Assembly: GCF_000430445.1 (NCBI RefSeq)
Contig: NZ_KE387086.1
Coordinates: 16,708-51,070 of the forward strand
Direction: 5' to 3'
Source: Saccharomonospora iraqiensis subsp. iraqiensis
GTDB lineage: Bacteria > Actinomycetota > Actinomycetes > Mycobacteriales > Pseudonocardiaceae
Length of the DNA: 34,363 nucleotides
Below are positions 1 through 34,363 of this stretch, one piece after another. The translations under genes and the position numbers were made by a program. Every line of letters begins with the position of its first letter. Positions within the stretch are counted from its first letter, which is position 1. The notes below the pieces were generated by a model. That model ran no database searches, was not told the DNA's origin, and saw only the letters and a list, made by a program, of their open reading frames with translations.

Positions 1-2
1 CG

Positions 3-695
3 GTCGTCGCCGTCGGCGGCGACGGACTGGTCCGCGACGTCGCCGCGGGCGTGTACGGGACCGGGGCGGGCATGGCGATCGTCCCCGCCGGACGCGGCAA
101 CGACCTCGCCCGCGGGCTGGACCTGCCCACCGGCGCCGAGGACCTCGCCGCGATGCTCGTCCGCGGCGCCACCCGCACCGTCGACGTCCTCGACGCGGCG
201 GGTCACATCGTCCTCGGCAACGTCTACGTCGGCGTCGACTCCGTGGCCACCGAGGCGATCAACCGCAACCGGTGGCTGCCCGGACACCTCGTCTACCGGC
301 TCGCCCCGCTCGGCGTGATCCTGCGGTGGTCGGCGCCCGAGTTCACCCTGACCACCGACACAGGCACGACGACGGCACGGCGGCACCAGGTGGTCGTGGC
401 CAACTCCGGCCGGTACGGCCACGGGCTGCACATCGTGCCCTCCGCGCGGCTGGACAGCGGCACCCTGGAGGTACTCACCGTCGCCGACGCGCCCCGGCAC
501 CGGATCATCCGCTTCCTCGGCCAGGCGAGGACCGGGACGCACGTCCACTCGGACGCGGTCACGGTCCGCACGGCCACCGGGATCACCCTCGACGCCGACC
601 GCGCCGTCCCGGTCCACGCCGACGGCGACTACCTGTGCGAACTGCCGGTCACCATCCGCGTCCGGCCCGCCGCACTCGACCTCGTCGTCCCGTAG
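3..695 (+). CDS. Diacylglycerol kinase family lipid kinase, 5' end outside the window
   Basis: The reading frame is open from the first bases of the window, so the true start lies upstream. The first visible residues are VVAVGGDGLVRDVAAG, which contains the GGDG nucleotide-binding motif of the diacylglycerol/sphingosine kinase catalytic domain, followed by PAGRGNDLARGL, the family's P-x-G-x-x-N-D-x-A element. The rest matches the beta-sandwich C-terminal half and ends in DLVVP. Members phosphorylate lipid alcohols with ATP at the inner membrane face; the substrate cannot be told here. The last 94 bp are repeated almost exactly at 1393-1486, on the far side of the HigBA module, so this gene end seems to have been duplicated during acquisition of that module. 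Confidence 0.88.
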   Translation, partial: VVAVGGDGLVRDVAAGVYGTGAGMAIVPAGRGNDLARGLDLPTGAEDLAAMLVRGATRTVDVLDAAGHIVLGNVYVGVDSVATEAINRNRWLPGHLVYRLAPLGVILRWSAPEFTLTTDTGTTTARRHQVVVANSGRYGHGLHIVPSARLDSGTLEVLTVADAPRHRIIRFLGQARTGTHVHSDAVTVRTATGITLDADRAVPVHADGDYLCELPVTIRVRPAALDLVVP

Positions 696-699
696 TCCC
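606..699 (+). repeat. 94-bp direct repeat, left copy (3' end of lipid kinase gene)
   Basis: This segment, the last codons and stop of the lipid kinase gene, recurs at 1393-1486 with 91 of 94 positions identical by my alignment. The three differences change Ile to Val, Ala to Thr and Leu to Pro in the encoded C-terminus, so they look like divergence between homologues rather than silent drift. The two copies bracket exactly the HigBA cassette. Confidence 0.9.
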
Positions 700-708
700 G
701 TGGCGACA

Positions 709-732
709 CACACCGGGCCCCGGGGGCCTGTG
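709..732. terminator. Candidate hairpin between convergent kinase and higA
   Basis: CACA at 709-712 can pair with TGTG at 729-732, and GGCCC at 716-720 with GGGCC at 724-728, leaving a small bulge. It lies between two convergent stops (695 and 739), where a bidirectional terminator is expected. No U-tract is present, as is common in actinomycetes. The pairing is imperfect. Confidence 0.35.
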
Positions 733-738
733 GGCTTG

Positions 739-1044
739 TCAGCTCACGGCCGCGAAGGGATCGATGGAGTCCAGGGTGGCGCCGATCCGGTCCTTGGTGA
801 CCTCACGATCGTAATCCTCCTGGAGCCCGGTCCAGAAGGCCTCGGACATGCCGAGGAAACGGGACAGTCGGAGACCTGTGTCGGCCGTGATGCGGCGCTG
901 ACCGTGCGTGATCGCGCTGATCCGGGTCTGCGGGACGCCGATGGCCTTGGCGAGCTGGTAGTCGGTGATATCCATCGGTTCGAGGAATTCCTCGCGCAGG
1001 ATGACGCCGGGGTGGGTCGGCGCCATCACCTTGTCCTCACTCAT
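739..1044 (-). CDS. higA: HigA-type XRE-family antitoxin
   Basis: A 101-aa protein beginning MSEDKVMAPTHPGVILREE. The HPGVILREEF start followed by a helix-turn-helix (YQLAKAIGVPQTRISAI, about residues 30-46) is the hallmark of HigA antitoxins, which bind and neutralise HigB and repress their own promoter. The ATG at 1044-1042 is chosen because an AGGAGG ribosome site lies 5-10 nt upstream; a longer open frame upstream merely overlaps the toxin gene. It lies 13 bp after the toxin stop, in the toxin-first order typical of higBA loci. The module is bracketed by the 94-bp repeats. Family assignment is secure; operator binding is inferred from a palindrome next to the promoter. Confidence 0.9.
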   Translation of the reverse strand: MSEDKVMAPTHPGVILREEFLEPMDITDYQLAKAIGVPQTRISAITHGQRRITADTGLRLSRFLGMSEAFWTGLQEDYDREVTKDRIGATLDSIDPFAAVS

Positions 1045-1057
1045 GGCGTTCCTCCTA

Positions 1058-1336
1058 CTAGTGGTAGTCGGTGATCTCGACCTGTTCCGGACCTGCACCA
1101 GTCCAGCGAAAGCAGATGCGCCATTGGCGGTTGATCCGGATGCTGTACTGGCCCGCCCGATCACCGCGGAGTCGCTCGAGTCGGTTGCCGGGCGGCACGC
1201 GCAGATCGTCAAGCGACGCCGCACGGTTGAGCATCGCGAGCTTGTTCCACGCGAGCCGCTGTGTATCGGGATGAAGTCTGGTGCGGCGTCGTTCCCAGAC
1301 CTGGAGCGTGTGCTTGTCCGCGAACGACTGGATCAC
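1058..1336 (-). CDS. higB: HigB-type (RelE-fold) mRNA-interferase toxin
   Basis: A 92-aa protein starting at GTG. It has the family signature: an N-terminal FADKHT segment, the central RLAWNKLAMLNRAASLDDLR region, then RLERLRGDRAGQYSIRIN and QWRICFRW, ending VEITDYH. HigB enzymes cleave ribosome-bound mRNA. Length and order (toxin before antitoxin, 13-bp gap) fit the family. There is no Shine-Dalgarno sequence before the GTG; instead a -10-like hexamer ends 6 nt before it, so the mRNA is probably leaderless. Key basic residues such as the arginines of the ERLRGDR and INRQWR segments are present, so the toxin looks intact. Confidence 0.9.
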   Translation of the reverse strand: MIQSFADKHTLQVWERRRTRLHPDTQRLAWNKLAMLNRAASLDDLRVPPGNRLERLRGDRAGQYSIRINRQWRICFRWTGAGPEQVEITDYH

Positions 1337-1342
1337 AACCTG

Positions 1343-1371
1343 ATGCTACCGGATCACGTTAGTAACGGCAA
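1343..1371 (-). promoter_or_regulatory. Promoter of higBA (TTGCCG - 17 bp - TAGCAT)
   Basis: On the minus strand TTGCCG (1371-1366) is followed after exactly 17 bp by TAGCAT (1348-1343). Six nucleotides later comes the GTG of higB (1336). This fits a sigma-70-type promoter with transcription starting at or next to the start codon. Seen in sequence; the start point is inferred. Confidence 0.65.
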
Positions 1372-1372
1372 A

Positions 1373-1390
1373 CGGCAGCAATCGCTGCCG
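1373..1390. promoter_or_regulatory. Candidate HigA operator, 7-bp perfect inverted repeat
   Basis: CGGCAGC-AATC-GCTGCCG is a perfect palindrome with a 4-bp spacer, lying 1 bp beyond the -35 hexamer of the higBA promoter. Its position suits autorepression by the HigA or HigBA complex. It ends 2 bp before the right copy of the 94-bp repeat, so it also marks the edge of the cassette. Confidence 0.55.
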
Positions 1391-1392
1391 CA

Positions 1393-1486
1393 GTCCCGGT
1401 CCACGCCGACGGCGACTACCTGTGCGAACTGCCGGTCACCGTCCGCGTCCGGCCCACCGCACCCGACCTCGTCGTCCCGTAGTCCC
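1393..1486 (+). repeat. 94-bp direct repeat, right copy (displaced kinase gene end)
   Basis: A second copy of the lipid kinase 3' end including its stop codon (TAG at 1480-1482), with three substitutions relative to 606-699. It has no gene body in front of it, so it is a gene-end relic. It was left behind, or brought in, when the HigBA cassette was placed next to the kinase gene. Confidence 0.9.
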
Positions 1487-1512
1487 CGGTGCCGTCCCGG
1501 CCGGCGAATCCG

Positions 1513-2445
1513 TCACCCGCGTTCGTCGGCGACCGCTGCGCGCACCGCCGGAGCGATCTCCTCGGCGAAGAGACGGATCTGGGCGAGGTCGTCACCCTCC
1601 GTTCCGAGCACGAAACTGTCCATCCCGTACTCCAGCACGAGTTCGGTGATCTGGTCGATCCACTGGTCGGTGGGCCCGCGGAGGAATCCCCGGGAGGGTC
1701 CGTCCGTGACGGTGCCGAACACGTTGTAGACGCGTGCGATCTCAGCCGGGTCGCGACCGGACCGTTGTGCGGTCGCGTCGATGCGGGCATGTTTGGCGGG
1801 AAGATCGTGCGGTGGGACGTAGCTCGAAGTGGGCACCCACCCGCAGGCGGAGCGCCCGACCTCAGCCAGCAGCCTCGGGCCGGACACACCCAGCCACAGA
1901 CCGATCCGGTGCGCGGGCACAGGACCGGGCCGCACACCGTCCACCGGATAGTACGTGCCGTCGATCCGGACGGACGGCACATCCGACCACAGAGCCCGGA
2001 TGACGGCGACAGCCTCGATCAACGCGTCGGCGGCCTCAGCCGGGCTCCGCACCGGCCCACCCATGGCACGGATGGGCTTCGTGAACGCACCGGCACCGAG
2101 GCCGAGTTCCGCGCGCCCACCGGAGAGCAGGTCCAGGCCGGCCACGGTTTTGGCGAGCACGGCCGGGGGCCGCAGGGGGAGATTGGCGACGTCCGGGAAG
2201 ACGTGGACCCGCTCCGTCCGGGCCAGGACGGTGGCCATGAGGGCGAAGGCATCCAGGAACCCCGGTTGATACGGGTGGTCCTGGATGCCGATCAGGTCGA
2301 GCCCGTGCCGGTCGGCGGTCGTCGCCACGGTCAGGACATGCTCCACCGCCCCGGCATCCGGAGTGAGGAACACACCGAACCGCAACGGTCTCCCGTAATC
2401 ACCCACAGGGTGGCCATCCGCCGCCGGTGTCATCGATTTCTTCAC
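1513..2445 (-). CDS. LLM-class flavin-dependent oxidoreductase
   Basis: A 310-aa luciferase-like (bacterial luciferase/F420-dependent) TIM-barrel protein. The early strand RFGVFLTPDAG, the HGLDLIGIQDHPY segment, ALMATVLARTERVHVFPDVANLPLRPPAVLAKTVA and LDLLSGGRAELGLGAG are the standard landmarks. Such enzymes use reduced FMN or F420 to oxidise or reduce small molecules; the substrate is not predictable. I take the GTG at 2445 because GGAG lies 7 nt upstream; ATG at 2433 is the alternative. It follows the YceI gene on the same strand by 20 bp and may share its transcript (yceI 3023-2466, then 2445-1513). Confidence 0.88.
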   Translation of the reverse strand: MKKSMTPAADGHPVGDYGRPLRFGVFLTPDAGAVEHVLTVATTADRHGLDLIGIQDHPYQPGFLDAFALMATVLARTERVHVFPDVANLPLRPPAVLAKTVAGLDLLSGGRAELGLGAGAFTKPIRAMGGPVRSPAEAADALIEAVAVIRALWSDVPSVRIDGTYYPVDGVRPGPVPAHRIGLWLGVSGPRLLAEVGRSACGWVPTSSYVPPHDLPAKHARIDATAQRSGRDPAEIARVYNVFGTVTDGPSRGFLRGPTDQWIDQITELVLEYGMDSFVLGTEGDDLAQIRLFAEEIAPAVRAAVADERG

Positions 2446-2465
2446 CGCTCAGCTCCGCGACCGCG

Positions 2466-3023
2466 TCAGCTCTGCTTGATGGCGGAGACCTCGAACTCGA
2501 GCACGACCTTGTCGCCGACGAGCACACCGCCGGTTTCCAGCGGGGCGTTCCACCGCACCCCGAAGTCCTGGCGGTTGATCGTGGTCGAGCCCTCGAAGCC
2601 GATCCGGCTGTTGCCGAACGGGTCGACGGCCTGCCCCTCGAAGGTGAACGGGATGGTCACCCGCTGGGTCACACCCCGGACGGTGAGGTCACCGGTGACG
2701 TCGAAGGTGTCCTCGCCCGTCCGGGCGATGTCGGTGGACCGGAACGTGATTTCCGGATAGTCCTCCATCGCCAGGAAGTCGTTGCTGCGCAGGTGGCCGT
2801 CCCGGTCGGCGTTGCGGGTGTCGATGCTCGCGGCCCGGATGGTGAGTTCGGCGGACGAGTCGGCGGGGTTCTCGCCGTCCACGTGGACGGTGCCCTCGAA
2901 CTCGGTGAACGAGCCCCGCACCTTGGTGATCATCGCGTGCCGGGCGACGAACCCGATGCGGGTGTGCTCGGGATCGATCGTGTAGTCGCCGGTCAACTGC
3001 GCCTGGTCGGACGAACTGGTCAT
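2466..3023 (-). CDS. YceI family protein
   Basis: A 185-aa protein with the YceI lipocalin-like beta-barrel pattern: GDYTIDPEHTRIGFVARH at the N-terminus, FTEFEGTVHVDGENPADSSA, then LRSNDFLAMEDYPEITFRS, LTVRGVTQRVTIPF and the ending INRQDFGVRWNAPL. The family binds isoprenoid-like lipids and is linked to alkaline or oxidative stress. The ATG at 3023 is preceded by a good GGAGGTG site; in-frame codons further upstream are rejected. No signal peptide is visible, so this version should be cytoplasmic, as is usual in actinomycetes. The luciferase-like gene follows directly. Confidence 0.92.
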   Translation of the reverse strand: MTSSSDQAQLTGDYTIDPEHTRIGFVARHAMITKVRGSFTEFEGTVHVDGENPADSSAELTIRAASIDTRNADRDGHLRSNDFLAMEDYPEITFRSTDIARTGEDTFDVTGDLTVRGVTQRVTIPFTFEGQAVDPFGNSRIGFEGSTTINRQDFGVRWNAPLETGGVLVGDKVVLEFEVSAIKQS

Positions 3024-3260
3024 GCGGCACCTCCGGGCTGTGGATGCTCCTGCCGGTGGGGACCTGTGCGGCTTCCTCCCACGACACCAGGATGCCCGAG
3101 CCCGGTCCGATCCGCCGAGGGCCACGATCGACGGACAGGTGCCTCCGGAACGGTCCCCGGGGCCGGTTCCCCGGATCGTCCCGGCCGATTTCCGCCAGCG
3201 CCGGGACGAGCGCACGTCGGATGATCACCGCATGATCCACCCGATCGTCGGTCGACCCGC

Positions 3261-3890
3261 ATGAGCGCGGACATGCTCCCCGCACTGCTGGTGTTCCTGT
3301 TCCCCCTCGCCTACAGCCCCGGTCCGGGGAACACGTTCTTCGCCGCGATCGGCGCCGCCAGGGGGCCCCGGGCCGCGGTCCCGGCGCTCGTGGGCTACCA
3401 CGTCGCCACGTTCCTGGTCACCCTGCTGATCGGACTGGGCCTGGGAGCGACGCTTCTCGAACACCCCGTTCTCCCGACGGTGCTCAGCGCCGCCGGCAGC
3501 GTCTACGTCCTCTGGCTGGCATTCGGTTTCCTGAAGACCGCACGCGACAACACGGATCCGGGCACTCACCCGACGTCGGACGGGAAACCCGGCATCGGGT
3601 TCCGGGCCGGGGCGGTCGTGCTGCTGCTGAACCCGAAGGCGTACTCGATCATCGCCGTGATGTTCGGCCAGGCGCTGTATCCCCCGGAGAACGACGGCGC
3701 ACTGCCGATCCTGCTCGTCACCCTGGTGTTCACGGCGAACAACCTCGTCGCCTTCCTCGTCTGGACGTTCGGCGGCCGCACGCTCACCGCGCTGTTCCGG
3801 AGCCCGCGGTCGCGCCGGCTGATCGACCGGCTGTTCGCCGGGACGCTGGTCGGCGTCGCGATCTGGATGGCGCTCCCGCTGCTCGACTGA
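3261..3890 (+). CDS. LysE/RhtB-family amino-acid exporter
   Basis: A 209-aa membrane protein with about six hydrophobic segments. The N-terminal SPGPGNTFFAAIGAARG motif is diagnostic of LysE/RhtB translocators, which export amino acids or related metabolites by proton-driven efflux. LLLNPKAYSIIAVMFGQ is the second conserved loop (NPK). Length is normal for the family and it looks intact. It is divergent from yceI across a 237-bp spacer in which I see no gene. The cargo cannot be predicted. Confidence 0.9.
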   Translation: MSADMLPALLVFLFPLAYSPGPGNTFFAAIGAARGPRAAVPALVGYHVATFLVTLLIGLGLGATLLEHPVLPTVLSAAGSVYVLWLAFGFLKTARDNTDPGTHPTSDGKPGIGFRAGAVVLLLNPKAYSIIAVMFGQALYPPENDGALPILLVTLVFTANNLVAFLVWTFGGRTLTALFRSPRSRRLIDRLFAGTLVGVAIWMALPLLD

Positions 3891-3900
3891 CATCCACCTC

Positions 3901-3919
3901 GTGCATCCGTGCCATGCAC
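3901..3919. promoter_or_regulatory. Perfect inverted repeat GTGCAT-N7-ATGCAC
   Basis: A 6-bp perfect inverted repeat with a 7-bp spacer lies 10 bp after the exporter stop and about 175 bp before the P450 start. It could be a regulator site for the P450 gene or a weak terminator for the exporter. Seen in sequence; the function is a guess. Confidence 0.3.
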
Positions 3920-4093
3920 AGTATTCACTTGTGTCATGGCCCGGGGGGCCGTTGAATGTGGCCAGCGGTGCACGGCGTGCCGACACGGTCCGGCCACGGA
4001 TTCCGCCCCGCGCCGCGCCCGCCACCCGATCAGCGTTCCGCGACGGTGCGACGCGGCACCGTCGCGAGCCCGACCAGCATGTGAGGTGCCCCG

Positions 4094-5272
4094 ATGGCTG
4101 TGGACACACGGGCCTCGTCCGATCTCGACCTGTTCGCCGACGAGGTCCTGCGGGACCCGTACCCGTACTTCGCGGACCTGCGGGACCAGAGCCCGGTCGT
4201 CCGGCTCGACACGGTCGGGGTGTACGCCGTGACCCGGTACGAGGCGATCCGGGAGGTGCTGGCCGACTGGGAGAGCTTCTCCTCGGACACCGTCGCCTTC
4301 AACGACCGGATGAACGAGGTCCTCGTCGGCACCACCCTGACCACCGACCCGCCGGACCACCAGAAGTTGCGTGCGGTCCTCACCGAGAACCTCGCGCCCC
4401 GCGCGCTGCGCACACTCAAGGGGGACATCGAGGGCAAGGCCGACACCATGGTCGCCGACCTCGTCGCACGCGGGTCGTTCGACGCGATGGACGACCTCGC
4501 CCGGGCACTGCCGCTCGCGGTGGTCGCGGACCTCATCGGTGTTCAGGGCACCGCCCGGGAGAATATCCTCCGGTGGGGCGCGGCGGCGTTCGACTGCCTC
4601 GGCCCGGACAACGCACGCACCCGGGCGGCCTTCCCGCCGGCCGGTGAGCTCTTCGAGTGGGCACACACCGCCCGCGCGGAGGACCTGACCGAAGGCAGCA
4701 TGGGCCGGGCCATCTTCGAGGCGGCCGACCGCGGCGAGATCCCGTACGAGAACTGCGGCATGATCATCCACCAGTACATCGCCGCCGGGATGGACACCAC
4801 CATCGCCGCGATCGGCAACGCCGTCCGGCTGTTCGCCGAGCACCCGGACCAGTTCGACCTGATCCGCGACGACCCGGGCCTGATCCCCGCCGCGTTGAAC
4901 GAGGTGCTGCGGTACGAGGCGCCGATCCACGCCTTCGGCCGGCGGGCCACCCGGGACGTCGAGATCGCGGGAACACCCGTGCCCGCCGGATCCCAGGTCG
5001 CGGTGCTGTTCGGCGCGGGCAACCGGGACCCGCGCCACTACGAGGACCCGGACACCTTCTCCGTCCGGCGCAACCCGGTCGACCACCTCTCGTTCGGCTA
5101 CGGCGTGCACAGCTGCGCCGGACAGGGCCTCGCCCGGCTGGAGGCGTCCGCCGTCCTCGGTGCGCTCGCCCGGCACGTCCGGCGGTACACGATCGGCGAG
5201 CCGGTGCGCCTGCTGGGCAACATGACCCGCAGCCTCGACCGGCTGCCCGTGGTCGGCGTCGAGCCCGCCTGA
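4094..5272 (+). CDS. Cytochrome P450
   Basis: A 392-aa soluble bacterial P450. The I-helix oxygen-activation motif AGMDTT is at 231-236, the K-helix ExxR is E270-R273 (EVLRYEAP), and the haem loop FGYGVHSCAGQGLARLE places the axial cysteine at 341. All the elements needed for a functional monooxygenase are present. Such class I enzymes take electrons from a ferredoxin and a reductase; both occur 1-2.3 kb downstream on the opposite strand. The start at ATG 4094 fits N-terminal family length, with GAGGTG a few nt upstream. The substrate is unknown; the CAGQGLARLE haem-loop ending resembles some aromatic-acid P450s, which is only a hint. Confidence 0.95.
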   Translation: MAVDTRASSDLDLFADEVLRDPYPYFADLRDQSPVVRLDTVGVYAVTRYEAIREVLADWESFSSDTVAFNDRMNEVLVGTTLTTDPPDHQKLRAVLTENLAPRALRTLKGDIEGKADTMVADLVARGSFDAMDDLARALPLAVVADLIGVQGTARENILRWGAAAFDCLGPDNARTRAAFPPAGELFEWAHTARAEDLTEGSMGRAIFEAADRGEIPYENCGMIIHQYIAAGMDTTIAAIGNAVRLFAEHPDQFDLIRDDPGLIPAALNEVLRYEAPIHAFGRRATRDVEIAGTPVPAGSQVAVLFGAGNRDPRHYEDPDTFSVRRNPVDHLSFGYGVHSCAGQGLARLEASAVLGALARHVRRYTIGEPVRLLGNMTRSLDRLPVVGVEPA

Positions 5273-5288
5273 GACTTGTCGCGCCGAC

Positions 5289-5330
5289 GGCCGCGGTGCC
5301 GCTCCGGTTCCGACCGGCGGCACCGCGGCC
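5289..5330. terminator. Strong hairpin after the P450 gene
   Basis: GGCCGCGGTGCCG (5289-5301) pairs perfectly with CGGCACCGCGGCC (5318-5330), a 13-bp stem. The 16-nt loop itself holds a CCGG/CCGG mini-stem. It starts 16 nt after the P450 stop and separates that gene from vapBC. There is no U-tract. Confidence 0.8.
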
Positions 5331-5489
5331 GGTCGCACTCTTGGCAAGGGCTCGTCGGTACTGGCCCACCCAGGCGATTAACATGGGAGGTTCCATCGGC
5401 GTCACACACCGCGATCGGAGAGCCACCGGAGGCGAGACCGGCGCAGACCGACGGGAACATGATATCCTCTGCTATCGGAGGTGGCTCCC

Positions 5490-5699
5490 TTGACTGACGT
5501 ACTTATCCGCAACGTACCTGATGACGAGTTGCAATACATTGACGAACGCGCTGCCGCTCTCGGCCTCTCTCGCGGGGAATATCTGCGTCGGCAGATCGCC
5601 AAGGACGCCGTCCGTGGGTCTGGTGTGGTGACGCCCGATCAATTCGCCAAGTTCACCGACCTAGCGGACGAAGATCTGATGCGTGGAGCCTGGTCGTGA
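5490..5699 (+). CDS. vapB: VapB-type antitoxin (ribbon-helix-helix)
   Basis: A protein of about 69 aa: an N-terminal ribbon-helix-helix DNA-binding segment (TDVLIRNVPDDELQYIDERA, then LGLSRGEYLRRQIAKDA) and an acidic C-terminal tail (FTDLADEDLMRGAWS) of the kind that wraps around the toxin. I choose the TTG at 5490 because GGAGGTG at 5477-5483 is ideally spaced for it; the GTG at 5481 overlaps that ribosome site. The stop overlaps the toxin start as GTGA, so the two are translationally coupled. A TATCCT hexamer at 5463-5468 may be the -10. Antitoxin of a type II pair; it is likely to repress its own promoter. Confidence 0.85.
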   Translation: MTDVLIRNVPDDELQYIDERAAALGLSRGEYLRRQIAKDAVRGSGVVTPDQFAKFTDLADEDLMRGAWS

Positions 5700-6112
5700 T
5701 CGAGACGGCATGGCTGATCGACAAGTCAGCACTCGCGCGCCTCGGCGCGAGCCCGGATGCGGATTTGTGGTCCCGGCGTATCGAACGCGGACTGGTACAG
5801 GTCGCGACCCCGACGATCCTTGAGATCGGGTACTCGGCACAGGGCGTTACCGACTGGACTAATCGTGTTGAGATGCCGCCTGTTGCGCTCATGCCTCTCG
5901 CGAGCATTACACCCGCCGCAGAGCGGCGCGCTGTCGAAGTACAAAAGCGGCTGGCACACGCGGGGCACCATCGGGCTCCCTCTGTACCGGACATCCTCAT
6001 AGCCGCGATCGCCGAACTGGATCGCCTTGCCGTTCTCCATGTCGACAAGGATTTCGAAGTCATCGCTGACGTGACTGGGCAGGAAACGCACCGCCTCCAA
6101 ACGTCCGATTGA
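5696..6112 (+). CDS. vapC: VapC-type PIN-domain ribonuclease toxin
   Basis: A 138-aa PIN-domain protein. The acidic metal-binding residues are visible: D9 in WLIDKSALARL, E43 in ILEIGYSAQG, D99 in VPDILIAAIAEL and D117 in VLHVDKDFEVIA. This is the complete Mg2+-dependent RNase site, so the toxin appears intact. VapC enzymes cleave tRNA or rRNA. GTG at 5696 overlaps the vapB stop (GTGA). The module lies between the convergent P450 and ferredoxin-reductase genes and is bounded on both sides by hairpins. Confidence 0.92.
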   Translation: MIETAWLIDKSALARLGASPDADLWSRRIERGLVQVATPTILEIGYSAQGVTDWTNRVEMPPVALMPLASITPAAERRAVEVQKRLAHAGHHRAPSVPDILIAAIAELDRLAVLHVDKDFEVIADVTGQETHRLQTSD

Positions 6113-6174
6113 CGCCCGAGAGATTACACCGCGACCTCGTCGAACCACTCAGCAACGGCTTCAACGTAGCTTTG

Positions 6175-6191
6175 CCCCGGCTAAGCCGGGG
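6175..6191. terminator. Bidirectional hairpin between vapC and the reductase gene
   Basis: CCCCGGCT-A-AGCCGGGG is a perfect palindrome. It folds as a 6-bp CCCCGG/CCGGGG stem with a CTAAG loop, preceded by TTT on the plus strand. It abuts the stop codon of the minus-strand reductase gene (6192-6194), so it probably ends both transcripts. Confidence 0.7.
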
Positions 6192-7373
6192 TCAGATGCC
6201 GTCCCCGAGGGTGGCGCGGCTCAGTCGGCGCAGTTTCGGCACCGGGTACCGGTAGTTGAGCGCGACCGCGGTGCCCGCACCGTCGTCGCGGGGCCAGCGC
6301 AGCAGCGCCCTGCCGGTCGCGGGATCGCCGTCGACGACCTCCGGGACGCCCGGCGCGGGCAGGGTGCCGCAGGCCTTCAGGCTCAGGCCGAACTGTTCGG
6401 TCCAGAAGTACGGGTGGAAGTCGACCTCGGCGGCGGCGTCGCCGTGTACGAGCGCGGCGGCCGCGCCCCTGCTCCGCTCGACGGCGCTGGTCCACAGTGG
6501 AACGCGCCGGATGCCGTGCCGGGTGGGGAACGCCGCGACGTCGCCCGCGGCGACGATGTCCGGGCGGAGGCGCCCGCGCGTGTCGACCCGCAGCTCGCCG
6601 TCGGTGAGCAGCCCGCTGGTGGCCAACCACCCGACGTTCGGGACGTCGCCCACCGCGGAGATCACCAGCTCCGCTTCGAGGTGCGCGCCGTCGTCCAGGA
6701 CGACGACCGGGTGTCCGCCCGAGCTCGCCACCCCGGCCGACCGGGCGTACGCGAGGCGGAGCCCGTGCTCGCGTGCGGCGGAGGTGAACAGGTCGGACAG
6801 GTACGGCCCCAGTTGGTCGGCCAGCGGACGGCCGCGCGAGACCAGGGTGACCTCGCAGCCGGCGGCGAGGCAGCCGGAGGCGATCTCCGTGCCGAGCGGG
6901 CCGTCCCCGACCACGGCGACCGACGGTCTGCCCGCCAGCCTGCGCCGCAGCGCGACCGCGTCGTCCAGCTCGCGCAGTGTCACCTCGTCGACGGCACCCT
7001 CGGCCTGCCCGTCGCCGTCCCCGGCAGCGAGCCGTCGCGCCCGCGAGCCCGAGGCGATGACGAGTCCGTCGTAGGGCAGGTCGGTCCCGTCGTCGAGGAA
7101 GACGCGTCTGCGCTCGACGTCGAGGTGCCTCGCCCGGGTCCCGAACAGCTCCGTCGCGCCGTGCGTCGGGTCGGGCAGCCGGTGCGCGGTCAGCTCGCCG
7201 CCGTCGACCAGCGCGGCCTTCGACAACGCGGGGCGGCTGTACGGGGGGTGGTGTTCGGCGCCGACGACGGTGATCTCCCCGTCGAATCCGGAGTCGCGCA
7301 GGGAGTCGCACGCGGTGCGCCCCGCGATCCCGTTGCCGACCACGACCACCCGGTCCATCCGGGACACCGTCAT
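6192..7373 (-). CDS. FAD-dependent ferredoxin reductase
   Basis: A 393-aa protein of the ferredoxin/rubredoxin-NAD(P) reductase type. It has an FAD-binding GxGxxG (VVVGNGIAGRTACDSL), the family marker PPYSRPALSK, a second NAD(P)-binding Rossmann motif (VAVVGDGPLGTEIASGC) and the late FAD motif VAAGDVAAFP. It should pass electrons from NAD(P)H to the ferredoxin encoded just upstream. The ATG at 7373 overlaps the ferredoxin stop as ATGA, which decides the start; ATG 7358 is an alternative. Together with the ferredoxin and the P450 it would form a three-component class I system; the partnership is inferred from location. Confidence 0.92.
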   Translation of the reverse strand: MTVSRMDRVVVVGNGIAGRTACDSLRDSGFDGEITVVGAEHHPPYSRPALSKAALVDGGELTAHRLPDPTHGATELFGTRARHLDVERRRVFLDDGTDLPYDGLVIASGSRARRLAAGDGDGQAEGAVDEVTLRELDDAVALRRRLAGRPSVAVVGDGPLGTEIASGCLAAGCEVTLVSRGRPLADQLGPYLSDLFTSAAREHGLRLAYARSAGVASSGGHPVVVLDDGAHLEAELVISAVGDVPNVGWLATSGLLTDGELRVDTRGRLRPDIVAAGDVAAFPTRHGIRRVPLWTSAVERSRGAAAALVHGDAAAEVDFHPYFWTEQFGLSLKACGTLPAPGVPEVVDGDPATGRALLRWPRDDGAGTAVALNYRYPVPKLRRLSRATLGDGI

Positions 7374-7555
7374 TCGAGCCGGAGCGCGGCGACCGGGCAC
7401 ACGCGCACTGCGGCCTTCGCCGCGTCGGCGTCGTCGTCGACCATCTCCCGGTCCAGGATCAGTTCGCCGTCGTCGTCGAGATGCATGAGGTGCGGCGCCG
7501 CCTCCTCACACAGGCCGTGGCCCTCACAGCGCGGCCGGTCCAGCACGATCCGCAT
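7370..7555 (-). CDS. P450-type single-cluster ferredoxin, His variant
   Basis: A 61-aa ferredoxin with C10-x2-H13-x2-C16 and C53-P (CEGHGLCEEAAP and VRVCPVAALRL). Three cysteines plus a His at the fourth-ligand position is the CX2HX2CXnCP pattern known from actinobacterial ferredoxins that serve P450s. It predicts a 3Fe-4S cluster or an unusually ligated one. The ATG at 7555 has a GGAGGA site. It is translationally coupled to the reductase. Because vapBC lies between these genes and the P450, this small protein is the main evidence that the three belong together. Confidence 0.93.
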   Translation of the reverse strand: MRIVLDRPRCEGHGLCEEAAPHLMHLDDDGELILDREMVDDDADAAKAAVRVCPVAALRLE

Positions 7556-7698
7556 GATTCCTCCGTGGTCGGGATCGACACCCCGGGTGTGTGCCGCACG
7601 GCGGATCGCCGACGGGGTCGGGATCCCGCGGCGGCGGAGGTGTCGGTACCGGGCAGCCTAGGACGGGCGTACGGTTGTGGTCCAATGAATCCCTGGCA

Positions 7699-7723
7699 TC
7701 ATCGACATGCACGCTGTCGATGA
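7699..7723. promoter_or_regulatory. Candidate LysR operator, TCATCGACA-N7-TGTCGATGA
   Basis: A perfect 9-bp inverted repeat with a 7-bp spacer in the 212-bp region between the divergent ferredoxin and LysR genes. Inside it is a T-N11-A core, the classic LysR-type box. It lies 45 bp upstream of the regulator start, suiting autoregulation and control of the ferredoxin-reductase operon. Confidence 0.65.
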
Positions 7724-7767
7724 CGACGTCGTCAACGGCCCCGCACACCGACTCCCGGGAGACGTGC

Positions 7768-8715
7768 ATGAGCGAGCACGAGACGTCCGCGACCGACCCG
7801 GAGCTCGCGCGCCTGGCCTCGATCAATCTCAACCTGCTGGTGCCGCTGCTGGCGCTGCTGGAGGAGCGGTCGGTGACGCGGGCGGCGTCCCGGGTGGGGC
7901 TGTCCCAGCCCGCGATGAGCCACGCCCTGCGCCGGATGCGGCGGCTGCTCGGCGACGAACTGCTCGTACGGCGCGGCAACGACACCACGCTCACCCCGCG
8001 CGGCGCCGAGCTGGTCGTCCCGCTCCGGCAGGCCCTGCACCGCACCGCGCACCTCGTGGACCCGCCCTCCTTCGACCCGGCCGTCGACCACCGCGTGATC
8101 ACCGTGACCATGACGACCAGCAAGGCGCTGGTCCTCGGCAGCACCCTCGCGCGGCTGGTGGCCCGCCGCGCGCCGAACGCGACACTCCGGTTGCGGACCG
8201 CCACGGCGGTGTCCGAGGACACCTTCACCGACGAGGGCAGCGACGTGCTGCTGCTGTCCGACACCACCGCGTCACCGCACCCCCGGGAACACCTCTACGA
8301 CGACCGGTGGGTCGTCATCGCCGGCCCGGACGCCCCGGCGGAGGCGAGCGCCACCGACCTGCTGACGAGTCTGCCGCACGTGGTGTTCGACGCGGCGCAG
8401 CGCATCTTCCCGTACGACGTGCTGGACGAGCACCGCCTGGCGTACACGGTGCGCGACCGGGTGTCGGACTACCTGCTGATCCCGCACGTCGTCGCCGGGT
8501 CCGGAGGGGTGGCGCTGCACCGGCTGCGGGCGGCCTCCGCCCTGCGGGACTCCCTCGGGCTGCGCATCGAGGAGTTCCCGTTCCCCGTCCGCCCCATCGG
8601 CATCGACATGATCTGGAACCCGTGGTTGGTGGACGAGAGCTTCCGGAGCTGGCTGCGGGGAATCCTCGTCGAGACCGCCGGGTCCCTGGGTCTGCGGTCA
8701 CCGGAGACGGCGTAG
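7768..8715 (+). CDS. LysR-family regulator, NodD/NahR-like
   Basis: A 315-aa LysR-type regulator. The winged HTH is LNLLVPLLALLEERSVTRAA, then GLSQPAMSHALRRMR, LGDELLVRRG and LTPRGAELV (residues about 18-85). The effector domain is complete to residue 315. The LNLL...LLEERSVTRAA...SHALRRMR form is that of the NodD/NahR/LinR branch, often sensing aromatic compounds. ATG 7768 has GGGAG just upstream. Divergent from the ferredoxin-reductase operon with a perfect palindrome between them, so it is the likely activator of the redox genes and perhaps of the P450. Confidence 0.9.
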   Translation: MSEHETSATDPELARLASINLNLLVPLLALLEERSVTRAASRVGLSQPAMSHALRRMRRLLGDELLVRRGNDTTLTPRGAELVVPLRQALHRTAHLVDPPSFDPAVDHRVITVTMTTSKALVLGSTLARLVARRAPNATLRLRTATAVSEDTFTDEGSDVLLLSDTTASPHPREHLYDDRWVVIAGPDAPAEASATDLLTSLPHVVFDAAQRIFPYDVLDEHRLAYTVRDRVSDYLLIPHVVAGSGGVALHRLRAASALRDSLGLRIEEFPFPVRPIGIDMIWNPWLVDESFRSWLRGILVETAGSLGLRSPETA

Positions 8716-8793
8716 TCGGCCCGGCCGTGTCACAGACCGCCGGTCCGGCTCGTCTCCGGAGCGGGAGCAGTACCGGATCGGGAGGTGGACGTG

Positions 8794-9741
8794 ATGCGCG
8801 TGTTCGTGGCGGGCGGCAGCGGTGTCCTTGGGCGTCGGCTGGTGCCGCGGCTGGTGGCCCGGGGACACCAGGTGACGGCGACGACGACCAACGCCGACCG
8901 GCTGCCGATGTTGGAGCAACTGGGCGCCGAGGGTGTCGTGATGGACGGCCTGGACGCGGCCGCGGTCGAGGCGGCGGTGACCGCCGCCCGGCCGGACACG
9001 GTGGTGAACCAGATGACGGCCCTGTCCCCGGCACACGCCGGGAAACCCGACTTCCGCAGGCCCGACCGGTTCTTCGCGACGACCAACCGGCTGCGCAGCG
9101 AGGGCGTCGACAACCTGCTGGCCGCGGCCGCGACGGCCGGTGTCTCGCACGTCCTCGCGCAGAGCCACGGCAGTATGAACGGGATCCGCCGGGGCGGCTG
9201 GGTGAAAACCGAGGACGACCCGTTGGAGGTGCTGGAGGGCACCACGGCGGTCAACCACCTGGAAGACGTGGTGACCGCGGCGGGCGGCGGGGTGCTGCGC
9301 TACGGCAGCTTCTACGGGCCCGGCGCCACCGACGACCAGGTGCGGCTGGTGCGCAAACGCCTGTTCCCGCTCGTCGGGGACAGCACCGGACACTTCTCCT
9401 GGGTGCACCTCGACGACGCGGCCGAGGCCACCGTCCTCGCCGTCGAACAGCGGGCGACCGGCGTGTTCAACATCGTCGACGACGACCCCGCACCGGTCCG
9501 CGAATGGCTACCGCACCTCGCGCGATGCGCCGGGGCGAAACCCCCGCGGCGCATCCCCACGTGGCTGGCCCGGCTGGTGGCCGGGGAAATGCTGGTGGGC
9601 ATGATGACCGAGGGGCGGGCCTTCTCCAACGCCAAGGCGAAACGCGAACTCGGCTGGCAACCGGGCCACCCGTCGTGGCGACAGGGCTTCGCCGACGAAC
9701 TCAGCCGTTCAGGGAATACCCCCGCAGGCCCGGCGTGGTGA
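8794..9741 (+). CDS. NAD(P)-binding extended SDR / epimerase-like protein, atypical active site
   Basis: A protein of about 315 aa with an N-terminal Rossmann motif FVAGGSGVLGRRLVPRL and extended-SDR features (RYGSFYGPG, HLDDAAEATVLAVEQ). Where the catalytic YxxxK is expected, the sequence reads TTAVNHLEDVV, so both Tyr and Lys are missing. It may therefore bind NAD(P)H for a regulatory or non-classical role. GGAGGT at 8781-8786 favours ATG 8794 (or GTG 8791) over an earlier GTG at 8785. Its C-terminus has the RELGWQP motif common in sugar epimerases. Function not identified. Confidence 0.85.
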   Translation: MRVFVAGGSGVLGRRLVPRLVARGHQVTATTTNADRLPMLEQLGAEGVVMDGLDAAAVEAAVTAARPDTVVNQMTALSPAHAGKPDFRRPDRFFATTNRLRSEGVDNLLAAAATAGVSHVLAQSHGSMNGIRRGGWVKTEDDPLEVLEGTTAVNHLEDVVTAAGGGVLRYGSFYGPGATDDQVRLVRKRLFPLVGDSTGHFSWVHLDDAAEATVLAVEQRATGVFNIVDDDPAPVREWLPHLARCAGAKPPRRIPTWLARLVAGEMLVGMMTEGRAFSNAKAKRELGWQPGHPSWRQGFADELSRSGNTPAGPAW

Positions 9742-9794
9742 GAGGAGACGGGCACGGCGAATCACGGAAACAGGGATGTCGTCGCAGGTGTGCG

Positions 9795-10001
9795 CTAGTG
9801 GCCGAACCCGTCCGCCAGCAGCTGGTCAACCCGTTCGGACGTGTCGCGGCGATGTCCCATGGCCGCGCCGAACCACGCCGGTGGCCAAGGCGATTCCCGC
9901 GCCGGACGCAGGTGCCGCCGGACAGCTTCCAGTACATGCGGCACTTGCTCGTCAGGCAACTGCCGCACAAGACGCTCGAGCTTCTGCCTCTCCGAGGTCA
10001 T
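9795..10001 (-). CDS. Small antitoxin-like protein, no toxin partner seen
   Basis: A 68-aa protein: an N-terminal helix (TSERQKLERLVRQLPDEQV) and a C-terminal WPPAWFGA... LLADGFGH tail. This layout resembles small actinobacterial proteins often annotated as antitoxins or uncharacterised; I do not recognise a named family with certainty. Start ATG 10001 is chosen because TATGCT lies exactly 6 nt before it (leaderless pattern); a TTG at 10016 is possible. No toxin gene is adjacent: the minus-strand neighbour upstream is the serine hydrolase, ending 27 bp before this start. Confidence 0.6.
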   Translation of the reverse strand: MTSERQKLERLVRQLPDEQVPHVLEAVRRHLRPARESPWPPAWFGAAMGHRRDTSERVDQLLADGFGH

Positions 10002-10028
10002 TTCTCGAGCATACAAAGTCGACCCCGG

Positions 10029-10928
10029 TCACCAGCGGAGGTGGTCGTGCTGGAGGCGGGCGACGCGGGCCATGAGGGTCTCCGCCTCGGGCTGGCGCAC
10101 CGCCGGGATGTGGGACTCGGTGAGGGCGACGACGGCGAAGGCACGGCCGTCGGCGTGCTCGACCACCCCGGCCTCGTGGCGGAGGTTGAGCACCGTCCCG
10201 GTCTTGGACGCCCAACTCGCCGCATCCGACGTGAAGTCGGGCGCGAGCCGGTGCCGGATCAGGTTGGCCGCCATCAGCTCCCGCACCCGCCCGGCGACCT
10301 CGTCGGGGATCGCCGACGCCGTCCACAGTGCCTGGAGCAGGTCCGCGAACGCCCGCGCCGAGCCGGAGTTCGCCCGCGTCACGTCGAGCTGCGGAATGTG
10401 GTGACCGCGCCCGGCGGTGGCGGCGCCGATCGCGAGCGAGTGCGCCAGGTGCGCACGGTCCGGTTCGAACCGCTCCTCCGGGGTGCGCGCCAGGTCGTCG
10501 ACGAGGTGCCGGGCGGTGATCCCCCGCAGTCCCCAGTCGCGCAGCGCCCGGGTCACCTCGGCGGGCGGGGTGAGCCCGAACAGGGTGTCGGCGGCGAGGT
10601 TGTCGCTGATCGTCAACGCCAGGGAGAGCAGATCGTCGAGCGCGACCCACGCCGGGTGCCGGAACCGCGTCGTTCCCGTCCCTCCGGGCGTGGAGTCCCG
10701 CCCGGGCCGTACCTCCAACACGTCGTCCCCGGAGAGCTCCCCGCGCCGGATGCGGTCCAGGGTCACCGCCGCCAACGGCACCTTGATCAGCGAGGCGAGC
10801 GGGAACGCCAGGTCCGGTTCGATGCCGACCTCCCGACCCGTGTGCAGGTCGCGGACCAGGAACGACCCACGCAGTCCGCCCTCGTCGAGCTCGGTGGCCA
10901 GGTCGGCCACCAGCCGTGCCGTGTTCAC
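10029..10928 (-). CDS. Serine hydrolase of the class A beta-lactamase fold
   Basis: A 299-aa protein with the penicillin-binding catalytic set: S46-x-x-K49 (PLASLIKVPLAAVTL), S108-D-N110 (LTISDNLAADTL) and K242-T-G244 (SKTGTVLNLRHEAG). The omega-loop ExxLN element of true class A beta-lactamases is not evident (the region reads RTPEERFEPDR), and no signal peptide or lipobox is seen. Activity on beta-lactams is therefore doubtful; peptidase or esterase activity is possible. GTG at 10928 overlaps the stop of the broken LysR gene as GTGA, so it was built as the second gene of a regulator-hydrolase operon. Confidence 0.85.
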   Translation of the reverse strand: MNTARLVADLATELDEGGLRGSFLVRDLHTGREVGIEPDLAFPLASLIKVPLAAVTLDRIRRGELSGDDVLEVRPGRDSTPGGTGTTRFRHPAWVALDDLLSLALTISDNLAADTLFGLTPPAEVTRALRDWGLRGITARHLVDDLARTPEERFEPDRAHLAHSLAIGAATAGRGHHIPQLDVTRANSGSARAFADLLQALWTASAIPDEVAGRVRELMAANLIRHRLAPDFTSDAASWASKTGTVLNLRHEAGVVEHADGRAFAVVALTESHIPAVRQPEAETLMARVARLQHDHLRW

Positions 10929-11492
10929 GTCCGCTCGACCCCCACACACCGCGCGATCGGGTTCGACAGCGTGGCGCGGAGCCGCTCCGCCTCGTCGCCG
11001 ACGTCCGCGCTGATCTCGTATCCGCGGGCCGGATTCGGTCCAGGTGGCCTCGTCCGCGGGCACGGCGACGAGCGCGGCGCGGACGTCGGCGGCACGCAGC
11101 AGCTCGGAGCGCCGCCCGGGTGGCGCCGGGCGGAACTCGAGGAACAGTTCCTGCGCACGGGCCTCCCTGTCGAGCTCGGCGAGGTCCCGACTCCGGCAGA
11201 GGTCCGGAACCGCCACCGACACCGGGCGGAGCCGGGCCCGGTCGGCGTCCCGCTCCATCGCGTCGGCGAGGTGCACCAGCCGCTGCGCCCACGGCAGCAT
11301 GTCCCGCCCGAACGGCGTGAGGTGCGCACGCCGGGCGGAACGGTCGAAGAGCCGGTCACCGAGGTGCTCCTCCAGCGCGGCGATCCGCCTGCTGGCCACC
11401 GGCTGCGGAATCCCGAGGGCGGCGGCCCCGCGGGGGAAGCCACCGGACTCGCCCACCGCCACGAAGGCACGGCAGCCACTGACCAGGTCCAC
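10925..11492 (-). pseudogene. LysR-family regulator with internal deletion and frameshift
   Basis: The N-terminal HTH is intact in one frame (VDLVSGCRAFVAVGESGGF, then PQPVASRRIAALEEHLGDRLF and LTPFGRDML). It continues to about residue 154, ending VPADEATWTES. The C-terminal end appears in the next frame, starting ARGYEISADVGDEAERLRA and finishing GVERT-stop. Joined, they give about 190 aa against about 300 for the family, so roughly 100 residues of the effector domain are missing and the frame is shifted near 11030. The stop overlaps the hydrolase GTG (GTGA), showing that the C-terminal frame is authentic. The start is GTG 11492. A sequencing error could explain the shift but not the missing segment. 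Confidence 0.75.
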
Positions 11493-11605
11493 ACCACCAT
11501 TATGCGGATCCGGTATGGAACCGCCGCTTCGTGTCTTGGACGGCATCACCGCCTCCGGTCGAGACTGCGCAGGTATTCGACAGCACGATCCGGAGAGGAG
11601 CGACG

Positions 11606-12497
11606 ATGCGATTCCTGACCAGGTCCGTTCCGGCCCTGCTGCTGGTGACACTGGTGGGCTGTGCGCCGCAGCAGGCCGCACACCCGACACCCGGCCCCCG
11701 GGAGTCACCGACGACGCCGGTCGGTGAGCGGGTGGACTCCCCCGCGCGGCCGGACTTCGCGGAGCTGGAGCGCCGCTACTCGGCCCGGCTCGGTGTGTAC
11801 GCCCTCGACACGGGCAGCGGTACGGAGATCACCCACCGCGCCGACGAGCGCTGGGCGTTCTGCTCCACGATCAAGCCCTTCACCGCCATGGCCGTGCTGC
11901 AACGCACCACCCTGGACGGGCTCGACGAGCCGATCACCTACAGCCGCGAGGACCTGATATCCCACTCCCCGGTGACCGAACAGCACGTGGACACCGGGAT
12001 GACGCTGCGCGCGGTGCTGGAGGCGGCCGTGCGGAACAGCGACAACACCGCCCAGAACCTCCTGCTGGACGAAGTGGGCGGACCCGCCGGGCTGCAACGG
12101 GCACTGCGCGAACTCGGCGACACCGTCTCGCACGCCGACCGGTACGAACCCGAGCTGAACGAGACCGCACCGGGCGACATCCGGGACACCAGCACCCCGC
12201 GGGCCCTCGCCACCAACCTGCGGAAGCTCGTGCTCGGCGACGTGCTCGCGCCCGGAAAGCGGACGATCCTGCGCGAGGCGATGCGGAACCCGCCGCTGAC
12301 CGCAGACCTGATCCAGGCGGGCGTGCCGGACGACTGGCAGGTCGAGGACAAGTCCGGCGCGGGCGGATACGCCACCCGCAACGACATCGCGGTGCTGTAC
12401 CCGCCGGAGCGGGCGCCGATCGTGCTCGTGGTGCTGTCCGACCGCGCCCGGCCGGACGCCGAGTACGACGACACCCTGCTCGCCGAGGCCGCCCGCG

Positions 12498-12520
<23 letters not shown>
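11606..12520 (+). CDS. Class A beta-lactamase, lipoprotein
   Basis: A 304-aa protein. An N-terminal signal with lipobox LVGC (Cys19) predicts a membrane-anchored extracytoplasmic enzyme. All class A motifs are present: S87-TIK90, S145-D-N147, omega loop R179-Y-E181-PELN (E181 is the equivalent of Glu166) and K249-SG251 (KSG rather than KTG). It should hydrolyse penicillin-type lactams. ATG 11606 has an AGAGGAG ribosome site. It is divergent from the broken LysR gene, the arrangement used by AmpR-like regulators to control a beta-lactamase, so its regulation may be altered. Its 3' end overlaps the convergent ATPase gene by 23 bp. Confidence 0.95.
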
Positions 12521-15263
<2,743 letters not shown>

Positions 15264-15433
15264 CTCGGCACCCCCTTCGACCCGCACCGGCACTGTCGGG
15301 CCCGGTTACCCGATCGGCGCCGGCACATCGCCGTGCTCGGCGGGCGCGCCGGGAAAACTGGCCCGGTCGGGCTACACCGTCTCCCCCGGCGGGGACGGCG
15401 ACGAACGACCTTCCCCACCCCGGCGGTGGCCGC

Positions 15434-15662
15434 TCACCGTGCCGCGCGCACCGCGGATCCGGCCCCGGATCCGTCGGCGGGGTCGGAGCCCACTGGGCGG
15501 CGCTCCGCGCGCTCCAGTGCGGAGGGCACGAACAACGGCCCCAACGCCACCGCCACGGCCATCCAGAACCGGGTCGTGTCCGCGGCGGATCATCCAGAGG
15601 CCGGTCACCAGTCCGGTGCCCACCCAGACGACGATCACGGTGACGAGCAGTGCGGTGTTCAT
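15434..15662 (-). pseudogene. Small two-helix membrane protein, frameshifted
   Basis: From ATG 15662 one frame reads MNTALLVTVIVVWVGTGLV, a transmembrane helix, then GLWMIRRGHD. The second helix and tail (FWMAVAVALGPLFVPSALE, then RAERRPVG to a stop at 15436) lie in the next frame. A single-nucleotide insertion near 15575 would explain this. The MIRRGH-FW-LGPL-P pattern is what I know from small actinobacterial membrane proteins found near stress and transport genes, though I cannot name a family. It could be a real mutation or a sequence error. Confidence 0.55.
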
Positions 15663-15780
15663 TCCCGGCCAGACTACGCCGACCGTGCACACGGTGGCCG
15701 TCCGTCGAGCGCCGCGAGGCCGCCGTCACCGTCCTCCGATCGGGTACCGTGCTCTCGGCCCGGTGGGGAGGGAGGAGCCC

Positions 15781-16542
15781 ATGTACGCACGCTATGTCGC
15801 CCTCGGCGACAGCCAGACCGAGGGGATCGGCGACGGCGACGACCGGCACGGGCACCGCGGCTGGGCCGACCGCCTCGCCGAGCGGCTCGCCCCGCACAGC
15901 CCCGGCCTGGAGTACGCCAATCTCGCCGTGCGCGGCAAACGCATCGGCCAGATCCACGCCGGACAGCTCGCACCGGCCCTGGCGATGGAACCCGACCTGG
16001 CCACCGTCGTCGCCGGACTGAACGACCTCATCCGACCCCGGTGCGACGTCGACACCGTCGCCGACCACCTCGACCGGATGATCGGCGCGCTCACCGCCAC
16101 GGGAGCCCGGGTCGCCACCCTGACCTACCCCGATGTGGGCGCGATCGCCCCGCTCGCCCGCCGCCTGGCGCCCCGGATCACCGCGTTCAACGCGCGGGTG
16201 CGCGACATCGCCGCCCGGCACGGCGCCACGGTGGTGGAGACCGACCGGCACGCGGTGTGCACCGACCGGCGCATCTGGAGCGCCGACCGGCTGCACCTCA
16301 ACCCACTCGGCCACGCCCGCCTCGGCCACGGATTCGCCCACGCCCTCGGCGTCCCCGACGTCGACGACTCGTGGACCCACCCGCTGCCCGAACACCCGGC
16401 ACCCGGACCGGTCCGAACCGTCGCGGACGAAGCCCGGTGGGCCGCCGCTTTCCTCGCGCCGTGGCTGTGGCGCAGGATCACCGGGCGCTCCTCCGGCGAC
16501 GGGCACACCGCGAAACGCCCCCACCCGGAACCGGTGTCCTGA
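15781..16542 (+). CDS. SGNH/GDSL-family hydrolase
   Basis: A 253-aa protein. Block I GDSQTEG gives the nucleophile S11, block II has G52 (AVRGKRIGQ), block III is GLND (N81), and block V is D169-x-x-H172 (ADRLHLNPLGH). All four SGNH catalytic residues are present, so it should be an active esterase or lipase on acyl or acetyl esters. There is no signal peptide, so it is likely cytoplasmic. ATG 15781 has a GGGAGGAG site. An extra C-terminal region (about 200-253) with a WRRITG segment is beyond the core fold. Substrate unknown. Confidence 0.92.
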   Translation: MYARYVALGDSQTEGIGDGDDRHGHRGWADRLAERLAPHSPGLEYANLAVRGKRIGQIHAGQLAPALAMEPDLATVVAGLNDLIRPRCDVDTVADHLDRMIGALTATGARVATLTYPDVGAIAPLARRLAPRITAFNARVRDIAARHGATVVETDRHAVCTDRRIWSADRLHLNPLGHARLGHGFAHALGVPDVDDSWTHPLPEHPAPGPVRTVADEARWAAAFLAPWLWRRITGRSSGDGHTAKRPHPEPVS

Positions 16543-16619
16543 GTGGTGGGTGTGCGGGGGCCCACACGGCCCGACACCGTGCCCAGAGGTTGTTCCGGGC
16601 AGGTCTACACTCGCCGGGC

Positions 16620-17213
16620 ATGCGACACCTCAACGCCTCAGCGGCCGCGGTCGCGGCGGTCGCCACGCTGACCCTGGCAGCCTGCGGCGCCGACACCGGC
16701 AGCGGGGCGGAGGGGGAAACCGCACCGAGCACGACCGGCACGAGCGCCGACAACGGTCCCGGCGCGAGCCCCGACACCGCCGCGAGCCGGGCCGCGGACC
16801 CGACACCCGCCGACGAGATCCCCGACGCGGAGGTCGTCGAGGGCTCGTTCGCGGTGCTGCCGTCCGCGCCGGAGACCGCACCGCAGTCCGTGCGGGGCAC
16901 CGTGTGGCTGGCCCGGCACGACGACGGCACCACGGTCACCGTCGACGTCACCGGCCTGGAACCGGACACGAAGTACACCTCGCACCTGCACGCCGAATCC
17001 TGCGAACCGGACGACGGCGGCCCGCACTTCCGGTTCGACCCCGACGGGCCGGCCCAGCCGCCGAACGAGGTGCACCTGATGTTCACCACCGACTCCGAGG
17101 GCAGCGCCTCCACCACCGTCACCAACCCCAACCCGGACAGCGACGGCGCCAACGCGATCCTGCTGCACCTCGACGACGACGCCGGCACCAAGTTCGCCTG
17201 CGCGGACCTGTAA
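16620..17213 (+). CDS. SodC-like superoxide dismutase family lipoprotein
   Basis: A 197-aa protein with signal and lipobox LAAC (Cys22), a disordered Thr/Ser/Pro/Asp-rich linker of about 60 residues, then a Cu/Zn-SOD-like Greek-key domain. Copper-site histidines are recognisable in SHLHAESC, GGPHFRFD, and NEVHLMF, with a late ILLHLDDD and the paired cysteines ESC and FACADL for the usual disulfide. The zinc-ligand Asp is not obvious, so SOD activity is uncertain; many actinobacterial members of this type are of unknown activity. ATG 16620 lacks a Shine-Dalgarno sequence; TACACT (16606-16611) 8 nt before it suggests near-leaderless transcription. Confidence 0.85.
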   Translation: MRHLNASAAAVAAVATLTLAACGADTGSGAEGETAPSTTGTSADNGPGASPDTAASRAADPTPADEIPDAEVVEGSFAVLPSAPETAPQSVRGTVWLARHDDGTTVTVDVTGLEPDTKYTSHLHAESCEPDDGGPHFRFDPDGPAQPPNEVHLMFTTDSEGSASTTVTNPNPDSDGANAILLHLDDDAGTKFACADL

Positions 17214-17223
17214 GACATCACCC

Positions 17224-17260
17224 CGGGCGGGGCAGGTCGGTCGAAGACCCGCCCCGCCCG
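17224..17260. terminator. Long GC-rich hairpin between convergent genes
   Basis: The arms at 17224-17238 and 17246-17260 pair over 15 positions with one mismatch around a GGTCGAA loop. It lies 10 bp after the SodC-like stop and 12 bp before the end of the minus-strand Imm21-like gene, so it can serve both. It also marks the left edge of the immunity island. Confidence 0.8.
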
Positions 17261-17272
17261 CCGGTCCCTGCG

Positions 17273-17767
17273 TCATTCGAGCCGGAACTGCAGGAGACGC
17301 AGCTCAGCGACCTCAGGAATCTCCACGTCGGCCCACCACACCTGATGACGTCCGGTCGGCAGTTCGACACGGAGCCAATCTCCCGCACCCAGTCTGTCGA
17401 AGCCGAGCGCGGAGTCGAAGAGCACGAGAGGCTCGTGCACCACGAACTCCGTCTCCCACTCCCACCGGGCCCCCGCGGCCGCCTCGGGCACCGCTGCCAG
17501 TACGTCCTCATCGTCCTCGGCATCCTGGGACAGCGCCCGCACGAACATTCGCATCTCAGGGAGAAACACCGTGTCCACAGGCTCATCCGCGAGGATCAGA
17601 GCCGTTCGCCCACCGACGTCGATGGCTCCGACCAACTCCCCGACCGCACACGCCCGCGCGTAATCATCCGTTCCCCCGTCCGCACCGAACACCCCGGACC
17701 AATGCTCCAGCACGGACTCCGGGACACCAATGAGCGGACCGCCTTCCGTCTCAACCCAATCGATCAC
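17273..17767 (-). CDS. Imm21-like immunity protein (first copy)
   Basis: A 164-aa acidic protein starting IDWVETEGGPLIGVPESVL. The W(V/I)E-GGPLI-(V)PES opening, the ACAVGELVGAIDVGG and LADEPVDTVFLPEMRMF stretches match what I know of Imm21 family immunity proteins of polymorphic toxin systems. It is a clear paralogue of the gene at 18430-18993 (same spacing of GGPLI, PESVL, LADxP, FLPExRMFVRA). Starts at GTG 17767 without an obvious ribosome site. It lies 176 bp downstream of the SMI1/KNR4 gene, same strand. The cognate toxin is not in the window. Confidence 0.75.
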   Translation of the reverse strand: MIDWVETEGGPLIGVPESVLEHWSGVFGADGGTDDYARACAVGELVGAIDVGGRTALILADEPVDTVFLPEMRMFVRALSQDAEDDEDVLAAVPEAAAGARWEWETEFVVHEPLVLFDSALGFDRLGAGDWLRVELPTGRHQVWWADVEIPEVAELRLLQFRLE

Positions 17768-17943
17768 AGCGATACCCGATTACCACGACATTCTGCCACA
17801 CCCGCGCAATACGACCTCGTTAGCGTTCCCTTCAATTACGCCGCGCACCGGCTACCCACCCCCACTCGCGCAGAGGCCACCAACGGCACATCGACCGGCG
17901 ACGATCAACCTCACAATTATGACTCCCATGATCTACAGGTATG

Positions 17944-18429
17944 TCAATCATCATCGAACTCATCACACGACCGAAGACCCTCAATGAATTCATTGAAGGA
18001 TCGCGCCACCCTTCTCGGTTTACGATCCCTGTCAATATACACCACGGGAGGCTCTTCCAAATCTTCCCCTTGTGTATAATCGAACATCACAGCGTCATGC
18101 TCGAACGAAGTCGAGCAAAAAATTACACCAACATGTGGATAACCCCACTCCTCGGCCAAGTAACGACTCCCCAATTCGCTATCAATGCCCCATGGATAGT
18201 CTCCGATCCCGAAGACACCTTCAATGCAAAAATGGTCGACTGCCCACGAAGTGGGGAACCTGGTAGGGAAGCATCGATTGCGCGGCTCACCGCCATTACG
18301 TTCACGGAGGAGTGACACATAAGCACGCGGCAGTCTCACACCCAGCTGCGCTTCCGCTTGCCGCACCATACCATCGGTCAGAATGGGACCGGTGTAGTAC
18401 GTGCTGCCCGCAAAAAAATTCGACACCAC
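17944..18429 (-). CDS. SMI1/KNR4 (SUKH) family immunity-type protein
   Basis: A 161-aa protein. The segment LGVRLPRAYVSLLRERNGG (about residues 29-47) is the SUKH signature (lP-Y-LL--NGG), followed by IGDYPWGI and VYIDRDRKPRRVARSFNEFI near the end, all standard for SMI1/KNR4 proteins. SUKH proteins commonly neutralise nuclease-type polymorphic toxins. GTG 18429 starts immediately after the stop of the upstream Imm21-like gene, so translation is coupled. The DNA here is visibly more A/T-rich than the flanking genome, consistent with transfer. Confidence 0.85.
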   Translation of the reverse strand: MVSNFFAGSTYYTGPILTDGMVRQAEAQLGVRLPRAYVSLLRERNGGEPRNRCFPTRFPTSWAVDHFCIEGVFGIGDYPWGIDSELGSRYLAEEWGYPHVGVIFCSTSFEHDAVMFDYTQGEDLEEPPVVYIDRDRKPRRVARSFNEFIEGLRSCDEFDDD

Positions 18430-18993
18430 TCAGTCATCCTCTTCCATCTGGCCGTGATCACCACCAGCAAGTACCTCACCTGAGTCCAACGAACAACTTC
18501 TTGAGGGCTCCAGTTGGACCAGTATCATCTCTGCCGCGTCTCCCCACTCTTCCTCTGCAGCTCTCACGCGGTATCGTCCGGGAGAAATATCCACACGGAT
18601 GAACTCGTCCTCCTCCAACCGCGCGAACTGACCTGCCGAGTCGAATACCACCAAGGGCTCCTGCACCACGATCTCCGGCCCTGACTCCCACCGCGCTTCG
18701 GCGACCACGCTCGGCACCAACGCGATGAACTCGTCGTCCTCCGCATCTCCTGCCACCGCCCTGACGAACATTCGCGCCTCCGGCAAGAACGTTGTAACCG
18801 CCGGCTGATCAGCGAGAACCAATGCAGATTTCCCACCTACATCGATAACACCAACGTAATCGTCGATCGCACAGGCACGATCATAATCTTCGACATCGGT
18901 AGTGCCCCCGAACACTCCGAACCACCGGCCGAGCACCGACTCGGGGATCGCAATAAGAGGACCGCCGCCCGACTCGACCCATTCAATACTCAT
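18430..18993 (-). CDS. Imm21-like immunity protein (second copy)
   Basis: A 187-aa paralogue of the 17273-17767 product: SIEWVESGGGPLIAIPESVL, then ACAIDDYVGVIDVGGKSAL and LADQPAVTTFLPEARMF, with the same order and spacing. It carries an extra acidic C-terminal tail (ending GGDHGQMEEDD). ATG 18993 has GAAGG 6 nt upstream. Its stop is directly followed by the SMI1/KNR4 start, and the next gene upstream ends 12 bp before it, so it sits in the middle of an operon. The two copies bracket the SMI1/KNR4 gene, which suggests duplication or serial acquisition of immunity genes. Confidence 0.75.
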   Translation of the reverse strand: MSIEWVESGGGPLIAIPESVLGRWFGVFGGTTDVEDYDRACAIDDYVGVIDVGGKSALVLADQPAVTTFLPEARMFVRAVAGDAEDDEFIALVPSVVAEARWESGPEIVVQEPLVVFDSAGQFARLEEDEFIRVDISPGRYRVRAAEEEWGDAAEMILVQLEPSRSCSLDSGEVLAGGDHGQMEEDD

Positions 18994-19005
18994 TTCGCGC
19001 CTTCC

Positions 19006-19551
19006 TCATTGCTCCGAGCTTGTTTCAGCCGCGAGTCGTCGAAACTGCAAATCAAGACTTTCTCGCTCGCCGGCATCATCGCTGATTCCCAGGATTACCG
19101 ATGTACTGTCATGGACCTCGACGACGACACCTAACGGTTCAAGTTCGCCCAGATCGATATCCAGATACCCGCTTCCCATCAATTGGTTGGCGACTTTGTC
19201 GAGAATGGTGCGGATCTCTCGGATCAAGCCGTGTCCACGCTGATCGATTAAGGCCGTGAACGCACGGTCGGAGTCCGATCCGACCACCAGAGCATCGATG
19301 GTCTGCGACACGCATCGCGCCAGATCGCCGAGGTCGTGGCCCGACAGTGGAAGACCCGCGGGACTCGTCAACGCCGCTTCCTCCACCGCCGTCAACGGCA
19401 CTCCCCGCCACGGTCCTCCGAAGGCATCGAACTCCACCAGCCTCCACACCCACCCCTCGGTCGGCAAGATCCTGACAAGTTCCGCGAGTTCCGGGCCACC
19501 ACCACGGCTCCGCGCCAAATATCTATGCGCGAACCGCACCTCGGCCCCCAC
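19006..19551 (-). CDS. Uncharacterised protein in the immunity operon
   Basis: A 181-aa protein I do not recognise. It opens EVRFAHRYLARSRGGG, has WVWRLVEFDAFGGPWRGVPL in the first third, a helical middle (SGHDLGDLARCVSQTIDAL, LIREIRTILDKVANQLM) and an acidic end (ETSSEQ). No signal peptide or membrane helix. GTG 19551 is taken as the start; GTG 19539, which has GGGGG just upstream, is an equally good choice. Given its operon position between DUF4265 and Imm21-like genes, it is probably another immunity protein, but that rests on context only. Confidence 0.6.
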   Translation of the reverse strand: MGAEVRFAHRYLARSRGGGPELAELVRILPTEGWVWRLVEFDAFGGPWRGVPLTAVEEAALTSPAGLPLSGHDLGDLARCVSQTIDALVVGSDSDRAFTALIDQRGHGLIREIRTILDKVANQLMGSGYLDIDLGELEPLGVVVEVHDSTSVILGISDDAGERESLDLQFRRLAAETSSEQ

Positions 19552-19613
19552 CAGCCATGTCTAGGTCATGCTCCGAGTTCCGACGGTCCCGCGACCTGGC
19601 GACTTTACGATCC

Positions 19614-20102
19614 CTACATCCCAACGTGCTGGATGCAACTCTCTTCCACCTCGATCACTTCGTTCGCGCACAAAGGATCGATCTTCTCGTAGAAGAGCTT
19701 GTAGGAAACGTGGGGCGGGACATCCACGGCGACGAGCCTGGTGCCCGAAAAGACCTCGTAATCGCATCCGGATTTTTCGAGGAGGTCGCGTACCAACCTC
19801 ATGTTCTCGTCATCAAATGCTATCACCCGCACTGTCGAGTGACCACCTCTCCCTACGGTTCCGGAGTAGCTGTATACATCGTGTTCGCCTTCTTCGACGC
19901 CTCGAAACTCGACCACATCGCCGAAACTGAGATCGGGCACGAAAAAGGGAATGCTTGCCACGACTCCGCGTACCACGGGGTCCGTTTCACGCACCCAGAG
20001 CGTCTCGACCGCGAACGGCGGATACCCGTCTTCGTCCTGCGTCAGTTCGAAATTAACCCGAACATGGTCAACGCCTGCACCCCCCGTATCACTACCTCTC
20101 AA
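19614..20102 (-). CDS. DUF4265 domain protein
   Basis: About 162 aa. HVRVNFELTQDEDGYPPFAV, ETLWVRE, IPFFVPDLSFGDVVE and GRGGHSTVRVIAFDD follow the DUF4265 pattern (V-V-DEDGwPP, ipfFa-gis-GDvv, GGHSTiRv) as I recall it. LVAVDVPPHVSYKLFYEKID then ends in the usual DVPP and acidic tail. The family is poorly understood and often sits among polymorphic-toxin immunity genes. TTG 20102 has GAGGGG 6 nt upstream; TTG 20108 is also possible. A 60-bp gap separates it from the broken gene upstream. Confidence 0.75.
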   Translation of the reverse strand: MRGSDTGGAGVDHVRVNFELTQDEDGYPPFAVETLWVRETDPVVRGVVASIPFFVPDLSFGDVVEFRGVEEGEHDVYSYSGTVGRGGHSTVRVIAFDDENMRLVRDLLEKSGCDYEVFSGTRLVAVDVPPHVSYKLFYEKIDPLCANEVIEVEESCIQHVGM

Positions 20103-20162
20103 GGACAACCCCTCACGATCCGATTTCTTGCCACTTCCACCCGGTCACTAGACGCCACTCGT

Positions 20163-20299
20163 TCAGGTGGGCCTTTCGTAAGCGATCGCCTGGAGGACCC
20201 GCGCCAGCCACACGAACCCGTCCCGACCACCTGCCTCAACAAGCGGTCGAACACCCCTCTCAGCTGGCCGACCGGAATATTGACGGTCGCTTCGCTCAT
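20163..20299 (-). pseudogene. Broken small gene of the immunity operon
   Basis: From ATG 20299 one frame reads MSEATVNIPVGQLRGVFDRL and LRQ. The continuation GRDGFVWLARVLQAIAYERP-T-stop (stop 20165-20163) lies in another frame. Both parts look protein-like (amphipathic helix, then a Trp/Leu-rich helix), so the gene seems to have lost a middle part and its frame near 20225. I recall longer actinomycete proteins with similar ends beside toxin loci, but the identity is not certain. The ATG overlaps the stop of the 29-aa ORF upstream (ATGA). Confidence 0.45.
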
Positions 20300-20385
20300 C
20301 GCCGCAGATCCTGTGGGTCGCACTCATGGACGCGTCTCGGCGTCTCCACGCTGTCGCGGACACATATGATGATCTTGTGGATCAC
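20296..20385 (-). CDS. 29-aa ORF with strong ribosome site, coupled to the next gene
   Basis: GTG 20385 is preceded by GGAGGGAGGA with 3 nt spacing. It encodes MIHKIIICVRDSVETPRRVH and ECDPQDLRR, ending in TGA that overlaps the ATG of the next (broken) gene. Such an overlap and ribosome site argue for real translation. It could be a leader peptide or the shortened relic of a larger gene at the head of the immunity operon. No family recognised. Confidence 0.4.
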   Translation of the reverse strand: MIHKIIICVRDSVETPRRVHECDPQDLRR

Positions 20386-20973
20386 GGCTCCTCCCTCCAC
20401 GCGCCAACGAACAATGCCAGCCGGTCATCGTCGGTATCCCACGCTCCCGCATCGAAACCGAAAGCGAGAGAATCGTTTCGCTACGCTAGCAGGGGGCTAC
20501 CCGTCCTCGATGTCTGATGATCAACAAGTATGAATCCTTGACCCGGACGATATCGATTCGTGACACTACTCAGCCATTCGGCCGAGCCGGATCCGGCGTC
20601 ATTGAAGACGGGGAGCCGGTCCTCGATCATGTCCTCACTCGCGACACCATCGACAGACGGAGTGCCAGTATCGCTTCCAGGTGTCCGCGCGATTTCAGGC
20701 GACCATGCGGCCCGCAGGGGTATACCGGAGAGGCCGCCGGTGTGTTGAGGGGAACGCCGTCGATCCCGGCACCGAGCGGTTCGGGGTAGTCCGTGATCCG
20801 GGCGGCCAGCGGGACCAACGCCGGACCTACCGGGCCGATCGTCACCTGCGGGTGTGGATCAGTAAGAGCGGGCGGCGGACCTCGAAGAGACCTTGGCGAC
20901 CTTTCTCGACGAAGACGTCTCCGGCGGGAGCTCCGAGGAGCACTACCGGCCAACCGTCGTCGGCCCAGGTCCC
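20386..20973. other. 588-bp stretch without a convincing gene
   Basis: Upstream of the immunity operon and downstream of the nuclease gene. Open frames here lack ribosome sites and show no protein-like composition, although a minus-strand stretch around 20700-20870 (VGPALVPLAARITDYPEP) has some coding look and might be a relic. A near-palindrome (CGAAAGCG...CGTTTCG, 20459-20480) is the only clear structure. If a toxin gene once headed the immunity operon, this is where its remains could be. Confidence 0.4.
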
Positions 20974-22082
<1,109 letters not shown>

Positions 22083-22214
22083 GCCCCCACCCCAGTCCCC
22101 GGCGACACCTCCGGTCAAGTCGCGCGGCGCGCCCACAACACCACCAGCACACGCCGCGGCCCCTCACACGTCCGCGCGCGCCGCTCGGCCGACGCCTGCG
22201 GAGCGTCCACGCCG

Positions 22215-23555
22215 TCAGTGGGCGGCGGGTGCGGACAACGACACGGCCTCCGGTCCGGCCGGGGCACCGCAGCAACCACCGGTGTCCTCGATGTCGCTGT
22301 CGGCGTCGGACAGCCCCGACCCGCTGCACACCCCCGTCTCGGGGAGGGCGAGTTCGACCCGCTGCGCGGAGTCACGGTCTCCGGCCAGTTCCGCCGCGAT
22401 CGAGCGGACCTGCTCGTACCCGGTCAGTGCCAGGAACGTCGGTGCCCGCCCGTAGCTCTTCATCCCGGCGAGGAACACGCCCGGCTCCGGATGCGCCAGC
22501 TCGGTGGCGCCGTGCGGGTAGACGGTGCCGCACGAATGCACGTTCGGATCGATCAGCGGGGCCAGCGCGACCGGTGCCTGCAACGTCGCGTCCAGTGCCA
22601 GCCGCAGTTCGGACAGCCACGACAGGTCCGGGCGGAACCCGGTCACCGCGACCACCTCGTCGACCGCCTCCACCACCTGCCCGGTCGCCGAACGCAGCCG
22701 CAGTCTGCCCGTGTCGTCGCGCTCCACGGCCCCGGTGCGGAACCCGTGCACCACCTCGAGGTGTCCGCTCTCCACGGCGGCCCGCGCGCGCTCGCCCAGC
22801 GCGCCACGCGCCGGGAGCTGGTCCGACGCACCCCCGCCGAACGCCGACCCGACGGTCTCCCGGCGCAGCAACCACGTGATCCGTGTCGACGGGTGCCGGG
22901 TGGCGACCCCGGCGAGATCGACCAGTGCCGTCAACGCCGAGTGCCCGCTTCCGGCGACGACGACGTGCCGCCCCGCGTACCGCTCGGCCACCGACTCCTC
23001 GCCCAGGTCGGGTACCCGGTAGGAGATCCGGTCGGCGGCCGGGGCCTCACCCGGCGCGGGAAGGCCGTCCGCGCCGAGCGGATTGGGTGTGCCCCACGTT
23101 CCCGACGCGTCGATCACCGCGCGGGCGGTGAGGAGCTCCGCACCGCCGTCGGACGTGCGGACGTGGACGGTCAGCGGCTCCGAGTCCCGTCCGGCGTCGA
23201 CCACCCGATCCCGGCCCTGTCGCGCCACACCGACGACCTCGGTGCCGAAGCGCACCCGCTCCCCCAGCGCGCCGGCCAGTGGCCGCAGGTACCGCCGCAC
23301 CCACTCCGCGCCCGTCGGGTACGTCTCCGCGTCCGGGTGCTGCCAGCCCTGTCCCTCCAGGAGTCGGCGGGCGGCGGGGGCGACGAGTTCACCCCACCAG
23401 GAGAACAGCCGCACGTGGCCCCACTCCGACACCGCCGCGCCCGCGTGCGTGTCGCGCTCCACCACCAGCGCGGGCAGACCGCGCTCGGCCACCTCCGCCG
23501 CCGCGGCCAGCCCCACCGGCCCCGCCCCGACGATCACTACGGGAAGCTCCGACAT
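22215..23555 (-). CDS. FAD/NAD(P)-binding monooxygenase-like flavoprotein of an arsenic-type locus
   Basis: A 446-aa flavoprotein: FAD motif VVIVGAGPVGLAAAAEVAE at residues 6-24, a second nucleotide motif VVVAGSGHSALTALVDLAG and late VVAVTGFRPDLSWLSEL. The C-terminus ends in a cysteine-rich tail with GVCSGSG and GGCCGAP. In actinomycetes such flavoproteins sit beside ArsR genes and are called ArsO; the vicinal cysteines suit As(III) binding, but substrate and role are inferred. ATG 23555 follows a GAGGGTG site. Divergent from the ArsR-GNAT gene, with three palindromes between. The promoter TTGCGA-17-TACTGT lies over the middle palindrome. Confidence 0.85.
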   Translation of the reverse strand: MSELPVVIVGAGPVGLAAAAEVAERGLPALVVERDTHAGAAVSEWGHVRLFSWWGELVAPAARRLLEGQGWQHPDAETYPTGAEWVRRYLRPLAGALGERVRFGTEVVGVARQGRDRVVDAGRDSEPLTVHVRTSDGGAELLTARAVIDASGTWGTPNPLGADGLPAPGEAPAADRISYRVPDLGEESVAERYAGRHVVVAGSGHSALTALVDLAGVATRHPSTRITWLLRRETVGSAFGGGASDQLPARGALGERARAAVESGHLEVVHGFRTGAVERDDTGRLRLRSATGQVVEAVDEVVAVTGFRPDLSWLSELRLALDATLQAPVALAPLIDPNVHSCGTVYPHGATELAHPEPGVFLAGMKSYGRAPTFLALTGYEQVRSIAAELAGDRDSAQRVELALPETGVCSGSGLSDADSDIEDTGGCCGAPAGPEAVSLSAPAAH

Positions 23556-23570
23556 CCCACACCCTCTTTC

Positions 23571-23586
23571 ATCGATGTGCCTCGAT
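23571..23586. promoter_or_regulatory. ArsR-type operator 1, ATCGA-N6-TCGAT
   Basis: A perfect 5-bp inverted repeat with a 6-bp spacer, 16 bp upstream of the flavoprotein start. ATC-A-N6-T-GAT architecture is that of ArsR/SmtB sites. One of three copies in 75 bp. Confidence 0.7.
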
Positions 23587-23598
23587 CGAACAAGGGAG

Positions 23599-23627
23599 AC
23601 AGTATCGACCGCGCTCGATGATCGCAA
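23599..23627 (-). promoter_or_regulatory. Promoter of the flavoprotein gene (TTGCGA-17-TACTGT)
   Basis: On the minus strand TTGCGA (23627-23622) is followed after 17 bp by TACTGT (23604-23599). Operator 2 lies across its spacer and touches the -10, as expected for repression by blocking polymerase. Confidence 0.55.
23604..23619. promoter_or_regulatory. ArsR-type operator 2, ATCGA-N6-TCGAT
   Basis: The second copy of the palindrome, in the spacer of the minus-strand promoter. Same half-sites and spacing as copies 1 and 3, with different spacer bases, which argues that the half-sites are under selection. Confidence 0.7.
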
Positions 23628-23629
23628 CG

Positions 23630-23645
23630 ATCGACCCGACTCGAT
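23630..23645. promoter_or_regulatory. ArsR-type operator 3, ATCGA-N6-TCGAT
   Basis: The third copy. Its last base is the first base of the -10 hexamer TACACT (23645-23650) of the ArsR-GNAT gene, whose ATG follows 6 nt later. Binding here would shut off the regulator's own promoter. Confidence 0.7.
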
Positions 23646-23656
23646 ACACTGGCGGC

Positions 23657-24496
23657 ATGCCGACCGCCCTCCCCCAGATCCCGGTGCTGCCCAGCGGCCA
23701 GGCCACCGCCTACGCCGACCAGTTCGCCTGCCTGGCCGAACCCGTGCGGGTCAAGCTCCTGCACGCGGTGGCCACCAGCCCGCAGGGCATCACCGTCGGC
23801 GCACTCACCGGGATCCTCGGCACCAGCCAGTCCACCACGTCGCACCACGTGCGCAAGCTCGCCGAGGCCGGGTTCGTGCGCACCCGCAAGGACGGCACGG
23901 CCAGTCTGGTCACCATCAACGAGGCCTGCTGTTCCGGGCTCCCGCACGCCGCCGACGCCGTCATGGGTCTGCTCGGGCCGCAACCCTGCTGCCCGGACAA
24001 CCTCCCCAGCGACGTCACCGTCCGCGCACTGCGGCCCGACGACTGGCCCGCCGTCCGGCGCATCTACCGCGAGGGCCTCGCCACCGGCCTGGCCGGCTTC
24101 GAGACCACCGTGCCCACCCGGGCCACCCTCGACGCCGCCTGGCTGCCCGACCACCGGTGGGTCGCCGAGATCGACGGCACCGTCGTCGGCTGGACCGCCG
24201 CGAGCCCCGTATCGACCCGGGACTGTTACTCCGGCGTCGCCGAGACCCTCATCCACGTCGCCGAGGAATACCGGAGCCGGGGCGTGGGCAGGTCGCTGCT
24301 GCACCGGCAGGTCACCGCGGCCGACGCCGCGGACCTGTGGACCCTCCAGACGTCCGTGTTCACGGAGAACCGGGCCGCCGTCGCGCTGCACCACGCCGCC
24401 GGGTACCGCACCGTCGGCATCCGGGAACGCATCGCCCGACGCGACGGCGTCTGGCACGACACCATCCTGCTCGAACGCCGCTCCCCGGTGCGCTAG
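23657..24496 (+). CDS. ArsR regulator fused to ArsN-like GNAT acetyltransferase
   Basis: A 279-aa two-domain protein. Residues about 1-115: ArsR winged helix (ADQFACLAEPVRVKLLHAV; GTSQSTTSHHVRKLAEAGFV) followed by cysteine pairs C91-C92 (NEACCSG) and C111-C112 (PQPCCPDN) suited to As(III) sensing. Residues about 119-279: GNAT fold (VTVRALRPDDWPAVRRIYRE; acetyl-CoA loop RSRGVGRSLL; ENRAAVALHHAAGYRTVG) of the phosphinothricin acetyltransferase/ArsN1 kind. ArsN1 enzymes acetylate the amino group of arsinothricin; that activity here is inferred. The start is ATG 23657 with TACACT 6 nt upstream, so the mRNA is probably leaderless. It would be an autoregulated sensor and resistance enzyme in one chain. 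Confidence 0.9.
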   Translation: MPTALPQIPVLPSGQATAYADQFACLAEPVRVKLLHAVATSPQGITVGALTGILGTSQSTTSHHVRKLAEAGFVRTRKDGTASLVTINEACCSGLPHAADAVMGLLGPQPCCPDNLPSDVTVRALRPDDWPAVRRIYREGLATGLAGFETTVPTRATLDAAWLPDHRWVAEIDGTVVGWTAASPVSTRDCYSGVAETLIHVAEEYRSRGVGRSLLHRQVTAADAADLWTLQTSVFTENRAAVALHHAAGYRTVGIRERIARRDGVWHDTILLERRSPVR

Positions 24497-24575
24497 CACG
24501 CCGGTCCGGGAAGGACACCGCGACACCCGGCACGAATCGGCGGTACGGGGCACAGCGGTGGTCCAGACTGGCAGC

Positions 24576-25265
24576 ATGTCGCAGTCGCTGGTCATCCTCG
24601 TACTGGACCTGACGGGCACGTTCGCGTTCGGCCTCAACGGCGCTCTCACCGCCGTCCGGGCCGTGCGCCTGGACCTGGTCGGCGTGCTGGTCCTGGGTGT
24701 GATGACTGCGCTCGGTGGCGGGATCATCCGCGACGTCCTGCTCAACGTGTCCCCGGCGGCCTTCACCGACGTCCGGTACCTCGCGGTGGCCACAGGCGGG
24801 GCACTGCTCGTGTTCCTGCTGAGTGTGGAACTCGAACGGTTCACCCGGCTCATCACCGTCTTCGACGCCGTCGGGCTGAGCGTGTTCTGCGTGACCGGGG
24901 CCAGCGCGGCACTCGCCGCCGGCCTGGGCGGCGTGGAGGCGGTGCTGCTCGGCGTGATCGCAGGCGTGGGTGGGGGAACCCTGCGGGACGTGGTCATGCG
25001 GCGGATTCCCACGGTGCTGACCAGCGACTTCTACGCCGTTCCCGCCCTGGTCGGCGCGGTCCTCGTCGTTGTGGCCACGAACCTCGGCATCCAGGGGCTC
25101 GTCGGCGCGCTCGTCTCGGCGGCCGTGACCTTCGTCCTCCGCATGCTCGGCGTCCGGTACGGCCTGAGCCTCCCCGGCCCCCGGCAAGGCGGCTCCAAAA
25201 CCGGCGAATCCCGGCCACGACGACACGAACGGCGGTCCCGGGAGACGGACGATGACACCGCGTAG
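24576..25265 (+). CDS. TRIC/UPF0126-family membrane channel
   Basis: A 229-aa protein with about seven hydrophobic segments arranged as two repeats. Each repeat carries the family signature: LGVMTALGGGIIRDVLLN in the first and LGVIAGVGGGTLRDVVMR in the second (G-GGG-RD). This is the bacterial trimeric intracellular cation channel family (UPF0126). A charged tail (about 25 residues, Arg-rich) follows the last helix. ATG 24576 lacks a ribosome site, but CAGACT lies 6 nt before it, giving a leaderless pattern; GTG 24558 is less likely. Ion and physiological role are not predictable. Confidence 0.9.
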   Translation: MSQSLVILVLDLTGTFAFGLNGALTAVRAVRLDLVGVLVLGVMTALGGGIIRDVLLNVSPAAFTDVRYLAVATGGALLVFLLSVELERFTRLITVFDAVGLSVFCVTGASAALAAGLGGVEAVLLGVIAGVGGGTLRDVVMRRIPTVLTSDFYAVPALVGAVLVVVATNLGIQGLVGALVSAAVTFVLRMLGVRYGLSLPGPRQGGSKTGESRPRRHERRSRETDDDTA

Positions 25266-25443
25266 GGATCGTGGTCCCGCGCGGAGCGGCGGTGATCACG
25301 GCCGGCCCTCCGCAGACCACCGTCCCGGCCCGTACAGTCTCCTGGTGACCGCCTCGTGGGTGCCCCCGGCGGAGGCACGAACGGTGTCTCGCTCGCCTCC
25401 GAGGTGGGCCGTGCCTGGAGCGACAAGCAGGGAGCGGTGCGGA

Positions 25444-25746
25444 ATGAGCCAACCGGAGGGGACCACTTCGAACGCATCGAGCGGGCCCGAGCGCACCGGA
25501 CCTGTCGGGAAACGACCGGGCTTGACGCCGACGCAACGACTCCTGATCGTCGGAGGGCTCGTCGGAGGATCCGCAGGAATCCTCACCTTCGCGATACACC
25601 CCGACCTGATCGGTACCCCGACCGGATCCGCTGTTCAACTGTTGTTGCCGCTATCGGGCTTCGCGATGCTCACAGGACGGTACCTCCGCGAACGAAAGCT
25701 CAGGAACGCCGGCTACGAGATGACCCGGCGCGACCTGTGGAGATGA
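25444..25746 (+). CDS. Small membrane protein, unknown
   Basis: A 100-aa protein: an N-terminal Ser/Thr/Pro-rich stretch, then two membrane helices (LLIVGGLVGGSAGILTFAI and VQLLLPLSGFAMLTGRYL) and a basic end (RRDLWR). ATG 25444 has GGGAG about 9 nt upstream. I do not recognise a family. The neighbours are a TRIC channel gene 178 bp upstream and a convergent small membrane gene. Confidence 0.6.
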   Translation: MSQPEGTTSNASSGPERTGPVGKRPGLTPTQRLLIVGGLVGGSAGILTFAIHPDLIGTPTGSAVQLLLPLSGFAMLTGRYLRERKLRNAGYEMTRRDLWR

Positions 25747-25801
25747 GGCCGAGATCGGCTGAGGCTCGCGGACGACCAGGGCCTGACAGCCGCGGCGCCC
25801 A

Positions 25802-26059
25802 TCAGGGATCCTGTGGCTCAGACCGATGCCCCGCGGGCACGGTGTCGGAGGCACCGCCGGACACGCGACGGGGGCCCGGAATGATCAGCGCGATCAGCAA
25901 CGCGGTCACGACCACCCCGCCCGAGATCAGGTATCCGAGTCGGTACCCGGCCAAGCGGAACGGGCGACCGATCCGCCCGGCCCCGGAGCGAGTGATCCAG
26001 CGTCCCTCCTCCGGCGCCGGTGATGAGGCCGGACTCGGCTGTCGCCCGCGGAGGTTCAT
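25802..26059 (-). CDS. Small single-helix membrane protein, unknown
   Basis: An 85-aa protein with one membrane helix (YLISGGVVVTALLIALIIPG) in the middle, a basic N-terminal half (inside) and a polar tail. ATG 26059 with CCGGAG very close upstream. It lies 16 bp downstream of the 26076-26408 gene on the same strand and may be co-transcribed. No family recognised; moderate coding evidence. Confidence 0.5.
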   Translation of the reverse strand: MNLRGRQPSPASSPAPEEGRWITRSGAGRIGRPFRLAGYRLGYLISGGVVVTALLIALIIPGPRRVSGGASDTVPAGHRSEPQDP

Positions 26060-26075
26060 CGGCTCCGGGACGCCC

Positions 26076-26408
26076 TCACGACTCGTCGATCGGTGACTTC
26101 GCCTTGACTTTCCGAACGTCCGGGTTCGCGGTCTGAAAGCGCGGTGCCAGGTACAGCCCGTCGCGCTTCTCGTACAGCTCAGTCGCACACTCACCGATCT
26201 GCCACTCGCATCCCTCGACGTCCACCTCCGCTTCGTCGACGAGCGTGGTGACCACGTCGACCGGAACGTGGTACCCGCCGACCATCGGGTCGTCCTGATC
26301 GGCCGACAACAGTTCGCGTACCGTCGCAGCCGTCAACCCCGGCAGATCGACCTCGTAACGGTGCTCTTCGGTCCGCTCGTCGAAGCCGTCCAGTACCCAC
26401 ACACCCAT
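26076..26408 (-). CDS. Hypothetical acidic protein, DUF7683-like
   Basis: A 110-aa acidic protein: GVWVLDGFDERTEEHRYEVD, then LTAATVRELLSADQDDPMVG, ending KVKAKSPIDES. The pattern of a W-V-D-F opening, a -RELL--DDDDPM-G- middle and a -V-V-CEW- ending recalls DUF7683-type proteins of actinomycetes; this is a tentative match. ATG 26408 has GGGGG 5 nt upstream. Small acidic proteins of this type are often immunity proteins, but nothing in the context proves it here. Confidence 0.6.
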   Translation of the reverse strand: MGVWVLDGFDERTEEHRYEVDLPGLTAATVRELLSADQDDPMVGGYHVPVDVVTTLVDEAEVDVEGCEWQIGECATELYEKRDGLYLAPRFQTANPDVRKVKAKSPIDES

Positions 26409-26447
26409 CGGGACCCCCAAGTTCGGAACCCCGACACCCTATCCCAC

Positions 26448-26474
26448 GAAGTCGGCGAAGTCGGCGAAGTCGGC
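26448..26474. repeat. Three tandem GAAGTCGGC units
   Basis: A perfect 9-bp unit repeated three times in the gap between the hypothetical gene (start 26408) and the oxidoreductase end (26523). It could be a binding site array or slippage product. No coding frame uses it. Confidence 0.9.
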
Positions 26475-26522
26475 CGTGATCGGCAGGCAGTGATGCGAAG
26501 ACCGTCCGCAGGCCGAGAGGCG

Positions 26523-27422
26523 TCAGCGCCGGACGGCCCGCAGCACCCGGTCGACGATCTCCAGGGCCTGTTCGACCGTGTCCGCCAGATTCATCAGCTC
26601 CACGAAGACGTGGTCGATACCGGTGCCGGGTCCGGCCGAGGCGACCGCGTCGAGCACGCCGTCCATCGACTCCGTACTCCAGGGGTACACCCGCAGGACG
26701 GTCTCCAGCTCCGCCGGGTCCCGCCCCGCCTCCCGGGCGAGCTCCCGGATCCGGGTCATCGGTCCGGTGACCTCGGCGGGATCGAACGGGCCCCATTCTG
26801 GGACATGGGCCGGGAGCCAGCCGTCCGCCCGCTGTGCCACACGCTGCATCGCCGCCGGGGCGAAGCCCGCGAGATACACGGGCGGACGGGGCCGTCGGGC
26901 GGGTTTGAGGCCGACCCGGCTCGCGGGGACGGTCCAGTGCTTCCCGGAATACTCCACGGGATCGTCCGACCACCAGGCCTGCACCACGTCGAGACACTCG
27001 TCCAGCCGGGCGCCACGCTCGTGCATCGGGACACCCGCGGCCCGGTACTCCTCGGGGGACCAGCCGGTGCCGAGACCCACGAGCAACCGGCCGCCGCTGA
27101 CGCGGTCGATCGTGGTCAATGACCGGGCCAGCATCGGCGGTGCGTACCAGGGTCCGACCAGGACATTCGTCCCGATCTCCACCCGCTCGGTCACCGCCGC
27201 CGCCGCGGACATCACGGCGAACGGGTCCAGCACCCGGTGGAAGACCTCCGGTATCGTGTCCCCACCGGCGTAACCGACGGTGGGCTCCACCGGCGTCAGC
27301 ATCCGGTCGCCGACCCAGAGACTGTCCGCACCGAGACGCTCGGCCTCCGCCGCGAAGTGCATCACCTCCCGCGCCCCCTCCGCGAGCGGACCGAACTGCG
27401 GCAGAGTGAAGCCGATTCGCAC
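26523..27422 (-). CDS. F420/FMN-dependent LLM-class oxidoreductase
   Basis: A 299-aa luciferase-like protein: RIGFTLPQFGPLAEGA, AERLGADSLWVGDRML, then ERVEIGTNVLVGPWYAPPML, RSLTTIDRVSGGRLLVGLG and GWSPEEYRAAGVPMHERGAR. This is the pattern of the F420-dependent subgroup common in mycobacteria and relatives. GTG 27422 follows a GGGGG site; upstream in-frame codons are in non-coding-looking sequence. The reaction is unknown. A stub of a second, related gene occurs at 28213-28350. Divergent from the VOC gene across 379 bp. Confidence 0.9.
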   Translation of the reverse strand: MRIGFTLPQFGPLAEGAREVMHFAAEAERLGADSLWVGDRMLTPVEPTVGYAGGDTIPEVFHRVLDPFAVMSAAAAVTERVEIGTNVLVGPWYAPPMLARSLTTIDRVSGGRLLVGLGTGWSPEEYRAAGVPMHERGARLDECLDVVQAWWSDDPVEYSGKHWTVPASRVGLKPARRPRPPVYLAGFAPAAMQRVAQRADGWLPAHVPEWGPFDPAEVTGPMTRIRELAREAGRDPAELETVLRVYPWSTESMDGVLDAVASAGPGTGIDHVFVELMNLADTVEQALEIVDRVLRAVRR

Positions 27423-27801
27423 CCGTACCCCCTGAGCTGTCGGTGCTGATCCTCGGGCCGCGGTGACCGCCCCGAGACGGTCGTCCATCATGGCAGCGGG
27501 GCGCGCGGCCCTCAATCACCCTTCCGTGGCGACGAACAGAAGTCCGTCGCTCTGCCCACCGGGGCGCGCAGTGTTCGTGGTCCCGCAATCCTCGAATCGA
27601 CGTCACCGATTCCCGGGAAGCCGCCCGGACCCTGGTGTCCCGTGCGCCTGTCGGCTCAGTGCGCGAATTGGCCCCCCAGAACCGTTCCGGACCATTCGTT
27701 CGGGCGTGGCTCAATTGACAGCCTATTCTGTCGAATGGAGGATAATCTCGTGACCAGCGGGCTCCACCACGAACGCGGTCCAACAGGAAAGGCGCGAGAC
27801 C
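27423..27801. other. 379-bp divergent intergenic region
   Basis: No gene seen. The sequence contains a perfect -35 TTGACA at 27715-27720 and GATAAT at 27741-27746 on the plus strand (spacer 20 bp, longer than ideal), pointing at the VOC gene. The remainder shows no clear palindromes. Confidence 0.5.
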
Positions 27802-28209
27802 ATGACGGACGGCACCCTCGGCACCATCGTCGGCTTCGACCTCACGGTGCGGGACGCACCGGCCGTGCGGGACTTCTACGCCGACGTGGTCGGCTGGAAG
27901 CCGGAGCCGCTCAGCATGGGCGACTACGACGACTACATGATGCTGACCCCGGACGGCACACCCGTGGCCGGTGTGTGCCACGCGAAGACCGAGAACGCGG
28001 ACCTCCCCCCGCAGTGGATCACCTACATCGCCGTCGGTGATCTCTCCGCGAGCATGGACCGGGTCACGGCCCGGGGCGGTGAGATACTGCGGGCGCCGAA
28101 CGGGTTCGGCCCGGGTGGATTCGCGCTCGTCAAGGATCCCGCGGGAGCGGTGCTCGCACTGATGCAGAACCCGTACGACGGCTCGGACGCCGACGACGCG
28201 GAGGAGTGA
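27802..28209 (+). CDS. VOC (glyoxalase/bleomycin resistance/dioxygenase) family protein
   Basis: A 135-aa single-domain protein with two beta-alpha-beta-beta-beta modules: VGFDLTVRDAPAVRDFYADV with VGWKP, then QWITYIAVGDLSASMDRVTA with GGEILRAPNGF and FALVKDPAGAVLALMQ. VOC proteins bind metals or ligands and include glyoxalases, dioxygenases and antibiotic-binding proteins. Metal ligands are not clear (no obvious early His/late Glu pair), so it may be non-enzymatic. AGGAAAGG lies about 9 nt before ATG 27802. It lies divergent from an F420-type enzyme, a frequent neighbour. Confidence 0.88.
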   Translation: MTDGTLGTIVGFDLTVRDAPAVRDFYADVVGWKPEPLSMGDYDDYMMLTPDGTPVAGVCHAKTENADLPPQWITYIAVGDLSASMDRVTARGGEILRAPNGFGPGGFALVKDPAGAVLALMQNPYDGSDADDAEE

Positions 28210-28212
28210 CGC

Positions 28213-28350
28213 GCACGTCGTCAGGCCCGGGTCGGCCCCACCGGTGCCGGAGGCGGTCGACCACCCAGAGGCTGTCCGCACCGAGACCTTCGACCTCCGT
28301 GGCGAAGCGGACCACCTCCCGAACTGCCACACGGTGAAGCCGATCGTCAT
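28213..28350 (-). pseudogene. N-terminal remnant of an LLM-class oxidoreductase
   Basis: ATG 28350 starts MTIGFTVWQFG, matching RIGFTLPQFG of the 26523-27422 enzyme. A few residues are then missing and the match resumes in another frame as REVVRFATEVEGLGADSLWV and VDRL, parallel to REVMHFAAEAERLGADSLWVGDR. The rest of the gene is absent. DNA similarity is strong in the GADSLWV region. Its ATG overlaps the stop of the membrane-protein gene (ATGA), so a coupled downstream gene has decayed, leaving a stub that runs into the VOC gene's 3' end. Confidence 0.75.
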
Positions 28351-29366
28351 CGCTCCCCTTCCTCGACCGGCGACGCCGAGGTCGGCCCCCGGTCGACGTT
28401 CGGTACGGACGCGGTGCTCCTCGCCGACGCCGTCGGGGCCGGCTGCCCGCGGGAGCGGAGAACGGCACCCACGGCGCCGACGACGATCGCCACGACCCAC
28501 GGCAGCACGGGACGCATGTCCGGCGCGGAGGCCAACCAGAACACCTCGATCGACGCATCGAGGGCCCCCGGCAGACCCGGCACTCCCGCACTGCCCGTGG
28601 TCAGCGATTGGACCAGGTACTGCACGGCCGTCATCCCGGATTCGACGAACCACGGGATGAGGACCAGCAGCGGCCACAGCAGCAACCGTCGGGCCGGTCG
28701 CCCACCCAGTACGATCAGCGCCATCGCCAGTACCCCGGCGCCGGACCAGCCCCGGACCGGGGTGACCCACGCCAGGTCGTACGGACCCACCGGCAGGATG
28801 TGCAGCAGGACCCCGATCAGCCAGGCACTACCGAGGCCCGCGGACACCGCCAACGCGGCACTCACGCCGGTGCCGCCGAGCATGACCGCGGCACCCACGG
28901 CCCAGCCCACGACGGTGCAGACGGCGCCCACCAGGCACACCATGCCGAGTACGGCACCCTCAGCCGCCACACCACCGCCCCCGAGCAGGGTCGTCACCGA
29001 CACGGCGCCCGTCGTCACCGCCGCGAGCACCGTTCCGCTGAAGGTCGCCGTGGTGACCTGCCTCCGTGGTGCGGAACGTGCAAGCAGCCCGAGTGCGCCC
29101 GTCAGCAGACCACCGAAGGCGGCACCCTCGACGAGCGAGCCGAGCTCCTCCACCGTCAATGGCACCGGCAGCATGCCCGCGTGGCCCCCGCCACGACCCG
29201 GGTGGTCCGAACCGGCCGTCCCGGACAGCAGCCACGGCAGGAACCCCACCACCCACCAGGTCACCGCGGACAACGGCACCAGCGCCGCGACCGGCAGTCC
29301 GCGTCGGCGGAGCCCGGGTGCCCCGGTGTCCGGACCGGCTTCGTTCGGATGATCGTGTTCAGTCAC
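28347..29366 (-). CDS. Polytopic membrane protein, unknown
   Basis: About 339 aa with roughly eight to nine hydrophobic segments (for example ALVPLSAVTWWVVGFLPWLL, SGTVLAAVTTGAVSVTTLL, GVLAMALIVLGGRPARRLLL, MRPVLPWVVAIVVGAVGAVL). The N-terminus is polar (TEHDHPNEAGPDTGAPGLRR) and the tail is Ser/Thr/Pro-rich. No family recognised and no transporter signature seen. The start is uncertain: GTG 29366 is preferred, GTG 29396 possible. It was coupled to a luciferase-like gene, now only a stub. Confidence 0.7.
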   Translation of the reverse strand: MTEHDHPNEAGPDTGAPGLRRRGLPVAALVPLSAVTWWVVGFLPWLLSGTAGSDHPGRGGGHAGMLPVPLTVEELGSLVEGAAFGGLLTGALGLLARSAPRRQVTTATFSGTVLAAVTTGAVSVTTLLGGGGVAAEGAVLGMVCLVGAVCTVVGWAVGAAVMLGGTGVSAALAVSAGLGSAWLIGVLLHILPVGPYDLAWVTPVRGWSGAGVLAMALIVLGGRPARRLLLWPLLVLIPWFVESGMTAVQYLVQSLTTGSAGVPGLPGALDASIEVFWLASAPDMRPVLPWVVAIVVGAVGAVLRSRGQPAPTASARSTASVPNVDRGPTSASPVEEGER

Positions 29367-29440
29367 ACCGGTGATACCACCACACCTCGTCCGCACGCGG
29401 GTCCTGTTCGCCGGGATCGGGCCCGTCCGCGTCCCGGACC

Positions 29441-30235
29441 TCAGCTCCGGAACGCGAAGGACTCGCGGGCGAGCGCACTTCCGTGGGCCGCCCGGTCGAG
29501 GAAGCCGTAGGTTCCCCCGGTCCGCAGTTCCCGTGCCGCCTCCGCCAGCGCCTGGTAGGCGGTGAAGGCGAACCCGCCGCCCACGGAGACCCGCCGCACC
29601 CCGAGCTCGGCGAGTTCGCCCACCGGAGGAACCCCCGGCCGCGCGAGCACGTTGACCGGGACGTCCACCGACTCCACCAGCGCCCGGATCTCCTCCCGGC
29701 CGGTGACCCCCGGCGCGTACACCACGTCCGCACCGGCGTCCCGGAAGGCCCGCAACCGCGCGAGGGTGTCGTCGAGGTCGTCGACGCCCCGGAAGTGGTT
29801 CTCCGCCCGCGCGGTCACCACCAACTCCCCCTCGGCCGCCTCCACCGCGGCGCGCACCCGATCGACGGCCCGTCCCCGGTCGTAGAGCGCGGTACCGCTC
29901 CAGTCCTCGACCGACACCCCGGCCACCCCGGTGCCCCGCGCGAGCCGGACCGTCTCGGCCACACCCTCCGGGTCGTCGGCGAACCCGTTCTCCAGGTCCG
30001 CCGAGACCGGGACGTCCACCGCACCGGCGAGTTCGGCGCAGTGGGCCAACACCTCGTCCCGGCCGAGGGCGCCGTCCGACAGACCCCGCGCCGCCGCGGC
30101 CCCGCTGCTGGTGGTGGCCACCGCGCGGAAGCCCAGATGTCGCAGCAGCACCGCCGACCCCACATCCCAGGCGTTCGGCAACAACAGGACGTCCCCGGCG
30201 TGGTGCAGCGCGCGGAAATGCTCGACGTCGGACAT
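29441..30235 (-). CDS. Isocitrate lyase/PEP mutase superfamily enzyme
   Basis: A 264-aa TIM-barrel protein: FRALHHAGDVLLLPNAWDVG, AVATTSSGAAAARG, VPVSADLENGFADDPEGVAE, GVSVEDWSG and ARAENHFRG are the successive landmarks of the PEP mutase/isocitrate lyase superfamily. The Mg2+-binding acidic residues (SADLENGF, VEDW) are present, but the KKCGH loop of true isocitrate lyases is not. Members of this actinobacterial type are usually annotated as PEP phosphonomutase-like, cleaving or forming C-C or C-P bonds in alpha-keto acids; substrate unknown. ATG 30235 has TATCGT 7 nt upstream and no ribosome site, hence probably leaderless. Confidence 0.9.
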   Translation of the reverse strand: MSDVEHFRALHHAGDVLLLPNAWDVGSAVLLRHLGFRAVATTSSGAAAARGLSDGALGRDEVLAHCAELAGAVDVPVSADLENGFADDPEGVAETVRLARGTGVAGVSVEDWSGTALYDRGRAVDRVRAAVEAAEGELVVTARAENHFRGVDDLDDTLARLRAFRDAGADVVYAPGVTGREEIRALVESVDVPVNVLARPGVPPVGELAELGVRRVSVGGGFAFTAYQALAEAARELRTGGTYGFLDRAAHGSALARESFAFRS

Positions 30236-30347
30236 GGCACGGACGATAGCGGACACCACCGACATCGACGTCGATTCACGCCGATATCGGGCTCCCTCGG
30301 CACGGGGCCGACTTTCCTTCCTCCGGATCGTGTGCGAGCCTGCGCCG

Positions 30348-31601
30348 ATGGGGGATACCGTCCGCCGCCCGCTCGGGGTCGCCTACCGGTGGTTGTGGAC
30401 CTCGTCCGGGTTGTCGAACCTGGCCGACGGGGTCGTGAAGGTCGCGCTGCCGCTGGTCGCGGTCCAGTACACCCGCTCGCCCACGCTGATCGCGGGACTG
30501 GCCGTCGCGTTGGTGCTGCCGTGGCTGCTGTTCGCGCTGCCCGCCGGTGCGTTCGCCGACCGGTTCGACCGCCGCCGGATGATGCTCGGCGCCAACACCG
30601 TGCGGGTCGTGCTGTCCGCGGCCGGAATCCTGGCGGTCGCGCTCGACGCCGGCTCGATCTGGCTCCTCTACGGGATCGCGTTCGGCCTCGGCACCGCCGA
30701 GACGGTGTACGACACCTCCGCGCAGTCGATCATGCCGCGGATCGTGGAGCGTGATCAACTCTCCCGGGCCAACAGTCGCCTGTTCGGGGTCGAGCTGACG
30801 ACCAACCAGTTCGTCGGCCCGCCGCTGGCCGGTTTCCTGGTGGCGGCCGGGGTGGCCGCCACGTTCGCGGCCCCCACCGCGCTGTGGGGCCTCGCCCTCG
30901 TGGCGCTGCTGTTCGTGCGCGGCTCGTTCGGGACGGCGAGGACGGCGGAGACGGGCGGGCGCACCAGCCTACGGACCGACATCGCCGAAGGACTGCGGTT
31001 CCTCTGGCGGCACCGGCTGCTCCGGACGCTCGCCGTACTCACCGGGACGGTCAACTTCGCGACGAACGCGGCGTTCACCGTCTTCGTCCTGTTCGCGGTC
31101 GGCTCGTCCTCCGCCATGGGGCTCTCCGAGCCCGCCTACGGTGTTCTGTTCGCCACCACCGCGGTCGGCAGCCTGGTCGGCTCGCTCGTCGCCGACCGGG
31201 TCGAACGGGTGCTCGGGCGGGCCCGCACATTCCGACTGGCCCTGCTCACCAGCGCGCTGCTGGTCGGCATCCCGGCGGTGACCACCAACCCGGTCCTGAT
31301 CGGTGCCGCGTTCTTCACCGGGGGCGTCGGGATCATGCTGTGGAATGTCATCGCCGTCTCCCTGCGCCAGCGGATCACGCCGGACCGGCTGCTCGGCCGC
31401 CTGAACAGCAGCTACCGTTTGCTCGCCTTCGGTACGCAACCGCTCGGGGCCCTGGCCGGGGGTGCGATCGCCGAACTCGTCGGGCTGCGCTGGGTGTTCG
31501 CCACCATGGCGCTGCTGGTCCTGCTCGCCCTGCTGGGCGGCACGAGGGCCCTGACCGACGACGCCATGCACGCGGCCGAACGGGACACCGCTCAGGTCTG
31601 A
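30348..31601 (+). CDS. MFS transporter, EntS-like (DHA3) exporter
   Basis: A 417-aa membrane protein with about twelve helices. Landmarks of the MFS_3/DHA3 group: LWTSSGLSNLADGVVKVALP at the start, the loop 2-3 motif GAFADRFDRRRMM, and AETVYDTSAQSIMPRIVERD followed by RANSRLFGVELTTNQFVGPP. Family members export siderophores, macrolides or other small molecules with proton exchange. ATG 30348 is used; upstream codons in frame overlap the divergent gene. Cargo not predictable; no adjacent regulator. Confidence 0.92.
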   Translation: MGDTVRRPLGVAYRWLWTSSGLSNLADGVVKVALPLVAVQYTRSPTLIAGLAVALVLPWLLFALPAGAFADRFDRRRMMLGANTVRVVLSAAGILAVALDAGSIWLLYGIAFGLGTAETVYDTSAQSIMPRIVERDQLSRANSRLFGVELTTNQFVGPPLAGFLVAAGVAATFAAPTALWGLALVALLFVRGSFGTARTAETGGRTSLRTDIAEGLRFLWRHRLLRTLAVLTGTVNFATNAAFTVFVLFAVGSSSAMGLSEPAYGVLFATTAVGSLVGSLVADRVERVLGRARTFRLALLTSALLVGIPAVTTNPVLIGAAFFTGGVGIMLWNVIAVSLRQRITPDRLLGRLNSSYRLLAFGTQPLGALAGGAIAELVGLRWVFATMALLVLLALLGGTRALTDDAMHAAERDTAQV

Positions 31602-31680
31602 AGACCAGCCGGGACGGCCAGGTTCGCCGGCGCCGAGCGACCCGCTTCCGGGTGGACGGAAACGAAAGGATTTTCCCGTC

Positions 31681-31690
31681 CCGCATGCGG
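31681..31690. promoter_or_regulatory. 10-bp palindrome CCGCATGCGG in the gap before the alcohol dehydrogenase
   Basis: A perfect palindrome in the 253-bp gap between the exporter (stop 31601) and the alcohol dehydrogenase (start 31855). Possible regulator site; a 10-bp GC-rich palindrome can also arise by chance. Confidence 0.25.
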
Positions 31691-31854
31691 TCGGTGCGGC
31701 TCCGCGCACGTCCCCCGGACAGCGCTCACCGGGCGGCGCGGCGGCAGGGCCCTTACCCTCGGCGACGGGACGCGCTTCGCCTCGCTCTTCCGTACGCGCG
31801 CGACCGACGATCCGGACACGTCACGCTTCCGGTTGCCCTCGAAGAAGGGAAGGC

Positions 31855-32952
31855 ATGGACACGACCGCCGCCATCGCGACAGCGGCCGAGCAGCCGCTCA
31901 CCCTCGCCGAGGTCGAACTCGACGAGCCGCGCGCCGACGAAGTCCGGGTCCGCATGGTCGCCTGCGGGGTGTGCCACACCGACGCCATCGTCCGCGACCA
32001 GTGGTATCCCACCCCGCTGCCCGCGGTGCTCGGACACGAGGGGGCCGGTGTCGTCGAGGCGGTCGGCACGGGAGTCGGGGAGATCGAGGTCGGCGACCAC
32101 GTCCTGTTGAGTTTCGCCCACTGTGGTCACTGTCCCAACTGCGTCGAGGGGTGGCCGGCCTACTGCCACACCTTCTTCGAACGGAACTTCGGCGGGCGCC
32201 GCGGCGACGGCACCACCGCGTTCTCCCGTGGCGGGGAACCGGTCTCGTCGCACTTCTTCGGGCAGAGCTCGTTCGCCGGCCGCACCAATGTGCACGTCAA
32301 CAGTGTGGTGACGGTGCCGGAGTCCGCGCCGTTGGAGACCCTGGCGCCCCTCGGCTGCGGCATCCAGACCGGTGCCGGCGCCGTCCTCAACACACTCGAC
32401 CCCCAACCGGGCTCCACACTGGTGATCTTCGGTGCCGGGGCGGTGGGGCTGTCCGCGCTGCTCGCCGCCAAGGTGGCCGCGTGCGGCACGATCATCGTCG
32501 TCGACCTCGTGCCCCAGCGGCTCGATCTCGCGCGGGAGCTCGGCGCCACACACGTGGTCTCCGGTCAGGACGGCGACCCCGCCGAGAAGATCCGGGAAAT
32601 CACCGGCGGCGGGGCGGAGTACGCGCTGGAGACGACCGGGGTCCCCGCGGTGTTCGAGACGATGACGCGGTCGCTGCGGGCACTCGGCGTGGGCGGTGTC
32701 GTCGGGGCGGCCGCACTGGGCACCCACGCGAGCATGGACATCGGAACGCTGCTGCCGACGGGCATCACGATCCGCATGATCATCGAGGGGGACTCGGTAC
32801 CCAGCACCTTCATCCCGCGGCTGATCGGACTGTGGGAGGCCGGCCTCTTCCCCTTCGACACGCTGCTCCGGTCGTACCCGCTCGATGCGATCAACCAGGC
32901 GTTCACCGACTCCGCCGAAGGGCGGACGCTGAAGCCGGTGGTCGTCTTCTGA
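31855..32952 (+). CDS. Zinc-dependent alcohol dehydrogenase, aryl-alcohol type
   Basis: A 365-aa medium-chain dehydrogenase. Catalytic zinc ligands CGVCHTD (first Cys) and GHEGAG (His, Glu); structural zinc cysteines in CGHCPNCVEGWPAYC; cofactor motif VIFGAGAVGLSALLAAK followed by VVDLVPQRL, where Asp selects NAD+. The PLGCGIQTGAGAVLNTL stretch holds the third catalytic ligand. This pattern matches aryl-alcohol/XylB-like and S-(hydroxymethyl) type enzymes; an aromatic or aliphatic alcohol is likely oxidised to the aldehyde. ATG 31855 has GAAGGGAAGG before it. Convergent with an AraC regulator gene. Confidence 0.93.
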   Translation: MDTTAAIATAAEQPLTLAEVELDEPRADEVRVRMVACGVCHTDAIVRDQWYPTPLPAVLGHEGAGVVEAVGTGVGEIEVGDHVLLSFAHCGHCPNCVEGWPAYCHTFFERNFGGRRGDGTTAFSRGGEPVSSHFFGQSSFAGRTNVHVNSVVTVPESAPLETLAPLGCGIQTGAGAVLNTLDPQPGSTLVIFGAGAVGLSALLAAKVAACGTIIVVDLVPQRLDLARELGATHVVSGQDGDPAEKIREITGGGAEYALETTGVPAVFETMTRSLRALGVGGVVGAAALGTHASMDIGTLLPTGITIRMIIEGDSVPSTFIPRLIGLWEAGLFPFDTLLRSYPLDAINQAFTDSAEGRTLKPVVVF

Positions 32953-33028
32953 TCTCCGCCCAGGGGTAGGGGACGCCAAAGCCGGAGGTGGGCACCGCCT
33001 CCCGCTCCCGCGCGGGACCGACCGACGG

Positions 33029-33958
33029 TCAGGACCACGTCCGGCGGTCGCGACGCCAGCGCTGCGGGGTGGTGCCGTACCGCTGCCGGAAGCGCCGGAC
33101 GAGGTAGCCGGCGTCCCGCAGGCCGGTGCGGGCGGCCACCACGTCGAGCGGCAGGTCGGTCTCCCGGAGCAGGCGCCGGACCTCGGTCAGGCGCCGCTCG
33201 GTGATCCACTCCAGCAGCGGACGGCCCGTGCGCTGTCGGACCACGGTCGTGAGATGCCCGGGGGTGTAGCCGAGCGCGTGGGCGACGTCCGCCGCGGAGA
33301 CCGGCTCGGGAAAGGTGGCCTCGATCCGCGCGAAGACCCGCTCCACCAGCGGGTCCGGCGTGACCGGCGCCGAGGGCGCCAGGCGCGCCGCCGCCACCAG
33401 GATCCGGGTGAGCGACGCGGCCACGGCCTCACCGGCCCCGAGACGCCCCGGGTCGGCGAGCTCGGCGTCCAGATCCGCCAGCCACATCGACCAGCGGGCC
33501 CGGTCGGGCCCGGCGACACGGCCATGCCCCACGCCCGGGGCGAACAGGGCGAGCAACGGGTGGTGTTCCCAGCTCAGCGGGGAGACCGACGCCAGGGCGG
33601 GCACGGCGTCGGGAGTGAACGCGACCGACCACGCCCGGCCCCGGGCCAGCTCCCCCACGCCCGCGGCGTCGACGACCTCCCCGGGCGGCACCGCGTACAC
33701 CTCGCCGGCACGCAGCGGTCGCTCCCGCCCACCGATCGTGACCGAACCGGCGCCCCGTTCGACGTAGAGCAGGACGAGGAAGTCGTGCGCGTGCCGGTGC
33801 TCCGGCGGCAGCCCGCCCGGGGATTCCCCGGAGTCGAACCGGGTCACCGACACCGGAGGCACACCGGGACGCTCCCGCCGACGGTAGACCGGTGTCCCGT
33901 CGGGAAGCACCCGACCCAGCACCGACCCCCGATCCGCATCGACCGAAGAATGTCCCAT
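33029..33958 (-). CDS. AraC-family transcriptional regulator
   Basis: A 309-aa regulator with an N-terminal cupin sensor (HRHAHDFLVLLYVERGAGSV, then LRAGEVYAVPPGEVV) and a C-terminal double HTH (PVSAADVAHALGYTPGHLTT; VAARTGLRDAGYLVRRFRQR ending YGTTPQRWRRD). The start ATG 33958 is chosen because TAGCAT lies 7 nt before it with no ribosome site, a leaderless pattern; ATG 33967 overlaps that hexamer. Divergent from a methyltransferase gene, which it may regulate; the alcohol dehydrogenase converges on it. Confidence 0.92.
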   Translation of the reverse strand: MGHSSVDADRGSVLGRVLPDGTPVYRRRERPGVPPVSVTRFDSGESPGGLPPEHRHAHDFLVLLYVERGAGSVTIGGRERPLRAGEVYAVPPGEVVDAAGVGELARGRAWSVAFTPDAVPALASVSPLSWEHHPLLALFAPGVGHGRVAGPDRARWSMWLADLDAELADPGRLGAGEAVAASLTRILVAAARLAPSAPVTPDPLVERVFARIEATFPEPVSAADVAHALGYTPGHLTTVVRQRTGRPLLEWITERRLTEVRRLLRETDLPLDVVAARTGLRDAGYLVRRFRQRYGTTPQRWRRDRRTWS

Positions 33959-34022
33959 GACAGCCATGCTACGGCCTGCCCGCACACCACAGAACAGCCA
34001 ACACTGGAAGAAGAGAAGGAAC

Positions 34023-34038
34023 CCGGGGCCCGCCCCGG
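34023..34038. promoter_or_regulatory. Hairpin CCGGGG-CCCG-CCCCGG in the methyltransferase leader
   Basis: A perfect 6-bp stem with a 4-nt loop, 36 bp before the methyltransferase start in the 116-bp gap to the divergent AraC gene. It may be an attenuator or stabilising structure, or chance in GC-rich DNA. Confidence 0.3.
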
Positions 34039-34074
34039 ATACCGAAGCGACATCCACCCTCACCGGGAGCACCG

Positions 34075-34363
34075 ATGACAACGACCGACATCCAGCTGTT
34101 CGACCAGCGCACCCCCGACGAGCGGAACCGTCCGTTCCTTCCGGGCATGGGCAGGGCCTGGCTGCTCCCCCTCTACGACAGCTTCACCCGGCTCATCAGG
34201 GTCCGGGCCGTGTACGAACGGACGGCCGCACTCGCCGGCGTCGCGCCCGGCGAGTCGGTGGTCGACGTGGGCTGCGGGACGGGCAACCTGACGTTCGCCG
34301 TGCTCGCGGCCACCCCGGAGGCCCGGGTGACCGGCCTCGACCCCGACGGCGACGCCCTCCGCC
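34075..34363 (+). CDS. SAM-dependent methyltransferase, 3' end outside the window
   Basis: The first 96 residues are visible. Motif I VVDVGCGTGNLTFAV and the acidic residue TGLDPDGDA that binds the SAM ribose mark a class I methyltransferase. The opening (FLPGMGRAWLLPLYDSFTRL followed by IRVRAVYERTAALA) fits the ubiE/menaquinone-methylase-like or broad methyltransferase 25/31 type. ATG 34075 has GGGAG about 7 nt upstream. Divergent from the AraC regulator gene. Substrate cannot be judged from this part. Confidence 0.88.
   Translation, partial: MTTTDIQLFDQRTPDERNRPFLPGMGRAWLLPLYDSFTRLIRVRAVYERTAALAGVAPGESVVDVGCGTGNLTFAVLAATPEARVTGLDPDGDALR

Follow-up and report, generated by a model that had tools for sequence, protein, structure and literature searches.

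A HigBA toxin-antitoxin pair between two copies of a lipid kinase gene end, and gene-end-bounded cassettes in other Pseudonocardiaceae

The window, by which we mean the whole stretch of 34,363 nucleotides that was analysed, comes from a Saccharomonospora genome (G000). Near its left edge a small toxin-antitoxin (TA) locus is flanked on either side by a copy of a lipid kinase gene end, with the following features:

3-695, + strand: 3' part of a YegS/DAGK-type lipid kinase gene, the host (target) gene (Pfam YegS_C 2.3e-40, DAGK_cat 7.7e-13)
606-699, + strand: gene-end copy 1 (kinase end, TAG stop plus 4 nt), joined to the kinase body (repeat search, base-by-base comparison with relatives)
700-738, no strand: spacer from copy 1 to higA
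739-1044, - strand: higA antitoxin, 101 aa (NCBIfam TIGR02607 antidote_HigA 7.5e-28, over cut-off; Pfam HTH_3)
1058-1336, - strand: higB toxin, 92 aa, GTG start, RelE-like (Pfam PF05015 HigB-like_toxin 1.2e-16, over cut-off)
1337-1395, - strand: region upstream of higB, TA-family sequence as far as CGCAGTC (1389-1395), by alignment to the HigBA of G016
1373-1390, no strand: perfect inverted repeat CGGCAGC-AATC-GCTGCCG shortly before copy 2 (from the sequence; putative role only)
1393-1486, + strand: gene-end copy 2, the displaced kinase end (repeat search)
1513-2445, - strand: luciferase-like (LLM) oxidoreductase gene, the right-hand neighbour (PF00296 1.9e-41), directly after the kinase end in L004

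The two kinase ends are spaced 787 bp apart and are nearly identical. A repeat search aligned 602-699 with 1389-1486 (98 nt, 96% identity), a match far above chance (flank-to-flank BLAST E = 1.4e-44). Base by base, 606-699 and 1393-1486 agree at 91 of 94 positions, and the mismatches at 654 (A/G), 668 (G/A) and 675 (T/C) read as I/V, A/T and L/P in kinase codons, every one changing an amino acid. The original prediction, that the last 94 bp of the kinase gene recur after HigBA with three such differences, is borne out in both parts. Three changes are too few to be taken as a sign of selection, and we rejected that reading of them. The repeat and base comparisons also bear out that the kinase gene is intact at its 3' end and that direct repeats of this end bracket the element, the arrangement by which site-specific elements are recognized. 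The 5' part of the gene lies beyond an N-run in the assembly, upstream of window position 1; an N-run falls at about the same part of the kinase gene in all three Saccharomonospora assemblies (L031, 1399-1498; L032; L033).

The 693 bp between the copies (700-1392) hold higA and higB only. The RelE-like HigB gene comes first and the HTH HigA gene after it, which is the HigBA type II order, and from this order and the Pfam and NCBIfam matches the pair is a predicted HigBA type II toxin-antitoxin. No integrase of the cassette's own, and no transposase, was found within it, as had been claimed. The description of the segment as exactly a TA cassette stands for the two genes, both over their cut-offs, and fails for the terminator-like hairpin it had included: no terminator-like site was found at the left end of the cassette, and when folded the 693-745 hairpin is no more stable than shuffled sequence (z 0.5), on which grounds we rejected a left-end terminator. 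The inverted repeat near copy 2 (7-bp arms, 4-nt loop) has a fold z of -1.66, equalled by 16 of 200 shuffles. At the right junction the TA-family sequence reaches CGCAGTC and so overlaps copy 2 by 3 bp (GTC, 1393-1395), an overlap that is weak as evidence because an illegitimate joint would give the same. Copy 2 does not belong to a second full kinase gene, since the sole other kinase match in the genome is a 29% paralogue on a different contig; a search for the 885-bp segment elsewhere in the window genome returned short, weak matches only (best E 2.4e-4). About 4 kb from HigBA, the window also carries a VapBC pair (5481-6112; VapB scores above its NCBIfam cut-off and VapC belongs to the PIN proteins), the VapC of which is present in both relatives described below.

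Kinases of the window type (>90% identity) occur in only three of the 12 genus genomes: the window genome, S. iraqiensis subsp. paurometabolica YIM 90007 (G007) and S. halophila 8 (G008); the other genomes contain paralogues of 30-38% identity. Local identity between the window genome and G007 is mostly 94-98%, and to G008 mostly 92-95%; by sequence comparison, G000 and G007 are sisters and G008 is the outgroup. G007 has an empty site of the kind that had been proposed as a check: a single kinase end followed directly by the gene at 1513-2445, with no HigBA. The sequence after copy 2 in the window is the sequence after this single end, and a HigBA-less relative with both copies, the case that would have spoken against the prediction, is not what G007 presents. 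In G008 the kinase end is followed after 43 nt by an intact higA, and higB, copy 2 and the oxidoreductase gene are gone. A second same-strand copy of the kinase end was found at none of 27 other kinase loci (L064-L090, including the two relatives), a survey in which 16 loci had a 1.5-kb flank only and two gave no match even to their own end, the query being short.

These relatives bear on two origins of the layout that would involve no mobility, an error of assembly and an ordinary local tandem duplication. The assembly is a scaffolded draft with an N-run within the same gene, and the join of higB to copy 2 is seen in the window genome only. Against this, S. halophila has the left join and S. 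iraqiensis subsp. paurometabolica the right one, the two copies differ at three bases, and the same layout recurs elsewhere, including on a single contig in G024. We consider such an origin highly improbable.

The relatives also indicate an age for the cassette. The distance from the kinase stop to the higA stop is 43 nt in both the window and S. halophila, in the same register, and higA differs between the two at 7 of 54 four-fold sites, compared with 5/113 to 12/85 in neighbouring genes. Since the kinase-higA junction is in register in S. halophila and higA divergence is ordinary, HigBA most likely already followed the kinase in the common ancestor of the three species and was precisely lost in G007; transfer of HigBA between species is a possible alternative to shared descent. 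On the same two observations, we set aside a recent capture in the window lineage. At positions 614 and 697, however, both window copies share a derived base that is absent from G007 and G008. The window copies are thus closer to each other than to the end of either relative, and they seem to be of later date than the insertion that we infer. These bases, which are in tension with setting recent capture aside, would be explained by gene conversion from one copy to the other or by a duplication younger than the split; the kinase site alone cannot decide. Since they share the two derived bases, neither copy looks foreign.

This pattern is relevant to the main rival explanation, in which homologous recombination on one side is combined with an illegitimate joint on the other, a type of event known as homology-facilitated illegitimate recombination. 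A linear donor carrying the kinase end and HigBA would have recombined at the kinase end, and joining of its other end by microhomology, slightly upstream of the crossover, would have duplicated the last 94 bp. The 3-bp overlap of the TA-family CGCAGTC with the kinase GTC is in its favour, as are the shared bases at 614 and 697, which look as if both copies were the host's own end; as a recent event, it fits poorly with a left junction common to S. halophila.

We surveyed 390 family genomes, of which 46, the window genome included, have a HigB match at E <= 1e-12. Outside the window this gave 56 HigA/HigB loci (53 other places from the HigB list and three more), 54 of them with at least 900 bp on both sides. 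The two 600-bp flanks of each locus were compared for direct repeats scoring 40 bits or more, with inverted repeats and flank pairs from different loci as controls. Such direct repeats flank 10 of the 54 loci and equally strong inverted repeats only one (L133); in the cross-locus control, 4 of 150 left/right flank pairs reached 40 bits, all four between udgB-adjoining loci. No such direct repeats were found at the remaining 44 of the 54. Eight of the ten repeats are parts of genes: udgB at L134, L139, L140, L166 and L170, ychF at L163, tRNA-Lys at L130, where the repeat spans the 3' half of the tRNA gene and ends before its last bases, and tRNA-Met at L155. The names udgB and ychF are putative assignments based on characteristic sequence signatures. 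The repeats of the other two loci, L123 (407 bp) and L148, were assigned to no gene end. Since five of the eight share udgB, they are not independent, and the independent targets besides the kinase number four. With wider flanks, G303 also yielded a tRNA-Lys case and G407 copies of the ychF end. Units of a single cassette are 0.7-1.0 kb long at the kinase, tRNA-Lys (G305), ychF (G344), tRNA-Met and udgB; the tRNA-Lys unit of G303 is 1.9 kb.

None of the five HigBAs nearest to that of the window (G029, G403, G016, G383, G374) is clearly bracketed by gene ends. At L191 in G016, a 407-bp direct repeat of 99.8% identity (9548-9954 and 11077-11483) surrounds a HigBA related to the window's; it, too, was assigned to no gene end. 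Several loci have a nearly complete higA with higB absent or short: S. halophila (L002) has no higB, and in G109 (L270) a 3' scrap is left. At five more loci (L164, L166, L170, L172, L173) the higB match begins at a residue of at least 27. Decay that takes the toxin first looks recurrent in these sequences.

At udgB and ychF the cassettes are stacked. Behind udgB, six extra udgB ends lie within ~6.5 kb in G388, the sixth being weak; there are two each in G377 and G380 and three each in G391 and G392, with one of those in G392 degenerate. These five genomes contain udgB arrays in which each cassette is bounded by a gene-end copy and the copies lie ~0.7-2.1 kb apart. G024 has one extra udgB end and one weak one, with the locus on a single contig. 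G407 is the sole genome with a ychF array, made up of two clear end copies and a third, partial one. HigBA pairs were located in the arrays by tblastn, and 20 other array frames were scanned with Pfam, of which 15 matched: among the matches are PIN toxins, a PHD-like antitoxin, Fic/Doc, mycothiol-S-transferase, HAD, GNAT, alpha/beta hydrolase, OsmC, MerR, DUF2268 and glyoxalase, and five frames had no match. Cassettes within one array carry different genes. The array of G388 (L177) includes two HigBA cassettes (12238-12725 and 17058-17545, 84% over 488 bp), in the second of which the higB match begins at residue 27. Beyond the family, a model of the udgB site matched 208 of the 325 genomes sampled from the class, mostly at native gene ends. 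Among the matches listed, most genomes are represented once and most alignments begin in the native-gene part, at model position 25 or beyond; a few genomes have two or three matches, and a few matches start at positions 10-24.

Inspection of the arrays revealed a non-host 16-bp motif, CCGTRAANCCGTTCAC, directly before many displaced udgB-end copies. Within one mismatch it precedes 13 of 19 displaced udgB ends in eight genomes and none of eight native ends; the six displaced ends lacking it are two in G388 and one each in G391, G380, G255 and G110. The agreement among the 12 copies that we aligned is partly a product of selection, as they were picked by a relaxed match to CCGTRAANCCGTTCAC. Across the 390 genomes, an exact 17-base form turns up 13 times, in eight of them (reversed control, 0); 11 of these occurrences lie inside udgB arrays, and those in G107 and G114 make up the two that lie outside. 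Among the loci from L121 upwards and the window, the udgB-type core is found only at udgB ends and in one degenerate place, in G373 (L149). The kinase junction lacks the motif, and no exact match to it occurs anywhere in the window genome. On this distribution, and because the sequences at the kinase, ychF and tRNA junctions are different ones, we rejected a single universal motif for all targets. Viral carriage was likewise rejected: 30 IMG/VR contigs have one exact core each, which by a rough estimate is about chance for a collection of that size.

The clearest trace of an insertion is in G110, which has the layout udgB-HigBA-udgB end. Of nine same-genus relatives searched, the layout could be read in four: G105, G107 and G114 have an empty udgB site, with a single end and no HigBA, while G109 has kept the cassette with the same foreign udgB end and a higB reduced to a 3' scrap. 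Compared with the G105 end, the native end of G110 differs at 1 of 53 positions before the block ATGCTGCG and at 20 of 45 after it; the displaced end differs at 8 of 53 before the block and at 1 of 45 after it. The two ends thus exchange their likeness to G105 at this block, which places the crossover in ~14 bp. Most likely, the cassette brought in a foreign udgB end that now ends the host protein, and the original end was displaced to the far side. The original prediction had proposed capture through a gene end carried with the cassette; the foreign end in G110 speaks for this at udgB, whereas at the kinase neither copy looks foreign.

The prediction had named homologous recombination as the route of capture. 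We do not favour plain homologous recombination at udgB, because of the motif at 13 of 19 displaced ends against 0 of 8 native ones and the ~14-bp crossover. It may nevertheless have acted there, as the displaced ends of G110 and G255 have no motif, so that the motif and the end exchange come from different genomes. As for a fixed core, one crossover was mapped at udgB, and the kinase copies are too alike to map. One-sided recombination, set out above for the kinase, gains from the lack of the udgB-type motif at the kinase junction and in G110, the clearest end exchange. It does not predict recurrence at four other genes, the motif at 13 of 19 udgB-end copies or tandem arrays, and overall we judge it unlikely. 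The suggestion of a possible general route for the spread of TA pairs is plausible, since HigBA modules bracketed by the ends of other genes recur.

We then searched for a recombinase. In the window genome, no PF00589 match lies on contig C69 among the three of six matches listed, and the single PF00239 match is on another contig. Across 22 genomes for PF00589 and 13 for PF00239, none of the matches listed falls in an array, and none of the 20 scanned array frames matched a recombinase or an integrase-type or transfer-type island gene in Pfam. A tyrosine integrase in G392 (C113, 86178-86888; L206, ~16179-16889) was considered as a helper and not taken, as it lies outside the udgB array, ~6 kb past the last core motif and beyond ndh and one further gene. 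Among the matches listed, there is no helper element for the cassettes and no recombinase linked to these sites.

The same frames bear on the idea that the locus is a CIME remnant, in which the gene ends formerly enclosed an ICE or genomic island that was deleted down to the addictive TA pair. The 3' ends of tRNA and conserved genes are classic targets of such elements, and TA pairs resist deletion. Elements with att sites and no integration or transfer genes are described in PMC3146451. On the other side, the single-cassette units are just 0.7-1.0 kb at five targets (1.9 kb for tRNA-Lys in G303), the array cassettes differ in their genes, and 0 of 20 frames are of integrase or transfer island type. 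Decay of a larger island thus appears to us improbable, more so than one-sided recombination.

With moderate confidence, we favour the interpretation that HigBA and a gene end form an att-like cassette lacking an integrase, moved by a recombinase acting in trans. At the window locus, HigBA and one kinase gene end would make up a minimal integrative cassette of ~790 bp with no recombinase gene inside it. The cassette would sit at a gene 3' end because one of its own ends would mimic the end of the host gene. Insertion would restore an intact gene on one side and leave a spare gene end on the other, and recombination between the two gene ends would excise the cassette cleanly. Similar HigBA cassettes lie behind udgB, ychF and tRNA genes in other Pseudonocardiaceae, where they would have moved in the same manner, stacking at udgB and ychF. 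This reading is fairly well supported at udgB, where a site-specific recombinase would act in trans; the anatomy common to the window and udgB, namely an intact gene, a spare far end and a TA pair in between, leads us to infer that the kinase cassette may move likewise. Taken together, the sequences suggest that TA cassettes tagged with a gene end can be acquired and lost behind several different genes. More tentatively, and with less confidence than in the interpretation just given, we propose that the Pseudonocardiaceae have a cassette economy resembling that of integrons, in which the cassettes carry no integrase: small, TA-rich cassettes would use the 3' ends of host genes (udgB, ychF, the lipid kinase, tRNA) as recombination sites, exchange these ends at insertion and build arrays, served by a candidate recombinase in trans.

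It has long been asked by what means chromosomal TA pairs move when they have neither transposase nor integrase. The footprints visible in these genomes are the gene-end tag, the empty sites, the imported foreign gene end and the cassette arrays, and they provide a search rule, to seek displaced gene ends beside TA pairs. The udgB site offers a defined substrate for a recombinase assay. The G110 case, in a uracil-DNA-glycosylase-like gene, suggests that insertion may replace the C-terminus of a host protein. Our search of the open-licence PMC literature (titles and abstract openings) returned no gene-end-bracketed HigBA cassettes, and the open-licence PMC papers on Saccharomonospora and toxin-antitoxin systems had nothing on such cassettes by title.

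The closest known kinds are CIMEs, ssrA/SCC islands and dif modules. CIMEs are mostly regarded as decayed ICEs or IMEs. According to PMC3146451, they keep their att sites, lack integration and transfer genes and can be mobilized with their neighbours by accretion. The cassettes described here similarly have att-like flanks and no integration or transfer genes; unlike CIMEs, they are many, tiny, of few genes and located at several target genes. The ssrA islands of Dehalococcoides, which are SCC-like, are reported in the same paper to be tandem units behind one gene, bounded by direct repeats of its 3' end, with a 20-bp repeat and a 15-bp non-host motif directly upstream of it; in sixteen of the islands there is an integration module that includes a CcrB-like serine recombinase (PMC3146451). 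Our arrays share with the islands the tandem gene-end-bounded units and, at udgB, a short non-host motif upstream. They differ in that the units are 0.7-2.1 kb, the repeats are up to ~100 bp and no integrase was seen in them. The dif modules of Acinetobacter plasmids are small, very often carry higBA and have 28-bp pdif sites at their ends (PMC13141974). Abstracts of other papers tie their shuffling through these short sites to the host Xer recombinases XerC and XerD. Our cassettes are also small and carry higBA. Unlike dif modules, which are plasmid-borne and found in another phylum, they are bounded by host gene ends. In integrons, small cassettes, many of them encoding TA pairs or small enzymes, are lined up in arrays, with an attC R box GTTRRRY. 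The core CCGTRAANCCGTTCAC does not read as this box, and the sites here, unlike those of integron cassettes, are copies of host gene ends; in anatomy, which is all that we compare, the two are alike in being arrays of small, TA-rich cassettes.
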